Shown: piece by piece, positions 1 through 64,000 of the stretch
Numbering within the stretch: the stretch's first letter is position 1
Layout of the letters: every line of letters begins with the position of its first letter
DNA from: a virus
DNA: 64,000 nucleotides
IMG/VR virus record: IMGVR_UViG_3300035183_001040
Span: 1-64,000 of that record
Direction: 5' to 3' (one strand)
Notes under the pieces: generated by a model
What the model was told of the DNA's origin: nothing
Databases searched by the model: none
The model's input: the letters and a program-made list of their open reading frames with translations, nothing else
Position numbers and translations under genes: made by a program

Positions 1-266
1 ACCTCGCCGTCCGGGATCGCGCTCACGTCGATCCTGCGGACAGTTTTGAGCACCCGCGGTGCCTTTCGACGAATGTAGTCAGTCGCGGCGCGCACTCCGC
101 GCGTCTTCGCATACTCCAGGTATCTGTGCACGAAGATGCCGTAGAACTGCCCGAAGCTCGGCTTCGGGCGCTCGCACGAGTAAACGCCCGCGGCCGGGCA
201 AACCTCCAACCGCGGAATGTGCCGCGGCGTGAGCACGAAGTTCCTCGCCGACAAGCCTTGTGTCAT
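1..266 (-). CDS. PD-(D/E)XK-like nuclease, N-terminal part (partial)
   Basis: Only the first 88 or so residues are inside the window. The protein begins at an ATG that overlaps the stop of the clamp-like gene (ATGA). Residues 20-50 contain Cys-Pro, Tyr-Ser-Cys, then Phe-Gly-Gln-Phe-Tyr-Gly followed three residues later by His-Arg-Tyr-Leu-Glu. This pattern of a Cys near the N-terminus followed by Gly-x3-His is seen in RecB/Cas4-type PD-(D/E)XK nucleases of phages. The catalytic D/E-x-K core would lie outside the window, so the family assignment is an inference from the N-terminal motif only. It is the last visible gene of the leftward operon. Confidence 0.45.
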   Translation of the reverse strand, partial: MTQGLSARNFVLTPRHIPRLEVCPAAGVYSCERPKPSFGQFYGIFVHRYLEYAKTRGVRAATDYIRRKAPRVLKTVRRIDVSAIPDGE

Positions 267-964
267 TTTCTAGGCAGGCGCAACGGATTGATGTCGATGT
301 GGTTGATTCGCATCGGCATCACGACGAGAACCACAGGCGCCAGCTTCGAGGAAAAGACGAACGGAGACAGCGGATCGATAGGAACCTCGATGTGAAGCTT
401 CGTCTCGTCGAAGAGCTTGAACATCTTGGTTGCGAGGGTGAGATACCTAGCGTCGATACCGACCCGCGAGAAGGCTTCATTGTTGGGCTTTTTAGGCGTC
501 GGAACCACATTCTCGTATCTCGGGAACGTATCGGCGGGGACCTTCTCCCACGTGCGAGCTCCGCTGTACCAGCGCATTCCTGCAAGCTTGTCGTCCTCGT
601 CGTAGACCGAAAGCTCTATCGTTGGCAGGTTACTGCACTCCTTCCACGCGGAAGCGATCTGGCTCGCCGGGACGAGAACGGCGCCGTCGCGAGCCGCGTT
701 GAATCCGTGATTTCCCACGGGCCAGTCGAAGTAGGCAAGCACGTGGCCATTCGTCGCGGCCAACTTCACCTTTCCGCCACGAACTCGAACGAGTACATGA
801 TTGAGGTAGGCGCGCTCCTCAACCTGCTTGTCGTCCTTGGCAGCGGCAAGAGACACCGCGTACAGAGCACGCAGACCGTCGATTCCGAAGTTGACAAGAT
901 ACTGGCTCGGTTGCGTTTCTGCGTTCTGCGCCTGCGTTTCTGCGTTCTGCACTTCTGCGCTCAT
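263..964 (-). CDS. DNA polymerase sliding-clamp-like protein
   Basis: 233 aa. ATG at 964 was chosen because GGAGGTAAAGGCT precedes it; longer in-frame starts lack a ribosome binding site. Residues 1-20 are a Gln/Asn/Glu-rich tail. Residues 70-77 read ATNGHVLA, matching the ATDGHRLA motif of DnaN beta clamps. Residues 147-155 are FPRYENVVP, like the FP-x-Y-x-x-V-x-P segment of DnaN, and VVMPMRI near the C-terminus matches the DnaN C-terminal VMPMRL. At 233 aa it is shorter than bacterial DnaN (about 370 aa), so it probably has two clamp domains instead of three and would need a different oligomer to close a ring. It would act as a replication processivity factor, or bind host clamp partners. 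Confidence 0.7.
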   Translation of the reverse strand: MSAEVQNAETQAQNAETQPSQYLVNFGIDGLRALYAVSLAAAKDDKQVEERAYLNHVLVRVRGGKVKLAATNGHVLAYFDWPVGNHGFNAARDGAVLVPASQIASAWKECSNLPTIELSVYDEDDKLAGMRWYSGARTWEKVPADTFPRYENVVPTPKKPNNEAFSRVGIDARYLTLATKMFKLFDETKLHIEVPIDPLSPFVFSSKLAPVVLVVMPMRINHIDINPLRLPRK

Positions 965-969
965 AGCCT

Positions 970-1209
970 TTACCTCCTCTTCTCCTTCATCTCGTCTTCG
1001 ACTTCCTTGGCTGCGTGCTCGGTCCAAGCTCGCCTTACTTCATCGATTCTTGAGTCCTGGACTTCTATGTCAAAAAGACTCGTTCCCCATGAGAACTGCG
1101 CATTCAAAGCCTCGCGAAAGTCCTCGCTCAGGAACTGGCTACGGGTAAGGAAGCTAAGCACCTTCTCCAGGTCTGCATCCAACAGTTTCGCCAGCTCCGA
1201 GATGTTCAC
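970..1209 (-). CDS. Small unknown protein
   Basis: 79 aa. The GTG start at 1209 overlaps the stop of the metallopeptidase/VWA gene (GTGA) and is preceded by GAGGTGG. The protein is acidic and mostly helical in appearance: N-terminal ISELAKLLDADLEKVLSFL and a charged C-terminal helix ending EDEMKEKRR. No domain is recognised. Its position between the VWA protein and the clamp-like protein suggests co-expression with both, possibly as an adaptor, but that is only inferred from position. Confidence 0.6.
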   Translation of the reverse strand: MNISELAKLLDADLEKVLSFLTRSQFLSEDFREALNAQFSWGTSLFDIEVQDSRIDEVRRAWTEHAAKEVEDEMKEKRR

Positions 1210-2483
1210 TCGGCCACCTCGACAAACGACCCCCACTCGATGTCCTTACCGGTGCGGGCGCACGCAGGCTTCCTGCTGTACTTCCCGACCAGGAGCCAAA
1301 TCACCTTCACACCGGGCGGCGGCAAAGACGGCGCAGGGCCGTGGCCATCCGTCGCGATGATGAGCACCTCAGGTCGCGGCTTCATCGCCAGCGTCTCCCG
1401 AAAGATCGGCTCGAAGTCGGTCCCACCTCCGCCGCGAACGTGCTTGAGTAGGTCACCTGCGCTGCGAACTCGCGCAACGCTGTGGACCTTCGCATCGCAT
1501 GCGATGAAGGTCGCCTCCGCACTCAGCGTTTGAAGCACTCCGGCCGCCTCGCGGAGCGCGTAGGACAGCTCGCGCTCGCTCATCGAACCGCTCGTGTCGA
1601 GCGCGAACGCGACACTCGGAATGGGGCGAACGCGACCGGCTACGATAGGCTTGCCCTCGCCAAACCCGATTCCCGCCTGACGTCTGCTCGGCCTACGAAA
1701 CGTGCGAGCAACCGCGCCCTGTCTGTATGCGATTGCGGAGCGGCACAGGACGGCGAGTTTCTTTCGCCAGTCCACCTTCTGTGGTTGGCGTTGGAGCTCC
1801 GCCCAGCGCCGAAGCCCCGTGGGCACGTCCCCTCGGCTCTTCTGGCGCTCTTCGATCTCCCGCGCAACCTGGGCACGGATGAGATCGAGCTCCTGTTCGC
1901 TGCGTCCGTCCTCCGGCGCTTCGTCCTCCAGACGCTTCTCGGCGTCGGACGGGGTGCCGGAGCACCCTCCGCACCTGCCGCTTCCTAGGCGGCGGCCGGA
2001 TTCGCCGTCCTGCTCCTCGTGGCTCGACTGCCCCTGCCTTTGCGCGCGGTCAAGGAGTTTTGCGTAGTACTCCTCGCCCGTGAGCCCCGTCTCGGCCGGG
2101 ATGTCCTTCGGCTGAAACCCGCCACCGTCGGGTAGCGCCAACCTCATCTCGACGAGGTCATCGTTGATGGCTGCGTCGTCGGCGAGGTTGAACAGCTTCG
2201 GGTCGAAGCTGTTCTCGGCGCACCTCGCATGCGTTCGCCGCAGAACGTGCTGCACCTCGTGGATGAGCACGGCAGCCAGTTCATCGACCGACCAGCGCTC
2301 GATTGCGCCTCGCTCCCATAGCAGTACGGCGCGCGAGGTGACAGCGATTGTGGTTTGGCCCTCGCCCATGAGCGTTCCGTCCGGCACCTCCTTCGGCACA
2401 AGCGCCATGAGCGCCGCGTTGAAGTAAGGCACGCGAATCGACGCGAACATGCGCGCCATGGCCAGTTTGGTAAGCGCGCTCAT
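1206..2483 (-). CDS. Metallopeptidase-VWA protein (DUF2201-type), partner of MoxR ATPase
   Basis: 425 aa; the ATG at 2483 overlaps the stop of the AAA ATPase gene (ATGA). Residues 75-79 are HEVQH, a zincin HExxH motif within a putative metallopeptidase domain (about 1-150). A charged linker follows, then a VWA-like domain from about 290 to 425 with DTSGS at 296-300 (the MIDAS DxSxS), a GGGTDF segment near 352 and IIATDG near 375. This domain order is that of the DUF2201 / putative metallopeptidase PF13203 family, which is normally encoded next to MoxR-type ATPases, as here. The pair is thought to remodel or activate partner proteins with metal-ion help. The phage target is unknown. Confidence 0.85.
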   Translation of the reverse strand: MSALTKLAMARMFASIRVPYFNAALMALVPKEVPDGTLMGEGQTTIAVTSRAVLLWERGAIERWSVDELAAVLIHEVQHVLRRTHARCAENSFDPKLFNLADDAAINDDLVEMRLALPDGGGFQPKDIPAETGLTGEEYYAKLLDRAQRQGQSSHEEQDGESGRRLGSGRCGGCSGTPSDAEKRLEDEAPEDGRSEQELDLIRAQVAREIEERQKSRGDVPTGLRRWAELQRQPQKVDWRKKLAVLCRSAIAYRQGAVARTFRRPSRRQAGIGFGEGKPIVAGRVRPIPSVAFALDTSGSMSERELSYALREAAGVLQTLSAEATFIACDAKVHSVARVRSAGDLLKHVRGGGGTDFEPIFRETLAMKPRPEVLIIATDGHGPAPSLPPPGVKVIWLLVGKYSRKPACARTGKDIEWGSFVEVAE

Positions 2484-3682
2484 CGGCGACCTCGCGCCCG
2501 CGCCTCGATCATGACATTGAGCGCGGCCAGTACCTTTCGCGCCTCGGAGGTGTTCACGCCGATGCCGCGCTTGACCAACGGCTCCGCCGCCTGCCAGACG
2601 ATGTCTTTGGCCGAAGAGCACGTCTCGTCAAGCAGTCTCCACATCGTTTCGACATGCTCCGCTGCCGGCTTGGGCGTGTTGCAGAGCAGCGCCGCGCACG
2701 CCGAGAGCACGGCAAAGGTGCGGTCGAGGCGTGCAGGTTCATGCGCCCACTTCACCTTGCCCGAGAGCACGTCGGCCGGATCGGGAAGGTCAGCCTTCGC
2801 GCGGAACTCGACGAATTCGCCCGCTGCTGCGCTACCGACGAACGCTGACGTGAGCGCGACCGAATCGGCTTCGCCAAGGCCGTGAATGGCCGAAGACGCG
2901 AGAGCGCGCGTTGCCATGTGCCACGTCCGCGGCGACGGCCACGCTCGCCCCGCCGCAGGGTCTCCTTCCGCCGGCTGCTTGAGCAGCAGGTGCGGGCGAG
3001 CGCGCACGAAGGCGGCGACGAGCCCTTTGGCCTTGGCAACCTCCGCAGGCCACGCCTGCATCACCCGCGCTTCCTCCGCCGCGCAGCTGAACTGCGGCTC
3101 TCCTGCTCCCTCCGCGCCGCCCGAAGAGGTCGCGAACACCGCCTCCTCCTCAACCAGCCAGCGTGCCCACTCCTGGGCGCTCGGCGGTTCCCACGACATG
3201 TGCCCGAAGCGGTTTGCGAGCGCTGGCGGAAGGTCCCACCCGCCCGCAGCCTGCTCGACCGGGTTTGCGGCGCCGAGCGGGCGCACGCCACGCCCGAGGT
3301 AGTGCGAGCCGATGCGCCGCGCCTCGATGAGGCCGAGCAGCGCTGGCTGCACATCCGGCGTCGCCGTGTTCAGCTCGTCGACGAACACGATGCCTTTGCC
3401 GTCCGTGTCGTCGAACATGTCGCACCAGTCCGGCTTCGGATACGAGAGAGACTGCGTGCCGTCTTTCTTCTTCTGCGGGACAGGCACGACACCGAACGCC
3501 GCCTCCCCGCGCTCTCCGGGCGAGAGCGTTTCGACGTGCATCCCGTACGCTCTGCCGAGCCCTTCGATGATGCTGCTCTTGCCGATGCCCGGTGGACCCC
3601 AGAACAGCATCGGCAACCCCCACCCTCGTGGCCCCGGCGTGAAGCACGCCACGTGCAGGATTTTTCGCGTTCTATCACTCAT
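2480..3682 (-). CDS. MoxR-type AAA+ ATPase
   Basis: 400 aa with a strong GAGGAGGAAGTC ribosome binding site before the ATG. Walker A is GPPGIGKS at residues 29-36, Walker B GIVFVDEL at 97-104, and sensor 1 LGAANP at 136-141, followed by ALANRFGH (arginine-finger region) near 155. This is the order expected of MoxR/RavA-type AAA+ ATPases. It is co-translated with the metallopeptidase-VWA protein (4-base overlap), the usual partner of MoxR ATPases. Together they probably form a chaperone that loads metal or remodels a complex. The phage function is not known. Confidence 0.85.
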   Translation of the reverse strand: MSDRTRKILHVACFTPGPRGWGLPMLFWGPPGIGKSSIIEGLGRAYGMHVETLSPGERGEAAFGVVPVPQKKKDGTQSLSYPKPDWCDMFDDTDGKGIVFVDELNTATPDVQPALLGLIEARRIGSHYLGRGVRPLGAANPVEQAAGGWDLPPALANRFGHMSWEPPSAQEWARWLVEEEAVFATSSGGAEGAGEPQFSCAAEEARVMQAWPAEVAKAKGLVAAFVRARPHLLLKQPAEGDPAAGRAWPSPRTWHMATRALASSAIHGLGEADSVALTSAFVGSAAAGEFVEFRAKADLPDPADVLSGKVKWAHEPARLDRTFAVLSACAALLCNTPKPAAEHVETMWRLLDETCSSAKDIVWQAAEPLVKRGIGVNTSEARKVLAALNVMIEARARGRR

Positions 3683-3727
3683 GACTTCCTCCTCTCGTAT
3701 CTGTCAAAAATATCGAATCGCGTATCG

Positions 3728-4192
3728 TCAGTATCCAAGCACTCTGCGCAGACGTTCGGCGCGCACTTCGAGTCTGTGAATCGTCCCTAACAGATCGACC
3801 TTGCGGACGCCTCGCGCGCGCATAGCTTTCTCCTTCGCCTTGTTCAGGCGCGCCACGGTTCTTTCGTACCGCAAGAACTCAAGCGTCTTGCGCCTCGCCG
3901 CCATGACTTCCGTCGGGGAAGTCCCGTTGCGGAAAACCACGTCGATGCCGTCCTCCACGTAGCGGCGCACACCGGCGCACTGAGCAGCGTGTTCTCTGCC
4001 GTTGCCGTATCCGAAACCGGGATTGCCGCATCCGAGGCATCGGGTCGTCGTGTCCGAAATGAATCCTCGAACAGGCGGCGCGGAAGGATAGGCCTTGTAG
4101 TAGCCGAGCCGGAACAGTTTCAGCCGAATTTCGGGAGACATCTCGGCCAGCGTCGAAAGCCCATCCCTGCCGTAGGATCTCAGATCCACCAT
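3728..4192 (-). CDS. Unknown protein with CxxC/HxxxC zinc-binding-like site
   Basis: 154 aa, ATG with AAGGGGTG upstream. The middle (residues 52-72) has Cys-Leu-Gly-Cys, a Gly/Asn-rich turn and then His-Ala-Ala-Gln-Cys, a possible CCHC-type zinc site. The C-terminal half is basic and helical (RRKTLEFLRYERTVARLNKA). No family recognised. It is the first gene after a 330-base gene-free, partly AT-rich stretch, so it may begin a leftward transcript that continues into the MoxR/VWA/clamp genes. Confidence 0.6.
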   Translation of the reverse strand: MVDLRSYGRDGLSTLAEMSPEIRLKLFRLGYYKAYPSAPPVRGFISDTTTRCLGCGNPGFGYGNGREHAAQCAGVRRYVEDGIDVVFRNGTSPTEVMAARRKTLEFLRYERTVARLNKAKEKAMRARGVRKVDLLGTIHRLEVRAERLRRVLGY

Positions 4193-4407
4193 CGGTGTGC
4201 ACCCCTTGTCTTATGCGGTCCCGGCGGAATTTTTCGCTCGTGTGCCGAACGCGAGGAAAAATTCTCGCAGAACCTCGTCGAACTTCGTTTCGAACCCGCT
4301 CGAACCGGCAAATCGCCAAACCGCCGGAGACTCGAACCGCGCCTTCGAAAATTCTCGGAGAACGAAACCCGCGAGCGCGACGAAGTCGCGCCGCGGCTTC
4401 TGAGTGA

Positions 4408-4430
4408 GGTTCTATACTTCGTATAGAACC
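4408..4430. repeat. Perfect 10-bp-arm hairpin with TTC loop
   Basis: Arms GGTTCTATAC and GTATAGAACC are exact reverse complements around TTC. It borders the AT-rich island upstream of the leftward gene ending at 3728. It may be an operator or an RNA hairpin. It shares the 3-nt-loop layout of the dispersed CTAAGTCGC hairpins but not their sequence. Confidence 0.7.
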
Positions 4431-4487
4431 GAACGAAGAAGTTAATTTAAATCAACAAAATGCAAATCGAAAAGTTAACTGGCGCCG

Positions 4488-4508
4488 CTAAATCGCTTCG
4501 CGATTTAG
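4488..4508. repeat. Dispersed palindrome, copy 1 (variant arms)
   Basis: Arms CTAAATCGC and GCGATTTAG with loop TTC. Compared with the other four copies, the fifth base of the left arm is A instead of G and its partner is T instead of C, so pairing is kept by a compensatory change. It sits 19 bases past the stop of the leftward gene 4527-4988 and could form the 3' hairpin of that transcript. Confidence 0.75.
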
Positions 4509-4526
4509 TCGCTCCGGCGAAACTTG

Positions 4527-4988
4527 TCAAGGGACCTCCTCGGGGTCCCCGTCGATGGGACCCCGGAATTTCCCTTGTTTCGTGCGCGTTCTTTGATCCA
4601 CCGCAAGGTTTTGTACGATTTCTTTGACGCCGCCCCTCTTGCGTGCTAAGTCGCGAAGCGACTTAGTCGTTCCGCCGGAAATTCCGTTCGCCTGCGGCTT
4701 GACCTTCGACGAGGGCGATGCTAAGTCGCGAAGCGACTTAGTCGTTTTCCGGGAAATTCTGCGCGGCTGAAGTAGCCCGTAGACGTCGCGTTTCAGCTCC
4801 TGCAGCCAGAGAAGCCACGCATCCCGGTTCGGTGCGGGCAACGTCTGGACCTGCATTTGGGCGAGCGCGAAGACGTAAAACAGGTGCCTGCGCGCGAGCT
4901 CCTTTCGGGTTGGGCTCTTGGCGCTGCTCAGGCGTGCGACCGCGCCGTCGTTTGCCGGCGCGCGGTTCGGGAGCCTCCACGTGCTCAC
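4527..4988 (-). CDS. Unknown protein carrying two in-frame palindrome copies
   Basis: 153 aa. The GTG start at 4988 overlaps the stop of the gene above (GTGA) and has GAGGAGGAG before it. The N-terminal half looks like a folded domain (RHLFYVFALAQMQ, then AWLLWLQELKRDVYGLLQ). The C-terminal half is basic and includes the nonapeptide TTKSLRDLA twice, at residues 82-90 and 107-115. Both copies are the translation of the dispersed 21-bp palindrome, so this tail appears to have been built by insertion or duplication of that element. No family recognised. Confidence 0.6.
   Translation of the reverse strand: MSTWRLPNRAPANDGAVARLSSAKSPTRKELARRHLFYVFALAQMQVQTLPAPNRDAWLLWLQELKRDVYGLLQPRRISRKTTKSLRDLASPSSKVKPQANGISGGTTKSLRDLARKRGGVKEIVQNLAVDQRTRTKQGKFRGPIDGDPEEVP
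4646..4666. repeat. Dispersed palindrome, copy 2
   Basis: Arms CTAAGTCGC / GCGACTTAG, loop GAA. It lies inside the coding sequence 4527-4988 and is read in frame on the minus strand as TKSLRDL. It is followed by TCGTT and a CCGGAAATT stretch, as is copy 3. Confidence 0.8.
4721..4741. repeat. Dispersed palindrome, copy 3
   Basis: Identical to copy 2 (loop GAA), 75 bases away, and in the same reading frame of the host gene. The shared flank (TCGTT, then CCGG and AAATT) shows that the repeated unit is longer than the palindrome itself. Confidence 0.8.
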
Positions 4989-5872
4989 TGCTCCTCCTCG
5001 GCGATGATTTTCGCCTCGGTGACCTTCGCCCTGAGCCCTTCGACGGCTTCGCGAAGCTTCTCCAACCGCGCCCCGACGAGCTCCTCGTACGTGCCGAGTT
5101 TGGAGAGCATCTCCTGGCACCTGTCCGCCCTCGCTTCGAGGGCGCGCTTTCCGATGCCGCTTGCGATGTCCTGCTCGATCTTTTTCGCGTCCTGCTCGAT
5201 TTCTTCCGCGAGCGCGTGGATGATCGCAAGCGCAGCCTGAGGGCTGCGCATCGCTGGCACCTCTTCAACAGTGCAGGTCGAGATGGAGTGCATGACCTCG
5301 CAGAACCTGTGCCAGTCACGTGCGAACTTGTGCGGGATGAAGTACACGCCGCCGGCGCTTCGCAGCCTGACAGGCGAAAAGTTCCAGACATACGCCGAGA
5401 TCCACGACGAGATGTCGGACGTGTCGAGAAGCATCGTGTTGTTCAGCATCCTCCCCTCGACCCAGTCCCGGAACGTCCGTTCGTTGCCTAGCGTGGGTTT
5501 CCACCCCGGGTTGAACCACCACTGCACGCTTCCGCCTTCGAGCCACGCGCTGCACCACGATTCCTGCTTCCGGTGCACGTCGGGATCTTCCTCGGTCGAG
5601 ACGTCTGCGAGAATCGTGTACCCTGACTTGCCTTTGAGCGGGATCACGCGCTCTCGCGCTGCCGCTGCTTTCATGGCGCGGTGCAGCGCCGCAACTGGGC
5701 TCACGGCAGGCGGCAGGTGGTTCGGGTCGAACGCTGCGACTGCCCACGCCCGTTTCAGCGTCTCGTGGTGGATTTCGCCGCTGAGCGTCCACCACGTGAT
5801 GACGCCTGCCTGGTGTTCCTCCATGAGCGCCTCGTCGCTCCACGGAACTGCGACTAGATCTCTGATTGCCAT
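4985..5872 (-). CDS. Unknown phage protein, possibly DUF6744-like
   Basis: 295 aa, ATG with GAGGAGGACC upstream. Residues 1-200 look like a compact mixed domain (segments WSDEALMEEHQ, GYTILADVSTEEDPD, RSAGGVYFIPHKF). Residues 215-295 form a long charged coiled coil with Glu/Lys/Ala heptads. This layout resembles large phage proteins of unknown function (DUF6744 type, from memory), so the name is tentative. It is followed with a 4-base overlap by the palindrome-bearing gene. Confidence 0.6.
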   Translation of the reverse strand: MAIRDLVAVPWSDEALMEEHQAGVITWWTLSGEIHHETLKRAWAVAAFDPNHLPPAVSPVAALHRAMKAAAARERVIPLKGKSGYTILADVSTEEDPDVHRKQESWCSAWLEGGSVQWWFNPGWKPTLGNERTFRDWVEGRMLNNTMLLDTSDISSWISAYVWNFSPVRLRSAGGVYFIPHKFARDWHRFCEVMHSISTCTVEEVPAMRSPQAALAIIHALAEEIEQDAKKIEQDIASGIGKRALEARADRCQEMLSKLGTYEELVGARLEKLREAVEGLRAKVTEAKIIAEEEQ

Positions 5873-5907
5873 TTTTGGTCCTCCTCTCTATCTGGTTGTT
5901 TCCTTTT

Positions 5908-6426
5908 TCAGATCACGATAGCGTGCGCGGTCACTCGTGCCACATACGCCGAGTCGTACGCAGTCGCCTCAGCCGAGTCATGGGTAACCACCAGCGCCTT
6001 GTCGTATGCAAGCACACGCGCCGAGTCGTACGCTCTCACCTCCGACGTGCCGTAGGCGGTCACATGCGCTGTGCCATAGGCGACGGCAACGCCGCTGCGC
6101 ACTTCATGCGTTCCGGCGCTGAATATCTGGCGCGCCGCAAGCTCGGAGTCTGTGGCGACGCGGAGCAGTCGGCACCGCCTCGCTGCCACCTTGCGACTTC
6201 GAAAGTCGTCGAAGGAGCCTACGATGCCTTCCGCTTCCGCGACGTATACCGTGCAGCCTCGCACCCACCAGATCGCCGGCGTGTCCGTGAGGTGGAATCC
6301 GTTGCGGCACGGGATCACGGGGCCGTCCACCTCGTGCCACTCGCCGGGCTTGTCAGCATCGGGCAAGGACCACTGCATCTTGCCACCATAGTGTGACCTG
6401 CCATTGACCAGAACCTTGAACAGCAT
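5908..6426 (-). CDS. Octapeptide-repeat protein with N-terminal domain
   Basis: 172 aa, AAAGGAGAA before the ATG. Residues 1-105 form an N-terminal domain (NGFHLTDTPAIWW, then VYVAEAEG) resembling the start of phage DUF7666-type proteins, in which a small domain with NGFH and a Val-rich strand precedes repeats. From about residue 106, eight-residue repeats of the form xVxAYdxA follow (AHVTAYGT, SEVRAYDS, ARVLAYDK and so on), continuing nearly to the end. The repeats suggest a beta-solenoid. The adjacent gene 6455-7096 is almost wholly made of the same repeat. Confidence 0.7.
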   Translation of the reverse strand: MLFKVLVNGRSHYGGKMQWSLPDADKPGEWHEVDGPVIPCRNGFHLTDTPAIWWVRGCTVYVAEAEGIVGSFDDFRSRKVAARRCRLLRVATDSELAARQIFSAGTHEVRSGVAVAYGTAHVTAYGTSEVRAYDSARVLAYDKALVVTHDSAEATAYDSAYVARVTAHAIVI

Positions 6427-6454
6427 CTACGAGTTTCTCCTTTCCCGGTCTGCC

Positions 6455-7096
6455 TCAATCGTTCCGCTCGACCTGCGCATCGTCATGCGTGGTCACATGC
6501 GCATTGTCGCGAGCGATGACTCGTGCAGAGTCGTGCGCGACGACCCGTGTATAGTCGTGCGCGGTCACCTCCGCTTTTCCGTACGCTGTCACCAGCGCCC
6601 AGCCGTAGGCATCTACCTGCGCATCGTCGCGTGCATCCACCTGCGCCGAGTCGTTCGCGGTTACCCGTACCAAGTCGTACGCATCCACCTGCGAATCGCC
6701 GCAGGCGATCACCTGCGCCCTCCCGTACGCGTCCACGCTCGCCCAGTCGCAGGCGGTCACCTGCGCGTCGTACGCGGTCACCTGTACATAATCGTGTGCT
6801 GTCACCCTCGCCCAATCGTAAGCGAACACCTGCGCCGAGTAGTGCGCGTCCACCTGCGCTGAGTCATGCGCATCTACATGCACAGCGCCTCGAACGGTAG
6901 CCTGCGCCGCGTCTAAGACGGTCACTCGCGCCCTCCCGTACGCGATCACTTCAGCCCGCCCGTACGCGATAACACGCGCTGAGTCGTACGCTGTCACATG
7001 CGCATCGTAGCGGGCGATCACCTCCGCCGTGCCTCGGGCGATGACAGTACCCGCGTGCACTTCGTGAGTTCCTAAATAGAATTCCCGCGTGCTCAT
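6455..7096 (-). CDS. Octapeptide-repeat beta-solenoid-like protein
   Basis: 213 aa. ATG with GGAGAGGAAGGC upstream, overlapping the previous stop (ATGA). After about 24 residues the whole protein consists of some 23 tandem octapeptides of consensus [RQEH]-V-x-A-[YH]-[DG]-x-A, for example HVTAYDSA, RVIAYGRA, QVDAHDSA and EVTAHDYT. Val and Ala occupy fixed alternate positions, as expected for an inward-facing strand of a beta-solenoid. The DNA has a 24-base period. The role is unknown; the repeat is shared with the C-terminal part of the next gene, suggesting expansion by slippage and duplication. Confidence 0.75.
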   Translation of the reverse strand: MSTREFYLGTHEVHAGTVIARGTAEVIARYDAHVTAYDSARVIAYGRAEVIAYGRARVTVLDAAQATVRGAVHVDAHDSAQVDAHYSAQVFAYDWARVTAHDYVQVTAYDAQVTACDWASVDAYGRAQVIACGDSQVDAYDLVRVTANDSAQVDARDDAQVDAYGWALVTAYGKAEVTAHDYTRVVAHDSARVIARDNAHVTTHDDAQVERND

Positions 7097-7305
7097 TGCC
7101 TTCCTCTCCGAGCAGGTATCGGCCGCGTCTGCTCATGAATCTCTAGGTGCGTGCGCCAAGTGCTTGGTCGCAAAAGGGGGACCGCAATGTGCGTGTGGAC
7201 GGTTGAGCAGTTTGCACAAACCATCCACGTCGCCCCATCGATCACCTGTACATCAAGCAGGTAGCATGCGCACGGGCAGACAGCAGTGTTCGTGGTCGTT
7301 TTCAT
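7093..7305 (-). CDS. Small cysteine-rich protein
   Basis: 70 aa. The ATG overlaps the upstream stop (ATGA) and follows GGAGAAGTT. Cys-Pro-Cys-Ala-Cys at residues 10-14 and Cys-Ala-Asn-Cys at 30-33 could make a small zinc ribbon. The basic C-terminus (RRGRQ) would fit nucleic-acid binding. No family recognised. Confidence 0.6.
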
Positions 7306-7559
7306 AACTTCTCCATCATCGGCTCCCTCTCGCGCTCGGGTGCAGTTGTGACGCTCGCACCTAGAAGCTCACTGGTGGCGGCGCCTCGAAACCGGCAGCG
7401 GAGCCGAGCAGCGCTGCGAACGTGGACGGTCCTGCCCGTGGCGAGGTTGGTAGCGTCCCATCCACCATAAGGAGACTCTCGGTCGATGCGGATTGACACC
7501 ACGCGTCTGCTAACTTTGGCGGCGTACACGCCGCCAATCTCCACCTCGTCCTTCCTCAT
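7302..7559 (-). CDS. Small conserved-type phage protein ([15 protein letters not shown])
   Basis: 85 aa. The ATG at 7559 was chosen because GAGAAAGGTT precedes it; a much longer frame upstream overlaps the next gene and is rejected. The N-terminus [13 protein letters not shown] followed by [12 protein letters not shown] and RSAARLR is a pattern I recognise from many phage proteins of unknown function, probably a small beta-barrel. The last 15 residues are encoded by a piece of the repeated leader sequence found at 11.05 and 11.44 kb, so the C-terminus may be a recombination product. Confidence 0.65.
7312..7345. repeat. Partial copy of the CTGCACCCGA / GGGAGCCGATGA leader
   Basis: On the minus strand this reads CTGCACCCGAGCGCGAG, then GGGAGCCGATGA. 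These pieces also occur at 11063-11090 and 11448-11474 with their following bases. Here the second hairpin arm is missing and the sequence is part of the 7302-7559 coding region, with the downstream gene starting just after it. Confidence 0.6.
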
Positions 7560-7591
7560 AACCTTTCTCCTTTCCTCATCAAACGGCGAGG

Positions 7592-8014
7592 TTAGCGGCG
7601 CACCGCCTTCGCGCTTTTCCAGTCCTCGGAGAGCTGCACGTGGTGCCCTTGCGTGCAGAGCCTGTAGCCCGGCACGTACCCAGCCTCGTACCAGACCAGT
7701 GCCCGTCCGCATCCCTTGTGCGGGCACGGCACCCACGCACCGTAGTCGCGCTGCACCTCTTCCGGTGGCCATTCGCCTGGGTACGGCGGCTCCGAAACGA
7801 GCCTCAACCCCCAGTGCTGGTGTTCTCCCTCTCCGATGCACACCTCGATGATGCCCGGAGGCACAATGCCGCGGAGTTCGACGTCGAAGACGGGAAAGCC
7901 AAACTCTCCCACCCCCGAGGACTTGATGCGGCTTCCCGCGCGTTCGAGCGCCTCGCGCACTGGAACGGTCATGCGCAAGCCGGTGTACACGGGCGGTTCG
8001 GCGATCGCCTTCAT
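7592..8014 (-). CDS. Unknown protein with zinc-ribbon-like C-terminus
   Basis: 140 aa, ATG with GAGAGGAGGAAACC upstream. The second half contains Cys-Pro-His-Lys-Gly-Cys followed about 20 residues later by Cys-Thr-Gln-Gly-His-His, a likely zinc ribbon. The first half ([13 protein letters not shown], then [14 protein letters not shown]) looks like a small mixed domain. No family recognised. Confidence 0.6.
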
Positions 8015-8030
8015 GGTTTCCTCCTCTCAC

Positions 8031-8360
8031 TCAAAACTTGTCGACGAGTTCGGCGCGCACAACGCCGAGCCGCTTGTCTTCTCGCTGGGCGAGAAATGCG
8101 GCGTGCTTGCGCGCCATCCTGTACGCCCGCTCCTCTGTCATGATGCAGAGGCTTCCGGTCGTGGCGTCGAATCCTCGGTCGAAGGTTGCATCATATCGAG
8201 CCCGGATGAGCAGCGGTTCGCCCCTGTCCGAAAGTTCGTAGACTTCGTAGCGCACGAATGGTCGCCGATGACAAACGGTGCACTCCGATTCGGGCGGGCA
8301 CCCGGGCTCGTGCGTCTCTCCGTAGTGGTCCTCGTAGCTGCATGCGGGTTCTCTTGTCAT
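8031..8360 (-). CDS. Unknown protein with Cys-rich N-terminus
   Basis: 109 aa. The ATG at 8360 overlaps the stop of the HTH gene (ATGA) and follows GAGAGGAGGAAACCC. Cys8, Cys20, Cys26 and Cys29 (the last two as CTVC) may bind a metal. The remainder has beta character followed by a helix with many charged residues. No family recognised. Confidence 0.6.
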   Translation of the reverse strand: MTREPACSYEDHYGETHEPGCPPESECTVCHRRPFVRYEVYELSDRGEPLLIRARYDATFDRGFDATTGSLCIMTEERAYRMARKHAAFLAQREDKRLGVVRAELVDKF

Positions 8361-8578
8361 GGGTTTCCTCCTCTCTTCTTTGCGATGAATGCTCGCCGAG
8401 CTCTCAGATCCTCGTCTTCGGCGAGCCAGCGAAAGAGCGTCCTGGTGCCGATGTTGAGTCGGCGCGCGGTGCGTTCGATGTGCCCTTGCTCGGCCACGAA
8501 CGCGGCCGAGACGGTGTCCAGCCATCGTTTTCTGTCGGCCTCTTTGAGGGCCGACAGCATCGGGTTGTATGACTTCAC
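8357..8578 (-). CDS. Small Fis-type helix-turn-helix protein
   Basis: 73 aa. The GTG start at 8578 overlaps the PcfJ-like gene's stop (GTGA) with GGAGGAGAAGCC before it. Residues 32-60 (HIERTARRLNIGTRTLFRW) match the Fis-type HTH_8 pattern, in which an I-x-x-x-A-x-x-L-x-I helix is followed by a recognition helix ending in Leu-x-x-x-Leu. It could bind DNA as a small regulator or nucleoid-like protein. Confidence in the fold is good; its target is unknown. Confidence 0.65.
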   Translation of the reverse strand: MKSYNPMLSALKEADRKRWLDTVSAAFVAEQGHIERTARRLNIGTRTLFRWLAEDEDLRARRAFIAKKRGGNP

Positions 8579-9519
8579 GGCTTCTCCTCCTTCCACCGGC
8601 GCAGGCACACTTCGAGCGCGCGCCGGCAAAACTCGTGCGGTTCGCTGTTTCGGTAGCCCTTGTGCTGCCGCACCTGCATCGTGCGGCGGTCCAGCTCCGC
8701 GGTGGACCGGTACACGCCATCTCGCGCACGAACGCAAATCGACACGATCACGCTTCGCTGCGAACGGATATACTGCGAGTAGCTGCCCACGCAGTGCTGC
8801 ATGTCCTTGCCTTCGGCAATGAGTTCGGCCGCGCTCATGAGCAACCGAGCGCATCGGATCGGCCGATACCAGGCCGGCACCGGTGCGAGCGGCTCGTGCT
8901 TCTTCTCGTTTTCCTTCTGCCACTGCTCATATCGGCGCCGCGCCGCGTGCTCGAACGCCTCGCGCACTCCGGTCTTCTCGCCGCGCACGAGGTCATGGCG
9001 AGAGATTTCGTCGACGCGATCGATGAGCCGGCCGTGGATCTCCTCTCCGTGCGGGCCTCGCTCAACCCGCTCGGTCTCCAGCGCCGCCTTGCGCTGTGAG
9101 TCCTTGGCGCACGCCGCGAGCCACCGAGCGACCTCAGGGCCGCGCACTCGCGCGCGCTCCCACGGAGTATCACGGAGCAGCCACGCCTCTGCCGATACCA
9201 CACCGGCGGTGAGCGCCTCGTGCGCCTCGCGCGCCGTGAGCCCGCGCAGAATCTGTGTCGGCTTTTCTCCGAGCACGATCCGAGCTTGGATTCCCTCGGG
9301 CGCGTTCGGGTACGCCGGGCACAGATCGATGCCCGGATCGTCGGAAAGAAACGGCAGCAGTTCTGGGTGCCGCCAGCCGAAGTGGATTGCGAGCGCGGTC
9401 TCCACCTTGGGCCGCACGTGCTCAGGCGCGCGGTCGAGCGTGCGGCACACGCGCTCCAGCGCCTTGGGCACGGGCAAGCCTCGCGACCGTAGGATATCCC
9501 GCGCCTCATGCGGAGTCAT
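8575..9519 (-). CDS. PcfJ-like protein
   Basis: 314 aa. ATG at 9519 follows GGGAGGTGGCG and overlaps the upstream stop (ATGA). The C-terminal third has the PcfJ-like signature: LLMSAAELIAEGKDMQHCVG, a tyrosine-rich SYSQY segment, RSTAELD, then VRQHKGYRNSEP. PcfJ-like domains (PF14284) occur on plasmids and in phages. Their biochemical role is unknown, though the HCVG/TxEL/Q-x-x-G-x-x-N residues are strictly kept in the family, which suggests an enzyme. The N-terminal 200 residues are helical and Arg/Glu-rich. Confidence 0.75.
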   Translation of the reverse strand: MTPHEARDILRSRGLPVPKALERVCRTLDRAPEHVRPKVETALAIHFGWRHPELLPFLSDDPGIDLCPAYPNAPEGIQARIVLGEKPTQILRGLTAREAHEALTAGVVSAEAWLLRDTPWERARVRGPEVARWLAACAKDSQRKAALETERVERGPHGEEIHGRLIDRVDEISRHDLVRGEKTGVREAFEHAARRRYEQWQKENEKKHEPLAPVPAWYRPIRCARLLMSAAELIAEGKDMQHCVGSYSQYIRSQRSVIVSICVRARDGVYRSTAELDRRTMQVRQHKGYRNSEPHEFCRRALEVCLRRWKEEKP

Positions 9520-10295
9520 CGCCACCTCCCGTTTTCGAGGCGTTCGACCACGAGCGCCGTTCCGCGACCGTTGCGCACGCGCACGGTCGGCGAGAGGTAG
9601 AGGTAGCCAGGCTCGGTGAGCGCCTGGACCTCCGGCCGGAGAATCTCACGCGATGCACAGATTCTGTGCTCACTTGTGGTGACCCAGTACGCCTTTTGCG
9701 CGTACGAACTCGGCAGCCCAACCTCGGACGGCCGGCACCGGTCCGTGCTGCTGTACGCACCCTCGCATCCAACATCCACGACACCTAAGACCACGGTATG
9801 GCCGTGCGTTGCCCCGCGCAGGCGCGCGCGCGAGTACGCCTCCCGTGCCCGGCGCTCGATGACCACGCGCTCGGCGTGCCTCGGCTTGCGCGCCGCGAGT
9901 TCGTCTCGGAGTTTGCGGCGGCGCGCGCGCTCGGCTCGCCTGGCGTCGACCTCCAGGCACTCGTCCGGTGCAAGCGCGCGCGCGATCTCGACACGTTCCC
10001 ACGTGCGCTCCGTTTCGGCGGAGGTTGCGTACCTGCGCGCCGCCATCGCCCGCCGCGCCCGGTGGTCGGTCGGGCACAGGAGGTAGCCGATCATCTCCTC
10101 GGAGGAGCCCCAGCGTCGCACGGCGCGTGCCAGCCGCGCCTCGTCCAGGCGCGCTTCGTCCGCGAGACCGAGCCGCACTTCGAGCTCGGCAAGGTCGACG
10201 TCGCTTACCGCCGCCCTCCGCTCCAACTCCGCGCGCCCACGGAAGCGGGTGCGCACGAGCCGACACAATGCCAGTCGTGTTTTGTGGTCGAGCAT
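9516..10295 (-). CDS. Unknown Arg/Glu-rich protein
   Basis: 259 aa; ATG at 10295 follows the stop of a small gene. The first 160 residues are helical and rich in Arg, Ala and Glu (AERARRRKLRDELAARKPRHAE). The last 95 look beta-rich, with two isolated Cys residues and a SEHRICASREIL segment. No family recognised. It is co-translated with the PcfJ-like protein (ATGA), which is the only hint about its role. Confidence 0.55.
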   Translation of the reverse strand: MLDHKTRLALCRLVRTRFRGRAELERRAAVSDVDLAELEVRLGLADEARLDEARLARAVRRWGSSEEMIGYLLCPTDHRARRAMAARRYATSAETERTWERVEIARALAPDECLEVDARRAERARRRKLRDELAARKPRHAERVVIERRAREAYSRARLRGATHGHTVVLGVVDVGCEGAYSSTDRCRPSEVGLPSSYAQKAYWVTTSEHRICASREILRPEVQALTEPGYLYLSPTVRVRNGRGTALVVERLENGRWR

Positions 10296-10297
10296 GT

Positions 10298-10471
10298 TCA
10301 ACCTGACGCGGGCCTCGGCCGCCCGGAGCTACTGACCTCGACCGCCCGGAACTGCCATTCTGGCTCCGGGTGCGCAACGCGGATGACGCGCACCGCATCA
10401 CGCTCGTTCTTCGCGACGACCTGGCCGACCCAGGTCGTCGTTCGGGTGTGGAACACGTCGTACAGCTTCAT
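10298..10471 (-). CDS. Small unknown protein
   Basis: 57 aa, ATG at 10471 preceded by GGGGAGGAAGCG. It starts MKLYDVFHTRTTTWVGQVVA and continues KNERDAVRVIRVAHPEPEW, a beta-beta-helix pattern common among small phage proteins. The stop lies two bases before the next ATG. Directly before its ribosome binding site is a perfect 10-bp hairpin. Confidence 0.6.
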   Translation of the reverse strand: MKLYDVFHTRTTTWVGQVVAKNERDAVRVIRVAHPEPEWQFRAVEVSSSGRPRPASG

Positions 10472-10487
10472 GTTCGCTTCCTCCCCG

Positions 10488-10517
10488 CTGCGGCCGAACC
10501 GACAAGCTCGGCCGCAG
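10488..10517 (-). promoter_or_regulatory. Hairpin immediately upstream of a ribosome binding site
   Basis: Perfect 10-bp arms CTGCGGCCGA and TCGGCCGCAG around a 10-base loop. On the minus strand the 3' arm is followed within two bases by GGGGAGG and then the ATG of 10298-10471. Similar hairpin-then-ribosome-site arrangements occur before the next two genes upstream. It could be an RNA processing site, a terminator or a translational control element. Confidence 0.6.
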
Positions 10518-10537
10518 TACGGGAGGAACCGAACGCC

Positions 10538-11011
10538 TCAGGCCGACGGGATGGTGACGGCTGCGAGCGGCAGGAAGAGCCGAATGCCGTTCGCCTCGAA
10601 CACCCCCCTCTTCCCCACGACCTGGACCACCTTGAGGTGGTCCAACGCTGCGTCGTCGAGCACAGCGGTGTACGCCGCCTTGCGCTTCGGCTTCATGGCA
10701 ACGACGTCGCCGGGCTTCAAGCTGGAAAGCTTGCCCTCGCTCTTCGGCTTCCAGTCGGCCGGAAGCCGATCGATGACCTCCCGCGCCTGCTGGATGCGGA
10801 AGAGGATGCCGTTGATATCGAGCGCGTCGGCGATGCCGCCGACGCCGTCGAGGCGACGCGAGAGCCGGGTGGCTTGCTTGGCGAGCGCCGCGGCCATCCT
10901 GGCCACGCGCTCCTTCGGGGAGCGCTTCGCCGGCTTCGCCGGCTTCTCCGAAGCGACGATGGGCGGGGTCTGGGTGGTCTGGGTCTGGATTTTCTTGGCT
11001 TCCTTCTTCAT
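10538..11011 (-). CDS. Unknown basic protein
   Basis: 157 aa, ATG at 11011 after GGAGAGGAAATC. The N-terminal 50 residues are Lys/Gln/Thr/Pro-rich and probably disordered. The middle is a helical stretch (ARMAAALAKQATRLSRRL). The end is a small beta domain with LKPGDVVAMKPKRKAAY and IRLFLPLAAVTIP, like an SH3 or KOW-type fold. No family recognised. Confidence 0.6.
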   Translation of the reverse strand: MKKEAKKIQTQTTQTPPIVASEKPAKPAKRSPKERVARMAAALAKQATRLSRRLDGVGGIADALDINGILFRIQQAREVIDRLPADWKPKSEGKLSSLKPGDVVAMKPKRKAAYTAVLDDAALDHLKVVQVVGKRGVFEANGIRLFLPLAAVTIPSA

Positions 11012-11062
11012 GATTTCCTCTCCTGCCCCGTAGGGCTTCAACGGGCCTTCATCGGCTCCCTC

Positions 11063-11090
11063 CTGCACCCGAACTCGCGCTCGGGTGCAG
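11063..11090 (-). promoter_or_regulatory. Hairpin leader copy A before GGAGGGAGCCGATGA
   Basis: Arms CTGCACCCGA / TCGGGTGCAG are perfect reverse complements with an 8-base loop. On the minus strand the hairpin runs straight into GGAGGGAGCC and an ATGA that opens a four-codon reading frame before the true start of 10538-11011. The same sequence block recurs at 11448-11474. Confidence 0.65.
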
Positions 11091-11107
11091 GGTGGGAGAC
11101 GTCGAGG

Positions 11108-11395
11108 TCAGTCGCCCAGCGGCTCGGCGTAAGGCTCGCTGCAGTCCATGATCTCCCCGTCCTCGGAGATCGCGAAACAGTGCTTCTTGCCGGGCTCTGC
11201 GTTGACCGTCTCCATCAACAACCCCTCAGGGGTGAAGAGGATGGTGACCCCCATCCCATGCTGAACGGCATAGGCCGCGAGCCGGAACCATTGCGACCAC
11301 ACCGCGCGATGCGCAGCTACGGGCGCATGCCACAGCCTCCCGTTTGGGAGGACCTCACACCATTCCGGGGCTTTCATCTGCTCCATGACATTCAT
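11108..11395 (-). CDS. Unknown protein
   Basis: 95 aa from the ATG at 11395, which follows AGAGAGGAGAAGC. An upstream in-frame ATG at 11437, next to the GGAGGGAGCC leader, would add 14 basic residues and is also possible. It starts MNVMEQMKAPEWCEVLPNGR and later has HGMGVTILFTPEG and KKHCFAISEDGEIMD, a mostly beta pattern. No family recognised. Confidence 0.6.
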   Translation of the reverse strand: MNVMEQMKAPEWCEVLPNGRLWHAPVAAHRAVWSQWFRLAAYAVQHGMGVTILFTPEGLLMETVNAEPGKKHCFAISEDGEIMDCSEPYAEPLGD

Positions 11396-11447
11396 CTGCT
11401 TCTCCTCTCTTGGCCGCTTCGGCCGCGTAAGCCTCATCGGCTCCCTC

Positions 11448-11474
11448 CTGCACCCGAGCAGGTCTCGGGTGCAG
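11448..11474 (-). promoter_or_regulatory. Hairpin leader copy B before GGAGGGAGCCGATGA
   Basis: The same arms as copy A (CTGCACCCGA / TCGGGTGCAG) with a 7-base loop, followed on the minus strand by GGAGGGAGCCGATGA. It lies between genes 11496-11678 and 11108-11395. Conservation of arms and downstream block, with a changed loop, suggests a functional RNA element. Confidence 0.65.
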
Positions 11475-11495
11475 GGTGGGAATCGACGATGGTGA

Positions 11496-11678
11496 CTAGG
11501 CGCTCTGGGCCTCCAAAGCCTTGCGAGCCATGGCCTGCAACTCGGGGTCGGGGCTCTGGAGCAACTCCGCGAGCGACTGTCGCGCCAAGCGCGCCATCGG
11601 TCCCTTCTTCTTGGAGAGCTGGACGAGCTCGCTCAATCCCAACCGCTCGACCTTCAGCATCATGAGCTTTTCCTTCAT
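11496..11678 (-). CDS. Small helical protein
   Basis: 60 aa, ATG after GGAGAAGAAG. It is entirely helical in appearance (ELVQLSKKKGPMARLARQSL, then LQAMARKALEAQ), rich in Leu, Ala and Lys. No family recognised. Confidence 0.5.
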   Translation of the reverse strand: MKEKLMMLKVERLGLSELVQLSKKKGPMARLARQSLAELLQSPDPELQAMARKALEAQSA

Positions 11679-11690
11679 CTTCTTCTCCTC

Positions 11691-11876
11691 CTACTCTTCT
11701 TCCTCTTCCTCGCCGCTTTCGGCGGCGAGGGTATCGATGTCGAGCGCTCCGAGCTGCGCCCGGAGCACCGCGACCTCCATCGAGAGGTCGCGGCGCTCCC
11801 GCGCGGGCGTCCGCGCGTCGTACAGCCGCGCGGTGAGCGCGGCGAGTTCATTCCGAAGTTCAGCAGCGCGCTTCAT
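11691..11876 (-). CDS. Small coiled-coil protein
   Basis: 61 aa. The ATG at 11876 overlaps the previous stop (ATGA). The protein is one long helix (ELRNELAALTARLYDARTP, then MEVAVLRAQLGAL) ending in six or seven Glu residues. It belongs to a run of small acidic helical proteins (11496-12378) that lie next to the divergent control region and are probably the first to be made from the leftward transcript. Confidence 0.5.
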   Translation of the reverse strand: MKRAAELRNELAALTARLYDARTPARERRDLSMEVAVLRAQLGALDIDTLAAESGEEEEEE

Positions 11877-12130
11877 CGTCGCACCGCCAAGTCGACGATC
11901 CACGAGTTCGCGCGGTCGAGTTCGTTGATCGCCGAAGAAGCGGCCCACGCCGCCACCCGGCAGATCTTGCCGGGCAGCTCGATGACCGTTCTGGCGTCGG
12001 CAGCTGCTTCGGCTTGCTGGAGCTCGGCGCGCGCCTCGCGCGCCGCGTTTTCGAGATCCTCCACCGCCCTTCGGGCGGAGGAGAGAACTTCCTGGAGCGC
12101 AAAGGGCGCCAACATGTCCTTCTCGCTCAT
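11873..12130 (-). CDS. Small helical protein
   Basis: 85 aa. The ATG overlaps the previous stop (ATGA), with GGAAAGGAGGGCGCG before it. The N-terminal part is a coiled coil (SSARRAVEDLENAAREARAE); the C-terminal part has Trp and hydrophobic residues (ICRVAAWAASSAINELDRA). No family recognised. Confidence 0.55.
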   Translation of the reverse strand: MSEKDMLAPFALQEVLSSARRAVEDLENAAREARAELQQAEAAADARTVIELPGKICRVAAWAASSAINELDRANSWIVDLAVRR

Positions 12131-12378
12131 CGCGCCCTCCTTTCCGCGCGCAGCGCCTTGCGCGCCTTGCGAGCCTCACGTGCGAGCTCGCGCGCGAGCT
12201 CGACCAGATCGGCCAGCTCGTTTTCGGCTTTGACGATCTCGCTCTCGCTGTCGCCCTCGTCACCAATGGCCGCGTCGATTCGGCCATAGACGCTGTCGAC
12301 GACTTCCTCGATTATGCCCTTGAGGCCTTGGAGCGCTTCAAGGGCTTCGCTCAAGTCCATCTTTTCCATCTTCGTCAT
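12127..12378 (-). CDS. Small acidic coiled-coil protein
   Basis: 83 aa. First leftward gene beside the divergent control region. Residues 8-45 are acidic, residues 46-83 basic and helical (LVELARELAREARKARKALR). The charge split suggests self-association. The start ATG is followed by two more in-frame ATGs within seven codons; the first is chosen because GAAAGGGG precedes it. No family recognised. Confidence 0.55.
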   Translation of the reverse strand: MTKMEKMDLSEALEALQGLKGIIEEVVDSVYGRIDAAIGDEGDSESEIVKAENELADLVELARELAREARKARKALRAERRAR

Positions 12379-12525
12379 CCCCTTTCATCGAGCGTTGTCA
12401 CGGATGAGGCGCTCGCGCGCTTCGTTCGCTCATCACCTTCGTCGTCTTCATACCCCCCATTATTGCACACGACATGCCACGACGGCATGCTAGCTAACCA
12501 TGCGAAATCATTAGGTGCGCACTAT

Positions 12526-12555
12526 GCATGGTATGACATTCATGTCATACCATGC
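12526..12555. repeat. 30-bp perfect dyad, copy 1
   Basis: Arms GCATGGTATGACAT and ATGTCATACCATGC around TC. The identical sequence recurs 91 bases downstream. Size and spacing fit a pair of operator sites for a dimeric regulator or origin-binding protein. Confidence 0.85.
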
Positions 12556-12616
12556 GCGCCATGCGTACCATGCGCGTAGCGTAACCACGCGTATTCTTTG
12601 GTTTTTTGCGTATTCT

Positions 12617-12646
12617 GCATGGTATGACATTCATGTCATACCATGC
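12617..12646. repeat. 30-bp perfect dyad, copy 2
   Basis: Identical over all 30 bases to copy 1, including the central TC. It is preceded by a T-rich run (GGTTTTTTGCGTATTC), the only such run in the region. Confidence 0.85.
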
Positions 12647-12795
12647 AACCTTTGCATAGCTTGCGCGCTTGGCACGGTACGTGCTACGCGCGCGCATGCG
12701 CGTGGTAAGTGTTGTGCGCGTGCATGGCGCACCATGCGCGCACGGTTCTTGCATGCGTGCTAGGCATATCGCGCACGTCACGCATGCAAGGACCC

Positions 12796-13353
12796 ATGAC
12801 CACGCCCGCTGCTGAGTTCCACGCCGTCGCCTTGAACACCGCCCGCAAGAACGCCGCCGTCGTCGCGCGCCGCTACGCTCGCCGGTGCTGGTGGGCTAGC
12901 CGCGAAGACCTGGAGCAGGAGGCACTTGCGGCGCAGCTCGACTGCTTGCCACGCTACGACCCGGCGCAAGGCCCGTGGGAGCGGTTTGCCTTCGCCGCGG
13001 CCAGGCGCGCCGTGGTTACCGCGCTCCTTCGCGAGAGCGCGCCTGTGAGCTGCCTCGGCCGGCCCGCGAAGCTGGTCGGCCTGCTTCGCGCTCCGCTCGA
13101 CCCCGAAGCGCACACCCTAACGGTACCCGTGGATGCGGCGATCGACCTTTGCCGCGCTCGCGAGCGCGTGGTCGAGCTGTTAGGCGAACGCGACGCAGAC
13201 TTGATCCTTGGCGTGATGGCAGGCTGGAAACCGGCAGAAATCGCAGAATACAACCGCGTACCAGTGCACGCCGTGTATACTCGGCTTGCCGCGATTAGGC
13301 GTCGCCTGGAAGGAGACTCCGAACTTCACCACTTCTGGAAGGAGCTATCGTGA
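12796..13353 (+). CDS. Sigma-70-family (ECF-like) sigma factor
   Basis: 185 aa; the ATG at 12796 follows CAAGGACCC. Residues 35-80 match sigma region 2 (DLEQEALAAQLDCLPRYDP, then AFAAARRAVVTALLRES). Residues 140-175 match region 4, a helix-turn-helix with LILGVMAGWKPAEIAEYNRV followed by AVYTRLAAIRRRL. It lacks regions 1 and 3, as ECF sigma factors do. As the first gene of the rightward operon it could redirect host RNA polymerase to phage promoters, or act as a small DNA-binding regulator of the nearby dyads. Confidence 0.7.
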   Translation: MTTPAAEFHAVALNTARKNAAVVARRYARRCWWASREDLEQEALAAQLDCLPRYDPAQGPWERFAFAAARRAVVTALLRESAPVSCLGRPAKLVGLLRAPLDPEAHTLTVPVDAAIDLCRARERVVELLGERDADLILGVMAGWKPAEIAEYNRVPVHAVYTRLAAIRRRLEGDSELHHFWKELS

Positions 13354-14009
13354 AAACCCCTGAATCCATCGGTGAGCCCGTTCTTCTCGACCTCGACCGA
13401 ATCGTTCCCGTCTACGCCTCGGCAGACGAGAACCCGAACAAGATGGAACCCGAGCGCTTCGACCTGCTCGTTCAGGCCGTCGAGCGGTACGGGTTCTTGC
13501 AGGCCGTGCTCGTTCGGAAGTTCGGCAGCGCTGGCGGCAAACCGCGCTACCAGCTCATCGACGGCCATCACCGCTACTGGGCGATGCAAAAGGCCAGGCG
13601 CACGCAGCTTCTTGCGCAGATTGCCGACGTAGACGACGTGCAGGCTCGTGCTCTCAGCCTCGCCATGAACCGCCTGCGAGGAGACCTCGACCTGCGCATG
13701 TCAGCAGAAGCCATCCAAAGCATCGTCGAGATTACCGGCTGGGACATCGAAACGGTCACCGTTTCGACCGGATTCACGGCGGAAGAAATCGACGCGCTCT
13801 TGCAGAAAACCGCCCTGAACGCGCAAGACATTCTCGGCGAGAGCCTGGGCGAGGCCGAAGATGAGCGCGCGCCAGCAGCGCCGTTCGTGCTGGAGATTCC
13901 GTTTGCTGACCGTGAATCGTACAGGCTCGCGAAGCGCAAGCTCAAGAAGGCTGCTGGAAAGGGCGGCGACCTCGCCCGCGGCCTTCTCAACCTTCTCGGA
14001 GAGGTGTAG
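13350..14009 (+). CDS. ParB/Srx-fold protein (first of two)
   Basis: 219 aa. The GTG start overlaps the sigma gene's stop (GTGA), with GAAGGAGC upstream. Residues 10-80 form a ParB N-terminal-like domain: NPNKMEPERFDLLVQAVERYG followed by LIDGHHRYWAM, with DGHHRYW at 71-77. A helical middle and a basic C-terminus (KRKLKKAAGKGG) follow. ParB-like domains bind or hydrolyse nucleotides and DNA; in phages they occur alone near methylases and other modification genes. The second copy is at 23991-24755. Confidence 0.75.
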   Translation: MKTPESIGEPVLLDLDRIVPVYASADENPNKMEPERFDLLVQAVERYGFLQAVLVRKFGSAGGKPRYQLIDGHHRYWAMQKARRTQLLAQIADVDDVQARALSLAMNRLRGDLDLRMSAEAIQSIVEITGWDIETVTVSTGFTAEEIDALLQKTALNAQDILGESLGEAEDERAPAAPFVLEIPFADRESYRLAKRKLKKAAGKGGDLARGLLNLLGEV

Positions 14010-14012
14010 GCG

Positions 14013-14309
14013 ATGAGCAACGAAAAGGCAGCCGGTGGCAGCAGCATCCAGGAAAAGATGCGCGCAGTTGGCTACATCACGGTTTACGAGGCGGCAAAGC
14101 GAATCGGCTGCGACGCAGCCACGATCATGCGCTGGGCAGATTCGGGCGACATCCGCTCGATTCGTGCGATGGAGCGGAAGCGCTTCGTCGCCGTCAGCGA
14201 CCTTGCGCTGAAGGTAGGGTTGGAAGCTTCGGTCATGATCGGGCTCATCACCGCTGAGCAAGCCAAGCAGCTTCGCGATCGCAGGGCAGCGTCGTCGGGT
14301 GCCAAGTGA
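14013..14309 (+). CDS. Excisionase/MerR-like helix-turn-helix protein
   Basis: 98 aa. Residues 20-65 have the winged-HTH pattern of excisionase or MerR-type proteins (ITVYEAAKRIGCDAATIMRW, DIRSIRAMERKRFVAVSDL). It is a probable small DNA-binding protein. With no integrase in the window, a regulatory role is more likely than excision. Its stop overlaps the GTG of the helicase gene. Confidence 0.65.
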   Translation: MSNEKAAGGSSIQEKMRAVGYITVYEAAKRIGCDAATIMRWADSGDIRSIRAMERKRFVAVSDLALKVGLEASVMIGLITAEQAKQLRDRRAASSGAK

Positions 14310-15802
14310 TCGTCGAGCTCGGCAACCTGCACGCTCGCGTGATCCAGCACACGGCTCGGGAAACACGCTGGCTCAGCGACTACCTCGCCTTCCCCGATGA
14401 GAAGGCTCGGTTCCGCAAGCTTCCTCCGTGGAAGCGCGGCGATGGGATGCTTCGCATGCTCTCCGAGGCGACGATGACCTTTCCAGCCGGGTTTCGCGAC
14501 GCCGTCGCGAAGCAGGCAGCGGTAGACGGAATCAAGGTCGAGTGGGTGGATAAGCGCAAGCCTCCAGCGCAAGTCTCTCCAGACCCGAACGTCGATGTGA
14601 GCTGGCTCCGCGACTATCAGCTCGAAGCACTCCGGACGGGCAAAGAGCGGGGTGTTTTCCACCATGTGACAGGCGCGGGCAAGACCATGGTCATGGCGGC
14701 TCTTTGCGCTCAGTACAACCAGCTTCGCTGGGGTGTCTTCACGCATGACAAGACGCTACTGTCGCAGACCGCAGACCGCTTCGAGAAGCGCATCGGGGAA
14801 GAGGTCGGGTTCATTGGAGACGGCGCCGTTGCCCCGAAGCGTATCACGGCGGCGATGTTTCAGACCGCATACCGGCGTCTGCTGGCGCGCGACAAGAGGA
14901 TGCTCGACTGGCTCTGCAGTCTTGACGGCATCCTGGTCGACGAGTGCCACATCGTTCCCGCGGCGACGTTTTTGCACGTCGTGATGGCAACGCCGAACGC
15001 CTACTTTCGGTACGGCTTTTCCGCGACGCCGTTTGCCCGCGGGGACAAGAAGAGCATCTTTACCTGGGGCGCACTCGGCCCGGTGATCCATCGAGTCACC
15101 GCCCAGCGGCTCATCGATGCCGGGCTGCTCGCGAAGCCGAAAATCAAGATGGTCCCTGTGCGCCAGAAGTGCACGGGCAGCACGTGGGCCTCGGTGTACT
15201 CGGAGGCGATCGTGCGAAGCTCAGCTCGAAACTCTGTCCTCGTCTCGATTGCTCGCGTCGCGGCCAAGCCGTGCTTTCTGTTCGTGCAGCGAATCGAGCA
15301 CGGTAGGATTTTGGAGCGGGCGCTTCGAGCCGCAGGCGAAAAGGTGGAGTTCGTGTGGGGGCAGCACGAAACTGCACAGCGCAAAGCAGCCATCCGTCGC
15401 CTTGTGCACGGCGACACCGACATCCTCATCTGCAACGTCGTGTTCCAGCACGGCATCGACGTCCCGGAGCTCCAGTCCGTGATCATCGGCTCGGGAGGAA
15501 AGTCTGTGATTGCCGCGCTTCAGGATATCGGCCGAGGTACTCGCCGCCACGACAGCGCCGGGCGCGTGACCAAGACCGAGTTTGACGTGTGGGACATCGC
15601 GGACAAGGGCTGTGGCTGTGCGAGCCCTTCGAAACACCTCGGCTGCAAGTGGCTTGAGCGGCATACACGAGGCCGGCTCGCGGCCTACTCAATCGAGAAG
15701 TTCGACGTGGCAGAAGTTGCACAAGTTGTTGATAACCGGGTCAGGAGCATGCAAAATGATCGTCAGCAGGTTCATGGAACGCATGACGGACGTGCAGGTT
15801 GA
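14306..15802 (+). CDS. SF2 DNA/RNA helicase (UvsW/DEAD-like)
   Basis: 498 aa; GTG start overlapping the previous stop. Motif I is TGAGKT at residues 122-127, motif II DECH at 212-215, motif III SATP at 239-242 and motif VI QDIGRGTRR at 406-414. The Q-motif region, LRDYQLEAL, is at 101-109. The DECH box and motif VI place it with the UvsW/RecG-like superfamily 2 helicases common in phages, which act on branched replication or recombination intermediates. A Cys cluster (CGCASPSKHLGC) follows motif VI and may bind zinc. Confidence 0.9.
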   Translation: MIVELGNLHARVIQHTARETRWLSDYLAFPDEKARFRKLPPWKRGDGMLRMLSEATMTFPAGFRDAVAKQAAVDGIKVEWVDKRKPPAQVSPDPNVDVSWLRDYQLEALRTGKERGVFHHVTGAGKTMVMAALCAQYNQLRWGVFTHDKTLLSQTADRFEKRIGEEVGFIGDGAVAPKRITAAMFQTAYRRLLARDKRMLDWLCSLDGILVDECHIVPAATFLHVVMATPNAYFRYGFSATPFARGDKKSIFTWGALGPVIHRVTAQRLIDAGLLAKPKIKMVPVRQKCTGSTWASVYSEAIVRSSARNSVLVSIARVAAKPCFLFVQRIEHGRILERALRAAGEKVEFVWGQHETAQRKAAIRRLVHGDTDILICNVVFQHGIDVPELQSVIIGSGGKSVIAALQDIGRGTRRHDSAGRVTKTEFDVWDIADKGCGCASPSKHLGCKWLERHTRGRLAAYSIEKFDVAEVAQVVDNRVRSMQNDRQQVHGTHDGRAG

Positions 15803-15962
15803 TGCCGTGGAGCGCGAGCTTCTGCGGCGCCTTTCGGATTCGCTACCGGTTTCCCCGGCCGAGGTGGCGGACTTCGCCGTTCGCATGCTCATTCTTGCGC
15901 TCGAAGAAATCCGAGTTCTTCGCGCCGAGAACGCCAAGCTTCGCCGCGCCGCAGCAGCGTGA
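15756..15962 (+). CDS. Small leucine-zipper-like protein
   Basis: 68 aa, overlapping the end of the helicase gene by 47 bases. The ATG at 15756 has GGAG nine bases before it. The protein is helical throughout, with a C-terminal ILALEEIRVLRAENAKLRR zipper. No family recognised. The overlap and good ribosome site support it, but it is short. Confidence 0.5.
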   Translation: MIVSRFMERMTDVQVDAVERELLRRLSDSLPVSPAEVADFAVRMLILALEEIRVLRAENAKLRRAAAA

Positions 15963-16041
15963 AAAATCAGAGCAGGCCAAGGCAAACCGCATAAGGCTAT
16001 GCGTCAGGGGCACGTACAACTCCGGCTTGGAGGTAGCGGGC

Positions 16042-16727
16042 GTGGAGAACCTTTGCGCTGGGTGCAGGTACAGCGCCGATTCGCGAACCTGCTTCCTCCT
16101 GCGCCCACGCCCGATGTTATCCCGTGCGCGAAGCTTCCCCCTCCTCCTCTTCTTTCAGACGGGGCAAACCCAGCAGAAGACGTGCGACAGATGGCAGTTG
16201 CGTTCACCGAGGCTGCCAGGCGGTACTACCCGCACACGCGGGCACTCGCGCACATTCGCCCCAGAACGCCTTTGACCGTGGTTGTCGAACTTCCGTACTA
16301 CGCCGAGATGGCCGAGTTCGCGGGCAAACTGCGCACCTACAGGATTTCGCCCTTCGGCTGGTGCGCGTTCAGCGTCGAGGCGTGGGTAGAGCACGGAAGG
16401 CGCAGAATTTCTCCCTCGCCGAGGTGGGTCTTTTCTCTCAAACGGATCGAGTCCCGCGCTGACTGGTACGCGTGGGAGCAATCGAAGTGGGCAGGCGGCA
16501 GGCTGTACATGTCGCCTTCGCATCGCGACCTTTACCGGCTCTATGAGCAGATGCGGAGCGCGATCTTGCGCGAACCTGAGCTCGACGACGCAGTCGTGCA
16601 GCGCGTCGTGCAGCGTGTTCTCCCGCCTTCGCTCTACAGGAAGCTCGAAGCGCGTGCGAAGGCTGAGACAGAGTTCAAGCAGGCCGAGCTTGACGACGCG
16701 CTTAGGAGAGGAGAGTTCGTCTGGTGA
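16042..16727 (+). CDS. Unknown protein, probably one gene with a -1 frameshift
   Basis: Codon use changes frame around 16090-16150. The first part, read from the GTG at 16042 (GGAGGTAGCGGGC before it), gives ENLCAGCRYSADSRTCFLL, a convincing Cys-x2-Cys zinc-site start. The second part, in the -1 frame, continues VIPCAKLPP and then a well-formed domain up to the stop at 16727 that overlaps the DnaB gene. Read as one protein, the fourth Cys of the zinc site would come from the second frame. If there is no frameshift, the downstream frame could start as early as 15999, but its first 40 codons look non-coding. No family recognised. Confidence 0.5.
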
Positions 16728-18016
16728 ATGCACAGAAATCTGAATCGTACTGCCTGGACCCGAGCTTCGAGCACGTTGTCGGAGTGCTCTGCTCGACCAG
16801 CCCGAAGTTCTACGGAGTCATCGGCTACGCCGTCGATCCTGAGGCGATTTCGCAGGAGGGCGTGCGCCTGCTCGTTCGCGCGGCCCAAGCAGTCGCGAAG
16901 GAGACAGGGCGCGGCCCTTCAGACCACAAGATCGTCGTGCAGAGGATCCGGCGCTGGGTCGAGGAGGGGAAGGTAACGCACAAGGCGCTCGACGAAGCCA
17001 TCGATGTGCTCTCGGAGACGAGCACCCCTTCGGACGAGGCGCAAGTCGTGAACGAGCTCAGGGCAGTCATCAAGCGCAGGATGGAGGCGCAGGCTGTGCG
17101 TGCAGCCATGGAGGAGTACAGCCGCCGAGGCGACTTCGACCAGGTGCTCAAACTTCTCCAGCGCGCCCGCTCCGTAGGCACGACGGACACGAGCGTCGGT
17201 TTGCGGCTCGGTCCTGGGAGCTTCGACGAGATTCGTCGCATGCGCCACCTCGACCGCATGCCGTTCGGCATCCCGGAGCTCGACATGGCGCTCTCGGGCG
17301 GACTCCCTCGGGGGTGTGCTGCGCTGTTCATGGCCAAGAGCGGCGGCGGAAAGAGCATGGCTCTTTCGCACGTCTCCGCGGACTTGATCAACAAGTCGCA
17401 CTTCGTTGCGTACGCAACGCTGGAACTCCCGCCCGTCGAAGTCATGGCCCGTGTGAAGGCAAACCTCACGGGCGTCCCGATCTCCAAAATCCTGCACGAG
17501 GACGAGCGCGAAGCGGAAGAACGCATCGAGGAACTCCTGCCAACCCTAGGCACGTTCGTGTGCAAAAGCTTCCCTGCAAAGATTACGACCGTGGCGCACA
17601 TCGAGGACTGGATCAAGGAGTTGGAGCAGGAAGAGGGCTACCCGTGCGACCTGGTAGTCATCGACTACATCGACAAGATGGCCTCGTCGAACAAGAACGA
17701 TCGCAGTCCGTACGAGATCCAAGGAACCGTCGCCGAAGAGTTCCGTCTCTTCGTCGAGCGCACAGGCAAGTGGGGCCTGTCGGCAAGCCAAGCCCGCAGA
17801 AGTGCTGGAAAGGAAAAGAACCGCCGGCTTGACCAAGACGACATGGCAGACAGCATCAACAAGGTTCGCGCGATCGACCTACTCGTCACCATCAACCCCG
17901 ATTCGAGCGGTGAACAGTACGAGTACTACGTTGCGAAGTTCCGCTTCGGGCGCGGCGAGTTTTCCGTCGGCCCGTTCCCGCATGACCTGCCCTTAGGGCG
18001 CTTAGTCGTCCGGTGA
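16724..18016 (+). CDS. Replicative DNA helicase, DnaB type
   Basis: 430 aa. GTG start overlapping the previous stop. Residues 1-150 form a helical N-terminal domain. The RecA-like core begins near 178 with the FGIPELDMALSGGLPRG entry loop. Walker A is AKSGGGKS at 204-211, and Walker B VVIDYIDKM at 311-319. The later ASQARRSAGKEK and DSINKVRAIDLLVTI segments match DnaB motifs 3 and 4. It would unwind the fork 5' to 3' and works with the primase at 18723. The encoded protein is slightly shorter than bacterial DnaB (about 470 aa). Confidence 0.9.
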   Translation: MNAQKSESYCLDPSFEHVVGVLCSTSPKFYGVIGYAVDPEAISQEGVRLLVRAAQAVAKETGRGPSDHKIVVQRIRRWVEEGKVTHKALDEAIDVLSETSTPSDEAQVVNELRAVIKRRMEAQAVRAAMEEYSRRGDFDQVLKLLQRARSVGTTDTSVGLRLGPGSFDEIRRMRHLDRMPFGIPELDMALSGGLPRGCAALFMAKSGGGKSMALSHVSADLINKSHFVAYATLELPPVEVMARVKANLTGVPISKILHEDEREAEERIEELLPTLGTFVCKSFPAKITTVAHIEDWIKELEQEEGYPCDLVVIDYIDKMASSNKNDRSPYEIQGTVAEEFRLFVERTGKWGLSASQARRSAGKEKNRRLDQDDMADSINKVRAIDLLVTINPDSSGEQYEYYVAKFRFGRGEFSVGPFPHDLPLGRLVVR

Positions 18017-18026
18017 AGGTGCCTAC

Positions 18027-18719
18027 ATGCCTGCGAAACTCCACCAAATCCAGCAGCTTGTCGCGAACTACTACGGGGTGAGCGTCGGCGACGTCCTTTC
18101 GTCGTCCAGGTCGAGGTCGGTAGTGCACGCGCGCCATGTAGCGATGTGGTTTTGCCGAACGCACACGAAGGCTTCGCTGAACGAAATCGGACGCGCGTTC
18201 GGTCGAGACCACGCAACCGTCATGACGGCTGTTCGTTGCATCGCGCGCGCTCTCGAAACGGACGGGGCGCTGAAGGGCGAAATCTCAGAGATCACACGCG
18301 CGATCGAAAAGTCTCAAGAGGATCGCACAAGGCATAGGGGGATGACCAGCTACGCGCTTCAGATCAACGAAAAGCATGCGGAGATTATCGCCGACGCGCT
18401 CGACCTCTACGTTCGCATCGGGCTCGGGCAGTTCGAGGAAATCGTGCGCGTCTACGACCGCAAGTACGCGCTCTCGCCCGAGGTGAAGCAGCGCATGGTC
18501 GAGAAGATTCAAGCCGCTAAGGTTCTCGCCGGGCATACACCACACGGGAGCTACGGGCTCTTGAACCCGGAGGTGAGCGACTGGTTTCGTGTCGCGTACG
18601 ACATCCTCCAGGTCGTTCGGGACCGGAACGTCTCTTCTCCGGCGGTTGCCGTCGACGAAGGCATCCGAGTGGCAGAAGGCGAGCCTCTGCCGACCATCGC
18701 ACCATCGGAGCAGTTTTGA
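18027..18719 (+). CDS. DnaA domain IV protein fused to a second phage domain
   Basis: 230 aa. Residues 3-80 match the DnaA C-terminal DNA-binding domain: YYGVSVGDVLSSSRSR, ARHVAMWFCRTHT, then the signature GRDHATVMTAV at 59-69, which in DnaA contacts the DnaA box. Residues 105-165 form another domain (YALQINEKHAEIIADALDLY, then GLGQFEEIVRVYD) that I recognise from small phage proteins of unknown function. There is no AAA+ domain, so it cannot melt DNA as DnaA does. It could direct the helicase to an origin or compete with host DnaA. Confidence 0.8.
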   Translation: MPAKLHQIQQLVANYYGVSVGDVLSSSRSRSVVHARHVAMWFCRTHTKASLNEIGRAFGRDHATVMTAVRCIARALETDGALKGEISEITRAIEKSQEDRTRHRGMTSYALQINEKHAEIIADALDLYVRIGLGQFEEIVRVYDRKYALSPEVKQRMVEKIQAAKVLAGHTPHGSYGLLNPEVSDWFRVAYDILQVVRDRNVSSPAVAVDEGIRVAEGEPLPTIAPSEQF

Positions 18720-18722
18720 CCC

Positions 18723-19628
18723 ATGCGGGGCGCTGACGCAGAACGCATCTTCCGAGCTTTACCGCGCGCACACAGGGCTGGCGCGTGGTGGCGCATCGCA
18801 TGCCCGCTTTGCGAAGACGAGGGCCACACCGACCGAAAGCTGAGCATGGGCGTGCACTCGGAGACAGGTCACGTGCACTGCTTCAGGTGCGGCTTCCGCG
18901 GGAGGCTGGAAGGCGAGGACTTCCAATCGCCGACACCCGAGAGCAGCAACGAAGGTAACGCCGTCTCGGCCATTCCTCCGCCAGAGGGCTTCGTGCCGCT
19001 CGGTGAGGAGCCGGGCTCAGGCGCGCTCACGTTCCAGGAAGCCCGCGACTACCTTCTCGTCCGGCGCAAAGTCCCGCTCCCTTCCGTACGAAGGATGCGC
19101 GTTGGTGCGTGCGCTGAAGGCTGGTACGCGGGACGCATCGTCGTTCCCGTTCTCGACGACGACGGAGAAACGTGGCTCGGCTACGTGGCGCGGCTTTGGG
19201 CCGACCCGCCCAGGAGCGCCGAAGGCGCCGCCGCGCTCAAGTACCTGTACCCGAAAGGGATGCGGCGCGGGCAAATCCTGTACAACCGCCGCGTTCTCGA
19301 CACCGAAACCGACGTGCCCGTCCTCGTCGTCGAGGGCGTGTTCGACGCGCTCGCCTTCCCCGACGATGCCGTTGCTCTGCTCGGCACCTGCTCGGAGGCG
19401 CAAACCGAACTGCTCAAGGCCGCAAAGCGCCCCATCGCTATCGTGCTCGACGGCGACGCGTGGGAGAAAGGGCACATGCTCGCCGCGCGACTTCAGTTCG
19501 ATGGGCTGCGCGCAGGATGTGTGCGTCTCCCTCCCGGAGCGGACCCTGACGAAGTTCCGCGCGAGGCCTTGATCGACGCAACCCGTAGGAGCATAGGCAA
19601 GTTTGACCCAGTACCCTTGCATACCTGA
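18723..19628 (+). CDS. DNA primase-like protein (CHC2 zinc finger and TOPRIM)
   Basis: 301 aa. Zinc ligands Cys27, Cys30, Cys53 and Cys56 form a CHC2-type finger. The TOPRIM domain has VVEGVFDAL (Glu204) and VLDGDA (Asp243 and Asp245). The order finger then TOPRIM fits DnaG/T7-type primases, and it directly follows the DnaB-type helicase and DnaA-like gene. It would make RNA primers at the fork. The region between finger and TOPRIM is short, so only the core of a DnaG-type catalytic domain is present. Confidence 0.85.
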   Translation: MRGADAERIFRALPRAHRAGAWWRIACPLCEDEGHTDRKLSMGVHSETGHVHCFRCGFRGRLEGEDFQSPTPESSNEGNAVSAIPPPEGFVPLGEEPGSGALTFQEARDYLLVRRKVPLPSVRRMRVGACAEGWYAGRIVVPVLDDDGETWLGYVARLWADPPRSAEGAAALKYLYPKGMRRGQILYNRRVLDTETDVPVLVVEGVFDALAFPDDAVALLGTCSEAQTELLKAAKRPIAIVLDGDAWEKGHMLAARLQFDGLRAGCVRLPPGADPDEVPREALIDATRRSIGKFDPVPLHT

Positions 19629-19646
19629 GAGAGGAAGGAGTTGTTC

Positions 19647-19850
19647 ATGAGCTACAAGCGACGAAAGACTGCGCTCAACTTCTTCGAGTGCCGGAAGCTA
19701 TCGACCATCGTACGCGAGCATACGTCGAAGGCGCTCACCGAGAAATTCGGCATCGCGCGCGAAACGATCCACCGTGCGCTCGCCGGAGAACCCATCCACG
19801 TCGGGACGCGCGCGGTGATTGAGAAAATCTTCGAGGAGTACGAGACGTGA
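19647..19850 (+). CDS. Small lambda-repressor-like HTH protein
   Basis: 67 aa, ATG after GAGGAAGGAG. Residues 25-60 (SKALTEKFGIARETIHRALA, then VIEKIFEEY) fit a Cro/C1-type helix-turn-helix. It may regulate the region or the modification operon downstream. Confidence 0.6.
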   Translation: MSYKRRKTALNFFECRKLSTIVREHTSKALTEKFGIARETIHRALAGEPIHVGTRAVIEKIFEEYET

Positions 19851-19983
19851 CCAACTACACGCGAGGTCTTGGCCTAGCCACCGTACGCCTTCGCTGGTCT
19901 GCTAGTATGCACGGGACTTCTTTGATCCCGACGAGATCTCGCGTCCACAACCCGACGCGCTCCAGTTCGCGTGCTGGCCGGAT

Positions 19984-20505
19984 GTGTGCGGAATGATATG
20001 GCATCTCTCCTATCGCGCCGATCCGCGCGTCAGGGAGCTTGCAGATCGGCATTACAGTCGGCGGACGGTCGGCGCACCTCAATTCGTTCCGCCCGGCCGA
20101 TGTCTCGTCCTCTTCGTGCCAGGTGCGTTCTGGGTTACGTCATGGCAAGAATATACCAGGCACAATTGGAATGGTGCGTGGATGTGCAGCGCATTTCGGC
20201 GCGAGTACGGTGACATGATCGCGTCACGCATGATTGTGGATGCGCTCGCCGCGACCCGTTGGCGTTGGCCTGACGTGCCAGAAATCGCGTGTTCATGCGG
20301 GTGCCGGGTGGCGATGGTCACCTTCGTGGACGGCTCGAAGGTGAAGCGCAAGCGTGACCTCGGCCGATGTTTTCGGCGGGCAGGCTTCGTCGAGTGCACA
20401 CAGCACACGAAGAAATCAGGGCTGACCGTACTGCACATCGATCCGCGTGATCTGCCTGCGGCAGAACCTCCTATCGGAGCTCAGCGCATACTCCTTGGCT
20501 TGTAA
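19984..20505 (+). CDS. Unknown protein of a widespread phage family
   Basis: 173 aa from the GTG at 19984; an ATG three codons later is equally possible and neither has a strong ribosome site. The N-terminal MIWHLSYRADPRVRELADRH, followed by PPGRCLVLFVPGAFWVTSW and a TRHNWNGAWMCSAFR segment, is a pattern I recognise from proteins of actinobacterial and other phages with no assigned function. Cysteines in CSCGC near the middle may bind metal. Codon use supports coding from 19984; the 130 bases before it hold no clear gene. Confidence 0.7.
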   Translation: MCGMIWHLSYRADPRVRELADRHYSRRTVGAPQFVPPGRCLVLFVPGAFWVTSWQEYTRHNWNGAWMCSAFRREYGDMIASRMIVDALAATRWRWPDVPEIACSCGCRVAMVTFVDGSKVKRKRDLGRCFRRAGFVECTQHTKKSGLTVLHIDPRDLPAAEPPIGAQRILLGL

Positions 20506-20506
20506 C

Positions 20507-20995
20507 ATGCACGATACCGTGCCAACTTCGCTCGCCATGGATCTCGCAACCTGGATTCTCCACGCATCGCTGCTCGTAACCGACGCGCACGGCCATCACC
20601 CCATGCGGCCGATCGCCGCTGAGGGCGCGCAGGCCATCGCCCGCGCGTGCGAGCGGCAACCGGACGAGCAGGCGCAGCGCAAGTGCGCGGCGGTCTACCT
20701 CGTGATGGCCTTCCGCGAGTCAGGCTACCGGCTCGATGCCGTCGGCGACGGCGGGCGCGCCCGCGGGCCCTTCCAGGTCCACACCAAGCGCGCGCCGCGC
20801 ACCTGGTCCGAGGCGGTCGAGCAGTACACGCCCATCCTCGTGCGCTCTGCTACCTCGTGCGCCGAGCCCCTGGAGATGCTCGCCACCGGGCGGTGCGGCA
20901 CCTCGGTGGGTAGGCGCATCTCGCGCGAGCGGATGGCAGAGGCGGAGCGGATCGCGAACGCTGAACAGGAGTCAACATCGATCGAGAACCACTGA
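20507..20995 (+). CDS. Lytic-transglycosylase/lysozyme-like protein
   Basis: 162 aa. Residues 69-92 (FRESGYRLDAVGDGGRARG, then PFQVH) match the active-site region of SLT-type lytic transglycosylases, with Glu71 as the likely catalytic acid and a GPFQ corresponding to the GLFQ/GLMQ motif. There is no signal peptide or membrane segment. It lies in the replication operon, away from the lysis genes, so it may act in the virion, in host envelope modification, or as an endolysin needing a holin. The GH25 enzyme at 26094 is the more obvious endolysin. Confidence 0.6.
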   Translation: MHDTVPTSLAMDLATWILHASLLVTDAHGHHPMRPIAAEGAQAIARACERQPDEQAQRKCAAVYLVMAFRESGYRLDAVGDGGRARGPFQVHTKRAPRTWSEAVEQYTPILVRSATSCAEPLEMLATGRCGTSVGRRISRERMAEAERIANAEQESTSIENH

Positions 20996-21092
20996 CGACG
21001 CGAGCGCGACGAGACACAGCGTGGTGCTCGAAAATCGCATGCGCGCCCGTGGCTGACGGGCGGCGGCTTACTGTGCTACTGTCCTTTGCAGC

Positions 21093-21653
21093 ATGACTGA
21101 CAAGATTGCCGAAGCGTGGAGGACCATCCTTACAGAACTCGGGTATTCAGCGTCCGACGTGCACCTTGCAGAGTCTCCAGATCGCGTTGCCCGCTACATG
21201 CGGCAGTGGCACACGGCCGCGGCTCCAGCGCCGGAGCTTACGGTCTTTGACAACACCAACCCGCGCTACGACGAGTTGATCACGACGGAGCAGATTTGGT
21301 TCTACTCGCAGTGCGCACACCACGGGCTTCCGTTCTTCGGCACGGTCGCTGTCGGGTACATCCCCGGAGATCACATCCTAGGGCTGTCGAAGTTCGCACG
21401 GGTTGTCGACTACTTCGCGCACAGGTTCCAGGTGCAGGAGCGCATGACACACCAGATCGCAGAATTTCTCGACGAACGCCTAAGACCCAAGGGGTTAGGC
21501 GTGATCGTTCGAGCAGAGCACCTGTGCATGAGTTCCCGCGGGGTTCAGCGTCCCGGGCACAGGACTACGACGAGCGCACTGCGAGGTGTGTTCAGGGACA
21601 ACCCGGCAGCTCGTTCTGAATGGCTGGAATTCGCGAACGGAGGAAAACGGTGA
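21093..21653 (+). CDS. folE: GTP cyclohydrolase I (FolE)
   Basis: 186 aa. The key stretch is SQCAHHGLPFFG at residues 72-83, followed by VGYIPGDHILGLSKFAR (87-103) and QVQERMTHQIA. Cys74, His77 and Cys145 (in LCMSSRGV) correspond to the zinc ligands of E. coli FolE. The protein converts GTP to dihydroneopterin triphosphate, the first step of both folate and 7-deazaguanine synthesis. Its place beside QueD, QueE and a DpdA-type gene shows that the 7-deazaguanine branch is meant. The length is typical. Confidence 0.92.
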   Translation: MTDKIAEAWRTILTELGYSASDVHLAESPDRVARYMRQWHTAAAPAPELTVFDNTNPRYDELITTEQIWFYSQCAHHGLPFFGTVAVGYIPGDHILGLSKFARVVDYFAHRFQVQERMTHQIAEFLDERLRPKGLGVIVRAEHLCMSSRGVQRPGHRTTTSALRGVFRDNPAARSEWLEFANGGKR

Positions 21654-22009
21654 GTTCAGGCACGCTTGTGTGGGCAACGGAGCAGGTTGTCGGTTATCAC
21701 TGCTGGCCTGAGGCGCCGAAGGAGGACCGCATCGAGTACCTGCGTTCGCCTCATCGCCATGTGTTCAAAATCACGGTCTTTGTTGGCGTGACGAACGACG
21801 ATCGCCAGGTTGAGTTCCACGTACTCAAGCGCGCCATTCGGTCTCGCGGGCTTGCGCAGTTCGCAACCAACGAATTTGGTGAGTACGACTTTGGCTACTC
21901 CTCGTGCGAGGCGATCGCTCGGACCATCATGGACAACGTTGGCTTCGACGGAGTTCGCGCAGTAGAAGTCTCTGAAGACGGGGAAACCGGAGCAAGGGTG
22001 TTCAAATGA
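21650..22009 (+). CDS. T-fold/QueD-like protein of the modification cassette
   Basis: 119 aa. GTG start overlapping the folE stop, with GGAGGAAAACG before it. The pattern GYHCWPEAP, then SPHRHVFKITVFVGV and DRQVEFHVLKRAI, and later SCEAIARTI and EVSEDGETGA resembles the 6-pyruvoyl-tetrahydropterin synthase (T-fold) layout: a first His/Cys, an HRH pair like the HGH of QueD, and a C-terminal Glu strand. The Cys and HRH could hold a metal. It is not the pathway QueD, which is at 24724, so it may bind a pterin or the modified base. The fold is inferred by eye. Confidence 0.55.
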   Translation: MSSGTLVWATEQVVGYHCWPEAPKEDRIEYLRSPHRHVFKITVFVGVTNDDRQVEFHVLKRAIRSRGLAQFATNEFGEYDFGYSSCEAIARTIMDNVGFDGVRAVEVSEDGETGARVFK

Positions 22010-23058
22010 GAATTTTCATCGTTCCTATCGAACCTCTGGACGAGCGCTACAGCGAACAGTGGTACAGGTGGTGGCCGGAGGGGCTGGCTCGCCTTGGGCA
22101 TAACGTGTCCGTTGTAGACCCACCGAAAATTTTCGACGCGGGAAAGAAAATCAAACACGGACAGTTTCTCGACGTTTACGACACGAACATTTACAAGGCT
22201 GGGCAGGCAGCGACGCTGGCGCAACTATTTCGAGACGGCGTGATCTGCGACGGGGACTGTGTTCTGTTCCTCGATGCGTGGAATCCTGCCGTCGATCAAG
22301 CAGCGTACATGCGAGACGCGGGCGATCGAAAGGTCGTCCTCGCAGGATGCTGGCACGCGGGCACTTACGACCCTCACGACTTTCTTACGCAGAAGGGCAT
22401 GTCGCCGTGGGCAGCATACTCCGAGATGGCTTGGGGGCGCGCACTCGATCTAAATTTCTTTGCCACCGAGTTTCACGCTCGACTGTTTCAGGATACAAGA
22501 ACCCCCGATCCAGCTACAGTGCACGTGACTGGATTCCCGCTGCTGGCACAGGAATGGCAGCAGTACTCGATGCCGTGGTCCGAGCGTCCGATGATCGTTG
22601 TCTTTCCTCACCGGCTCGCGCCAGAAAAGGGCCTCGAAGACTTCAGGCAAATCGTGGAGCTGTACGAGAAGAGATACGCAACCGAACCCGAAACCAAAAC
22701 GATACGCTGGGTCAGAACTCGGGATGAGTACAGGCCGAAACAGGTTTACTGCGAGCTTCTCGGGTCGGCGCGGGTGGCTGTGAGCACAGCACGCCAAGAA
22801 ACTTGGGGTATAGCGATGCTGGAGGCTGCATCGTTGGGGTGTCACATTTGTGCCCCCGATCGCTTGTCGTATCCGGAGATCTACGAAGCTAAAGAGCTGT
22901 ATCGATCAGTGGACGAGGCGGTCGAGATCATCCACGCAGCGCTGCACGCGTCGGAGCCGCGGCCGTGGGATGGTGCACGCTGGGAGAACGCTATTGGGAA
23001 GGCTGCTGCGCTCATCCAGAAAAAGTGCGAGGAGATAAGAGCACAACGCAGTGTGTAA
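22006..23058 (+). CDS. Glycosyltransferase, GT4/GT-B type, resembling queuosine-tRNA mannosyltransferase
   Basis: 350 aa; ATG overlapping the previous stop. The C-terminal half is GT-B: PHRLAPEKGLEDF at 201-213, then VSTARQETWGIAMLEA around 259-274 containing the EX7E pair Glu265 and Glu273, and LGCHICAPDRLSYPEIY at 277-293. The order STA-x-x-E-x-x-G-x-AMLEA followed by GC, CP, LxYPEI is, from memory, very close to the QTMAN/GTDC1 enzyme that mannosylates queuosine in tRNA-Asp. Placed between FolE and DpdA, it probably adds a sugar to a 7-deazaguanine base in DNA. Neither the sugar donor nor the acceptor can be read from sequence. Confidence 0.8.
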   Translation: MRIFIVPIEPLDERYSEQWYRWWPEGLARLGHNVSVVDPPKIFDAGKKIKHGQFLDVYDTNIYKAGQAATLAQLFRDGVICDGDCVLFLDAWNPAVDQAAYMRDAGDRKVVLAGCWHAGTYDPHDFLTQKGMSPWAAYSEMAWGRALDLNFFATEFHARLFQDTRTPDPATVHVTGFPLLAQEWQQYSMPWSERPMIVVFPHRLAPEKGLEDFRQIVELYEKRYATEPETKTIRWVRTRDEYRPKQVYCELLGSARVAVSTARQETWGIAMLEAASLGCHICAPDRLSYPEIYEAKELYRSVDEAVEIIHAALHASEPRPWDGARWENAIGKAAALIQKKCEEIRAQRSV

Positions 23059-23104
23059 TCATCGGAGTTGATCGGCGGCGGCGTCGTCGCTGTTCGAGGT
23101 ACGA

Positions 23105-24025
23105 ATGAGGATAGCACTTGCTGGGGTTGAGAGTTCTCACGAACACTTGTGGGCAGCTTGTTTATCACGTGCGCGCTCTGTACTCACATCTTTCTTCTAC
23201 GCAGATACGATCGAACACTCGAACAGATTTAACCTGTGGAAATCGACGCTTCATCAAGCAACGTTTCGTCTTGTAGACTCGGGTGCATACACGTTCCGCA
23301 CCACCGCCTTGTGGGGCAACAAGGAAACCGCTGCAGGCATAGACGTCGACGCTTACCTCGACCGCTACATCAAGTGGATCTTGCGCATGCGGTCTTTGAA
23401 ACTGGTCGATTACTGGGTGGAGATGGACATTGGTGTGGCAGTTGGGGCAGAGTGGGTAACTCAGCACCGCAAGCGCTTCTTTGATGCGGGGCTCGGTTAC
23501 GGGCTTATCCGAGTTTGGCACTCTTTGGAAAGCGACTGGCAAGGGTGGCTGGACCTGATCGCCGAAGCGAAACAGCCGAATCGTTCCAGATTCGTAGCGA
23601 TCGAGGGAAGAAGCAAGTACTACGCACCGATTGACTACACCAAGTTTATCCGCGCAGCATACGACCAAGGAGTCCGAGTACACGGATTCAGAATGACAAG
23701 TTTCAAAGACTTGAAAAGGTACCCATTCTACTCCGTTGACTCGACAACTTGGACCACGGCGGTGCGTTTCGGTGTCACCCACTCTGTTCGAAACGGGTGG
23801 CTGGAATCAAGCTTGAACGGGGACCGGGTGTGGCGCGGTAGACTGATCCCACGGCGAACGTCGACGTACCGCACGCGCCTAGACCTGGTGAAGACGACTG
23901 CAGCGCAGTGGGTCAAAGCAGAAAAGCAAATCACAGAGCTATGGGAAAAGCGCGGCATAAACTGGGACAAACAACTGGAAAAGGTGCTGCATGAAGAAGG
24001 GAAAGCAACAACAGCAACCGTATAA
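23105..24025 (+). CDS. dpdA: DpdA-type transglycosylase (7-deazaguanine into DNA)
   Basis: 306 aa, ATG after GAGGTACGA. Features of the DpdA/TGT TIM-barrel family are: LVDSGAYTF at 57-64, VEMDIG at 105-110, RVWHSLESDWQGWLD around 136-150, FVAIEG at 163-168, VHGFRMTS at 192-199 and YSVDSTTW at 209-216. The two Asp residues in DSG and MDI would be the nucleophile and base of the guanine-exchange reaction. Phage and bacterial DpdA proteins exchange guanine in DNA for preQ0 or a related base. This one belongs to the short phage-type form, without the tRNA-specific zinc site of TGT. Confidence 0.8.
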   Translation: MRIALAGVESSHEHLWAACLSRARSVLTSFFYADTIEHSNRFNLWKSTLHQATFRLVDSGAYTFRTTALWGNKETAAGIDVDAYLDRYIKWILRMRSLKLVDYWVEMDIGVAVGAEWVTQHRKRFFDAGLGYGLIRVWHSLESDWQGWLDLIAEAKQPNRSRFVAIEGRSKYYAPIDYTKFIRAAYDQGVRVHGFRMTSFKDLKRYPFYSVDSTTWTTAVRFGVTHSVRNGWLESSLNGDRVWRGRLIPRRTSTYRTRLDLVKTTAAQWVKAEKQITELWEKRGINWDKQLEKVLHEEGKATTATV

Positions 24026-24755
24026 ACGCTTCGATGTGGGCGGCCTGCCGATGATCGTTCTTCCGATCGACCTCCCCGAAGACAACCCTGAGAACCCGAA
24101 CGAGATGTCCCCAGAGTTCTTCGAGAAGGAGAAGGAATCGATCAAGACCTACGGCATGATCGACCCGCCTGCTGTTCGAGAGCTGCCAGATGGGAGGTTC
24201 ATGATCGTCGATGGTCACCACAGACGCCGCGCCGCAAAAGAGCTCGGGCATGAGACGATCACCTGCGTTGACCTCAGTCGGATGAGCGACCATGACGCGC
24301 GCAAGTTCATGCTCATCGCGAACGAGCTTCGGGGACGCGCCGAGCCTGTGAAGCTCGCGGAGGTAGTGGCGACGCTTACCGCAGCCGAACCAATCGAGAA
24401 CCTCATCAGCACGCTGCCGTTCTCAGCGCAAGAGATCGAAAGCATGGTCAAAAGCATCGAGCCGTTCGACTGGTCCCCGGTAGGCATCGAAGAACCTGCC
24501 CGAGGCGGTGGTAGCGAAGGTAACGGCGGCTACGAGCAGGACAGAGTGTTCAGGCTCGGTTCGATCCACGCCCACATCCCCGTCAGGCTCCACGACGACC
24601 TCATGATCGAGTGGAGAAAAAGCGTCGAAGCTGTCAGCACACGCAACGCGGAGATCGTGCTTCGAGACATCCTGAAACGACTCCGGGCGTGCCCGCCTGA
24701 ACGGAAAGAGGAGGAACCGCACGATGATCACGATCACGAGAACGCTGGAAATTGA
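23991..24755 (+). CDS. ParB-like protein next to DpdA (DpdB-like candidate)
   Basis: 254 aa. The ATG lies inside the end of dpdA (35-base overlap). Residues 35-110 form a ParB/Srx domain: NPENPNEMSPEFFEKEKESI and the DGHHRRR motif at 74-80, which corresponds to the nucleotide-binding loop. The C-terminal part is helical and ends in an acidic His/Asp tail. In the bacterial dpd islands DpdB, a ParB/DndB-related protein, works with DpdA to insert preQ0. The position here suggests an equivalent partner. It is unlike the first ParB-like protein outside the core motif. Confidence 0.75.
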   Translation: MKKGKQQQQPYKRFDVGGLPMIVLPIDLPEDNPENPNEMSPEFFEKEKESIKTYGMIDPPAVRELPDGRFMIVDGHHRRRAAKELGHETITCVDLSRMSDHDARKFMLIANELRGRAEPVKLAEVVATLTAAEPIENLISTLPFSAQEIESMVKSIEPFDWSPVGIEEPARGGGSEGNGGYEQDRVFRLGSIHAHIPVRLHDDLMIEWRKSVEAVSTRNAEIVLRDILKRLRACPPERKEEEPHDDHDHENAGN

Positions 24756-25149
24756 CGCCGGCCACCGGCTTCTCAGGCACGAAGGGAAGTGCAAACACCC
24801 GCACGGGCACCGGTACAGATTCGACGTGACGCTCGGGTCGAACGGAGGCCTGGACGAGGTCGGGCGGGTCCTGGACTTCGGAAGAGTCAAGGACCTCGTC
24901 GGTAGGTGGCTGGATGACAACTGGGACCATGGGTTCATTCTTGAGCGGGGCGACCCGCTCGCAGCCTTCCTCGCGAGCTCCCAGTCCAAGCTCTACCTGC
25001 TCGACGCGCCCCCATCGGCCGAGGTTCTGGCCGCGCACCTTGCGGCACAGGTAAAGCGCACGCTCGCAGAGGAAAAGTCGCCGTTGTTCCTTGTTCGGGT
25101 CGTATGCTTCGAGACGCCGAACTGCTTTGCTACGTGGGAGGTCGGGTGA
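24724..25149 (+). CDS. queD: 6-carboxy-tetrahydropterin synthase (QueD)
   Basis: 141 aa. His14 in DAGHRL and His27/His29 in HPHGHRY are the zinc ligands, Cys23 is in the place of the catalytic Cys, DFGRVKDLV is at 51-59, WDHGFIL contributes Asp68 and His69, and FETPNC contributes Glu130. These are all hallmarks of QueD/PTPS. It converts dihydroneopterin triphosphate from FolE to 6-carboxy-tetrahydropterin. It overlaps the ParB-like gene by 32 bases and the next gene by one, so the pathway genes are translated together. Confidence 0.9.
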   Translation: MITITRTLEIDAGHRLLRHEGKCKHPHGHRYRFDVTLGSNGGLDEVGRVLDFGRVKDLVGRWLDDNWDHGFILERGDPLAAFLASSQSKLYLLDAPPSAEVLAAHLAAQVKRTLAEEKSPLFLVRVVCFETPNCFATWEVG

Positions 25150-25907
25150 TGCCTGCAGGCGGAACGTACAGCGTCAAGGAGATTTTCCTCACGGTACAAG
25201 GCGAAGGAGCGCGGGCAGGGTCGAAGGCCGTGTTTCTTCGGTTTACGGGCTGCAACGTTTGGACCGGGAGACCTCAGGACCGAAGCAAAGGAAAAGGCGC
25301 GTGCGCGGCTTGGTGCGACTCGGACTTCTTCAAGGGCAAGAACATGACGACGCGCCAGATTGTCGAGCGGCTGGATGAGCTCTGGCCCGACGACGGGAAG
25401 CATCAGCGGTGGGTCGTTTTGACAGGCGGCGAACCCGCGCTCCAGTGGGACATGACGCTCAGGTATGCGCTCGAGGATGCTGACTGGTTCGTGGCGATGG
25501 AAACCAACGGCACCGTACTCCTTCAGGCGCCCGTCGACTGGCTCACGGTCAGTCCGAAGCTCGGCACGAAGCTCGTCGTCACCCGAGGCGACGAGTTGAA
25601 GGTCGTCTTGCCGGGAGTAGCACCCGGGACCACGGAGCAAGGGTGGACGGCGGAGCAAGGGTGGACGGACGAACAGTTGGAGCAGCTCGCGGGGGTCAAG
25701 CGATTCGAGCACAAGTTCGTGCAGCCTCAGGATGTTGTCCGCCCTGAGGCGACTGGAGAAACCCTGCTCAGCCGGAACCTGACGCACCCTATGCACACGG
25801 CAGAAGCGTTGTTCAGAACGAGCGTGAAACGCTGCCTAGACTTCATCAACACGCATCCTGATTGGCGACTGAGCTACCAGGTCCACAAGGCAATCGGAGT
25901 CCCGTGA
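25149..25907 (+). CDS. queE: 7-carboxy-7-deazaguanine synthase (QueE), radical SAM
   Basis: 252 aa; the ATG overlaps the queD stop (TGATG). The N-terminus SVKEIFLTVQGEGARAGSKA and FLRFTGCNVWTG, then VVLTGGEPALQ and the METNGT strand, are those of QueE. The iron-sulfur cysteines are Cys35, Cys52 and Cys56, giving C-x16-C-x3-C. QueE proteins usually have C-x14-C-x2-C or C-x3-C-x2-C, so the spacing is unusual. The product is 7-carboxy-7-deazaguanine (CDG). No QueC for the next step to preQ0 is present in the window. Confidence 0.9.
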   Translation: MPAGGTYSVKEIFLTVQGEGARAGSKAVFLRFTGCNVWTGRPQDRSKGKGACAAWCDSDFFKGKNMTTRQIVERLDELWPDDGKHQRWVVLTGGEPALQWDMTLRYALEDADWFVAMETNGTVLLQAPVDWLTVSPKLGTKLVVTRGDELKVVLPGVAPGTTEQGWTAEQGWTDEQLEQLAGVKRFEHKFVQPQDVVRPEATGETLLSRNLTHPMHTAEALFRTSVKRCLDFINTHPDWRLSYQVHKAIGVP

Positions 25908-26116
25908 TGCATCGCCGTTACCAGACCATGCTCGAAGAGGAGGCGAGCACCCTTCGGAGGCGAGTCGAAGGTGTCCTCGGATGGGCAGAGGGGGATGCAG
26001 ATCGCTTCGACCTCCCGATGCTCAGAGAGATGGTGCGCGAGAAATCACCAAAGCTGCATCACCTTCTTGGCCAAACAATTCGCGAGATGCGGCTCAGAGC
26101 GCTTGGGCGCCGCTGA
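25907..26116 (+). CDS. Small unknown protein at the end of the modification operon
   Basis: 69 aa. The ATG overlaps the queE stop by one base. It is helical (MLEEEASTLRRRVEGVLGW, then MVREKSPKLHHLLGQTIREM). Its last 23 bases overlap the end of the convergent endolysin gene. No family recognised. Confidence 0.55.
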   Translation: MHRRYQTMLEEEASTLRRRVEGVLGWAEGDADRFDLPMLREMVREKSPKLHHLLGQTIREMRLRALGRR

Positions 26117-26810
26117 CTTCCGCCGAAGCACACTCTAGCAGTTCCTCGTACTCCTCACGCGAGCCCGCGAACGCATCGACGTCGCACAGCCCGTCCACCC
26201 CGGGCCACGTCGCTCCGTTCGCGTCGCCCCCGTGCTGCCACACGTCGGCTCGCGCCCACGGGCGCGGGCAAGTGTACGGTGCCGATGGCCAGTGGTCGTA
26301 CTCGCAATCGCGCCTAAACTCGGATGGGTAGCGTGCAAGCCAGAGCGGCGCCGTGCTCCACGTCGCGTCGAGGTCGAGCTGCGCGGTGAAGGACTGGTAC
26401 GAGTACCAGCCGATCTCACGCCATACCTCACGCATCCGCTCGCGGAACGCCTGACACCACACGCGCCAGAGCGGTCTCTGACCGAGCGCGAGAGGATAGT
26501 TCTGCTCGACGTCGAGCCAGCAAAAGAACCTGCGCATGTGCCGCTGCTCGTGCACGTCGAGAACTTCGAGCACGTGCTTGGCCTCCGCCCTGGCGTCGGC
26601 GATCCAGTCCGGGCCGCTTGGGTGAGCGAAGTGGTAGACCGACACGTGCAGTCCGGCCGATAGAGCTCCAGCGATCTGCTCTCCTGCGAGCGAATTCGTG
26701 AGCGCGCCCCCTTCGGTGAGTTTGACGATCGCGAACTCGGCTCCGGCCTCGCGCACCTCGGCCCACCGGATGCGGCGCTGGTACGAGGAGACGTCGATGC
26801 CGGAGATCAT
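26094..26810 (-). CDS. GH25 endolysin (muramidase)
   Basis: 238 aa. GIDVSSYQ at residues 4-11 and FCWLDVEQNY near 97-105 are GH25 motifs, with Asp6, Asp100 and Glu102 as catalytic residues. VYHFAHP, WYSYQSF, LWLARY and VWQHGGDANG complete the family pattern. It cleaves the glycan strand of peptidoglycan. No signal peptide or binding domain is present, so it needs a holin, for which 28016-28243 is the candidate. It is the last gene of the leftward late operon. Confidence 0.88.
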   Translation of the reverse strand: MISGIDVSSYQRRIRWAEVREAGAEFAIVKLTEGGALTNSLAGEQIAGALSAGLHVSVYHFAHPSGPDWIADARAEAKHVLEVLDVHEQRHMRRFFCWLDVEQNYPLALGQRPLWRVWCQAFRERMREVWREIGWYSYQSFTAQLDLDATWSTAPLWLARYPSEFRRDCEYDHWPSAPYTCPRPWARADVWQHGGDANGATWPGVDGLCDVDAFAGSREEYEELLECASAEVSGAQAL

Positions 26811-27496
26811 GCCGGGGTACGTACGCGCCTACCGTACTTAGCCTTGAGCGTGCGCTTCCAGTTGGGCATCACAGCGCCGTAGACCTGCTTCGTGGTCCCC
26901 GCTGGCCCGCCCGCGCGAAGAACCATGTACCCTCCCGGGCTCATGGTGCGTGGATCGGTGAGTTGCCTCATAAAATCGTACGGCCCTTTGCCGTCCGAAA
27001 ACCATCTCGGACCGACGAAGTTGGACACAGCGACGCCGTAGATCTCGTAGGAGTCGCCTTCGACCGGGTCGCAAATCTCCATTGCCACCTCGTGCTCGTA
27101 GTCGAAGTCGGCCCAGAAATTCACGTACGGATCGATAATGGTCTCCAGCACTTCGTGCGAGAGCGTAGCCGAAAGCGACAACGAGCCGTAATACTGAGTC
27201 CCGCCGTTGCCCTTCACGACGCCCCAGCCGATGACCAGTTTCGGCCGGCCGCGCGCGTCGGTCGTGTGGTACGCGAGCGCGTCTGGCGCCTCGGGGATGT
27301 AGTCCTTGACCACGCAGTGGAGGTAGTCGCCCGGTGTGTCCTTCTCGCCTGCGAAAACGCCGATCGACACCGGCTGCACCTCCCACCAGCCGGCGAGGTC
27401 GCGCGCGACCTGCGCATCGAGCGCAGATCCGATGCGTTCGAGAGCGAAGCGCGTGAGCGTCACGTCTGAGGACTCGGAGTAGATGCCGATTTTCAT
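26807..27496 (-). CDS. HExxE zincin-like protein, probably virion- or lysis-associated
   Basis: 229 aa; the ATG overlaps the previous stop (ATGA). LSHEVLETIIDPYVNFW near residues 112-128 and EHEVAMEICDPVEG soon after give H-E-x-x-E then D-P and a second acidic segment, the pattern of small metallopeptidase-like proteins of phages and actinobacteria. The N-terminus MKIGIYSESSDVTLTRFAL is a Rossmann-like strand-helix. It could process a virion protein or peptidoglycan. The chemistry is inferred from the motif only. Confidence 0.6.
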   Translation of the reverse strand: MKIGIYSESSDVTLTRFALERIGSALDAQVARDLAGWWEVQPVSIGVFAGEKDTPGDYLHCVVKDYIPEAPDALAYHTTDARGRPKLVIGWGVVKGNGGTQYYGSLSLSATLSHEVLETIIDPYVNFWADFDYEHEVAMEICDPVEGDSYEIYGVAVSNFVGPRWFSDGKGPYDFMRQLTDPRTMSPGGYMVLRAGGPAGTTKQVYGAVMPNWKRTLKAKYGRRVRTPA

Positions 27497-27753
27497 GCGA
27501 GCGCCTCGATTCTGCGCGCCAGCTCGCGAAGGTTTGCCAGAGCATCGCTGACCACTTTCAGCTTGGCCGTCTCAATCTTGGCGAGCGAATCTTCCTGGAA
27601 GACCACGTAGATCCACTTGTGCAGAGTTGCAGGCGACCATGCGCAAACCTCCACGCGATCGTCGTCGTGAATCTCTACGAGCAACCGAAACCCGGAGTCG
27701 AACTGCTTGCATCGCTGCACGAGGGCATCGATGGTGTCTGCGGTGTCGGTCAT
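27493..27753 (-). CDS. Small unknown protein
   Basis: 86 aa. The ATG at 27753 overlaps the lipoprotein gene's stop (ATGA). It has a helix (DTIDALVQRCKQF), two strands (RLLVEIHDDDRVEVCAW) and a final helix (VSDALANLRELARRIEAL). No family recognised. Confidence 0.55.
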   Translation of the reverse strand: MTDTADTIDALVQRCKQFDSGFRLLVEIHDDDRVEVCAWSPATLHKWIYVVFQEDSLAKIETAKLKVVSDALANLRELARRIEALA

Positions 27754-28019
27754 TTCCCCGGCCCGTCCGGCGCGCCAGCATCGACCACGATCACGGTGCA
27801 GTTTCGTCGCCGCTCCGCCATCGCCTTGCGCTCCGCGATGAGTTTGAGCACATCGGGTAGCGCCTCGGCGCCGCAAACAAGCGCGATCTCCTCGGCCGGC
27901 ATCCCGACGTGGTCGTCGATGCACTCGATGATCTTGATCGCATCGCCGAGCCCCTCAGCCGTCTTGGCCGGGGTGCACGCGACGAGGGCGAGAGCGAGAG
28001 CAATCGTGCGAGCGGTCAT
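27750..28019 (-). CDS. Small lipoprotein, possible outer-membrane spanin
   Basis: 89 aa. The ATG at 28019 overlaps the stop of the holin-like gene and follows GAAGGAGGACCTGC. The N-terminus MTARTIALALALVACTP ends in a lipobox (LVAC). It is followed by a helical part containing two Cys and an acidic, Pro-containing C-terminus. In the lysis region, a small lipoprotein of this size is a reasonable candidate for the Rz1-type outer-membrane spanin, with 28894-29181 as the inner-membrane partner. That pairing is inferred. Confidence 0.6.
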   Translation of the reverse strand: MTARTIALALALVACTPAKTAEGLGDAIKIIECIDDHVGMPAEEIALVCGAEALPDVLKLIAERKAMAERRRNCTVIVVDAGAPDGPGK

Positions 28020-28243
28020 TGCAGGTCCTCCTTCTTGGGTTTGGGTGCTACGTCCTCCTCGGGGTTCGGCGACGGGCTTGCGCCGTACGAAACCGGAGGA
28101 AGGTGCAAGCCGAACAAGCCGAGCACGCCTGCGGCGGCGAGCACGTACGAGCGCCATTCGGGGCGAAGTTGGATGATCGTTGCGGCGGCCGCGCTGAGCA
28201 TCGCGACCAGAAGCTGCCGCCAGTTTTGCTTGAGCCAGGTCAT
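28016..28243 (-). CDS. Small membrane protein, holin candidate
   Basis: 75 aa. Two hydrophobic segments are at about residues 11-26 (LLVAMLSAAAATII) and 33-46 (YVLAAAGVLGLFGL), separated by a short charged turn, with a charged Pro/Lys/Glu-rich C-terminus. Size and topology fit a class II holin. It is co-translated with the lipoprotein and lies near the GH25 endolysin. Confidence 0.6.
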   Translation of the reverse strand: MTWLKQNWRQLLVAMLSAAAATIIQLRPEWRSYVLAAAGVLGLFGLHLPPVSYGASPSPNPEEDVAPKPKKEDLQ

Positions 28244-28258
28244 GGCGCGAAGCGTACC

Positions 28259-28642
28259 TCAGAACGACAGACCAGCAACGTGAAACTTGCCCTCCGCAAC
28301 GCCGGCGGCGTCCCCAGTCGCAGTCCAGTAGAAGAGCCAGTCGCCCGCAACCGAGACCGGGATGCTCGCGGTGAACCTCCCCGTGCTGTCTTTGACAATC
28401 TGCGGGTCCACGCCGAAGGTGTAGAGCGTGACGACACCGACAGGATCTCGCGTGCGCAAGGTAAGCGTCGCAGGGTCGGTGAGCGTGCCGAAGCGGTCGC
28501 GCGTGACAAGGCAGATGCGCGCGACGTCTCCGACAACGAATCCCGAGGTTGCGTCTGAGCACGCTGCTGTCATCGATGTGCCTGCGTTACCTGCCGTGAC
28601 GAACGCGACCGGGCCTCGCCTGAAGACGGAAGTCTGGAGCAT
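28259..28642 (-). CDS. Beta-rich unknown protein, likely virion-associated
   Basis: 127 aa. Alternating strands with Val/Thr-rich repeats (RICLVTRDRFGTLTD, VSVAGDWLFYWTATG) suggest an immunoglobulin-like fold of the type found on phage tails. The length and layout resemble 29190-29600 nearby, with which it may share ancestry. No ribosome site is obvious. Confidence 0.55.
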   Translation of the reverse strand: MLQTSVFRRGPVAFVTAGNAGTSMTAACSDATSGFVVGDVARICLVTRDRFGTLTDPATLTLRTRDPVGVVTLYTFGVDPQIVKDSTGRFTASIPVSVAGDWLFYWTATGDAAGVAEGKFHVAGLSF

Positions 28643-28648
28643 CGAACG

Positions 28649-28888
28649 TCACGTGTCCACTGCTTCCGCCTCGTCGAGTTCGCTCGGCGACGGAGGGCGT
28701 AGTGTTTCGAGCGCGCCGTTCTGCGCCACCTCTTTCAGGCTTCTTGCCGCTTCCTGTAGCTTCCTCGATGCTTGCAGGAGTTTCGCGCACGCAGCATCAT
28801 GCTGCTCGTCTGGCTTGACCTCGGAGGCGGATTTCGGCGGCACCGACTTCGCCGTCTGGTCGAGCGCGGGGAAACTGGAACTTGCCAT
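28649..28888 (-). CDS. Small helical protein
   Basis: 79 aa from the ATG at 28888, which has GAGGTGAGAACC before it. A GTG nine bases upstream overlaps the previous stop and is also possible. It is a helical protein with an Ala/Leu/Lys-rich middle (CAKLLQASRKLQEAARSLKE) and an acidic end. No family recognised. Confidence 0.5.
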   Translation of the reverse strand: MASSSFPALDQTAKSVPPKSASEVKPDEQHDAACAKLLQASRKLQEAARSLKEVAQNGALETLRPPSPSELDEAEAVDT

Positions 28889-28893
28889 GGTTC

Positions 28894-29181
28894 TCACCTC
28901 GTTCGTCTGGTTTGGTACTCAGAGATCAAGACCTGAAGCTTTTCCCTGAGGTCGTTCATAGCCTCTGCTTCCGTTTCCATGGCCTTGGTCATGCTGACGA
29001 GGGCCTCGGTGCACTTGCGCACGTCCGAGAGCCGTGACTCGTGAAGCGCCGCGATGATCGCGTCCTTCGATTCGAGTTTGCGCCAGAGGATGATGACCGT
29101 TAGGCCGAGGAAGATGATGATCGCACCGGCTCCCCCGAGCTTGAGTAGTTCGTTCGCTGCAACGACTGCGGGAGGGTCCAT
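28894..29181 (-). CDS. Membrane-anchored coiled-coil protein, possible inner-membrane spanin
   Basis: 95 aa. One transmembrane segment at residues 15-32 (GGAGAIIIFLGLTVIILW) is followed by a long charged coiled coil (SKDAIIAALHESRL, TKAMETEAEAMNDLREKLQV). An N-terminal anchor with a coiled coil is the plan of Rz-type i-spanins, but also of some holins and tail proteins. It is placed in the lysis region with the lipoprotein at 27750. Confidence 0.55.
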   Translation of the reverse strand: MDPPAVVAANELLKLGGAGAIIIFLGLTVIILWRKLESKDAIIAALHESRLSDVRKCTEALVSMTKAMETEAEAMNDLREKLQVLISEYQTRRTR

Positions 29182-29189
29182 GGGTAGGG

Positions 29190-29600
29190 CTAAGGCAGCT
29201 GTACTGCGGGTTCGATGATGAAGGGGCTGATTGGTATGACGGCGTCTCGTTTACCTGACTGCGTGAGCCACACGTCGTACACGTAGACGGCGGGCGGAAT
29301 GTTGGTCGAGAGCGTATCGGATGGCGTGAACGTGAACTCCCCGATTCCGTCCGCTGCTGCCGTAAGCGTTGCCGTTTTGGCGATCAGGGGCGGAACGTCG
29401 CCCGACTTTCGCTTCACCTGCAGAGCAAGGCTTGCTGCTCCCGTCCGCAGGTCTGCCTTGGTGCCGTTTGCGTGAAACACCTGCACACGGATCGTAACGT
29501 CGGCACCTTTCTGGACGCGGACTGCCTTGCGTGGATTCTGCGGCAAGAAGTCCGCCCGTATCGCACCGTCTTCCAGTACTCCGACGAGGTAAATCAGCAT
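29190..29600 (-). CDS. Beta-rich unknown protein of the tail/lysis border
   Basis: 136 aa. An N-terminal MLIYLVGVLEDGAIRADFL segment is followed by strands (DVTIRVQVFHANGTKADL, EFTFTPSDTLS). The BppU-like or Ig-like look suggests an accessory baseplate or fibre protein. No family recognised with certainty. Confidence 0.55.
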   Translation of the reverse strand: MLIYLVGVLEDGAIRADFLPQNPRKAVRVQKGADVTIRVQVFHANGTKADLRTGAASLALQVKRKSGDVPPLIAKTATLTAAADGIGEFTFTPSDTLSTNIPPAVYVYDVWLTQSGKRDAVIPISPFIIEPAVQLP

Positions 29601-29607
29601 CCTTCCC

Positions 29608-30363
29608 TCAATAGTGCCCGTATCGAGAGCGAAGATATTGCTCGCACTGTTGGTTCTTCGACGAGTCGACCCCAGTCACCATAAGAAACTCCGCGACCTT
29701 GTTTCCTGCGTTACTTGACCCGCTGAAGTTTGCTCCGAGTACGGTAAAGGTATTGCTCTGCAAGGTCCCAGGGTCGTTTGCGATTACGCTCACTGTGAAC
29801 TCGTTCGGCCCGTTGTTCAGAAACCCTTTGTGCCCTACATGGGTACCGTCAAACTCGACGCGCAGAGTCTTTACCCCGGAGAATACCCCCCACGTTGGGT
29901 TTGTATGGTTCCAATTGCTGTGCCCCGTACCGCCTCGCATGTCCACATGCGTCGACGAAGAGACAATGTTCGTGTCCCCGCGTAGGTAATCCCTGCCATT
30001 GCCGCGCATCCAAAAGTAGCTTCCCGCGGTCGTCAATCCGGTGCACACTTCGAAGACTGTATATGCCCCATCCCCGAGGTAATTCCCGGTGTGCAACCAG
30101 TCATTCACGCCGTCGAACTGCAGCGATGGCTTGCCGCCAAACGCAGGATCCGAAGCGATGTAGAGGGGCTGTTGCGACGCGGTCGCGTTCACCAGATTCC
30201 GCGCAGGGTCGTTGTTTCCGCTTTGGTCTACCCACTGCGCTACGGTGCCTCCGTTGAGCACGATGCCGAGGTCGGACCGATACCAAACCTGTAGCGCTGA
30301 ACCGAAGATTGCGATCGGGTCCGACACCGGAACAGCGGCCATTCCAATGAGCCGACCGAACAT
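29608..30363 (-). CDS. LamG/concanavalin-like tail protein
   Basis: 251 aa. The ATG at 30363 overlaps the preceding stop (TAATG) and has GGAGGTGG upstream. ALQVWYRSDLGIVLNGGTVA, QWVDQSGNN, then GGKPSLQFDGVNDWL and YTVFEVCTGL, form a laminin-G/concanavalin-type lectin domain often used in phage tail fibres. It probably binds a sugar on the host surface. No trimerisation or chaperone domain is visible. Confidence 0.65.
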   Translation of the reverse strand: MFGRLIGMAAVPVSDPIAIFGSALQVWYRSDLGIVLNGGTVAQWVDQSGNNDPARNLVNATASQQPLYIASDPAFGGKPSLQFDGVNDWLHTGNYLGDGAYTVFEVCTGLTTAGSYFWMRGNGRDYLRGDTNIVSSSTHVDMRGGTGHSNWNHTNPTWGVFSGVKTLRVEFDGTHVGHKGFLNNGPNEFTVSVIANDPGTLQSNTFTVLGANFSGSSNAGNKVAEFLMVTGVDSSKNQQCEQYLRSRYGHY

Positions 30364-31211
30364 TACGGAGCCACCTCCACGATCTGAATCACGCCGAACC
30401 ACTGGATCGTCGTCGCGGCCTTGCCGGTCACGCGCACGCGCCCCGTCGTGCCGTTGTTGTCGATCGTGCAATCCCACGCCGGATCGTCCTCGTCCGTTTC
30501 GATATTGACGAGCGCTCCGGGGACTGGGCCGAGCGTACCGTACCTGAATCGCCGCTTGAGCTTGTAGCTCGCGCCTTGTGAGGCGTCGCTCTTGATCGCG
30601 GTGACGAGCGCATCGACGACCGTCTGCCCGGGTGAGAGCGTCCACGTGAAGAGGTCTGTCACGGTCGCGTCAACCGTCTGCACGTTGCGGTTGCGCGTGC
30701 GCACCGTGCCTTTCGCGTTGCCGACGTAGTCGAAGTCGTTGGCGGAGACCTGTACGAGCCCACCGTTTACCGCAGGAAACGCGCCGGTCAGAAACGAAAT
30801 CTCGTTCAGCCAGCTTTCCATGAACGGCGCCCAGCCGCGCGTCTGCCCGTTGATGTTCAGTTCCCCGGCCGCTGCGTCGAAGGGTGGGATGATGCGGTTG
30901 AAGACGTCCCGAACGAGCGCGCAGCGGACGTCCACCGACGTGTTGCCGTTCGCGTCTGTCGTGGTCAGCCGCACGCGGTACCCATACGGCTTGTCCGGCG
31001 TGAAGGTGACCGATTGCGTTGTGCCCATCACCCCTGTCGGCACGGAGGAGCCGGGGGGCACGTCGAGCATCTCCCAGAGCCAGGTGACGGTTGCGGGCGG
31101 TCCGACGTTGTCCGTGTTCTTGCACGTGATGGGAACGTTCAGCGTTGCGTCGATTGCCCTTCCTCCCGGCGGGAGGTTGGCACCTTGCTCGAACTTGATG
31201 AGCGCGCTCAT
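30363..31211 (-). CDS. Unknown tail/baseplate-associated protein
   Basis: 282 aa from the ATG at 31211. The N-terminal half contains PKD/Ig-like strands (ATVTWLWEMLDVPPGSS, YGYRVRLTTTDANGNTSVD). A middle part (FDAAAGELNINGQTRGW) and a beta C-terminus follow. The gene order (baseplate then fibre-like proteins) suggests a baseplate-proximal structural protein. No specific family recognised. Confidence 0.55.
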   Translation of the reverse strand: MSALIKFEQGANLPPGGRAIDATLNVPITCKNTDNVGPPATVTWLWEMLDVPPGSSVPTGVMGTTQSVTFTPDKPYGYRVRLTTTDANGNTSVDVRCALVRDVFNRIIPPFDAAAGELNINGQTRGWAPFMESWLNEISFLTGAFPAVNGGLVQVSANDFDYVGNAKGTVRTRNRNVQTVDATVTDLFTWTLSPGQTVVDALVTAIKSDASQGASYKLKRRFRYGTLGPVPGALVNIETDEDDPAWDCTIDNNGTTGRVRVTGKAATTIQWFGVIQIVEVAP

Positions 31212-31215
31212 AGAC

Positions 31216-32835
31216 CTACTCCGCCCTGCCGAAGTCCCATCCGTGGATCTGCATCGTGGTGCTCGCCGGCACACCGAGACCGCTCGACCAGGTCAAAACG
31301 ATGTCCCGAGTCGCAGGAGAGGAGTTCGGATAGTCGGGGACGATCGGAATCCGCGCCGTGAACCCCCAGAATGGCGTCATGGGAGCCGCAGTTGGGTTGG
31401 CAAGGGTTGTGACGTGGACGATCTGCGAGCCGACTGTGTTTCCGGAAGCGTCCTTCACGGAAAGCACCACGGTGTTGGTCACCGCGCTGTTTGCAGGCAG
31501 AGAACCCGCAGCCTCCGTTATTGAAATCGTCGCCAGAATGGCTTTCGCGCCTGCCGGAACGCGCACGTTGTCCGAGAGCGTGAACGTAGCCGTGCTCACA
31601 CCGACAGAGGATGCGTTGAACGCCGGAGGTCCTATCTGGCTCAGTTGCATACTGCCGTCGATCGTGAGCGCCTGCGGCACGCCAGCGCCGTTCGTCCTGC
31701 CGCACGCGATGAGCACGGCGGAAAAGTTTGGTATGATGCCCGGGTCGAGCCCGCACGACGCAGGCAGGTTGATCGCAGCAGATGGCGTGCCGTCCCTGTT
31801 CGGGGGCACGCTTGTGTAAACAGGAATCCCGCGCGGAGACCTTGGAAATCGCGGCTGCCCCGGGGCCCAGTAACGCGCCCACCGCGGAAGGCCGTTTGGC
31901 GTAACGAGGTAGACGTAGTAGAACGCGTTGCCACCAGGAACCTGGCCCGTCGCCTGATTGTCTGCGGCTCGAAGGTCGATTTGGTCTGCGTCCGCAGCCG
32001 CGCCTCCTGGCCGCAGACGCCCGCCGAGCCGTCTGCCTCCTGAAACATGCACGCCGGTCACATCGAAGTCGCCCGACAGGAAGGTGTTCGTAGGGGACAC
32101 GAACGCATGCCCGAACGCACGCACACCCTTCGACCAGAACCTCTTGATGTTGAACGGCGGGTGAATGCGGTCGGTTAGAAGCGGTCGCACATCCCAGAAA
32201 ATGGCGTCATCGGTCGTCGTTCCGCCGGCTTTCATCGAGGCGACGGCGAGCGGGAGCCATCCTTGCGCGACTCCGACGCTCGCAAACCCACCGCCCACTG
32301 TTCCAGTCCGCACGCGGTAACTGAGGCGACCTTCGCGCGCCTTGGTCACGAGCGCCGCGCTGAACGTTCCGGTGACCGGGTTGAAGATGTCGCGGTTGTC
32401 GGTCTCCGTCGTCGTTTCGGACCACGAGCACTCGATGACGGAAATCACGGGCGCCGCACCGCCGTTCGGCGGGATAGTCAGCGTTCCGATGGTACTGACT
32501 CCAGGGTCGTCGACGAACTTGTAGTCCGAGTCGTCCACGCCGCCGTCTGGGTTGAGGAACATGGCCCGCCCGGGGCTAACCAGGACGCTGGAAGATGCGG
32601 GCTGGGGCTGCACCATAAGCCCGTCCAGAATCTCGGCCGAGACGGGCGTGCTGAGGCCCGTGTTAGGAATGGCGACGGCTGCAGCGTCGATGTCGTCGTA
32701 TGCGTGAAACGTGTTGAAGAGCGCGCGAAGAAACTCCGCATCCATCTTGTCGCGGAAGTTCTGCTGCCTGTTGTGGTCCGCGCTGATGATTCGCTCCTCG
32801 TTGTTGAACACCAGCCGTTTCTTACCGCTCGACAT
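31216..32835 (-). CDS. Large tail/baseplate structural protein
   Basis: 539 aa, ATG after GAGGTGAGAC. The N-terminus RLVFNNEERIISADHNRQQN and LRALFNTFHAYDDIDA looks like an adaptor domain that would sit on the baseplate. The rest is beta-rich with repeated Thr/Val strands, ending in MQIHGWDFGRAE. It is probably a fibre or fibre-adaptor protein. No family recognised. Confidence 0.6.
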   Translation of the reverse strand: MSSGKKRLVFNNEERIISADHNRQQNFRDKMDAEFLRALFNTFHAYDDIDAAAVAIPNTGLSTPVSAEILDGLMVQPQPASSSVLVSPGRAMFLNPDGGVDDSDYKFVDDPGVSTIGTLTIPPNGGAAPVISVIECSWSETTTETDNRDIFNPVTGTFSAALVTKAREGRLSYRVRTGTVGGGFASVGVAQGWLPLAVASMKAGGTTTDDAIFWDVRPLLTDRIHPPFNIKRFWSKGVRAFGHAFVSPTNTFLSGDFDVTGVHVSGGRRLGGRLRPGGAAADADQIDLRAADNQATGQVPGGNAFYYVYLVTPNGLPRWARYWAPGQPRFPRSPRGIPVYTSVPPNRDGTPSAAINLPASCGLDPGIIPNFSAVLIACGRTNGAGVPQALTIDGSMQLSQIGPPAFNASSVGVSTATFTLSDNVRVPAGAKAILATISITEAAGSLPANSAVTNTVVLSVKDASGNTVGSQIVHVTTLANPTAAPMTPFWGFTARIPIVPDYPNSSPATRDIVLTWSSGLGVPASTTMQIHGWDFGRAE

Positions 32836-32852
32836 GTCTCACCTCTGGTTTA

Positions 32853-34223
32853 TCACGGGCACCCGATGTCCTCAAAGTACAGGTCGAAGCCGACGCCAGC
32901 TGCCTTGATTGCCGAAACCTGTGAGAACACGGACGCGTAGAATTTGCTTGCGGCGCTCGCGAACCCATCCATGAAGTTCGGGTACTTGGAGTTCTGGGTG
33001 TCGTAGGCGTTGAAAGGATGCGTGTCGTAGCAGACGCCGAACTCTCCATCGCTGAGGCGTGGCACACCTATCAGGAAGAACCCGCGGAACGATGCGTAGT
33101 CGAACTGAAGTCGGAACCTGCGCGGGTTGATCACGGACGCGGTCGAAACGACGGATGTCGGGTCGAACCGCGCTCCCGATTGCGTACCGACCACGCTGTA
33201 TCCCGCACCTGCCTTCTTTTGGCTGCCGGAGTTCTTCGGGACGAAGAAGAGCCGAGTGTTCGCGTTCTGCAACTGCCCGAAGTACCCGATGCCGATGGTA
33301 AGGTTCTGCGGGTCACGAAGCTCGATGACCTCTCCGCTCAGGAACCCCGGCACAACGAGTGCGCCGTCGAAGACGATGACGTTCTCGTCGTAGAAGTCGC
33401 TCAAGGGAACTGCAGCAGGTGACCCCGACACCCTGTCGCCGTCGTAGAAGGCGCCACGGAGAAGAAGCGAGCCGACTTCGCGGAAGCAGAAGGTGTTGAC
33501 GCCTCCGATCGAGTTGAGCAGGCGGATGATGGCTCCAGGGCTTACGACATCGGGGAGGCTCCGGATCTTGAAGCGGTAGAGATCGATGGGTTCGCCTGCG
33601 TACTCGATGCCGCGGTCGTGGCCGAGCGATTCGAGCATCGCACTTCGCCCGCCCGTTGTCGGCGACGGTTGCGAAACGACAAAACTCGTGTCGGCGAAGA
33701 CCGGTACGGTGACGAGTTTGCTGAACTGGTTGATTTCGCCTGGCAGCACCTCGCCGTTTGCTGCGGTGACTTGCCCAGGAACGTTGTACTCGAACCCCGT
33801 CGCGACCGCCGTTACAGAGACCGTGTGCGGACCGAGGTCCGCAGCACCGAACGCAACGTCCTGGTCGAGTTGGAACTCGCGGCCGTCGCTTGTCGAAACG
33901 AGCGAGCCTGCGGAAATCGTAACCGCCCCTGCGGCAGCCGTCGGGCGGGTAATTGAGATGGTACCTTTCGCCTTCGCCCCGAGCAAGGAGAAGACGATGA
34001 TCGAGTCGCAGTCGAGCTCGGAGGCTGCGGACGAGATCCGCTCGCCCATCTTGCTCATGGCCTGGAAGAGCTCGTAACCGCTGTTCGGCGTGGTCTTGAG
34101 CGGGAGCAGGTATCCCAAGGGATAGGAGCGGTCGAAAAGGCGCAGGAAGTACGCCTGGTCGAGCGAGGTGCAGTCACTCGGCTCGACGCCGCCTGAAATC
34201 GGGTACTGGGTCGGTTCGGTCAC
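32853..34223 (-). CDS. Baseplate wedge-associated protein
   Basis: 456 aa; the ATG overlaps the baseplate J gene's stop (ATGA). Residues 90-165 (KGTISITRPTAAAGAVTISA, then DGREFQLDQDVAFG) match the beta domain of gpJ-like baseplate proteins. The remainder is unknown, with mixed strands and a C-terminal helix region. It directly follows the gpJ gene and probably contacts it, as baseplate proteins are encoded in assembly order. Confidence 0.65.
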   Translation of the reverse strand: MTEPTQYPISGGVEPSDCTSLDQAYFLRLFDRSYPLGYLLPLKTTPNSGYELFQAMSKMGERISSAASELDCDSIIVFSLLGAKAKGTISITRPTAAAGAVTISAGSLVSTSDGREFQLDQDVAFGAADLGPHTVSVTAVATGFEYNVPGQVTAANGEVLPGEINQFSKLVTVPVFADTSFVVSQPSPTTGGRSAMLESLGHDRGIEYAGEPIDLYRFKIRSLPDVVSPGAIIRLLNSIGGVNTFCFREVGSLLLRGAFYDGDRVSGSPAAVPLSDFYDENVIVFDGALVVPGFLSGEVIELRDPQNLTIGIGYFGQLQNANTRLFFVPKNSGSQKKAGAGYSVVGTQSGARFDPTSVVSTASVINPRRFRLQFDYASFRGFFLIGVPRLSDGEFGVCYDTHPFNAYDTQNSKYPNFMDGFASAASKFYASVFSQVSAIKAAGVGFDLYFEDIGCP

Positions 34224-35374
34224 GTTCCGCTCACAACGACAAGACTGAGGGAGGTACGGAAGACCTGAAGCGTCTCGGCAACGACGTCTCCGGCAGGTGC
34301 CAGAATCTCGTTGCCTGTAAGGTGCAGGCCGACGATGGGCTCCAGCGCAGCTTGCGCATCCGCGCGCACGAACTTTTGCCCAGGGCTGAGTCCGTTGACG
34401 TAGCCGATGATCGCCGAGCGCGCTGCGAGAGCTACAGCGGCCGTGTCCACGCCGGAAAGGAACGTCAAGCCGAGCGAGACACCGAGCAGAACGACCTGAG
34501 CCACGACGACATTGACGTAGATGCCCGCGGCGCGCACGTCCGTGAGCGCCGAGCTGATATCGCCGGCAAGAACCTGGCTTTGGGCTTGGTACGAAGGCGG
34601 GGTAGGAGAGACGGAAACGAGCACGTCGGTGAAGGCGTCGGCGACGACAAGTTCGACGAATCGCGCAGGCCGCCCGCCAGAGTCAATCGCCTCGAAGGCC
34701 GTGGCGCGCCTGACTCCCGGCACCGCGAGCGCTCCTTGCTCGATTGCGCGAAGAGTGCCGCGCCGCGCAGTCGTGAAGAACAGCCGCGCGCGGTTGCGCA
34801 GGTCCTCGTCCGACTCCTCGTTGTCCGCGCCCGCCGATGCGAGTGCATTGGTGACTTTCAGGTCGGGCGGAGACCCCAAAGGGACATCAACGATGCTGGT
34901 GATGGTGTTCGCCGCAACCTGCTGGTCCAAGCCAGCCTTGACAGACCGAACCGGGACCGGAGCGATACTTGTCGCGCCGCCGGGGTAGTTCGCCGCGGCG
35001 ACTGTTTGCCACATCCTGCCGTCTACGGTTTGAAGGCGCGTGCCTACGGGAATCGAGAAGGGGCCGGGCGCCGGAGAAGCGGTGTAGAAGGTCACGCTGG
35101 TTTGCGCGACGGAGGCAGGCTTGCGCGTGAGGCCGTAGCGGTCGAAAACGAGACGGTCGAGTTTGCGGCCTTGCGCTGAGTCGAGGAACAGGCTTGCCTC
35201 GATTGCGATAAGCTGCCCTGTCACCTCGTCGCCTACGGCAGCGATGCCGCTCGTGATGGCGTTGGCGTCGCTCCCTTCGCGCTCGATGATGGTGCGAGAC
35301 AGGTTCGAGTTTCGTACCATCATTTCGTCGCGTGCGATGCGGAAGTGGTCTCGGAAGGTGGGAAAGTCGGCCAT
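34220..35374 (-). CDS. Baseplate J-like wedge protein (gpJ / Mu gp47 family)
   Basis: 384 aa, ATG after GAGGCACTGCC. LDSAQGRKLDRLVFDRYGL near residue 65 and FYTASPAPGPFSIPVGTRLQ near 96 are typical of gpJ-like proteins, followed by NEESDEDLRNRARLFF and GTLRAIEQGALAVPGV, where the conserved D-E-x-x-R-x-R stretch lies. The C-terminal third contains the AAVALAARSAIIGYVN and LSPGQKFVRADA segments. Together with gp25-, gpV- and gpD-type genes upstream, it forms the baseplate wedge. Confidence 0.88.
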   Translation of the reverse strand: MADFPTFRDHFRIARDEMMVRNSNLSRTIIEREGSDANAITSGIAAVGDEVTGQLIAIEASLFLDSAQGRKLDRLVFDRYGLTRKPASVAQTSVTFYTASPAPGPFSIPVGTRLQTVDGRMWQTVAAANYPGGATSIAPVPVRSVKAGLDQQVAANTITSIVDVPLGSPPDLKVTNALASAGADNEESDEDLRNRARLFFTTARRGTLRAIEQGALAVPGVRRATAFEAIDSGGRPARFVELVVADAFTDVLVSVSPTPPSYQAQSQVLAGDISSALTDVRAAGIYVNVVVAQVVLLGVSLGLTFLSGVDTAAVALAARSAIIGYVNGLSPGQKFVRADAQAALEPIVGLHLTGNEILAPAGDVVAETLQVFRTSLSLVVVSGT

Positions 35375-35388
35375 GGCAGTGCCTCAAA

Positions 35389-36192
35389 TCATAGCTGCAC
35401 GAAGGTGGTAGGAACGGGGATTGAAATCTGCACCTGTCCGTTCGTACGCGCGAGCGTCGCGCGCACCTCGACAGTAAGCACACCGTTCGAGCCGAGAGAG
35501 AGCTGCACGTCGACGGTTCCGAATTCTGGCTCTTGCTGAAGCTGCCGGATTGCTTCGGCGCGCAGAAGGTTCAGGTCGGCGACGCGCAAGGGTTCCTTCA
35601 CCCGCAGGCCAAGGCCGTAGGACGGGTCGAGGAAGAAGAACTCGTTTGGGGCCGTGGTGAGGCGGCGGATGACAAGCTTGCGAAGCAGGCTCATGCCGGA
35701 CTCGGTCGCGTAGTCGCCGCCTGGCAACACGCGCAGCGTTGCCGCGAAAGAATCGGGCGCGGTCTGGATGCTCGCGAGGTCCACGAGTCCTCCTTCCACC
35801 TCGGCCGGAACGGAGGCTTCGCAGCCGTCGAAGTCTGCATGGTCGGGAGATGTGATGAGGTTGCCGTTGGGGTCGACGAGCGTAGGGGCGGAGACGCGGT
35901 GCTTGATGAGCGCGGCGGCGAACTTCTTCAGCGTGTAGAGCTGAAACACGGTGCCGAGCGTGACTGGAAGAACGCCTAGAACCGTGAGTTCAGCGCCCGT
36001 ATCCAGCCTCTGCACGTGCCAGGTGCGCGGGTTGAGCGCGTCGCCTTGGCCAATCGTGGACAGGGCGCGCGGAGGCTTGGAGAGCTCGACGAGCACCACC
36101 CGGTCGCCGATGGCGATGGCCTGAACAACGTAGAGCGTCGCGGCCATCCCTCCGCCCCAAAGCGATCCCCAGCTGTTGCCGCCCCAACCCAT
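35389..36192 (-). CDS. gp25/gpW-like baseplate protein
   Basis: 267 aa, ATG after AAGGGGACG. Its C-terminal half has the gp25-like features: GMSLLRKLVIRRLTTAPNEF, DPSYGLGLRVKEPL, LRAEAIRQLQQEPEFGTVDV and NGVLTVEVRATL. gp25 joins the baseplate wedge to the sheath. The N-terminal 110 residues are an extra beta-rich domain, with a Gly/Trp-rich start (GWGGNSWGSLWGGG), so the protein is about twice the length of T4 gp25. Confidence 0.75.
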   Translation of the reverse strand: MGWGGNSWGSLWGGGMAATLYVVQAIAIGDRVVLVELSKPPRALSTIGQGDALNPRTWHVQRLDTGAELTVLGVLPVTLGTVFQLYTLKKFAAALIKHRVSAPTLVDPNGNLITSPDHADFDGCEASVPAEVEGGLVDLASIQTAPDSFAATLRVLPGGDYATESGMSLLRKLVIRRLTTAPNEFFFLDPSYGLGLRVKEPLRVADLNLLRAEAIRQLQQEPEFGTVDVQLSLGSNGVLTVEVRATLARTNGQVQISIPVPTTFVQL

Positions 36193-36894
36193 CTACGTCC
36201 CCTTCGCCTTTGTCGTTGCGATCGTTGCAAGCTGCGCCTGGATTGCCTGCTGCAGCACGGTAAGCGAAGATATCTTCGCGGCAGCATACTGAGCGTAGGT
36301 TGCCTGCGTGAGGTTATTGCTGATATCGGTAGAGATTTCGGTAAGCCACGCCGTAAGGATTGCTAGAAGCTCCTGCGCGTGCACGAGAGGGCGCGCGGTT
36401 TGGTCGCCCACCTTCACGTCCGAAGCCGTGACCTCGACGGAGGCCCCGCCGGCGTCGATTTGCACCTTACCCCCGCCGGAGACGACGATGCGGCAGGTCT
36501 TCCCAGGCTCGACAACAAGTACCACGTCGGATGTGGGTTCGTTGCTCCCTCCGTCGAACTCCTTTGCCGGCTTGTCCGCAACACCCCACAGCTTTCGAAC
36601 GATGACGGGGCCGAAGCCGGGTTCGCCGGAAGGCTGCACGACCACAACCGTGTCGCCCTTCTTGAGAGGCGCGAAGAGCCCGAAGCCGCTGCCAGCGTAC
36701 TCCGTGCCGACAAGGCACGTCTCCTCCTCGCCCGAGGGCATATAGACGACGTCGGCGAAGATGCCGTGGTCGGGGTCGAAGCCGAGCTCCTTGACCACGG
36801 CGAGCGTGCACCAGACGCGCGAGTCGACGTCCGGACGGCGCACGGCTGAAGACAGCCTTGCCACATCGATGCTTCTTCGAACCTTGCCTGCCAC
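36193..36894 (-). CDS. Baseplate assembly/spike protein gpV-like
   Basis: 233 aa. GTG start overlapping the hub gene's stop. The N-terminal half is an OB-fold-like domain (VWCTLAVVKEL, GLFAPLKKGDTVVVVQPSG, PGFGPVIVRKLWG). A beta-helical stretch (KVQIDAGGASVEVTASDVKV) and a coiled C-terminus follow. This is the plan of gpV/gp45-type central spike proteins that pierce the host envelope. The short spike lacks a clear metal-binding HxH tip. Confidence 0.78.
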   Translation of the reverse strand: MAGKVRRSIDVARLSSAVRRPDVDSRVWCTLAVVKELGFDPDHGIFADVVYMPSGEEETCLVGTEYAGSGFGLFAPLKKGDTVVVVQPSGEPGFGPVIVRKLWGVADKPAKEFDGGSNEPTSDVVLVVEPGKTCRIVVSGGGKVQIDAGGASVEVTASDVKVGDQTARPLVHAQELLAILTAWLTEISTDISNNLTQATYAQYAAAKISSLTVLQQAIQAQLATIATTKAKGT

Positions 36895-38693
36895 TACAAC
36901 GCCTCCCTCCGCGGAACAGGTCGAGTTTTCACCTCGCCAGGAGTCGTCGAAACATCGTCCACCTGCGAGCGCGCGATGACGTAGTTCTGATAGTCGAAGT
37001 CGATGCGCAAGCCTCTCTCTCCCCAGTCGTACCGAACGTTCGCAACGCGAAAGAATCGCTGAAGCTCGACCACGTTGCCGCGCGTTGACGCAACAAGAAC
37101 CCGTGCGAGGTTCTCGTCGCCGAGCGTTCTGGTGATTCGCCTCACCTGCTCCTCGAAGCTGTTTCGTTCGCTGTCGATGAGCGCGGAGACGAGCGGGGAA
37201 GCCGCGGTCAGGTTGCGCGTGTCGATGAGGAACTCAACCCCGTCACCTGGTCGCAACCGAACGAGGTCAGGATCTGCATTGTTGCCGCCGAAGCTCGCCA
37301 GGTTAGGTGTGGATGCCGAGCCGCCCACTTCTCCTCGGCCGATTTCCTCGTAGATTGCGTGTGCAATCTGGGTAAGCCGCTCAGGGTCCGTGACTCCTGA
37401 AGGCGCGGGCAGGATGAGCACCTGCTCGCTCGAACTTCGGGCACCCGGTCCAACGAAGGTCTTTCGGGCGGCCTTCGCCTTGTCGCTGACGGCGGCGTCG
37501 GGAGGCCATTCCGCGACGATGAGCTGCCCGAGCCCATCGTCCTTGTCTGCGCCGTCGGGGTCGACCGCGACGAGGCGCACGACGCGAGGGCGCTGGAAAC
37601 CTGTGTACTTTCGGTCGAAGCTGAGGGACTGCAGATCTCGGCCGTAAACGAGCCTACGCACGCTGAGAGGCGGGTCGATGGGTTCGAGCGCCTGCTGGTC
37701 GAAGGCGCGGGGCGCGCCTCCCTTGAACGGTGTCTTGGTGCCGTCAAACCCTGCACGCTGTTGCGCAAAGATGGCACGGGAAGGACGGATGAGCAGGTCA
37801 TAGCCTCGGAAGAACGGAATGGCACCGACGAGGTAGCAGAACTGGACGATGAGGTCCCAGAAGGACAGGCTGCCCGTCTCGCTCTTCATCGTCATGCGCG
37901 GAGCCGCACGGGTCCCTTTCGCGCCTTGGCGATGTCGAGAGACATGGCGAAGACCCGGCGCTGCCGGAGAGGGCACTTGCGCGTCGGGCCATTCGTCTGG
38001 GTTGACGAGCACTTTGCAATTCTGGAAGGCGTTGCCGGGGTAGAGCGCGAGGATGTTGGCAACGACGACGTCGATGGGCTGGGTGGTGTCGAGCTGGTCC
38101 CAGAACTCGCCGACTTTGACCGGAGCCGATGCGACCTGCATGTCGAGCAGAGCGCCGCGGAGGTCCCTGCCTTTGAGGGAGATCGAACTGCCCTTGTCGT
38201 TGTGCGTCACCTCGGCCTCGTCCACGAGGCCGACCATGACCAGTGTGTCGGGGTTGGGCAGGCCGAGTTCGTTGCGCGTACGAAGAATCGACCGAGTCGA
38301 CCCGTCGAGCGCGTTCGGGTTCGGCACTGCCATTCCTTGCGCGAACTCGACGGCTGAAACCGCGCCGATGTGAATCTCCGCCGACCACGCGCGCGCAACC
38401 TGCGGATTGATCGGGAACTGCAGAAAGTCCATCTCGATGGTGAACGTGCCGGCCTGCCTGTACCCGGGGAGTTCGACCGTGCACCTCTTCGGCACGCGGT
38501 TGAAGATTTTGCTCGCGCCCTCAAGGCCTGGTTGCAGGATGAGCGGCTCGGTGTAAGGGGGTTGCGGAACGACGGCCCCTTCCACCTGTTTGTCCACGGT
38601 GCCTGCTTCGGGAGGAGGCGTTGCGGTAACGTGCAGCGTCTCGTCGAAGAGCAGGGTGAAGTTCACTACGCAGCTCGGGTAGTAGGTGGCCAT
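36894..38693 (-). CDS. Baseplate hub protein, gpD-like (late control family)
   Basis: 599 aa. ATG at 38693 after AGGAGCGTAGG. Early strands (EIHIGAVSAVEFAQGMAVP, LVMVGLVDEAEVTHND), KGRDLRGALLDMQ, then YPGNAFQNCKVLV and DLIVQFCYLVGAIPFFRG, DLLIRPSRAIF, fit the gpD/gp27/gp44 hub fold. Its place between the LysM protein and the spike gene agrees. An Arg/His-rich stretch (RHVSRHRQGAKGTRAAPRM, about residues 250-270) is unlike the rest and may be an inserted loop. Confidence 0.75.
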   Translation of the reverse strand: MATYYPSCVVNFTLLFDETLHVTATPPPEAGTVDKQVEGAVVPQPPYTEPLILQPGLEGASKIFNRVPKRCTVELPGYRQAGTFTIEMDFLQFPINPQVARAWSAEIHIGAVSAVEFAQGMAVPNPNALDGSTRSILRTRNELGLPNPDTLVMVGLVDEAEVTHNDKGSSISLKGRDLRGALLDMQVASAPVKVGEFWDQLDTTQPIDVVVANILALYPGNAFQNCKVLVNPDEWPDAQVPSPAAPGLRHVSRHRQGAKGTRAAPRMTMKSETGSLSFWDLIVQFCYLVGAIPFFRGYDLLIRPSRAIFAQQRAGFDGTKTPFKGGAPRAFDQQALEPIDPPLSVRRLVYGRDLQSLSFDRKYTGFQRPRVVRLVAVDPDGADKDDGLGQLIVAEWPPDAAVSDKAKAARKTFVGPGARSSSEQVLILPAPSGVTDPERLTQIAHAIYEEIGRGEVGGSASTPNLASFGGNNADPDLVRLRPGDGVEFLIDTRNLTAASPLVSALIDSERNSFEEQVRRITRTLGDENLARVLVASTRGNVVELQRFFRVANVRYDWGERGLRIDFDYQNYVIARSQVDDVSTTPGEVKTRPVPRREAL

Positions 38694-38694
38694 C

Positions 38695-39846
38695 CTACGC
38701 TCCTGCTCCTTGCCCAAGGGGCAGTTTCGGCACGAGCACGACTTGGCCTGGTTCGAGTTCGGCCGAGGTCAGGTTGTTGAACCGAAGAAGCGTTCGCCAT
38801 TCGAGCGGCGTGCCGTAGAAGAGGCGCGAGACGTCGCGCAGGTCGTCGCCCTCCTTCGCCGTGTAGACCGCGAGCAGATTGCTCCCGGCCGCCGAGACTT
38901 GGGCAGCGTAGAAGTCGCGCCTCTCCACGGCCTCGTTGCGGAGAGAGCGGGCTGCACGCTTGAGGTCTGAGATGAACATTTCGGCCTGGCGTTTCTGCCC
39001 CGCGCTCATCTGAGCCGGGGTAGGACGGAAGCGCGTTGCAGCTGCGGTCTGCGCTTCGAGCGCGTCGCGGATGTCGTTCAACGCGCCGACCATCCCTTGC
39101 AACGCTGACCATGCCATGTGGACAGCGCTCAGCGGTGTGAGCACCAAGGACACCGCGTTCGTGATTGCTCCTTGCAGTTTGTCGAAGCTGTCGGAGAACT
39201 TCTGGGAAAGTTGAAGGAGTTTGCCGAGTAGGTCGGTGTTCAGGCCGAACGGCGGTTCGCTCAGCAGGTTGTCGAAGTCGTCCTTGAGCCTGCGCATGCG
39301 TGGGAGCGTGCCGGCGAGGGAGTTTTCGACCGTGAACACCCCCGGTGCCGTGCGCTCGCCCTGGCTTGTCCACGCGAACTTGATGCTGTACTCGAGGTCG
39401 TGCGTGTTGTGCCACCTCTGCTCGAACTCCACGAGGTGGCCGTGCCTTGTCACCTCGTCCCAGGTCACTTCCAGGAGTTGGCCTCTGCGCCGGATAGCAT
39501 CGATGGTTTTCGCCGCCTCGCGCGCGGTGCGAATGGGGCGACCGTTGAGCGTGAAGGAGAACACCGGGTCAGCGCCGCTCAAACCCCCTGCGGTATCGGC
39601 AGAGGTGTCGAGGTACTTGTTCTTCCACCACCCCGTGATTTCCGTTGGCTCTTCGCTCGGCCCGAGCACGGTTGCCGTCGCCTCCGCGTACCCCGGAAGC
39701 CATGTGAATTCGACTCGTTGGGTCCCGCGCAGGTGAAAAGGACGGTAGGGAAGAGCGCGACCGCGAAGTTGCACGGTGGATGGGTTGGGGCCAGTCAACT
39801 CCAGTATCTGAAAGGCTGAGACCGTGTTGACTACCGCCGCAGCCAT
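38695..39846 (-). CDS. LysM-containing baseplate/tail protein
   Basis: 383 aa. The last 55 residues form a LysM domain (VYTAKEGDDLRDVSRLFYGT, LLRFNNLTSAELEPGQVVL). LysM at the C-terminus of a tail protein between tape measure and hub is typical of gp53- or DNA-circulation-N-like baseplate proteins in myoviruses. The N-terminal 100 residues are beta-rich (VEFTWLPGYAEATATVLG) and the middle is helical. Confidence 0.75.
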   Translation of the reverse strand: MAAAVVNTVSAFQILELTGPNPSTVQLRGRALPYRPFHLRGTQRVEFTWLPGYAEATATVLGPSEEPTEITGWWKNKYLDTSADTAGGLSGADPVFSFTLNGRPIRTAREAAKTIDAIRRRGQLLEVTWDEVTRHGHLVEFEQRWHNTHDLEYSIKFAWTSQGERTAPGVFTVENSLAGTLPRMRRLKDDFDNLLSEPPFGLNTDLLGKLLQLSQKFSDSFDKLQGAITNAVSLVLTPLSAVHMAWSALQGMVGALNDIRDALEAQTAAATRFRPTPAQMSAGQKRQAEMFISDLKRAARSLRNEAVERRDFYAAQVSAAGSNLLAVYTAKEGDDLRDVSRLFYGTPLEWRTLLRFNNLTSAELEPGQVVLVPKLPLGQGAGA

Positions 39847-39852
39847 CGCGCG

Positions 39853-41757
39853 TTACCTGATGCCCATGATCGGCTCGAAGCCGCTCTGAAGCCGCATCTC
39901 CGCGACGCGTGCAAGGTCGTCGGCGAACGCGATCGCGATGCGGTCCGGGTCGAACCCCTCCGCGAACTTCTGCGTGATGTCGAACTTCGACCCGCGAAAG
40001 TCCATGTACGGCTCGCCTGGGCGGATGTCGGGAGCAGTCGCTCGCGGTAAGCTCTCGACGTCGACCACAAGCGGCTTCTTCTCGAACAGCCCGGCGAGCA
40101 GTTTGTTGAATGCCTCAAACCTCCCAGCTTCACCGACCGTTTTTGGTATCTCGAACTTCGGAGCGCCTGGTATCTGCTTCAAGAGCCAGGCGAGAGTTTT
40201 CATGAACAGAGTTACGATCTGGATGAGCCCTTTGAAAACATCGATCAAGAAACCAAGCACCGGTATGGCAACCGTGCTGACGAAGCTGAAGAACGTTCTA
40301 ACTCCGTCGATGAGCACTGGGAACGCGGCAGAAGCGAGTTCGCCAACTGCCTGTAGCATATCGGCAACGATGGTCCCGAAATCGCTTAAGTAAGGCGCAA
40401 GACTGTCAGCTATGACGCTTATAATCTCGACCACGGCGTTGTACATCTGCGAGAGCCCGGCGACGACTGCCGCGCCGGCCTCGAAGAGCGGCGGCATGAC
40501 GGTGCTCAGAAACACACCGAACGCATCGCCTAGTTTCTGAAGGAGGTTCCAAACTGGGTCGATTGTCGAAAGAACAGATTGAATGGTGGACGACAGGCCT
40601 TCAAGCGACTTGCCGACAGCGTCGGTGTTCTGGAGAAACTTGCCGATGCCGATACCGGCAACGGTCGCGATCGCGCCTCCTAGAGATCCCCGCGCAAGGC
40701 CTGTAAGGCCCAGTTTCAACGGAGACTGCTCCTGCATCTCCATCACCGACCCCAGCGCACCCTCCAATCCACGGAAACCTGTCGTCTTGCTGAGCACCGC
40801 AAGCCATCGCGTGAACCCGTCAACCGCGTTCTCAACCCAGTTGCCGATCGTCTTGAGCACCTCAGCGATGTGCGTACTGAAAATTTTCCCCACCTCGACC
40901 GCGATCGATGCTATCTTCGTGAGATTGCCCTCGCTGTCGAACAGAAGTGCGTTGATGTCTCTGAGCGATGCCTTCATCTGCTCGAAGAGCGGAGACGAGG
41001 CGTAGCGGCCAACCAGGCGCGTGTTGGACTGCAACGCACCGACCTGCGACTCCCACGAATTCGAGGCCTGGTCGAGCATCGGTTGCAGTTTTTCCAGCGT
41101 TTTGACGAGCAGCTCCGCGCGCTGCTGTTCGGTCATCTCGTTGAACGACTGGGCGGTGAGGTTGGCATGCCCTTCGACCTGCTTCATGAACGGAAGCAGG
41201 TTCTGGAACGTGCGCGTCGCCTGCCTAGCCAAACCTGCACCCGGTGCGAGCATGCGCTGCAAGTCACGGCCGATCTGCGACGCCCCGATGCCGAACGTGA
41301 TACCGACGGCGGAAATCTTGTTGGAGAAACTGACGAAGTCTCCAACGTTGCCCTTCAGCGCTCGGCTCACGTACGGGAGCCCCATCTTGAAGACTTCGAT
41401 GTAGTCTTCGGCTTCTCCGGGAAGCGCCGCAGAGTCGTGGATGATCTTGTCCATGACCCTGCTCGCGTCCTTCATCCCCGACTCGATGTCCTTGGACATG
41501 CCAAGGCCGGTCATGAAGCCGGCGACTTGAATTTGCGCCTGCTCGGCCTTCGAACCTATCTCGGCAACGACGCTGCCGATGTCGATGGCATGCCCGATGA
41601 CAGACTTGACCACGCCCCCGATCGCGCCGATCGCAGCCTTGAGTTGCCCGATAACTGCCCCTGCGGCTTCGGCTTGGCGCGCCATCTGGCTGACGGGCTG
41701 GGAGAAGCCTTGCGTATCGGCAATGAAGGTTTCCTTGATGGTGTTGTCGGTAGCCAT
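39853..41757 (-). CDS. Tail tape measure protein
   Basis: 634 aa, located directly after the frameshifted chaperone genes. It is mostly helical, with a coiled N-terminal part and hydrophobic, Gly/Ala-rich segments at about 450-530 (FGVFLSTVMPPLFEAGAAVV, FFSFVSTVAIPVLGFLIDVF). At about 0.15 nm of tail per residue, 634 residues suggests a tail near 95 nm. No peptidase or lysozyme domain is visible in it. Confidence 0.8.
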   Translation of the reverse strand: MATDNTIKETFIADTQGFSQPVSQMARQAEAAGAVIGQLKAAIGAIGGVVKSVIGHAIDIGSVVAEIGSKAEQAQIQVAGFMTGLGMSKDIESGMKDASRVMDKIIHDSAALPGEAEDYIEVFKMGLPYVSRALKGNVGDFVSFSNKISAVGITFGIGASQIGRDLQRMLAPGAGLARQATRTFQNLLPFMKQVEGHANLTAQSFNEMTEQQRAELLVKTLEKLQPMLDQASNSWESQVGALQSNTRLVGRYASSPLFEQMKASLRDINALLFDSEGNLTKIASIAVEVGKIFSTHIAEVLKTIGNWVENAVDGFTRWLAVLSKTTGFRGLEGALGSVMEMQEQSPLKLGLTGLARGSLGGAIATVAGIGIGKFLQNTDAVGKSLEGLSSTIQSVLSTIDPVWNLLQKLGDAFGVFLSTVMPPLFEAGAAVVAGLSQMYNAVVEIISVIADSLAPYLSDFGTIVADMLQAVGELASAAFPVLIDGVRTFFSFVSTVAIPVLGFLIDVFKGLIQIVTLFMKTLAWLLKQIPGAPKFEIPKTVGEAGRFEAFNKLLAGLFEKKPLVVDVESLPRATAPDIRPGEPYMDFRGSKFDITQKFAEGFDPDRIAIAFADDLARVAEMRLQSGFEPIMGIR

Positions 41758-41761
41758 GGTT

Positions 41762-41965
41762 TCAATCCCGCTCGTACCGAGCGCGCATCGCCTCGCCTTC
41801 TTCCCGAATCAACTCTCCGACCTCTGCTGCGAGCGCAACGAGCTCTCGAACAGTCAGCTTGAGCATTTCGGTTGCGCTCTGGTGCCCATAGCGCCCGAGG
41901 AACGCGAGCAGTTTGTAAAGCTGCACTTCGCGCGGCGGCTTCTGCCGACCGAGCGCGCAGGCCAT
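41762..41965 (-). CDS. Tail assembly chaperone, -1 frame extension (gpT-like)
   Basis: An open frame of 67 codons after its first ATG, but the natural product is a fusion. The frame stays open back to the slippery site at 42007-42013, giving SPEPPGAGGLSLAAMACALG before the ATG. The helical content (LLAFLGRYGHQSATEMLKL, RELVALAAEVGELI) fits a gpT-like C-terminal part. The fused protein (41762-42393) would be about 210 aa. Independent initiation at the internal ATG is unlikely because no ribosome site precedes it. Confidence 0.75.
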   Translation of the reverse strand: MACALGRQKPPREVQLYKLLAFLGRYGHQSATEMLKLTVRELVALAAEVGELIREEGEAMRARYERD

Positions 41966-41976
41966 CGCCGCCAGGC

Positions 41977-42393
41977 TCAGCCCGCCCGCACCTGGCGGCT
42001 CTGGAGAAAACCCTCAGCGGCGCCCTCGGGCGGGTTGTGGATCTGCGCGTACGCCTGAAGGACCAAGGAGCGGATTTTTGCAGGCATGCGATTCCACGCC
42101 GCATCCACGCTCCCGTCGGCGAGCGAGACGCGCTTGCCGTCGATTTCGCGCAGCGACTCCTTGACCAGTTCTCCGGCAAGGCGGAACTGGTCGCCTCGCG
42201 CTCGCTTGATCGCCATCTGCTCCTCCTCCGCCGTCAACTCCACCAGCCCCACGGAGGAGATTCCGAGCGAGGCGAGCTCCGAGGGAACGGTGTAGGTGTA
42301 GACGACGCGCTCGCGCCGGATTGCTTGGATGTCGGCCACGGACCGAACATGCTGCGGCGCGGTGCCATCTTGTTGCTGCATGAAAACCTCCAT
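41977..42393 (-). CDS. Tail assembly chaperone, zero-frame product (gpG-like)
   Basis: 138 aa; ATG after GAAGGAGCAACGC. It has a helical middle (SELASLGISSVGLVELTAEE, LVKESLREIDGKRVSL, MPAKIRSLVLQAYAQI) and ends after AEGFLQSRQVRAG. Its size, its place between tube and tape measure, and the GGGTTTT site near its end identify it as the shorter of the two chaperones. It covers the tape measure protein during tail assembly. Confidence 0.8.
   Translation of the reverse strand: MEVFMQQQDGTAPQHVRSVADIQAIRRERVVYTYTVPSELASLGISSVGLVELTAEEEQMAIKRARGDQFRLAGELVKESLREIDGKRVSLADGSVDAAWNRMPAKIRSLVLQAYAQIHNPPEGAAEGFLQSRQVRAG
42007..42013 (-). other. GGGTTTT slippery heptamer for -1 frameshift
   Basis: In the zero frame the minus strand reads GAG GGT TTT CTC, so the heptamer G-GGT-TTT is in the X-XXY-YYZ register. 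A -1 slip gives GGG TTT TCT CCA GAG CCG and continues into the open frame that ends at 41762. It lies 28 bases before the zero-frame stop. Confidence 0.8.
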
Positions 42394-42413
42394 CTGCGTT
42401 GCTCCTTCGTGGG

Positions 42414-42845
42414 TCAGAAGATCACCTGCGCCTCGGACGCCTCGTACTCCAGCGTCACGGTGCCGTAGTCGGAGCGAGAGCCGAAGTTGATCGGCACCTC
42501 ACCAAACTCGACGTTGGGGATGAGCACGCGGGGCCTGTCGCCGTTGGGGAAGTTGAGCGTGGTCTTGATATTGACCTTCGTTCCTGCCTCTCGCCGGCGG
42601 GCCTTGTCGACGAGCGCCTTGATGAGGTCGAAGATGTCCTCGTTTTCGATGTGCAACTCCATCCGCCCGCGGATGCCTCGAAAAATCGAGTCGCGCCTGT
42701 CGGTCGTTTCGCCGAGGTAGCCTTCGCGCAGGATTTCGAGCTGGAAGGCGAACTCGTGGCTGCGGATGTCGGTGATGGTGTCCTGGGGCGTTCCGTTCAG
42801 GACGATGATGGCTTCGGTTTCCTGCCCTTTGATTCTCTGTGACAC
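42414..42845 (-). CDS. Tail tube protein
   Basis: 143 aa. GTG start with GGAGGTCCGAAGCC upstream. Strands (QETEAIIVLNGT, DIRSHEFAFQLEILREGYLG, RGRMELHIENEDIFDLIKA, TLEYEASEAQVIF) are arranged as in contractile tail tube proteins. It follows the sheath gene and precedes the chaperone pair, the standard myovirus order. Confidence 0.8.
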   Translation of the reverse strand: MSQRIKGQETEAIIVLNGTPQDTITDIRSHEFAFQLEILREGYLGETTDRRDSIFRGIRGRMELHIENEDIFDLIKALVDKARRREAGTKVNIKTTLNFPNGDRPRVLIPNVEFGEVPINFGSRSDYGTVTLEYEASEAQVIF

Positions 42846-42893
42846 GGCTTCGGACCTCCTTCGACTGGCTGCTCCTGGCTGGAAAAGGCGAAA

Positions 42894-42930
42894 GGCCCGC
42901 GAAGACCTTTTCGGGGTCTGCTCGCGGGCC
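42894..42930 (-). terminator. Strong hairpin between sheath and tube genes (1)
   Basis: Outer arms GGCCCGCGA / TCGCGGGCC, inner arms AGACC / GGTCT, apical loop TTTTCGG on the plus strand. On the minus strand the sequence before the inner arm is ACC-CCGAAAA-GGT. It may terminate or attenuate transcription between the most abundant tail genes, or stabilise the tube mRNA. There is no long U-run after it, so factor-independent termination would be weak. Confidence 0.5.
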
Positions 42931-42935
42931 CTATC

Positions 42936-42962
42936 TCCCGCGCAGCGGCGAACTGCGCGGGA
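42936..42962 (-). terminator. Strong hairpin between sheath and tube genes (2)
   Basis: Perfect 10-bp arms TCCCGCGCAG / CTGCGCGGGA with a 7-base loop. It is the first hairpin met after the sheath stop, 155 bases downstream. Paired with the hairpin at 42894-42930 it marks a structured 270-base intergenic region. Confidence 0.5.
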
Positions 42963-43116
42963 TGAAGCTCGGCGCCTGGCGCGCTGGTGCGCCCCAAGCT
43001 AACCGCACCGGAAGAAGCCCGAAAGTCGGGGAGGGGATGCCAGGCTCCGGACTCCCCCCGTGCGCGGCTACACGAATGATGCCGCAGACGCCGAAAGCCG
43101 TCAAGCAGGCGCGCGG

Positions 43117-45183
43117 CTACTGCTGCCGGCTGACGTTGAGCACGCCCTCGCCGATCTCCGCCTGCAGCACGATGAAGTCCGCCGTCGCGAGGGTTCGGAC
43201 GCGCACGATGAGCACGAAGATGCCCTTCGCTTCGAGCTCCTTCGTGTTGCCGCTCTTGTCGTCGACCTGGAAGTCAACGATGCGCTGAGCGGGCGGGTTG
43301 TTGGGCGAAAGCAGCTCGTTGAGGAACGCCACCGTTTCGCCCACCATCTGGTCTTTGAGCGCTGCGGTGAGGGGCAGTTTGGAGAACTGCACGAGGCGCT
43401 CGGCAAGACTGTCCTCGATGAAGTCCGCCATGCGCCTGCGGTTGATGTTCTTTTGGCCGGAAATCAGGCTCGTCGTGACGCCGGACTGGAAGATGGGACC
43501 GGCGGTTCGGTCGAACCGGACCGCGACCACGCCCTTGTCTCGAAGCTGGATGTACTCGCCGATGCCGAGGGCGCTCGGAGCAAGGCCGCGCTGCATGCCG
43601 AGCACTGGCGCCATGACTTCCGGCACCGGAGGGCCTGCCTGGCCCGGATTGCGCTCCGGAGGCAAGTTGGACATGACGCTCGCGAGCCAGAAGTCGGTCG
43701 AGTCGTCGAGAATTCCGTCGATCGTGGTGTTGACGTCTGCGGTCTTGAGCCGGAAGTTCACCGCCTCCGGAACGAACATCTTGACGCCCGGCCAAGCGTA
43801 GTCGACGCGCTCGCTTCGGTTCGCGCCTACGCCGGGGTCGGTGTCGCCGAGCACGGTGGTGAGCAAAACGGTGCCGAGGTCGGGCGAGAGCACAGCACTG
43901 CGCCCGATTCCTTGCGACGACGCGGTTTCGACGTGCGACTTGAGCTTGCTACGAATCACCGCGCTCTTGCGCGCCGCGACGAGGATGTTGACGGAACGCG
44001 CCGGGTCTGCGTCGGCGAGGAGGGCGTCGATGGCGGTGGCGTAGAGCGCGTCGATGCCTGCTGACGCCGGAGCGTTGATGCCTTGCACGGCGGCGGTGAA
44101 CTGGATGCCGCCACCTCCACCCGGCATGAGCCTGCCACCGAGCCCGCTCAGCACGTCCCAGGATGAGCCTGTTGTTGCGGGCGGGACCTCGCGCGGAGTG
44201 AGTTGCGTGCCTGCGGCCCAGGCTCCGCTGGTGTTTCCGCCGGTTGCGTTGGTGAGAGGACGAGAGGGAATCGTGTAGCCACCCACGTCCGCCGCGCCGT
44301 AGCCGCCGGGGGTCGAAGCGCCCGGGACGAGCACGGGAGCGCTGTCGGCGTCGCTCGCGAAGTGTAGGCGCCAGGGAACGTTGGCCGCGCCGGCGAAGGG
44401 AAAGTTTGCGCCGTTGAGCGCCTCGACCGTGATCGACGCGCCCGGAGCCGGGTCGGAAGCGACGCGGTAGGTGCCGGCGTCCGTGGACTTGGCGCCGGCG
44501 TTGTTGAAGCCGAGCACGAGGATGTCACCCTTGTGCGCGCCGAGGGTACCGTCAGGGCGTACGATGGTGGTCCAGTCGAAGCCGCCCGCTGCGTTGAACG
44601 TCTGCGTCGCTGCAGGAGCGCCCGCAACCGTCGCGCCGCCTGTCCCCGTGGCGATCGGCGAAAGCGCCGTGAAGACGACTCGCTTTGCCACGCGCAGTCG
44701 CGCAGGGCCGGAAAGAAACTCTCGGCCTGCCGCAATCGTGCCAGACTGGACAGGCACGACAGGCAAGGTGTTGGTCTGCGAAAGGCAGAGGGGGAGGTCG
44801 CGGAAGTACCGCACGCCCTTTGCGCTCGCGAGGTTGACGGGAACGCAGACGAGACGCGAAAAGCGCTTGTTTCGCAAGGCGACGAAGCCGTTGCCAAGAC
44901 TGCCGCCGAACTCGCCAATCGTCTCGTCGAAGCCGCCGAGCTTCTGAATGAGGTCGGCCCCTGAGAAGATTTCGACCGACTGAGGGTTGGTTGTGACATT
45001 GCCCGAGTCGTCGACAGAGGTCGCAAACGACATGTCCGCGAACTCTCCGACTACGCCCACGGTCCCGACCGATACCCCACGAACCGCGCCCGGGGGCGGC
45101 AGGTCGACGATGACCACGCCTTCGATTTGCGTGATCTGCTCGGTGCCTGGGAAGTACCCGAACCTGCGAATGAAGCCTGCCAC
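43117..45183 (-). CDS. Tail sheath protein
   Basis: 688 aa; GTG start after GGAGGCAGAAAC. The N-terminal GVSVGTVGVVGEFADMSFA and SVEIFSGADLIQKLGG segments and the C-terminal FLNELLSPNNPPAQRIVDFQ, ELEAKGIFVLIVRVRTLATA are typical of contractile tail sheath proteins. The middle has an insertion of beta-rich, variable domains (about 150-400), making it longer than the minimal sheath. It contracts around the tube to drive injection. Confidence 0.9.
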   Translation of the reverse strand: MAGFIRRFGYFPGTEQITQIEGVVIVDLPPPGAVRGVSVGTVGVVGEFADMSFATSVDDSGNVTTNPQSVEIFSGADLIQKLGGFDETIGEFGGSLGNGFVALRNKRFSRLVCVPVNLASAKGVRYFRDLPLCLSQTNTLPVVPVQSGTIAAGREFLSGPARLRVAKRVVFTALSPIATGTGGATVAGAPAATQTFNAAGGFDWTTIVRPDGTLGAHKGDILVLGFNNAGAKSTDAGTYRVASDPAPGASITVEALNGANFPFAGAANVPWRLHFASDADSAPVLVPGASTPGGYGAADVGGYTIPSRPLTNATGGNTSGAWAAGTQLTPREVPPATTGSSWDVLSGLGGRLMPGGGGGIQFTAAVQGINAPASAGIDALYATAIDALLADADPARSVNILVAARKSAVIRSKLKSHVETASSQGIGRSAVLSPDLGTVLLTTVLGDTDPGVGANRSERVDYAWPGVKMFVPEAVNFRLKTADVNTTIDGILDDSTDFWLASVMSNLPPERNPGQAGPPVPEVMAPVLGMQRGLAPSALGIGEYIQLRDKGVVAVRFDRTAGPIFQSGVTTSLISGQKNINRRRMADFIEDSLAERLVQFSKLPLTAALKDQMVGETVAFLNELLSPNNPPAQRIVDFQVDDKSGNTKELEAKGIFVLIVRVRTLATADFIVLQAEIGEGVLNVSRQQ

Positions 45184-45230
45184 GTTTCTGCCTCCGTACT
45201 CTCTTACGTCACCTTACCGCAAATCATCGC

Positions 45231-45938
45231 CTACGTCTTGCTGAACACGCCGCCGACTTCTCCGCCTTCCAGAACGAGGTCAATGCGGGGGCGAGCGTTG
45301 GGAATTGGAGTGCTCAGCCGAACCTGCGCCACCTTACCATTCACCGTGAACCTCGCAACGCGCCAGCGCTGCTTCGCGTTGCTCTCGAAATCCTGGTACG
45401 CCATGTCCTTCTTCTCGTACGTGGCTCGGATGTTGTGGTAGTGCGGCAGTTCGAGCCTGAAGCCGACCATGAAATCGACCGGGTCGAAGGCGTCTTCGCA
45501 CATCGCGACCAAAGCCATGCGCTCCTTCGGGTCCGTGCACCAAATCTCCACGGTGATATCGAGCACGTACTCGGCCACGAACAGCAGGACGCGGTCGGAG
45601 GCGGGGCCTGAGGCGCGCGCCGTGCTGACACGGGCAACGCGCGGCGCCATCACGGTCCAGTCGTAGTCGCCCTCACCCACGGCGTACACGGTTGCGGAAG
45701 GGTACACGGCAGGCTCGACCGGTTCGGCCCAGGTCTCCTTCACCTCGCGAAAGCGCAGCTGACGGCCGCCCGGCATCTCAATCGAGAGTTGTTCGAGGTA
45801 CTCCTTCAGCCCGCGTGTGAGAGCGGTGCGACAGTCGGTCTCGCGGTTGACGGACAGAACCTGCCTGTCGTCGGGGTCGGTAATGAGGCGGGTCGGCCGA
45901 GCGGGGGGCAGGGGCGCGACAGCGGATTGCATCGTCAT
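45231..45938 (-). CDS. Tail terminator/completion-like protein
   Basis: 235 aa; the ATG overlaps the neighbouring stop (ATGA). Central strands (DRVLLFVAEYVLDITVEIWC, VGFRLELPHYHNIRATYEKK, RVARFTVNGKVAQVRL) resemble phage tail-terminator folds. The position next to the sheath gene, on the connector side, fits a tail terminator. No strict family match is claimed. Confidence 0.55.
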   Translation of the reverse strand: MTMQSAVAPLPPARPTRLITDPDDRQVLSVNRETDCRTALTRGLKEYLEQLSIEMPGGRQLRFREVKETWAEPVEPAVYPSATVYAVGEGDYDWTVMAPRVARVSTARASGPASDRVLLFVAEYVLDITVEIWCTDPKERMALVAMCEDAFDPVDFMVGFRLELPHYHNIRATYEKKDMAYQDFESNAKQRWRVARFTVNGKVAQVRLSTPIPNARPRIDLVLEGGEVGGVFSKT

Positions 45939-46459
45939 GGGCGCTCCAGAGCCTCGTCCAGTTCCTCCGCAACCCTGTCAAGGAAGATCGGCACAAGGAC
46001 GTCCTGCACGAAGTCCTGGTCGGTGAGCACGGGGCGAGGCGCAATCCCTCTGCGCCCGATGGCACGTGCGATCAAGAACGCCACAGCCCTGTACGGGTCA
46101 GAGCCGCGTCTGCTGCGCGTTTGCCCGTCGAGCTGAATGTGACGGCGGACCCAAGGCAAAATCGCATCGACCGGAGGCGGGCGCGCGCCGGGGCGACGGC
46201 CACGTTCGACAAAGACCGTATGCCGAGCCCTGTTGTAGACCAGTACGGTGTTCCAGTTTTTCTGCTGCGCCTTCCATCCTGCGTGCATGCGGCCGAGGTC
46301 CCAGATGGGAATCTCCGCTGTTCGACGCTGCAGTTCCCTCACCGCCTCCTTGCCAGCTCGCGCCATGCCTTTGCGCACGGCGGCGCGCATCTTCGCGCCG
46401 CCTAGGCGACGGTGGTACTCGACCCAATCGCGAACCTGCATGTGGACGGGCATGGGCAC
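45935..46459 (-). CDS. HK97 gp10/gpS-like tail completion protein
   Basis: 174 aa. GTG or second-codon ATG start. MARAGKEAVRELQRRTAEIP, TVFVERGRRPGARPPPVDAI and LPWVRRHI resemble the HK97 gp10-like or gpS virion morphogenesis family: a helix followed by a beta strand and a conserved GRRPG-x-x-PP-x-x-x-I. It joins head and tail. Confidence 0.65.
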   Translation of the reverse strand: MPMPVHMQVRDWVEYHRRLGGAKMRAAVRKGMARAGKEAVRELQRRTAEIPIWDLGRMHAGWKAQQKNWNTVLVYNRARHTVFVERGRRPGARPPPVDAILPWVRRHIQLDGQTRSRRGSDPYRAVAFLIARAIGRRGIAPRPVLTDQDFVQDVLVPIFLDRVAEELDEALERP

Positions 46460-47037
46460 TATCCGTTCGGGTCTCCTGCGCGGGTGCGGTCGTCATGGGC
46501 GCGGCGCAAGTCGATCCACCATTGAAACTGGGTCGGGTTGTAGTTCGGAACGCCCGTCGGAATGAACCTGCGCCGAACGCCGTCCGAGTCCGGGCGCACG
46601 AACTCGATCTCGTAGTAGAACTCCGTATCCGAGCTGACAGGTGTACCGTCGTTGTCTCGGCCGACAAGCTGGTCTTCGGTGTAGCGGGGGCTGATTTCCG
46701 AGATGCGCACCTGCCCGACCTCCTCCATGCCTATGGGGAGAAGCTCCTGGGACAGGTTCGCAAGGTCGCTGACGCGAGGGGTGGGCAGGATGGGCGTTTC
46801 GCACACGACCTCCTCGACGCCGACGCCTCGCATGCCGCCAGTCCAGCGGGTCCTAACCATGCGCACACGGTACGGGCGAGCACCGAGCTGGGTGTAGATG
46901 TCGCGCACGCTGTCTACGGTGTCGGTCAACGACGCGATGAGCGTTTCTCGTATCTGCGCCTGGTCAAGGACGGTGAAGCGCGCCGAGCACCCGCACGCTC
47001 CGCTCACCGCGCCGCAGAAGCTGCACGAGTCGGCCAT
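46459..47037 (-). CDS. Head-tail connector region protein, unknown
   Basis: 192 aa. The N-terminus has Cys-Ser-Phe-Cys-Gly and Cys-Gly-Cys, a possible zinc knuckle (CSFCGAVSGACGC). The C-terminal half is beta-rich (EVGQVRISEISPRYTEDQLV, EFYYEIEFVRPDSDGVRRR). The position between the gp10-like gene and the next connector gene suggests a head-closure protein. No family recognised. Confidence 0.55.
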   Translation of the reverse strand: MADSCSFCGAVSGACGCSARFTVLDQAQIRETLIASLTDTVDSVRDIYTQLGARPYRVRMVRTRWTGGMRGVGVEEVVCETPILPTPRVSDLANLSQELLPIGMEEVGQVRISEISPRYTEDQLVGRDNDGTPVSSDTEFYYEIEFVRPDSDGVRRRFIPTGVPNYNPTQFQWWIDLRRAHDDRTRAGDPNG

Positions 47038-47043
47038 CCTCCG

Positions 47044-47469
47044 CTACCCCGAGGTGACTGGAACGTTGGTTACGCCGAAGCTCGGGCGAAAGCGGGCGCT
47101 GTAGGGGTAGAGCGGGACGCCGAAGATGTCCGCCAAGCGCTTTGCCCATCTCACATACTCGCGTTCGAGAAGGTCCGGGTACGTCTCGCCCTGTTTGGAA
47201 CCACGAAGGGTCAAGTCGCCAAGCTTCTCAGCGGCAAGCTGCGCCGGCGCACGTTTGAGCAAGCACTCGAGGTTGTCGAGATGGTCAAGGATGCTGACGA
47301 CGCGCGCGATTGCGTCCGCGTCGACCAGCAGGTTCATGGCCTGTTCGAGCAGGAAGACGGTCTGCACGGGGCGCGGGATGCCGAACTGCACAGACCCCGC
47401 GAACGAGACTTCCATGTAGCCGGTGTGGTACCGGATTCGTTCCCTGTCCTTGCTCGTGAGGGCTGCCAT
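47044..47469 (-). CDS. Head-tail adaptor-like protein
   Basis: 141 aa. A helical protein (VFLLEQAMNLLVDADAIARV, VSILDHLDNLECLLKRAPAQ) with ADIFGVPLYPYSARF near the end. Several phage adaptor proteins are small and helical and lie between capsid and tail completion genes, as here. The assignment is by position. Confidence 0.55.
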   Translation of the reverse strand: MAALTSKDRERIRYHTGYMEVSFAGSVQFGIPRPVQTVFLLEQAMNLLVDADAIARVVSILDHLDNLECLLKRAPAQLAAEKLGDLTLRGSKQGETYPDLLEREYVRWAKRLADIFGVPLYPYSARFRPSFGVTNVPVTSG

Positions 47470-47493
47470 GAGGGGGCGAAGAGCGGGTCTGCG

Positions 47494-47886
47494 TTAGTCT
47501 GGCACCTCTTCGAGGGCGACGCCCGCGATTTTCATCTTCTCGATGGCTCCCGAGCCGTACAAGGAGTCGCTCACGATGGCGCCTGCGCCGAGTTGAATCA
47601 TGCTCGCGCCCCAACTGATCGTTGTTGAGACCTTCACGCGGTACTTCTTCGCGGTCGCGGACTCCGCGGCTGCGGCCATCTTGCCAGGCGGCGGAAGGAC
47701 GGGTTCGACGGCCAGCTCGGCTTTCTTTTCTTGCGCGTCGTCGTCTCCGACCTTCTGCGGCGCAGCGCTGGGCTTCTGCGGCAGCGAGGAAGGCGGAGGC
47801 GCCTCGGGATTGTCATCCTGCGTGAGCGCCAAGGGGACGTCGAGCTTTGCAGATTCGAGCGGGTCTACGGATTTCTTCGAGGCCAT
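47494..47886 (-). CDS. Unknown protein, Pro/Glu-rich
   Basis: 130 aa, ATG after GGAGAGCAAG. Residues 1-75 are Pro/Lys/Glu-rich and likely disordered; residues 78-130 are a small beta domain (KYRVKVSTTISWGASMIQLG, GAIVSDSLYGSGAIEKMKIA). It begins immediately after the structured non-coding stretch. No family recognised. Confidence 0.55.
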   Translation of the reverse strand: MASKKSVDPLESAKLDVPLALTQDDNPEAPPPSSLPQKPSAAPQKVGDDDAQEKKAELAVEPVLPPPGKMAAAAESATAKKYRVKVSTTISWGASMIQLGAGAIVSDSLYGSGAIEKMKIAGVALEEVPD

Positions 47887-47905
47887 CTTGCTCTCCGTGG
47901 GACGG

Positions 47906-48550
47906 GGAAAAGTAGCGGCGACGCCGACCGCGGTTCAAACCAGGCTAAAAGCCCAAGGTTTACGAGCAGGGCTAGGCTCGATGCTGGGCGAAACCGCGGT
48001 CGGCGTCAGACGTGACCAGGCGCACCGAAACGGGCGAACCGTATCGGAAGCGGTGGTGCGTCCTTGGCACGGAGGCCTTCCGAAGAAGGCTCGCAGCCAT
48101 GCCGCCGAAAGCGGCCGCGGTTCCATGGCCCGAAGGCCAGGGTTTGCGACCGCTTACGGTACCGAGCCGCGAAACGCGAGGTTTCGCGCGAGGCTCTGCC
48201 GAAAAGACCTCGACCGAAGAGGTCTTCGGCGAATGCGCCCGGCACCTACAACCCGGCGGCTGGCAAGTGCTCACGGCCGAGGCCGAAAGCGAGCCGCAGG
48301 GGTGGCAGAGAGCACCTTTGCCGAGGTGCTCTGAAGGTTGGCGCGAAGAAGCCAAACCACTGCCGAAAAAAGCACTGACGGCAACAGGAGCACGTTGCCG
48401 CGTGCAAGGCCGCCCGAACGAATCGGAGCAGCCCCGGCGCAAACCGGCCGAGTCGAACGGCCAGGTCCGCAGGAAAAGAGCAGACCCCCGCGCAGCCCTC
48501 TGAGGAGAGGAGGAAGCTGAACTCGAAGGCTGCGCGGGAGTCTGCGCCAT
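47906..48550 (-). ncRNA. Candidate large structured RNA downstream of the capsid gene
   Basis: About 650 bases between the capsid stop and the next gene. They contain no frame with plausible codon use and a chain of strong hairpins: a 16-bp perfect pair 47920-47935/47992-48007 enclosing shorter stems; 48072-48092; 48126-48139; 48164-48196; 48198-48230 (12 bp, bulged); 48309-48332 (9 bp); 48390-48405; and an 18-bp pair 48480-48497/48528-48545. On the minus strand the loops at 48072-48092 and 48126-48139 are TTCG closed by C-G, the stable cUUCGg tetraloop. The one non-Watson-Crick position of the 18-bp stem is a U-G wobble on the minus strand and would be A-C on the other, so the minus strand is the likely transcript. 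Confidence 0.65.
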
Positions 48551-48555
48551 CGTGG

Positions 48556-49965
48556 TCACTCGCCGTGCTCGATGACGGCGAAGCGCTTGTAGCGGGCAAC
48601 ACCGCCCGTCGCACCGTCGGTGCGCAAGGGCCAGTCGCCGATGAACTTCCACGCCGTCGACACCATGTCCTGCAGGCGGTTGAGCGGTGCGCGGATGATG
48701 AGTTGAATGCGGTCGCTCATCACCTCGATGCCGTTGTTGACGATGTGCGGGTCCCCGACCTTGCCGAGCAACCCTGCTTCCGTGAGCAGGTTGGACAGGT
48801 CGGAGTAGTACTCGTAGATGCCGCCCTGCGCCGTGAACAGGATGCGGTGCACCTTGACGTTGTTCACGTTGTAGAGTTCGCCCGCGAACGGGTCGCGCTT
48901 GTCGAAGACCTGCGTTGCGTTGCTGCCGCCGTCTCCGACCACCGTACCGGCGCCGCCGACCGGGGCTCGGCTGTTGCGGAAGAAGACGGTGTTGAGAAGC
49001 TCGCCGATCGCGAACTTCTTGTACATGTAGTAGTCGGGCAGCGCGGTGAGCAGACGCTGGAACTCGTTGTCCTGGTATATCTTCGCCTGCGAGACCGGGT
49101 CGAGGTGCGCGTGGAAGCGTCCGTCTGGGTGCTCGGGCACGTTCTGTTGCCAGAAGTACGACACCGCGGCTCGAATGTCCGCGAGCGTTGGCAACGAGGA
49201 GCTCAAGATGGTGTCGATGCTGTTGCCACCGCTGACGCGGAAAATCTCCGTCCGGTCGACGGAGAAGACGTAGGCGCGGTCCGCGACGGTGACGGCAGCG
49301 TCGAGCGTGAGCGTTCCCGGCCCCGTCTCGTCTCCGGGCGTGTCCGGCGTGAAGCCGATGACGTTGCGCGTCACATCGTTGCCGCCCGAGAACGTGTGGA
49401 TGAGCAGCGGGTTGGTCGAGGAGACGAAATCGTACTGAACCGGCGAGCCGCCTGCGAGGTTCGGGTTGCGCGCGCGCGTGAAGCCGTTGAGGCGCTTGAC
49501 GCGAAGCGTGGTTGTGGCGGCTTGCGCACCGTCCGCCACCGTCCAGCCGCTCAGCGCTGCGTTGTACATCTGGTCTCGGACCTTGGTGTCGAGCGCGAGC
49601 GCGGCCATGAGGCCGAGTTGGTGGCAGTTGCGCAGGAACAGGTTCGCGATCGCCACCATGCTGGTCGGCATGTGCGTGTCGATCGCGCCGGCGTACTGCT
49701 GAAGCTGCGCGGTCCACTGCTCCTGCGGGAACGACGCGACGGCGGGCTCGTCGCCGGGTTTGAGCGGCGAGGCATCGACGGTCATGAGACCGGCGGCGGT
49801 GAACACCATGGTGTCACCGACACCTGCCGGCCACGGCTGCGGGGTTGCCTCGCCCCGGAACAGAATGCGCGGAAACAGCGCATCGTGGAACGCGCGCTCC
49901 AGGATGTTCTGCTGAACCAGCGCACGAATCTGAGGCGCTTGGAGAATGACGGAAAAGTCGGGCAT
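48556..49965 (-). CDS. Major capsid protein (HK97 fold)
   Basis: 469 aa; ATG after GAAGGATCG. The order scaffold-like gene, this gene, then connector genes is the usual phage head order. Features include an N-terminal helix (QQNILERAFHDALFPRIL), PQEQWTAQLQQYAGAIDT (E-loop region), SYFWQQNVPEHPDGRFHAHL and SRAPVGGAGTVVGDGG, with a C-terminal EVMSDRIQLIIRAPLNRLQD. It builds the shell. A promoter-like sequence lies directly upstream and a long structured RNA downstream, as could be expected for the most abundant late protein. Confidence 0.85.
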   Translation of the reverse strand: MPDFSVILQAPQIRALVQQNILERAFHDALFPRILFRGEATPQPWPAGVGDTMVFTAAGLMTVDASPLKPGDEPAVASFPQEQWTAQLQQYAGAIDTHMPTSMVAIANLFLRNCHQLGLMAALALDTKVRDQMYNAALSGWTVADGAQAATTTLRVKRLNGFTRARNPNLAGGSPVQYDFVSSTNPLLIHTFSGGNDVTRNVIGFTPDTPGDETGPGTLTLDAAVTVADRAYVFSVDRTEIFRVSGGNSIDTILSSSLPTLADIRAAVSYFWQQNVPEHPDGRFHAHLDPVSQAKIYQDNEFQRLLTALPDYYMYKKFAIGELLNTVFFRNSRAPVGGAGTVVGDGGSNATQVFDKRDPFAGELYNVNNVKVHRILFTAQGGIYEYYSDLSNLLTEAGLLGKVGDPHIVNNGIEVMSDRIQLIIRAPLNRLQDMVSTAWKFIGDWPLRTDGATGGVARYKRFAVIEHGE

Positions 49966-50007
49966 GGGTTGCGATCCTTCGTCCTAGTTGCTGCTTGGGT
50001 TACACGA

Positions 50008-50034
50008 AGAATAGCAGACTTGCGCGACGGTCAA
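50008..50034 (-). promoter_or_regulatory. Possible sigma-70-type promoter before the capsid gene
   Basis: On the minus strand TTGACC is followed after 15 bases by TATTCT. The -35-like box overlaps the scaffold gene's stop. Spacing is shorter than the optimum of 17, so support is moderate. It would give the capsid gene its own high-level transcript. Confidence 0.35.
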
Positions 50035-50885
50035 CGCGGGATTGTAGCAACGTCGGGCAGTTGAAGCCCCATGTTTGCGAGGAGCTTGTGGAACTCCTCG
50101 GCCGGCATCTTGGTTGCGTCGAGCGTCCCGTTGCTTGCCCCGTCGCGCGTCACCTTTTCGGGCTTCGGTGCGGGGGGCAAGCCACCTGCCTCTTCGGGTT
50201 TGGAAGCGGTCGTCGCCGGCTGCTCCCGAATCTCGTAGAGGTAGGGGTGGGTTTTGCGCAGCTCGGTGCGGAAGAATTGCTCCTCGTCGAAGGCTCGGAG
50301 TTCCTCTTCCGTCTTGCCGCGCATCATTCGGCGCAAGAGCTCCACGGCGTAGTCGACATCCTGCACGCCACACTTGACCGCGGCAAGGCGCAGCTCGGCC
50401 TCTGCTTCCTTCGCGTCCAGGTGTGACTGCAGTTGTGCGGCTCGCTTCTCCGCCTTCGCCCTCGCCGAGCGCTCCTTGCGAAGTTTGTCGTCGAGGTCCT
50501 GCAACTGCCGTTGCAGGCGTTGGAGCTCACGACTCGAAGCATGAGCCTGGCCGTTGCGTTGCGGCTGTTGAGGAGCCGAGCGCTTCGGCTGGTTACCGGC
50601 TTGCTTCGGTTGCTGCTTGATGCTCATGGCGGCTTTGCGAAGCAGGTCCTCGTGCGAAGCGAACCCCAAGGCTTTCGCCTTTTCGTCAAGCTCGCGCAAG
50701 AACTGCTTCTTGCCTCGTTCCCTCTCCTCGGTCTTGATTCGCGCCATCGAAGATGTCGGAATCGAGATCACCTTCGCACCGCCGTTCTTCTGTGAAGAGC
50801 CGGAGTGCTTTGGTTGATCCTGCTGAGAAGAGGATGGTTGCTGAGATGCCGTGCTTACCGTCTCGGTTGTCTGCTCGTTGTCCAT
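50031..50885 (-). CDS. Scaffolding-like protein
   Basis: 284 aa directly upstream of the capsid gene. It has a Gln/Ser-rich disordered N-terminus, a highly charged coiled coil at about 115-180 (SRELQRLQRQLQDLDDKLRK, ERSARAKAEKRAAQLQSHLD) and a C-terminal part with short helices. Coiled-coil, charge-rich proteins with this position are scaffolds for procapsid assembly. There is no protease domain. Confidence 0.75.
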   Translation of the reverse strand: MDNEQTTETVSTASQQPSSSQQDQPKHSGSSQKNGGAKVISIPTSSMARIKTEERERGKKQFLRELDEKAKALGFASHEDLLRKAAMSIKQQPKQAGNQPKRSAPQQPQRNGQAHASSRELQRLQRQLQDLDDKLRKERSARAKAEKRAAQLQSHLDAKEAEAELRLAAVKCGVQDVDYAVELLRRMMRGKTEEELRAFDEEQFFRTELRKTHPYLYEIREQPATTASKPEEAGGLPPAPKPEKVTRDGASNGTLDATKMPAEEFHKLLANMGLQLPDVATIPR

Positions 50886-51005
50886 CGCCGATTTTTCTCT
50901 CTTCGCGCGTCTCCGTCTCGGTCTACCGACTGTTTTACCGCCGTCGTTGCGCGTTTGCAGGACGACAGATCAGCGGAAGCTGAGCGAATACTCGTTGATG
51001 GCTGT

Positions 51006-51075
51006 GGGAAAAGGAAGGTTCTGAAGAACCCAGACAGGCTTGACCACCCCGGCCCATTCCGGGGTTTGGGTCAAG
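51006..51075 (-). terminator. Two hairpins after the 51071 gene, terminator-like
   Basis: Minus strand order: hairpin 51075-51039 (arms CTTGACC / GGTCAAG plus CCCCGG / CCGGGG) overlapping the stop codon of 51071-51547, then hairpin 51030-51017 (GGTTC-TTCA-GAACC), then TTCCTTTTCCC. The pyrimidine run after a stable hairpin fits a factor-independent terminator separating the decoration-type genes from the scaffold and capsid genes. Confidence 0.5.
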
Positions 51076-51547
51076 AGCTGGGCGCAAACTCGCTCGTCAC
51101 CGGCACGGCGCCACGCGGGGTGTAGTGCAGTTCGAAGCCGGTGATGGTGGTGGGGAAGGTGAGCACCTTCCCGTCGTCGGACAGTTTGGCGAGCCCCACA
51201 CTGGACCCGCCCGAGGGCGAAAGCGGCGTCGAGCCCGCGTCGCCGACGACGTACGAGCCGACGGTCGCGGGCGTGCCCGATGTCGTGCAGCGCAAAGTCA
51301 GCACGGAGCCGATCGGGGGCAGGTTCTCGCCCGTGTCGAGGTCGATGCCGGAGATGACCGCGGCCGCCTTCACTGCCGCGCTTGTGATGTCCGGGGTTGC
51401 GGTCGCTGTGAGACCCGACACGACGACCTTGACCACGGCGTTCTGCGCGCCTGCCTTGAGCATCTGGAACGCGCGCGGCATGCGGTTGATGTCGCCGCTG
51501 TTGAGAACACGCTGAATGGATTCGGTTTTGGTTGCGGTTACGGCCAT
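51071..51547 (-). CDS. Beta-rich head protein, decoration candidate
   Basis: 158 aa. Mostly beta (AVVKVVVSGLTATATPDITS, VLTLRCTTSGTPATVGSYVV, KVLTFPTTITGFELHYTPRG), about the size of phage decoration proteins. It sits next to another beta-rich protein of similar size and the scaffold gene. The function is inferred from position and composition. Confidence 0.6.
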   Translation of the reverse strand: MAVTATKTESIQRVLNSGDINRMPRAFQMLKAGAQNAVVKVVVSGLTATATPDITSAAVKAAAVISGIDLDTGENLPPIGSVLTLRCTTSGTPATVGSYVVGDAGSTPLSPSGGSSVGLAKLSDDGKVLTFPTTITGFELHYTPRGAVPVTSEFAPSS

Positions 51548-51575
51548 TGTTTCCTTCTCCGGGGGCTCTCTTCTC

Positions 51576-51974
51576 TTACGGGCCCATGTCGCCCAAGAGC
51601 ACCTTGACTGTGGTGAGGGTAGCAGGAGTTCTCGTCACGTCAACTGCTGTGATGGGCGTAGAAGTCGAAATCACGATGAGCAACGGGTCTGCGGGAACGC
51701 TTTGTACGGCGCCGTCGATCGTCGTGATGCGTAGTCGGACCTTGCCTCCGACTGCGCGCACCTGGAGCACGTGGGCGGCTTTGATTGCGTCGTTTGGACC
51801 GCCGACTGGCAGCGTAACAGGAGCGTCGGCGGTAAGGGTGTACTCGACCTCCAGTTTGCGCGCGAGCAGTACGGACTCTTGGACCGGGGCAGTGAACGTC
51901 GGATCGAACGACTGCACGCCGAACTCGGCCGGGTCTACGGTCCAAGCTCCCGCGAGCGTGTAGAGGCTGGCCAT
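51576..51974 (-). CDS. Beta-rich head protein
   Basis: 132 aa. Strands rich in Val and Thr (VLLARKLEVEYTLTADAPVT, VRLRITTIDGAVQSVPADPL, VDVTRTPATLTTVKVLL). It is one of two adjacent beta-rich proteins in the head module, so a head-surface or head-completion role is likely. No family recognised. Confidence 0.55.
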   Translation of the reverse strand: MASLYTLAGAWTVDPAEFGVQSFDPTFTAPVQESVLLARKLEVEYTLTADAPVTLPVGGPNDAIKAAHVLQVRAVGGKVRLRITTIDGAVQSVPADPLLIVISTSTPITAVDVTRTPATLTTVKVLLGDMGP

Positions 51975-52012
51975 CGCGCGTTACACCGAAGACGCTGCGC
52001 GTCGCGCTGACG

Positions 52013-52210
52013 TCAGCGCTGCCCGGTCGCGGCGCTGAGGTTCTTGAAGGGGTTCTTGTCGGGGGCCTTTGGCATCTGCGCCTGCGGGTAGTGCAACTCC
52101 ACGGCGAGCGCGCCCTGAATCGGGTCGTTGTAGGTGCCGGTTTGGGCCTTGATCGCATCCATCGGATCTTGGAATTGCGCGTCTTGGCCGATCTTGCTCA
52201 CGTCGATCAT
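52013..52210 (-). CDS. Small head-module protein
   Basis: 65 aa. It has no obvious fold and ends in NPFKNLSAATGQR. The ending Pro-Phe-(Lys/Arg)-Asn-Leu is shared with the next two small genes, which suggests a common binding site. No family recognised. Confidence 0.55.
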   Translation of the reverse strand: MIDVSKIGQDAQFQDPMDAIKAQTGTYNDPIQGALAVELHYPQAQMPKAPDKNPFKNLSAATGQR

Positions 52211-52230
52211 CGGAGGGGTTCCTTTCTTCT

Positions 52231-52425
52231 TCAGGGCGCGAGGTCTTGGTTGTGGAGGTTTCGGAAGGGCGTGACCGTGCTCGTTGCCTGCGCGAGCTTG
52301 GCCTTGGTGCGTACCTGGGCGAGTTCGTCTGCGTACACGCCGAACTCGTAGTCGTAGCAGCGTGCGGGGTCGAAGTCGGGCTTCCCTTGCCCGACCGAGG
52401 CGGCGATCTGGTTGTTCTTCGTCAT
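52231..52425 (-). CDS. Small head-module protein
   Basis: 64 aa; ATG after GAGAGGCCACACC. It ends TPFRNLHNQDLAP, like the previous gene's NPFKNL. FGVYADELAQ in its middle resembles GGVYADEAAA in the neighbouring 52439-52699 product. Confidence 0.55.
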   Translation of the reverse strand: MTKNNQIAASVGQGKPDFDPARCYDYEFGVYADELAQVRTKAKLAQATSTVTPFRNLHNQDLAP

Positions 52426-52438
52426 GGTGTGGCCTCTC

Positions 52439-52699
52439 TCACTGGTTGTACTTGCCTCGGAGGTTGGTCAAGGGGCGAGGTTCGTGCGGCGGACGAGGTT
52501 TGAGGGCGGCCGAAGGAGGCGGAAGGGCTGCGGCTGCCTCGTCTGCGTAAACACCGCCGGAGACTGCCTTCGGGGCGCCGGCCGCGTGGTCGTAGGGCAA
52601 GTCTTCGGGGAACGAGGCGGGCGCAGTGCCCTTGTCCTCCGCAATCGAACGGAGGGTGCGAGGTTGAGCTGCGGGGCGAACTCCCTTGTGTCTGTCCAT
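52439..52699 (-). CDS. Small head-module protein
   Basis: 86 aa. It is Pro-rich and ends RPLTNLRGKYNQ, the third member of the set with a P-[FL]-x-NL ending. GGVYADEAAA matches FGVYADELAQ of the preceding gene. The three are probably related and may bind the same virion or assembly partner. Confidence 0.55.
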   Translation of the reverse strand: MDRHKGVRPAAQPRTLRSIAEDKGTAPASFPEDLPYDHAAGAPKAVSGGVYADEAAAALPPPSAALKPRPPHEPRPLTNLRGKYNQ

Positions 52700-52702
52700 G
52701 GG

Positions 52703-53095
52703 TCACTTCCTCTTTGGCTTGTAGCCTTGTGCCTTCATCCAGTGCGCCAGCGCCCAGGGGTTGTCGACGTCTGACTCCTTCTTCAGCGACTTTACCACGC
52801 GCTCCCAACCTGCGCCTGACGGAGTTGCGTTGTGCATGTCGGAATAAGGCCCTGGAACCACCGGGCCTTTGGGCGGGCGGTGGTCGACGAGACGCTCGAC
52901 GGGGCTTGCGCCCGAATCGTTGAAGCGCCGCTCGGGCAAGTCGCTCCAGCCACGGTTTCCTCGGGCACGCCCCTCCGGCGAATCGCCAGCTACGGTAACC
53001 GCGCCGAACTTGTTCGAGCCGTGAAAGTCCGACTCGCGCAGCGGCACGGGCCGAGGCGTGTCGAGAGGTACCGTGTAGAAGTTCTCCTTGGCCAT
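52703..53095 (-). CDS. Unknown head-associated protein
   Basis: 130 aa from the ATG at 53095. It ends in NPWALAHWMKAQGYKPKRK. This type of C-terminus (NPWALA-x-WMK-x-x-G) is one I have seen on proteins encoded beside phage capsid or portal genes. The rest is charged and Pro-rich. No fold can be stated. Confidence 0.6.
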   Translation of the reverse strand: MAKENFYTVPLDTPRPVPLRESDFHGSNKFGAVTVAGDSPEGRARGNRGWSDLPERRFNDSGASPVERLVDHRPPKGPVVPGPYSDMHNATPSGAGWERVVKSLKKESDVDNPWALAHWMKAQGYKPKRK

Positions 53096-53139
53096 GAGCC
53101 AAATCGTACGGCTGAAGGGCGCTCGGCGCAAAGGGGAAA

Positions 53140-53745
53140 TCAATCCTCGTCCGCGCCGCCGTAGTCGTAGTCGTCGAACTCGTCGAGGTCGCTGCCCTCG
53201 ACATCTTCCTCGTCCTCCTCGTCTTCGAGGTCGAGGTCCTTTGCTACGGCCGCCGCGCGCACGATCCACCCCGCGAGCAGGTCGGGGTCGGCGTCCTCGA
53301 TGTACCCCTCGCCTTGGAGGTGCGTGGCGAGTTTGTACGCTGAGTCCATGTCGATTGGCGCGAGCTCGCCAAGCTCCTGGACAAGCTCGGTGTCGAGCTC
53401 CTTCACGCCCGACTCGAACAGTTTTTGCTCGGCCTCGTCGAGCTCGACGTGCGGGTCCTCGAGCGCTTCTCGACTCGCCTCGTCGAGGCAGTAGCCGATG
53501 TCCTCGGCGTGCTTTTCGAGGAGGCGAATGAGAGCGCTGTACTTTCCCTCGCCGCCTTCCTTGAAGTCGTCGTCCTTCGTGGCTTGGTTGCCCCCGCCCT
53601 TCTTCGGCGGAGCGGAACTGCCTTTCTTCCCCGCTTCCTTTGTCGCAGCAGCCTGCTTTCCGGTGGCCTTCTGCGGAGGCGGTTCCACCAACTTCTGCGG
53701 GCCAGTGCCTTTGCTCGCGAACGCCTTGAGTTTCGTCGTGTCCAT
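53140..53745 (-). CDS. Acidic head-module protein
   Basis: 201 aa, ATG after GAAAGGCACGC. Residues 1-65 are Lys/Pro/Gly-rich and disordered, 66-165 helical and acidic, and the last 30 residues almost all Asp, Glu, Gly and Tyr (DLEDEEDEEDVEGSDLDEFD). A strongly acidic tail may mimic nucleic acid or keep a partner away until assembly. No family recognised. Confidence 0.55.
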   Translation of the reverse strand: MDTTKLKAFASKGTGPQKLVEPPPQKATGKQAAATKEAGKKGSSAPPKKGGGNQATKDDDFKEGGEGKYSALIRLLEKHAEDIGYCLDEASREALEDPHVELDEAEQKLFESGVKELDTELVQELGELAPIDMDSAYKLATHLQGEGYIEDADPDLLAGWIVRAAAVAKDLDLEDEEDEEDVEGSDLDEFDDYDYGGADED

Positions 53746-53775
53746 CCTGTGCGTGCCTTTCTCCCTTGGAGCGTA

Positions 53776-54747
53776 TCAGTCCTCCGGTTCTACGTCGCCA
53801 AGTAGTTCGTGCCGCTTGCGCCTGCCGCGCGGCGGTGTGAGCCACCTGCGCGTCCTGCCCGTCCAAACCCATCCAGGGATCCCCCAGCCCGGCGCCCAGG
53901 GCGTGAGCACGGCGCGGTCGTTGGGGCGGTTGGGCGGGTGGTACCAGGTCTTGCCGATCATGCCCTCCCAAACGCGCGTGTTCGGAGGCATGATGAACTT
54001 GCCGCCCAAGGGTGCAAGCTGCGCGTGCAGTTCCATACTGTCGTCGGCAACCTTGTCGTCGAGCGGGTTGCCGTCAAGATCAATCTTTTCGGTCCAGCGC
54101 TGCATGAGCCCGGGCACCGCGCGCGAAAGCGCGGCGAGCGCGACGGCCTGGGCAAGATTGAAGGCGTGCGCGGTTTCGGTGTTGGCCACGCGCTCAACGC
54201 GCCACCACTGCCCTTCGAGCGCGTCGTGCAAGTCGGTTACGAGGTCTTGCGCACCACCTTCCTCGGGCTGTGCCGTCGAGAGTGCTGCAACTTTTCGGGC
54301 GAGAAGTTCCTGCAGGCTCGCGTCAACCGCAGCGACCGCTGATGCAATCGACTGCGCGCGCTGCTCCTCGACGCGGCCTCTGTGCTCGCCGACGATTGCG
54401 CGCACGTAGGCAGGATCGTCAATGTAGGTTGGGACCGAAGGCGCGACTGCGCGAAGAAGAGCACCCAAGCTGTAGAGCGCATCGGTCATCGTGTCGCTCG
54501 ATGCGCGCCGCAGCTCTGCCCCGAGCTCCGTGCCGAGGTCGAGCAAATGGCTGCGCAGGGCCGCAGACAGCGCCTGTTGCAGCGCGGCAAAGTTCCCACG
54601 ACTTCGACGAGAAACGGAAACGAAGTCCGCCAGCATCCGACTCGTGCGCGCGTCCCAGAGAGTGCGCAGAGGGGTGCGGGCTTGCTGATCGATGGCGCGG
54701 TCGAGCGCTGCCTGGTGGCTCAGCACCGCGGTGTCAAGCCCGCGCAT
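53776..54747 (-). CDS. Mu gpF-like head morphogenesis protein
   Basis: 323 aa from the ATG at 54747. The C-terminal half has VERVANTETAHAFNLAQAVA, then RWTEKIDLDGNPLDDKVADD, SMELHAQLAPLGGKFIMPP and RPNDRAVLTPWAPGW, matching the minor head (gpF/SPP1 gp7) pattern of a TE-rich helix, DDKV and an H-x-x-x-x-P-[LM]-GG-x-F loop. It is thought to be a minor capsid protein that goes in with the portal and may be ejected with DNA. Confidence 0.75.
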   Translation of the reverse strand: MRGLDTAVLSHQAALDRAIDQQARTPLRTLWDARTSRMLADFVSVSRRSRGNFAALQQALSAALRSHLLDLGTELGAELRRASSDTMTDALYSLGALLRAVAPSVPTYIDDPAYVRAIVGEHRGRVEEQRAQSIASAVAAVDASLQELLARKVAALSTAQPEEGGAQDLVTDLHDALEGQWWRVERVANTETAHAFNLAQAVALAALSRAVPGLMQRWTEKIDLDGNPLDDKVADDSMELHAQLAPLGGKFIMPPNTRVWEGMIGKTWYHPPNRPNDRAVLTPWAPGWGIPGWVWTGRTRRWLTPPRGRRKRHELLGDVEPED

Positions 54748-55060
54748 TGTCGCCCCTTCGTTGCGCCAGGCGCTCCTTGAGCCTGTACCTGAAGGCCCAC
54801 GTCCAGACGAGCAGTTTGAGCCCGCACCACGTCCCTGCAACCCACCAGGTCCAGAAGAGCCAGCAGGCGAGGCGGAGGGCGGTAGAGGGTTCGACGCTGA
54901 AGGAGGTCACGGTCTTTCTGCCTTGGTAGAAGTCGAGCGCGTCGCCGCGCGTGACAACCGCGAACTCCGCGCCGTCGGCGGACGGACGTCGGAACACGCG
55001 CCCTGCCCCAGGAATGCGCCGGGCTAGAACGCGCCGCGCCACTGCGCCGAGCCAAGGCAT
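54734..55060 (-). CDS. Small membrane protein in the head module
   Basis: 108 aa from the ATG at 55060. Residues 60-92 are strongly hydrophobic with two helices (LACWLFWTWWVAGTWCGLKL, LVWTWAFRYRLKERL). Its end overlaps the start of the head morphogenesis gene by 14 bases. A membrane protein among head genes is unexpected and may act on the host envelope at entry or in superinfection exclusion. No family recognised. Confidence 0.5.
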   Translation of the reverse strand: MPWLGAVARRVLARRIPGAGRVFRRPSADGAEFAVVTRGDALDFYQGRKTVTSFSVEPSTALRLACWLFWTWWVAGTWCGLKLLVWTWAFRYRLKERLAQRRGDNARA

Positions 55061-55073
55061 CTCGCGCCCACAC

Positions 55074-55268
55074 CTACGGTTCGGGGTTGCTCGGGGGAAC
55101 GCCAACAGGCGCCTCGAACGGCACGAACACGCCGTCCTTGGTCCTCTTGAGCGTCAGAGCACGCTCGCGAAGCTCCTCGGGGAGAGAGGCAAACTCGGCC
55201 TCGGTTGGAGGCGACTGGTCGTCGGAGAGTTCGTACCACCTGCCTTGATACTGCGCGTACGGGGGCAT
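55074..55268 (-). CDS. Small protein, tandem paralogue A
   Basis: 64 aa; ATG at 55268 after GAGGTGTCGCA. It is clearly related to the gene at 55280-55474: both have YxxFQxxWYExxxDQSPPT (or YQGRWYELSDDQSPPT), then ELxxLPxxLRxRAxxLxRTKxG. The same length and the same GAGGTG ribosome site argue for recent duplication. Function unknown. Confidence 0.65.
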   Translation of the reverse strand: MPPYAQYQGRWYELSDDQSPPTEAEFASLPEELRERALTLKRTKDGVFVPFEAPVGVPPSNPEP

Positions 55269-55279
55269 TGCGACACCTC

Positions 55280-55474
55280 TCACACGTGAACAGGGCACCC
55301 GTCGATCGGCTCGTCGAACACCTTCCCGAGCACAAGCGCGCCGGTCTTGGTGCGAACGAGCGCCGAAGCGCGCGCGCGGAGTGCCGGAGGGAGTGCCTCG
55401 AGTTCTTCCTGCGTAGGCGGAGACTGATCGGCCGCGACCTCGTACCATTCGTTCTGGAACTTCACGTAGGGCAT
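55280..55474 (-). CDS. Small protein, tandem paralogue B
   Basis: 64 aa; ATG at 55474 after GAGGTGACTCAA. Paralogue of the previous gene: WYEVAADQSPPTQEELEALP against WYELSDDQSPPTEAEFASLP. Position between head fibre-like and membrane protein genes gives no clear role. Confidence 0.65.
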   Translation of the reverse strand: MPYVKFQNEWYEVAADQSPPTQEELEALPPALRARASALVRTKTGALVLGKVFDEPIDGCPVHV

Positions 55475-55484
55475 TTGAGTCACC

Positions 55485-57050
55485 TCACAAGTTGAAGAGC
55501 TTGTAGGCGTGCGCGTCGTGCGGGATGTCGTGCATGTTGTTGAGCCCTGGGGTACCGGTAAGATTCGCCCACGTCGTGGCGACGTTCTCGGTGAATGTTC
55601 CGGTAGCTGTGTTGTACGTTGCGCCTGTCATTCGCCCCCCGAGACGGAAGTCGCCGGCTACGCCGGTCACGAAGAACTTCGTACCGTCGGTGTACATGAA
55701 GCGACTTCCGTCGGCGATGTCCACGCCGACAGTGCCCGGGCTTGCACTCGCGCCCCACATGCCGGAAACCCCGTACAGGATGTACTGAAAGTTGACGTTG
55801 CCTCGGCGATACGCCGTGAACCCTCCAGCGATACCGACAAACTTGTTCCAATCCATCACGCCGCAGTCTTCGGGAACGACGGTGCCGCCGGCTTGCGCGA
55901 TAACGTGCTTGCCTTGCACAAGGGTTGCTTGGGTAAGAGCGATCGTGGCGCCATTGTCCGCCGAGATATCACCACGACATAGGCACGCGTCGACGTACGC
56001 AGAAATGAACATGTCGCCAGGTGCGGTTCCGCCCGCAACCATCGTCGAATCTACCTCGCACGTGCTTAGGTAATACCAAGTGTTGTTGATGTCCGACGAC
56101 GCATCGATGAGCACGAAGTAAGACCCCGTGAATCTGCAATTCCCAAACGCGATCGCAGCCGTGTCACGCACGAATTTGTTGATTGAGTCGCTGTCTGCCG
56201 GGGCAAAATCGAAGTCGAGGAACAGAACGAGCGGCTCGTTCGGAAAGCCGGAGGTCTTGTTTGCGCTCACCTTCACGTGGTCCACGACCATGACGCCGGG
56301 TGCGGTGAGGATCTGGTACGGGTCGCCCGCCGCTGGTGTGATAGGCGTAGTGAAGAGCCCACCCGGAGTGAAGTCCGGCAGCACCCACTCGCTCGTGCGA
56401 AGCGAAGTTGAGCTGAGAAGCTTCGCGGCGAACGTGCGTGTGCCAGCTCTTGGGCCGGTCGGAATGAGTATGCGCTGACCGACGTCGGTGGCGTCGAACA
56501 CCGCGCCTGCGTCGGCGAAGTTCCACGGCGTGTTCGTCGAGCGGTCGCGGGCAGTGACAGTCCCGATGGTGCCGCTCTTCTTGACCGTGAGCGGAGGCGC
56601 CTGGAACGTGACCACGACCTGCGAAGTCCCTTGCTCGATGCGCAGGTCGAGCGCGAGCGGGTCCGTTGCCGGCGGATAGGACGTGTAGGAGATGGTGAGG
56701 CTCTGCTTGATCGGAACGTTGCCGATGCGCCGAGCGAGTTCGGCGTTGGTCTTGATCGGGTAGGAGGCGGAGCCGGTGGCGCTGTCGTCGCCGTTCACTG
56801 GGTCGATGGTGATGCTCGAAATCGCGCCCGTCTGCACGCCGAGGCCGGTTGTCATTGCCCCGTCGAACTCGCCCGAGTAGTTGGGTAGGGCGCGCAGTTT
56901 GAATCCGCGGTCGATGCCGGGGATGAGCCTGACAAGGTCGGAGATCGAGGCGGGGACAACGAGTTCTTGTCCCGGCCCGAGCATACCTCGGAGCGGAGGC
57001 GGAAGGAGTACAGGGTAACCGCTCTTGTTCGTGATTTCAGTCGCGTCCAT
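55485..57050 (-). CDS. Large beta-rich virion protein, possible head fibre or spike
   Basis: 521 aa from the ATG at 57050 (GAGGGTGAGC upstream). Residues 60-500 are Thr/Gly/Asp-rich strands. IDPVNGDDSATGSASYPIKT and later GNCRFTGSYFVLIDAS, GDISADNGATIALTQATLVQ are of the pectate-lyase-like right-handed beta-helix type used in phage spikes and head fibres. The location inside the head module favours a head-surface protein over a tail fibre. No catalytic residues were identified. Confidence 0.6.
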   Translation of the reverse strand: MDATEITNKSGYPVLLPPPLRGMLGPGQELVVPASISDLVRLIPGIDRGFKLRALPNYSGEFDGAMTTGLGVQTGAISSITIDPVNGDDSATGSASYPIKTNAELARRIGNVPIKQSLTISYTSYPPATDPLALDLRIEQGTSQVVVTFQAPPLTVKKSGTIGTVTARDRSTNTPWNFADAGAVFDATDVGQRILIPTGPRAGTRTFAAKLLSSTSLRTSEWVLPDFTPGGLFTTPITPAAGDPYQILTAPGVMVVDHVKVSANKTSGFPNEPLVLFLDFDFAPADSDSINKFVRDTAAIAFGNCRFTGSYFVLIDASSDINNTWYYLSTCEVDSTMVAGGTAPGDMFISAYVDACLCRGDISADNGATIALTQATLVQGKHVIAQAGGTVVPEDCGVMDWNKFVGIAGGFTAYRRGNVNFQYILYGVSGMWGASASPGTVGVDIADGSRFMYTDGTKFFVTGVAGDFRLGGRMTGATYNTATGTFTENVATTWANLTGTPGLNNMHDIPHDAHAYKLFNL

Positions 57051-57498
57051 GCTCACCCTCGCCCTCTTGTACCATGTCTCCCTCTGGAGTCACCTGCGAT
57101 GAATCGACGCCGCGTGCCCGCGCCTTTTCGTGCAACTCGTTGTGCGCCTTCGCGCAGAGCGTGACGAGGTTGTTCGGCTCGTTCTTGTGCCCTTTGCGCG
57201 ACAGCCACGCGCTTTCGGGGATGCCGCCTTTGTGGTGCAGCTCCAGCCCTCCGTACTCGCCCTCACCCCGGTCGCCGTGCACGTGACACCGGTAGCCGTC
57301 GCGGCGCATGACGTGCAGAACCAGTCCGGCGCTGAGTCCGCCGACTCCACCGCTTTTGAGCTTCGCGCCTGCCGCGCGCGCCTCCTGTCGAAGTTTGTGC
57401 AGAGCGCGGCGCTCTTCGAGCGAGGGAGGTTTGCGGGCGTGCTCGCCACCGCCAGGATTCCCTCTCGCACGGAGAGCCTTGCGAAGCACGTCTCCCAT
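57037..57498 (-). CDS. HNH endonuclease
   Basis: 153 aa from the ATG at 57498. The HNH region is RDGYRCHVHG (about 68-77), LELHHKGG (87-94) and GHKNEPNNLVTLCAKAHNEL (105-124). His-His and the final N-x-x-x-L-C-x-x-x-H are the usual metal-binding parts. HNH proteins in head modules help terminase cleave DNA in several phages, but this one could also be a mobile homing gene. It lies away from terminase, between portal- and head-related genes. Confidence 0.75.
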   Translation of the reverse strand: MGDVLRKALRARGNPGGGEHARKPPSLEERRALHKLRQEARAAGAKLKSGGVGGLSAGLVLHVMRRDGYRCHVHGDRGEGEYGGLELHHKGGIPESAWLSRKGHKNEPNNLVTLCAKAHNELHEKARARGVDSSQVTPEGDMVQEGEGEHGRD

Positions 57499-57505
57499 CG
57501 CGGCC

Positions 57506-57910
57506 CTACCCCGACGTGACAACCTTGTCCGGTCCGGGGCCGCGGTTGATTTCGACGATGCACCAGCTCGGCGCCTTCGCCGCCTCGCGCTCGAGCGCTG
57601 GGCTGCACTGCTTGCATGCGTAGACGACGGAAACCCGCAGGTACGGTTTCGGAGTGCCGTCGCCTTCGTCGATTTGAACAAGCTGCTCGACCAGCGACTG
57701 CGGACTGCACGATGCGAGCGCGTCGAGCGCGCCGTTGCGCCTGCGCATCTCGCTCAGAGGAGCCATGACAATGACGCGAGTGATCGGAGGCGCACCGCAC
57801 GCCTGACACTTCGCGCCGACGGGAAAGGCGTACTTGGAGTGATACTCCTCGGCCGTGTAGCGCCCGCCGAAGAGTTTGCGACGGTGGATGACGCTACTGC
57901 TCTGACTCAC
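57506..57910 (-). CDS. Zinc-ribbon unknown protein
   Basis: 134 aa. GTG start after GGAGGTCCTG, overlapping the HAD gene's stop. Cys-Gln-Ala-Cys near residue 35 and Cys-Lys-Gln-Cys near 99 form a likely CxxC...CxxC zinc site. The rest is helical. It is co-translated with the HAD phosphatase. No family recognised. Confidence 0.6.
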   Translation of the reverse strand: MSQSSSVIHRRKLFGGRYTAEEYHSKYAFPVGAKCQACGAPPITRVIVMAPLSEMRRRNGALDALASCSPQSLVEQLVQIDEGDGTPKPYLRVSVVYACKQCSPALEREAAKAPSWCIVEINRGPGPDKVVTSG

Positions 57911-58389
57911 CAGGACCTCCGACTTGCAGCATAGCGCACGGCGGGGCTCTTTGCTCCGTACGTTTGGGAGATCCAGTCCCAGGTAACTGCTCCTGGACCT
58001 CGGCCGACTCGAAGCGCGCGGTCGTCGATGTACAGGTCGGCCGAGACCTTGCCTTGGTTACCGTAGTCGATGGCGGAGAAGACCCCTGGCAGTTCCTTCT
58101 CGACGAACCTAACCATCTGCTCGAAGCGAGCCTGGTTGATGGGCAAGTTGCGCCTCCAGAACCCTTCGTTGAAGGGGACAACACCGAGGGCGTAGAGCGG
58201 ATCGTGATGCCAATCGTCGCGCAGGGCGAGGTTGGCGCGGCTGCTGTAGAGGATGAGGATGTGCCCGGCGCGCTTGAGCGCGATGAGGGCTTCTTTCGCC
58301 CCGGGGAGGAACTCGAGCGGGGTCTCGACGTCCTCGTAGGGCCTGTCCTGGCTGACGATCGTACCGTCGAAGTCTACAGCGATCTTCAT
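57907..58389 (-). CDS. HAD-superfamily phosphatase-like protein
   Basis: 160 aa. Motif I is VDFDGTIV (Asp6 and Asp8), motif II LYSSR near residue 47, and DLYIDDRAL near 117 serves as the motif IV acidic pair. This matches small HAD phosphatases and phage polynucleotide-kinase-like phosphatase domains. There is no kinase domain. Its substrate is unknown; nucleotides or modified bases are possible. Confidence 0.8.
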   Translation of the reverse strand: MKIAVDFDGTIVSQDRPYEDVETPLEFLPGAKEALIALKRAGHILILYSSRANLALRDDWHHDPLYALGVVPFNEGFWRRNLPINQARFEQMVRFVEKELPGVFSAIDYGNQGKVSADLYIDDRALRVGRGPGAVTWDWISQTYGAKSPAVRYAASRRSW

Positions 58390-58829
58390 CGTCGTTCGGC
58401 TTGGCGGCGCAGTTTTTCGGGCAAGTAGCGGTGGTGCTTGCGCGCAATCCAGTCAAGGATGCGCGTTTCGTCCCGGCACCGAAAGCGCTTCGTTGGACTG
58501 CCGCGCTCCATCGCCGCGTCCATCAGTCCGAGTTCGACCCATTCGAGCAGGGCGCTGAAGGGGACGCAGTACCGGTCGCACCAGAAGCGCGACGTGCCCC
58601 ATCCCTCCTCGATGCGTAGGCGCTCGACGATGCGCAACACCATGCCCGTGTCAGGATCGCGGTAAGCAACGCCGGCGCGCATGGGCGAGTCGGGAGAATC
58701 GGGCGGAATGGGGGACAGGTCGAGGATGCGCCCGCTGCCATCCAGGTCCACCGCAGGTGTTGGAGGTTGCGGACGGTAGCCGAGCGAGAAGGCAACCGGG
58801 CGTCCGCCGACGAAGATTCTGCTTCCCAT
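58386..58829 (-). CDS. Unknown protein
   Basis: 147 aa from the ATG at 58829 (GGGAGGCG upstream). The N-terminus (IFVGGRPVAFSLGY) is beta; the C-terminal half is helical with two Cys near the middle. It is co-translated with the HAD gene (ATGA). No family recognised. Confidence 0.55.
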   Translation of the reverse strand: MGSRIFVGGRPVAFSLGYRPQPPTPAVDLDGSGRILDLSPIPPDSPDSPMRAGVAYRDPDTGMVLRIVERLRIEEGWGTSRFWCDRYCVPFSALLEWVELGLMDAAMERGSPTKRFRCRDETRILDWIARKHHRYLPEKLRRQAERR

Positions 58830-58837
58830 CGCCTCCC

Positions 58838-60571
58838 TCACCTACGCCCTCCGCCGAGCCCAAGCGATGGCATGGGCGGGCGGCGTTTCGCCGCCGCCTC
58901 GGCCTCCTTCGGCGTCGGGGCGTGAATCTGCATGCGGCGCATCATTTCGTCTTCGACCTTGGCCTGCGCTGAGCCTGCCTGGGCGCGAATTGCAGAGAGC
59001 ATCGCAGACACGTCCTTGACGCCGAAGTACGGCGCGATGAAGCGCGCCGCCGCCTCCTCGTCGATGAGCCTGCTCGCGAGCGCCATGCCGGCCGCAGCGA
59101 CCGCGCGCTGGATGTCTTCGAGCGAGGGCTGGAAGTAGGGCGGCCACGAGAGAACGACCTGCTCGCCCTTGCCGAGCTCGCGCCTGACAAGACGCTTTTC
59201 GCCGGTCTTCGGGTCCGTCTCCTCCTTGTCGGGAAGAACGATGGTGGAGCGAACGAGCCGAACGACCCCGTCCTCGCCCTGCTCTTTGCGGGTGGTTTGG
59301 GTGAGCTTGCGCGCGGCGCGGAGGAGCTTTTCGAGCAAGCGCTTGATGGCCGCGCCGTACTGCTGTCGCAGTTCATCGCAGGCCGCGAGAAAGCTTGAGT
59401 AGCGGCGATCGATTTCGGTCGCGGTTCTCTGCGGACCGCCTTCGTCGAGGTCGAGCACGCACCGGGTGTGCTCCAGCACCTGCCTCTCCAGCCGCTCGGC
59501 GGCGTCCCAGGCTGCTTGGATACCCGCGGCGGTGATTTCGAGGTAACTCACGCTGCCGCCCTTTTCCGTCTTGATCGCGTTGCCAGAGCCTTTGCTTATC
59601 TGCGAGAACTCCTCGTCGGAGGCTATGTGGACGGTGGGGTCGCAGTTGGCGATGGTGCCGCGGAGCGCCTGTGACACCTGACGGTCGAGCTCCTCGATCT
59701 TGTCGTAGGCGCCGTGGCAGTCAGCGTCACCGTCGATTTCCGACTGCACGGGGGAGTTCTGGATCCACTCGCACGGCACCTCGCCGAAGCCGTGCTCGTA
59801 CTCGACGCGCTCCCAGCGCGGGTCGTCCCAGTCGGGTTCCGGGGCCTGGTCGTCGAGCACAGGCACCTTCGGCCAGACCGTGTCGCGCTGCCGGTCGATG
59901 AGCCGACGGTACCAGAACCGCGCCTCCACGTAGCTGCCGTCCGGGGCGCGGAGAAAGTCGGTGTAGATGTAGCGCTTGTCGATGGCGTCGAGTTCGCCGG
60001 TTTGCGGATCTCGGAAGATGGGCGTGGTGAGGCGCGGGTCGTGCACCTCGAACTGCACCTCGCCCGAGACGACCTTGAAGCCGATGCACGCGCTGCCCGT
60101 CGCGCCGCCGTAGTCGCGCGCCATCGCGCACTGTTTCCAGAACTGCCCTTGGTCGAGCACGCCCGAGAGCCAGTCCTCGGTATCGGCGTCGCCGAGCACG
60201 TGGGCGCTCGGATGACGCCGGGAGCTGAAGAGCATCGCGGTGAAGCGCTTGACGATCATGCGCACGAGGTAGTGCGGCGCGGTGGGGCGGCGGAACTTGA
60301 GCGGCATCGTCTGCCCGGCATCGTAGAAGCCGGGCGGGACGTACTGCGCCGTCGCCACGAACTCGGTCTCGACCTTGGGAAGGCGCTGCGCGCCGTCCCA
60401 GTCGACGGCGCGGTGGTCGTAGTTCTCGCACCGATAGTAGGCGAAGAGGCGGTTGAGTTCGATTTGGCGCGCAGTGAGGCCCATCCTTCTTCCCGCCTCG
60501 AACGCGGTCGCGGCGATGCCTGGGAGCATGCCCGAGGCCTGCCGCACGTCTGCGCGCGTTGCGCTGCTCAC
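58838..60571 (-). CDS. Portal protein
   Basis: 577 aa from the GTG at 60571 (GAGGAGGAACAGAGCG upstream). The N-terminal IELNRLFAYYRCENYDHRAV, then PHYLVRMIVKRFTAMLFSS, TGSACIGFKVVSGEVQFEVH and the KIEELDRQVSQALRGTIANC helix resemble portal proteins of SPP1/Mu type. It lies two genes after terminase, as usual. It forms the dodecameric DNA gate and is of typical size. Confidence 0.78.
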   Translation of the reverse strand: MSSATRADVRQASGMLPGIAATAFEAGRRMGLTARQIELNRLFAYYRCENYDHRAVDWDGAQRLPKVETEFVATAQYVPPGFYDAGQTMPLKFRRPTAPHYLVRMIVKRFTAMLFSSRRHPSAHVLGDADTEDWLSGVLDQGQFWKQCAMARDYGGATGSACIGFKVVSGEVQFEVHDPRLTTPIFRDPQTGELDAIDKRYIYTDFLRAPDGSYVEARFWYRRLIDRQRDTVWPKVPVLDDQAPEPDWDDPRWERVEYEHGFGEVPCEWIQNSPVQSEIDGDADCHGAYDKIEELDRQVSQALRGTIANCDPTVHIASDEEFSQISKGSGNAIKTEKGGSVSYLEITAAGIQAAWDAAERLERQVLEHTRCVLDLDEGGPQRTATEIDRRYSSFLAACDELRQQYGAAIKRLLEKLLRAARKLTQTTRKEQGEDGVVRLVRSTIVLPDKEETDPKTGEKRLVRRELGKGEQVVLSWPPYFQPSLEDIQRAVAAAGMALASRLIDEEAAARFIAPYFGVKDVSAMLSAIRAQAGSAQAKVEDEMMRRMQIHAPTPKEAEAAAKRRPPMPSLGLGGGRR

Positions 60572-60585
60572 CGCTCTGTTCCTCC

Positions 60586-60861
60586 TCAGCTCTCCGCGAT
60601 GATGGTCACGCTCGGGGTGCCCGCTGCGCGCTTGACCCAGATGTTCCTCATGCGCTGAGTGCATTGGTAGACGCTACCAACACCCCCGCCGCCGAGCACC
60701 TTGCCAGAGTCGGTTAGGCCGTCGAAGGAGAAGAGCACGGCGTTTGCGAGCGTAGCATTTTCGTTGATGAAGGTGATTCTGCGCGGCTCGAAGCCGAGCG
60801 TGAGAGTCGGCGTAGCCGAATAGGTCGCTGGTGCGGCTACCGTGAGCATTTGGATCGCCAT
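60586..60861 (-). CDS. Small beta-rich protein
   Basis: 91 aa. It is made of strands (TLTLGFEPRRITFINENATL, ANAVLFSFDGLTDSGKVLGG, NIWVKRAAGTPSVTIIAES), giving a jelly-roll-like impression. It lies between the portal and collagen-like genes. No family recognised. Confidence 0.55.
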   Translation of the reverse strand: MAIQMLTVAAPATYSATPTLTLGFEPRRITFINENATLANAVLFSFDGLTDSGKVLGGGGVGSVYQCTQRMRNIWVKRAAGTPSVTIIAES

Positions 60862-60888
60862 GCGAAGGAGCTTACCACACTCAAGGAA

Positions 60889-63082
<2,194 letters not shown>

Positions 63083-63113
63083 CAGCGCACCTTGACAACG
63101 AGCCGAAAAGCTG

Positions 63114-63134
63114 CTAAGTCGCAAAGCGACTTAG
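63114..63134. repeat. Dispersed palindrome, copy 5 (upstream of terminase)
   Basis: Arms CTAAGTCGC / GCGACTTAG, loop AAA. It lies between the small and large terminase genes. With copy 4, the large terminase gene has this element at both ends. Confidence 0.8.
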
Positions 63135-63175
63135 TTGAAACGCGCCAATTCTCAGTGCAGTGTTTCACGTGAAAC

Positions 63176-63949
63176 CTACTGAAGCGTGCGAGGCGAAGTA
63201 GAGCCGCCGCCGCCGTCGTCGCTGAGGAGCGCCGTGTCGACCACACCGTCCTGCCGGGCGCGGGCAATGGTGCGGGCGATGCGCTCAAGCTCACGCGCCG
63301 CCTGCTCGGGGGTAATGGCGTCGAGTTCCTTCTGCGGGTTGAGAAAGTGGCCCGGGTCGCCAACACGCAAGCGCTCGATCTCGAAGGCGGTTTTGATCGC
63401 CTCGTTCGCCCTCGCCGTAAGCTGCGCGGTCTGGCGAATGATGGCTTCGACGGCACCTGGGTCGACCGAGCCCGAAGCCGCCATCCGCTTGTACTCGGCC
63501 ACGAGCATGTCGCTCAGCGCGGAAACGGGGCCGAACAGGCGATTGATGATGACGGCCATGGCGAGCGAGTTCTTGCGCGCGGCGTCGGCTGCGCGCGCTT
63601 CGTCGGTGCGCGCAGCAACGGCGTCCTGCATCGCCTTTTCCCGCTGCTCCTGCGCGATGCGCTGGCGCTCCTCGAACGCCTTCTGGCGCTCGAAGCGAGC
63701 TCGCTCCTGCTCCTCCTCCAGCATGAGTTTGATGGCGGGGCAGTTGAGCTTCTTCGTCCGCCAGCCAATCAACCACGCGCGCCTTGCGGTGCGCGCGTCG
63801 CACCCGCACTTCTTCGCCGCCGCAGTGTAAACGCCCGGATTTTCACGGAAAGCCGCCACCAACGCCTCGTAAAGATTCTGCGTGATGGGCTGCCGACCCA
63901 TAGAGCGCCTACGGTCGGGAGATGTAAGGGGATTTTGCGAGTCGGACAT
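63176..63949 (-). CDS. terS: Terminase small subunit
   Basis: 257 aa from the ATG at 63949; a later in-frame ATG 16 codons downstream is also possible and neither has a clear ribosome site. An N-terminal helix-turn-helix (YEALVAAFRENPGVYTAAAK, CGCDARTARRAW) binds packaging-site DNA. A long, charged coiled coil (about 75-125) and a helical C-terminal region (AGSAVEAI-type oligomerisation helices) follow. The position before terL fits. It recognises the pac site for headful packaging. Confidence 0.8.
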   Translation of the reverse strand: MSDSQNPLTSPDRRRSMGRQPITQNLYEALVAAFRENPGVYTAAAKKCGCDARTARRAWLIGWRTKKLNCPAIKLMLEEEQERARFERQKAFEERQRIAQEQREKAMQDAVAARTDEARAADAARKNSLAMAVIINRLFGPVSALSDMLVAEYKRMAASGSVDPGAVEAIIRQTAQLTARANEAIKTAFEIERLRVGDPGHFLNPQKELDAITPEQAARELERIARTIARARQDGVVDTALLSDDGGGGSTSPRTLQ

Positions 63950-64000
63950 GGACACACTAAGTGTAGCACAAGCGCCGAACACCCCGCGCAAAACAAGAAA

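Follow-up and report, generated by a model that had tools for sequence, protein, structure and literature searches.

A QTMAN-related glycosyltransferase linked to DpdA-type transglycosylases points to a probable phage pathway for sugar-bearing 7-deazaguanine in DNA

Introduction

The closest described counterparts of the locus reported here are the DpdA and DpdA2 systems of phages 9g, CAjan and nt-1 (Hutinet 2019, PMC6884629), with which it has FolE, QueD, QueE and a TGT-family transglycosylase in common. The described DpdA phages have QueC and bases of the preQ0, amido or archaeosine type (PMC6884629), whereas the window analysed here, a stretch of 64,000 nucleotides from a virus record of 74,760 bases in full, has no QueC and instead holds a protein that we call P129 and a glycosyltransferase (GT). 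The main text of that study contains neither words beginning with "glycos" nor the terms "ParB" or "DpdB" (PMC6884629).

The locus also resembles bacterial dpd islands in that DpdA has a ParB-like neighbour, but differs from them in that the ParB-like gene lies outside the conserved core around GT. Like the DNA alpha- and beta-glucosyltransferases of phage T4, GT is phage-coded and would act on a modified DNA base, which in T4 is hydroxymethylcytosine; no T4 glucosyltransferase was found among the 50 best fold matches of the GT model. QTMAN (GTDC1) mannosylates queuosine in tRNA-Asp. In comparison with bacterial QTMANs, GT has in common with them an HR...K pattern, an E/D-x7-E pair and an RLSYPE-type motif, yet QTMAN carries a QTMAN_N domain and targets tRNA, whereas GT has no QTMAN_N match and a predicted DNA target. 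DpdA systems and QTMAN are already known, as is the glucosylation of phage DNA. The first-pass annotation of this DNA had regarded a sugar-bearing 7-deazaguanine as not described for DpdA systems, and in keeping with this our searches of open-licence papers turned up no account of DNA whose 7-deazaguanine carries a sugar.

Results

Seven open reading frames on the plus strand at 21093-25907, whose neighbours overlap or are separated by short gaps, encode in this order FolE, P129, GT, DpdA, a ParB-like protein, QueD and QueE, so that the operon from FolE to QueE read in the first pass was recovered with seven genes at the same positions. Family searches support six of them, P129 being the exception. 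The same virus record carries head, tail sheath, baseplate and replication genes and hence belongs to a contractile-tailed phage. The gene set for 7-carboxy-7-deazaguanine (CDG) is, by family profiles, completely contained in the block: FolE, a GTP cyclohydrolase I (21093..21653; PF01227 GTP_cyclohydroI at 2.3e-57, NF006826 above cut-off), QueD, a 6-carboxytetrahydropterin synthase (24724..25149; PF01242 PTPS at 1.4e-25, phrog_2389 at 5.3e-35), and QueE, a 7-carboxy-7-deazaguanine synthase (25149..25907; TIGR04508 queE_Cx14CxxC at 2.4e-58, below the curated cut-off). QueE probably starts at M16 (25149) rather than at the listed start of its reading frame (25104).

The predicted DNA-guanine transglycosylase DpdA (23105..24025) matches phrog_887 (queuine tRNA-ribosyltransferase) at 3.6e-29; a Pfam search gave no TGT match, and its sole PDB match, a weak one (E 0.26), is the DNA-guanine transglycosylase 7ui4. 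Candidate catalytic residues are Asp58, Asp108, His139, His193 and Asp212, none of which varies among 42 relatives. Across loci we distinguish three TGT-like types, namely A3, to which the DpdA of the window belongs, A4 and A5. A4 and A5 are tentatively assigned as TGT-like, mainly from motifs (in A4 DSGGFQ, LDxP, QG, GG, HxLG and FDxASP) with weak Pfam and profile support (Pfam TGT at best 0.026), and PDB sequence searches with both returned no TGT.

The ParB-like protein (23991..24755) matches PF02195 ParB_N at 6.1e-10 as well as Noc/ParB structures and is a possible partner of DpdA. Its gene adjoins DpdA in many loci, not all, and PADLOC defence models gave no match on the block beyond a weak one for ParB. 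Of the parallel with DpdB drawn in the first-pass annotation, the presence of a ParB-like gene beside DpdA holds; since this gene lies outside the conserved core, it is at most a possible equivalent of DpdB.

P129 (21620..22009) belongs to phrog_17812, a family without annotated function. Its AlphaFold2 (AF2) model (pLDDT 93.6) has E. coli QueD (4ntk, E 2e-6) as best PDB fold match, and its PDB sequence matches are PTPS/QueD proteins, which makes the earlier description as "T-fold-like" more specific: the model folds as QueD. Among 50 P129 sequences, H27, H45, H47, E119 and S95-C96-E97 are invariant; by hand alignment, the first four match the three zinc histidines and the ring-anchor Glu of QueD, and no invariant residue matches QueD's catalytic Cys27 and Asp70-His71 (QueD numbering). 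The invariant Ser-Cys-Glu is what P129 has instead of these.

The first pass had overlooked P129 as a key partner, and it is the distribution of QueC that suggests a role in QueC's place. No QueC above cut-off was found in any of the 35-36 GT records or the 16 records with P129 only (52 P129/GT records in all), against 17 of the 21 DpdA records with neither gene, a contrast (Fisher 3e-13) between records that are partly non-independent and in some cases fragments. The window's own virus record lacks QueC as well. GT records also contain four QueC-like matches that fall below the threshold and are located elsewhere in the record. Read most simply, this mutual exclusion means that CDG is handled by P129 at the step that QueC would otherwise carry out, so that P129 appears to replace QueC.

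In 2023, Cui reportedly described a CDG decarboxylase, DpdL, and dDG. P129, which seems to act on CDG in QueC's place, may be DpdL or a relative of it. DpdL is not known to have a GT partner; Cellulophaga phage phiST has P129 and no GT match.

A scan of viral contigs for GT gave 80 loci, 77 of which hold a DpdA/TGT-type gene (A3, as in the window, in 36 and A4 in 41), the three others being contigs of 6.4-7.1 kb; P129 was found by profiles in 79 of the 80. As two TGT-like clans, A3 and A4, occur at GT loci, this linkage is not the inheritance of a single operon. Conversely, a scan for DpdA gave 50 loci, the majority without GT, and among these P129 occurs only where GT is present (Fisher 2.6e-5). 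The scan for P129 itself gave more than 560 relatives, of which 80 were kept for analysis: GT is present at 44 of these loci and missing from 36, of which 29 have an A5 TGT-like gene. The idea that P129 is a private partner of GT was rejected on account of these 36 loci. For marine loci lacking A3, a salvage route by a phosphoribosyltransferase was likewise dropped after an A4 TGT-like gene had been found in them.

Several cultured phages are among the carriers. Paride, Phosso, ACP17, X1 and BUCT-ZZ01 have GT, P129 and QueE and, in the stretches read, all of them except Paride also have FolE. In X1, GT is adjoined by an annotated "queuine tRNA-ribosyltransferase", in Paride, whose published description says nothing of deazaguanine, by an A4 gene. 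Most loci with the window's DpdA type (35 loci) have a further radical SAM enzyme next to GT, and such enzymes may elaborate the base further. As an obligate partner, however, a radical SAM enzyme was rejected: the window and locus L004 have QueE only, and Paride, ACP17, X1 and BUCT-ZZ01 have no further one either.

Among genome contigs, the GT profile identified 21 bacterial loci, some of which may be prophages. An A3 DpdA or A4 gene lies within the stretch examined in 18 of the 21, so that a pair of GT and a DpdA/TGT-type gene, for which the first-pass annotation had proposed a search, recurs not only in 77 of 80 viral loci but also in several bacterial chromosomes. P129 is present in 12 of the 21, and at some bacterial GT loci none was found within 8 kb. 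In Devosia, Aurantimonas, Azospirillum and Shimia, a Vut_1/YhhQ-type gene directly precedes GT or P129; part of the Vut_1 matches in alphaproteobacterial loci are below Pfam's cut-off. YhhQ has a role in preQ0 transport (PMC5372724). An ordinary TGT is also present in all 11 bacterial genomes tested, and the A4 gene in them is thus an extra transglycosylase.

GT (22006..23058) is a GT-B enzyme of retaining, GT4-like type. Its AF2 model (pLDDT 94.6) matches GT-B/GT4 folds such as MshA, BshA and PimA, and also the surface-glycan GT4 enzymes WaaG, PimA and TarM; E265-x7-E273, R203, K208 and H117 are all in place. This likeness of the model to retaining GT4 enzymes does not reveal the donor sugar. 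For comparison, five bacterial genomes encoding QTMAN_N (Pfam PF12038) were used, each with 4 to 16 GT4-type matches. A profile of the phage GTs picked out the QTMAN gene with E-values between 1.1e-18 and 2.1e-23, whereas the next-best non-QTMAN GT4 reached only 1.9e-3; in a separate local scan, QTMAN scored 1e-20 to 1e-24 and one control GT4 reading frame 5.6e-8. In the reverse direction, the 55 phage GTs scored a median of 35.5 bits with a QTMAN profile, and control reading frames from 30 GT4 loci no more than 16.4 bits. A motif R[LI]xYxE is present in 47 of 55 phage GTs and 5 of 5 QTMANs, against 1 of 113 control reading frames. In the GT of the window it reads RLSYPE (residues 286-291; 22861..22878, coordinates computed from the residue numbers), in bacterial QTMAN proteins RLSYPE, RLTYPE or RLVYPE, and the LxYPEI part of the QTMAN motif named in the first pass is thereby confirmed as an RLSYPE-type motif.

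The kinship with QTMAN extends over the linker and the C-terminal half. No QTMAN_N match was found in GT at E up to 10, and the N-terminal half aligns only weakly with QTMAN (hhalign probability 7%). A search with a bacterial QTMAN query found no QTMAN structure in the PDB. The proposed likeness of GT to QTMAN therefore stands for the catalytic half, which in both directions is closer to QTMAN than to the other members of GT4, and not for the N-terminal half; judged from sequence, GT is a relative of QTMAN and not a QTMAN. A more distant GT match, found in Xanthomonas phage PhiXhv-12, has a different neighbourhood, with a malate-GlcN deacetylase next to it, which is what one would expect of a generic GT4.

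Discussion

We consider it likely that the GT block is a phage DNA-hypermodification pathway in which CDG is synthesized, processed by P129 and inserted by DpdA, with GT placing a sugar on the base, so that these phages probably carry a sugar on a 7-deazaguanine base in their DNA. By analogy with their families, FolE, QueD and QueE would convert GTP into CDG. P129 would then act on CDG in QueC's place, most likely by decarboxylation to 7-deazaguanine, and DpdA, perhaps targeted by the ParB-like protein, would put the base so formed in the place of guanine in the phage DNA. From its linkage, intact active site and kinship we infer that the QTMAN-related GT subsequently attaches a sugar to the inserted base; the nature of this sugar, its linkage and the sugared DNA, as well as the order of the steps, are part of this inference. 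Sugared DNA would escape recognition by host nucleases.

If P129 is a decarboxylase, the chemistry of the last step would be uncommon. C7 of bare 7-deazaguanine bears neither a hydroxyl nor an amine for an ordinary O- or N-glycoside, which leaves for the sugar C7 itself, the exocyclic amine or one of the ring nitrogens; this implies an unusual linkage, another reaction of P129 or a host step. A fuller version, in which P129 decarboxylates CDG and GT attaches the sugar via carbon 7 or nitrogen, giving C- or N-glycosylated deazaguanine DNA in phages and in bacteria with the chromosomal version, by a GT lineage common with the tRNA-queuosine mannosyltransferase, appears rather unlikely in all its parts together. 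Several observations count against the pathway as a whole: the window and L004 are without the radical SAM enzyme common in A3 loci, some bacterial GT loci lack P129, and the A4 and A5 TGT calls are mainly motif-based.

Instead of acting on DNA, GT could act before insertion, either on the free base or nucleotide or by esterifying the CDG carboxylate with a sugar, and DpdA would then insert a base that is already sugared. The base-transporter-type gene beside GT in several bacterial versions would fit such an order, as would the CDG carboxylate, which without QueC is available as acceptor. Known phage DNA glycosyltransferases and QTMAN, however, act on the polymer, and TGT pockets take small bases, so we regard action before insertion as unlikely.

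A split of functions, in which GT, like QTMAN, glycosylates queuosine or a different 7-deazaguanine in tRNA of the host or the phage and the remaining genes modify DNA without a sugar, is quite unlikely. Although the nearest cellular relatives of GT are the tRNA-acting QTMAN proteins, its linkage tracks DpdA/TGT-like genes of two clans and P129, QueC, which queuosine requires, is absent, the QTMAN_N-type domain is not conserved in GT, and the bacteria that carry the island encode an ordinary TGT separately.

That GT is a surface, teichoic-acid or LPS-type enzyme merely located in the block is very improbable, for despite its fold matches to WaaG, PimA and TarM and a generic and weak Pfam match, the near-perfect linkage (77 of 80 loci with a TGT-type gene) and the specificity for QTMAN, together with the different context of the generic GT4-like PhiXhv-12 match, speak against an LPS-type enzyme with neither relation to QTMAN nor a DpdA neighbourhood, by which the first pass would have been refuted.

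In summary, our analysis favours a DpdA-type pathway in which the inserted 7-deazaguanine receives a sugar. If true, sugar-decorated 7-deazaguanine would join the known DNA modifications, in many environmental phages as well as in cultured ones such as Paride, where the modification is directly checkable. The large family phrog_17812, to which P129 belongs, would gain a function as an alternative to QueC, and similar islands would be predicted in bacterial chromosomes. Glycosylation of tRNA and of DNA would thereby be linked by common ancestry.

Setting of the block in the window

The seven-gene block on the plus strand (window 21093-25907), which encodes FolE, the small QueD-fold protein P129, the QTMAN-related glycosyltransferase (GT), the predicted DNA-guanine transglycosylase DpdA, a ParB-like protein, QueD and QueE, has a G+C content of 58% as compared with 63% for the whole window, and this lower value is compatible with a separate origin. 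The gene upstream of the block (window 19984-20505) matches phrog_24928 (1.6e-40), a family annotated as of unknown function, and shows a weak match to Pfam Vsr (0.0043).

In most relatives (L001-L003, L005-L009, L010-L033), a radical SAM/SPASM or other radical SAM protein adjoins P129, GT or DpdA, whereas the window block lacks such a neighbour. Three GT-bearing marine phage contigs (L070, L077 and L080; records G100, G102 and G103) each contain 9 to 11 radical SAM matches, many of them grouped as a single array.

Variation among other loci

On inspection by eye, a FolE2-like protein appears to replace FolE in some P129 loci (L146 1360-2304 and similar). A phosphoribosyltransferase family recurs in the GT neighbourhood of 34 marine loci (within L034-L080). 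The GT family also has a member in Paenibacillus polymyxa (L234 8001-9020; E 3e-111), with neither P129 nor a transglycosylase (TGT) gene nearby; its neighbours, judged by eye, are mannose-1-phosphate guanylyltransferase-like and acyl carrier protein-like genes, and the setting is possibly a natural-product cluster. In seven alphaproteobacterial loci (L229, L230, L231, L232, L233, L218 and L227), GT forms an island with a YhhQ-type transporter gene and a gene of A4, a second TGT-like type, and some of these islands also contain P129. Such alphaproteobacterial islands may represent chromosomal DNA modification loci.

Follow-up and report, generated by a model that had tools for sequence, protein, structure and literature searches.

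To our knowledge, only a few large structured RNAs are known from phages, and their functions are unknown. GOLLD is distinguished by a 14-mer cage and by its tRNA-gene neighbourhood. Both GOLLD and ROOL form RNA-only cages, a covarying loop-junction pairing of ROOL was proved to be intermolecular, and the palindrome in the kissing loop of OLE switches between GGCC and GAUC (PMC12286853). Here we describe an RNA of about 640 nt, found on the minus strand 3' of the major capsid gene of one virus and in dozens of uncultured bacterial viruses, which is a conserved, strand-specific RNA fold of complex architecture whose position in the late structural operon is fixed. Judged by sequence comparison, the family is unrelated to GOLLD and ROOL and matches no RNA family on record. 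A first-pass annotation, made from the letters of the DNA, had not recognised the sequence as either of the two and had proposed a search with Rfam covariance models; in that search no family matched at the gathering threshold in the analysed DNA or in 12 homologous loci, the GOLLD, ROOL, HEARO and intron models gave no match at E<=10 in 47600-48800, and sub-threshold matches to microRNA-like, snoRNA and sRNA models were read as chance. A search of the open-access literature turned up no earlier description of this RNA.

The RNA resembles ROOL in being encoded by phages, in size (one ROOL example has 659 nt), in its many stems and in a covarying loop-junction pairing (PK1, below), whereas ROOL is often found near tRNA islands and the RNA described here has a fixed place behind the capsid gene, with no tRNA or tmRNA detected by ARAGORN in the window. 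Some members keep mainly the 3' parts (L057, L066, L076, L078), which is a likeness to GOLLD, but the core motif is different and there is no tRNA association. OLE is also large and ornate with loop contacts, and a GGUC/GAUC variation in one loop here resembles its palindrome switch, the loop contact here being a candidate; OLE, however, is bacterial and not phage-encoded. HEARO and the group I and group II introns are structured RNAs that sometimes adjoin HNH genes, whereas our RNA lies between intact genes, usually without HNH. The phi29 pRNA is likewise a phage RNA tied to the head, a tie that exists here by neighbourhood only, but it is much smaller, and our RNA is missing from some close relatives. 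The lack of an Rfam match separates the RNA from each of these families.

The stretch of DNA that was analysed (the window) comprises 64,000 nucleotides, part of a 74,760-base virus record. In it, 669 bases (48555-47887) separate the stop of the capsid gene from the start of the next gene, nxt, and the RNA fills most of this gap (Table 1). The coordinates of the first-pass annotation, 47906-48550, agree within a few bases with the extent inferred from homologs. In the homologs the gap is interrupted by stops in those frames that were checked. A search for a sigma-70-like promoter found none, so that a separate transcript is an assumption. The nxt product has no Pfam or PHROG match; a DPxEAAK-like motif stands at its N-terminus, its middle is rich in Pro and Ala, and its C-terminus, YGxxGI...GVxLE, is conserved in many relatives.

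Table 1. Features of the capsid-nxt locus in the window, listed from 5' to 3' on the minus strand (the 5' end is the higher coordinate).
Feature	Position	Strand	Evidence or remark
Upstream gene, major capsid protein	48556..49965	-	PHROG 1357 major head protein, E 2.7e-8
Inferred extent of the noncoding RNA	47908..48547	-	Gap from capsid stop to next gene; conserved 3' tail and U-run
5' hairpin of 18-21 bp (one U-G) that comes directly after the capsid stop and precedes UCUUUU	48480..48545	-	21-nt arms, 90% complementary; fold
5'-domain hairpin	48439..48470	-	MFE fold
5'-domain hairpin	48408..48434	-	MFE fold
Hairpin PA, loop strand GUGCUC (48388-48393)	48372..48405	-	Candidate pairing with GAGCAC as PK1; register in the window uncertain
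Joining strand GAGCAC, putative 3' partner of the PA loop strand in PK1	48326..48331	-	Competes with a local hairpin
Hairpin with UUCGGUC loop, directly 5' of the core	48198..48231	-	YGGUC-type loop recurs in many homologs
Conserved core	48105..48160	-	Outer stem and tetraloop stem covary; covariance model R1 63 bits, E 7e-13 (model built from the same family)
Post-core strand GGCGGC, 5' half of the closing helix	48101..48106	-	0/5000 permutations in the closing-helix test
cUUCGg hairpin GCCUUC-UUCG-GAAGGC	48075..48090	-	
Hairpin between the core and the 3' domain	48020..48061	-	MFE fold
5' arm of the 16-bp stem of the 3' domain	47992..48007	-	Own versus swapped partners, z -12.4 for the family stem
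CGAGC, 5' strand of helix S1 of the H-type pseudoknot PK2	47976..47980	-	
PK2 hairpin GCCC-[UGCUCGUAAACCUU]-GGGC; loop GCUCG (47963-47967) pairs with CGAGC	47951..47972	-	
3' arm of the 16-bp stem of the 3' domain	47920..47935	-	
3' tail, UACUUUU preceded by GCCGC, the 3' half of the closing helix	47908..47919	-	
Downstream gene nxt, small late protein	47494..47886	-	Present in relatives with and without the RNA

The run of stem-loops that had been noticed in the gap is present and far above chance: the minus strand folds with -362 kcal/mol against -288 +/- 6 for shuffled sequences (z -11.7, 0/20 shuffles as good), and the plus strand of the same gap gives z -7.4. At its 5' end, two 21-nt arms (48480-48500 with 48525-48545) are 90% complementary and contain the 18-bp stem with a single U-G pair on the minus strand, just as annotated. 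The perfect 16-bp pair, annotated as a long outer pair at one end, is likewise in its stated place, but it closes the 3' domain and not the whole RNA. Over 32 homologs the mean z values of the two strands are about equal (-6.0 and -6.5), and the strand could not be assigned from folding energy; nor did the G-U and A-C counts in the core (13 vs 19, with noisy outer pairs) settle it. CUUCGG represents the stable UUCG tetraloop plus its closing pair. In 32 RNAs this hexamer was counted 67 times on the capsid-coding strand but a single time on the opposite one, against 10 expected from shuffling, and for this reason we conclude that the RNA is read with the capsid gene. The minus strand of the first-pass annotation was therefore right, the single U-G pair by itself being weak evidence of strand. 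Both of its cUUCGg tetraloops on the minus strand were found, one in the core and one at 48075-48090, and a third CUUCGG (48206-48224) lies within a 7-nt loop.

Relatives were sought by capsid similarity and by DNA patterns independent of the capsid. Capsid similarity gave 13 loci in IMG/VR and capsid alignment 80, in many of which the same site holds 400-680 nt of noncoding sequence and in others 75-150 nt. The first comparison of otherwise dissimilar gaps brought out a common 33-nt element, and a pattern made from it, run over all of IMG/VR with the capsid ignored, matched 28 contigs; in 28/28 the motif was at the capsid-adjacent locus and on the capsid strand, with the capsid and downstream cassette genes beside it to the extent that the contig covered them. 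Looser patterns added more loci at the same site and a few matches in unrelated DNA, among viruses L048, L050, L052, L053, L139 and L144; in bacterial genomes the core pattern gave four matches (three in Niabella, one in Alloyangia) without capsid-cassette genes, and all of these were read as chance. Since the capsid-independent scan matched only there, chance matches aside, the motif is specific to one phage lineage and one locus. By capsid, the nearest cultured relatives are Streptomyces phage Kromp and Komagataeibacter phages, at no more than 26-29% identity; in Kromp and phiKX1, which were inspected, there is no comparable gap, and nucleotide similarity against 50,697 phage records gave nothing useful.

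The best conserved part of the RNA is a 55-nt core, kept in 43 distinct sequences. In 31 sequences, the core runs from a variable outer stem through GC, the internal loop AAA/AACC, CC-GG and a C.Y mismatch to a short stem, also variable, that ends in a small loop. The outer stem is free to vary around the near-invariant GCAAACC...GGAACCGC. In these 31 sequences, 12 of the 16 pairs are changed on both sides, and the covariation score is 0.490 compared with 0.125 for shuffled and at most 0.152 for slid alignments. Run on 56 chosen loci, a covariance model found 45 cores (43 distinct). The 43-sequence alignment, which is fitted to the model, contains 151 double-change cells vs a shuffled mean of 57, and other count-type measures on it were less decisive. 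Divergent cores were seen, by eye only, in L074 and L069/L086. The gap 3' of the capsid stop in L014 contains a stem that resembles a degenerate core (GCGCAACCCC...GGGUUCGCGCC), together with a 3' part similar to PK2; the core model does not recognise it. In the hairpin just 5' of the core (48198-48231 in the window), a YGGUC loop, once GAUC, recurs in homologs. The tetranucleotide of this loop is self-complementary and could therefore form a kissing loop; pairing of YGGUC with the core AACC, or of YGGUC with itself, was considered, but neither of these loops shows enough variation for a covariation test.

For the whole RNA we used a purpose-written, structure-aware progressive aligner, and on the resulting alignment plain RNAalifold recovered the core alone among the output listed. 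The other elements were tested singly because stem lengths vary too much for a whole alignment, by comparing each sequence's own partner strand with partners swapped in from other sequences. For the closing helix, the 3' stem and PK2, the segments were located by hand and the kinship among sequences was left in, and the permutation tests of these three judge the choice of partner only. PK1 joins a 5' hairpin loop of the UGGCGU type with an ACGCCA joining strand of the next stem; none of 2000 permutations was as good (22 sequences, fixed alignment columns), and among 17 hexamers picked by eye 89% of the cells are paired and 5/6 pairs are doubly changed, as in UGGUGU/ACACCA, UGCUGU/ACAGCA, UGGAGU/ACUCCA and UUGUGU/ACGCAA. 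L099 seems to be without the PK1 hairpin, and PK1 is ambiguous in L027. The closing helix pairs the post-core strand (GGYRGC type) with the strand just 5' of the 3' U-run (z -6.2 in 32 sequences). The long 3' stem has -23.6 kcal/mol with its own partners and -14.7 kcal/mol with swapped ones, and an apical stem within it gives z -9.4. PK2 is a compact H-type pseudoknot of the 3' domain, in which a 5' strand CCC or CGAGC pairs with a loop GGG or GCUCG (1/20000 permutations as good, z 4.4, 26 sequences).

The stems of the homologs were thus searched for the compensatory change whose absence the first-pass annotation had named as evidence against its proposal, and five separate elements pass strongly: the proposed minus-strand RNA, large, structured and noncoding, is supported by covariation of the core, PK1, the closing helix, the 3' stem and PK2. 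One feature by which large structured phage noncoding RNAs are recognised is a complex secondary structure that compensatory change preserves across many phages, and the present RNA has it.

In the capsid tree, the RNA is present in deep branches and the phages without it form several clades, many rows of the tree having no known RNA label and several branches being weak; the simplest reading is that the RNA is old in the lineage and was lost in some clades. The clades without the RNA keep a gap of only 75-150 nt, and no core was detected elsewhere in 12 of their contigs, which may be fragments. These clades show that the RNA is dispensable at least there, a point against the explanation favoured below.

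The explanation that we hold slightly likelier to be right than wrong, drawn from sequence and from analogy with GOLLD and ROOL, is that a tailed-phage lineage encodes a new RNA family, large, structured and noncoding, which would be a stable and probably trans-acting late RNA. Late in infection the RNA would be co-transcribed with the capsid gene, the GC hairpin after the capsid stop would mark its 5' end and the U-run after the closing helix its 3' end, and it would accumulate as a stable folded object acting in trans, in the manner proposed for GOLLD and ROOL. Contacts within or between molecules would be formed by the invariant core loop and by the loop-strand pairings, and these contacts may build a homo-oligomer or a scaffold required at roughly capsid-level amounts. 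Oligomer formation is plausible by analogy because PK1 has the same form as the intermolecular loop-junction pairing of ROOL, like which it covaries; the sequence fits an intramolecular or an intermolecular PK1 alike. We consider it rather doubtful, as a bolder proposal by analogy, that the RNA represents a new class present at capsid-like levels in which loop-junction and palindromic-loop contacts would join the copies into an RNA particle, or into the head, late in infection.

A fixed place between two genes, which counts against the trans-acting RNA, would also fit an element that acts in cis in the late operon, a structured spacer protecting the 3' end of the capsid mRNA, attenuating read-through or setting the ratio of capsid to next protein, and never a free RNA. 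This alternative is possible but on the whole unlikely. It is consistent with the position of the RNA, which is always between the capsid and next-gene cassettes on the same strand, with the GC hairpin 3' of the capsid stop, which is found in phages with and without the RNA alike (a strong local fold follows the stop in 34/35 loci with the RNA, and the hairpin also fills the short gap of the relatives without it), and with the U-run that follows the closing helix and 3' tail in 22/32 homologs. A terminator, however, needs 30-50 nt and the RNA-less relatives do with their short gaps, whereas some 500 nt with two pseudoknots and a near-invariant internal loop far exceed the needs of attenuation; a simple intrinsic terminator would cover only the first ~75 nt of the gap, and the remainder has a conserved structure of its own. 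The ribosome site of the next gene is beyond the U-run and outside the conserved fold. In L009 and L049 HNH genes stand between capsid gene and RNA, and the usual next gene 3' of the RNA is replaced in L018 by an ORF of 337 aa that has no Pfam match (L018:5878-6909). We favour a trans-acting RNA over a cis element because the conserved structure goes far beyond what attenuation requires and can be separated from both neighbours. In L079 and L091, hairpins with the textbook look of a terminator (GC stem and U-run) were observed between the capsid gene and the RNA, where they would require read-through or a separate promoter.

As a special case of the trans-acting RNA, a packaging-motor or virion-assembly RNA like the phi29 pRNA is improbable: capsid and connector genes are in the neighbourhood and the loop pairings are of a kind able to oligomerise, but the RNA is much larger than pRNA, no association with the motor is shown, and several clades of close relatives are without it and without a core elsewhere in the 12 contigs searched. 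Still less probable, and already disfavoured, is an intron of degenerate or unusual form, or a mobile RNA that accompanies HNH genes (group I/II or HEARO-like); the size would suit an intron, and the HNH gene adjoining the RNA in L009, or at least one gene away in L049 and L066, might point to such an origin. The RNA, however, lies between two complete genes, always at one site, most loci have no HNH gene, intron and HEARO models did not match the window or the 12 homologous loci searched, and the tree fits an old trait with losses. A DNA-level element with inverted repeats, such as a packaging site or a replication origin, agrees with the equally stable folding of both strands, but is hardly credible in view of the strand bias of CUUCGG and of pseudoknot covariation, which a DNA cruciform does not give.

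The RNA is a ready comparative system: its core is represented by 43 or more distinct sequences, its position beside the capsid gene is fixed, some close relatives naturally do without it, and the covariation is strong. Such a system could address the role of large phage RNAs, and whether unrelated families also use loop-junction pairings and assemble from RNA alone.

Several loci depart from the usual arrangement. As judged by eye, the gaps of L057, L076 and L078 apparently lack a core and contain nothing but the 3' domain, with a CGAG/CUCG pseudoknot, which suggests that the 3' domain can stand alone. In L066 the RNA is shortened (L066:5902-6230), with only about 104 nt 5' of the core and an intact 3' half. 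HNH endonuclease genes are inserted near the RNA or after the next gene at L009:3906-4526, L049:4230-5576 (minus strand) and L066:6662-7447, the RNA being retained in each case, and the insertions in L049 also include a dCTP-deaminase-like gene.
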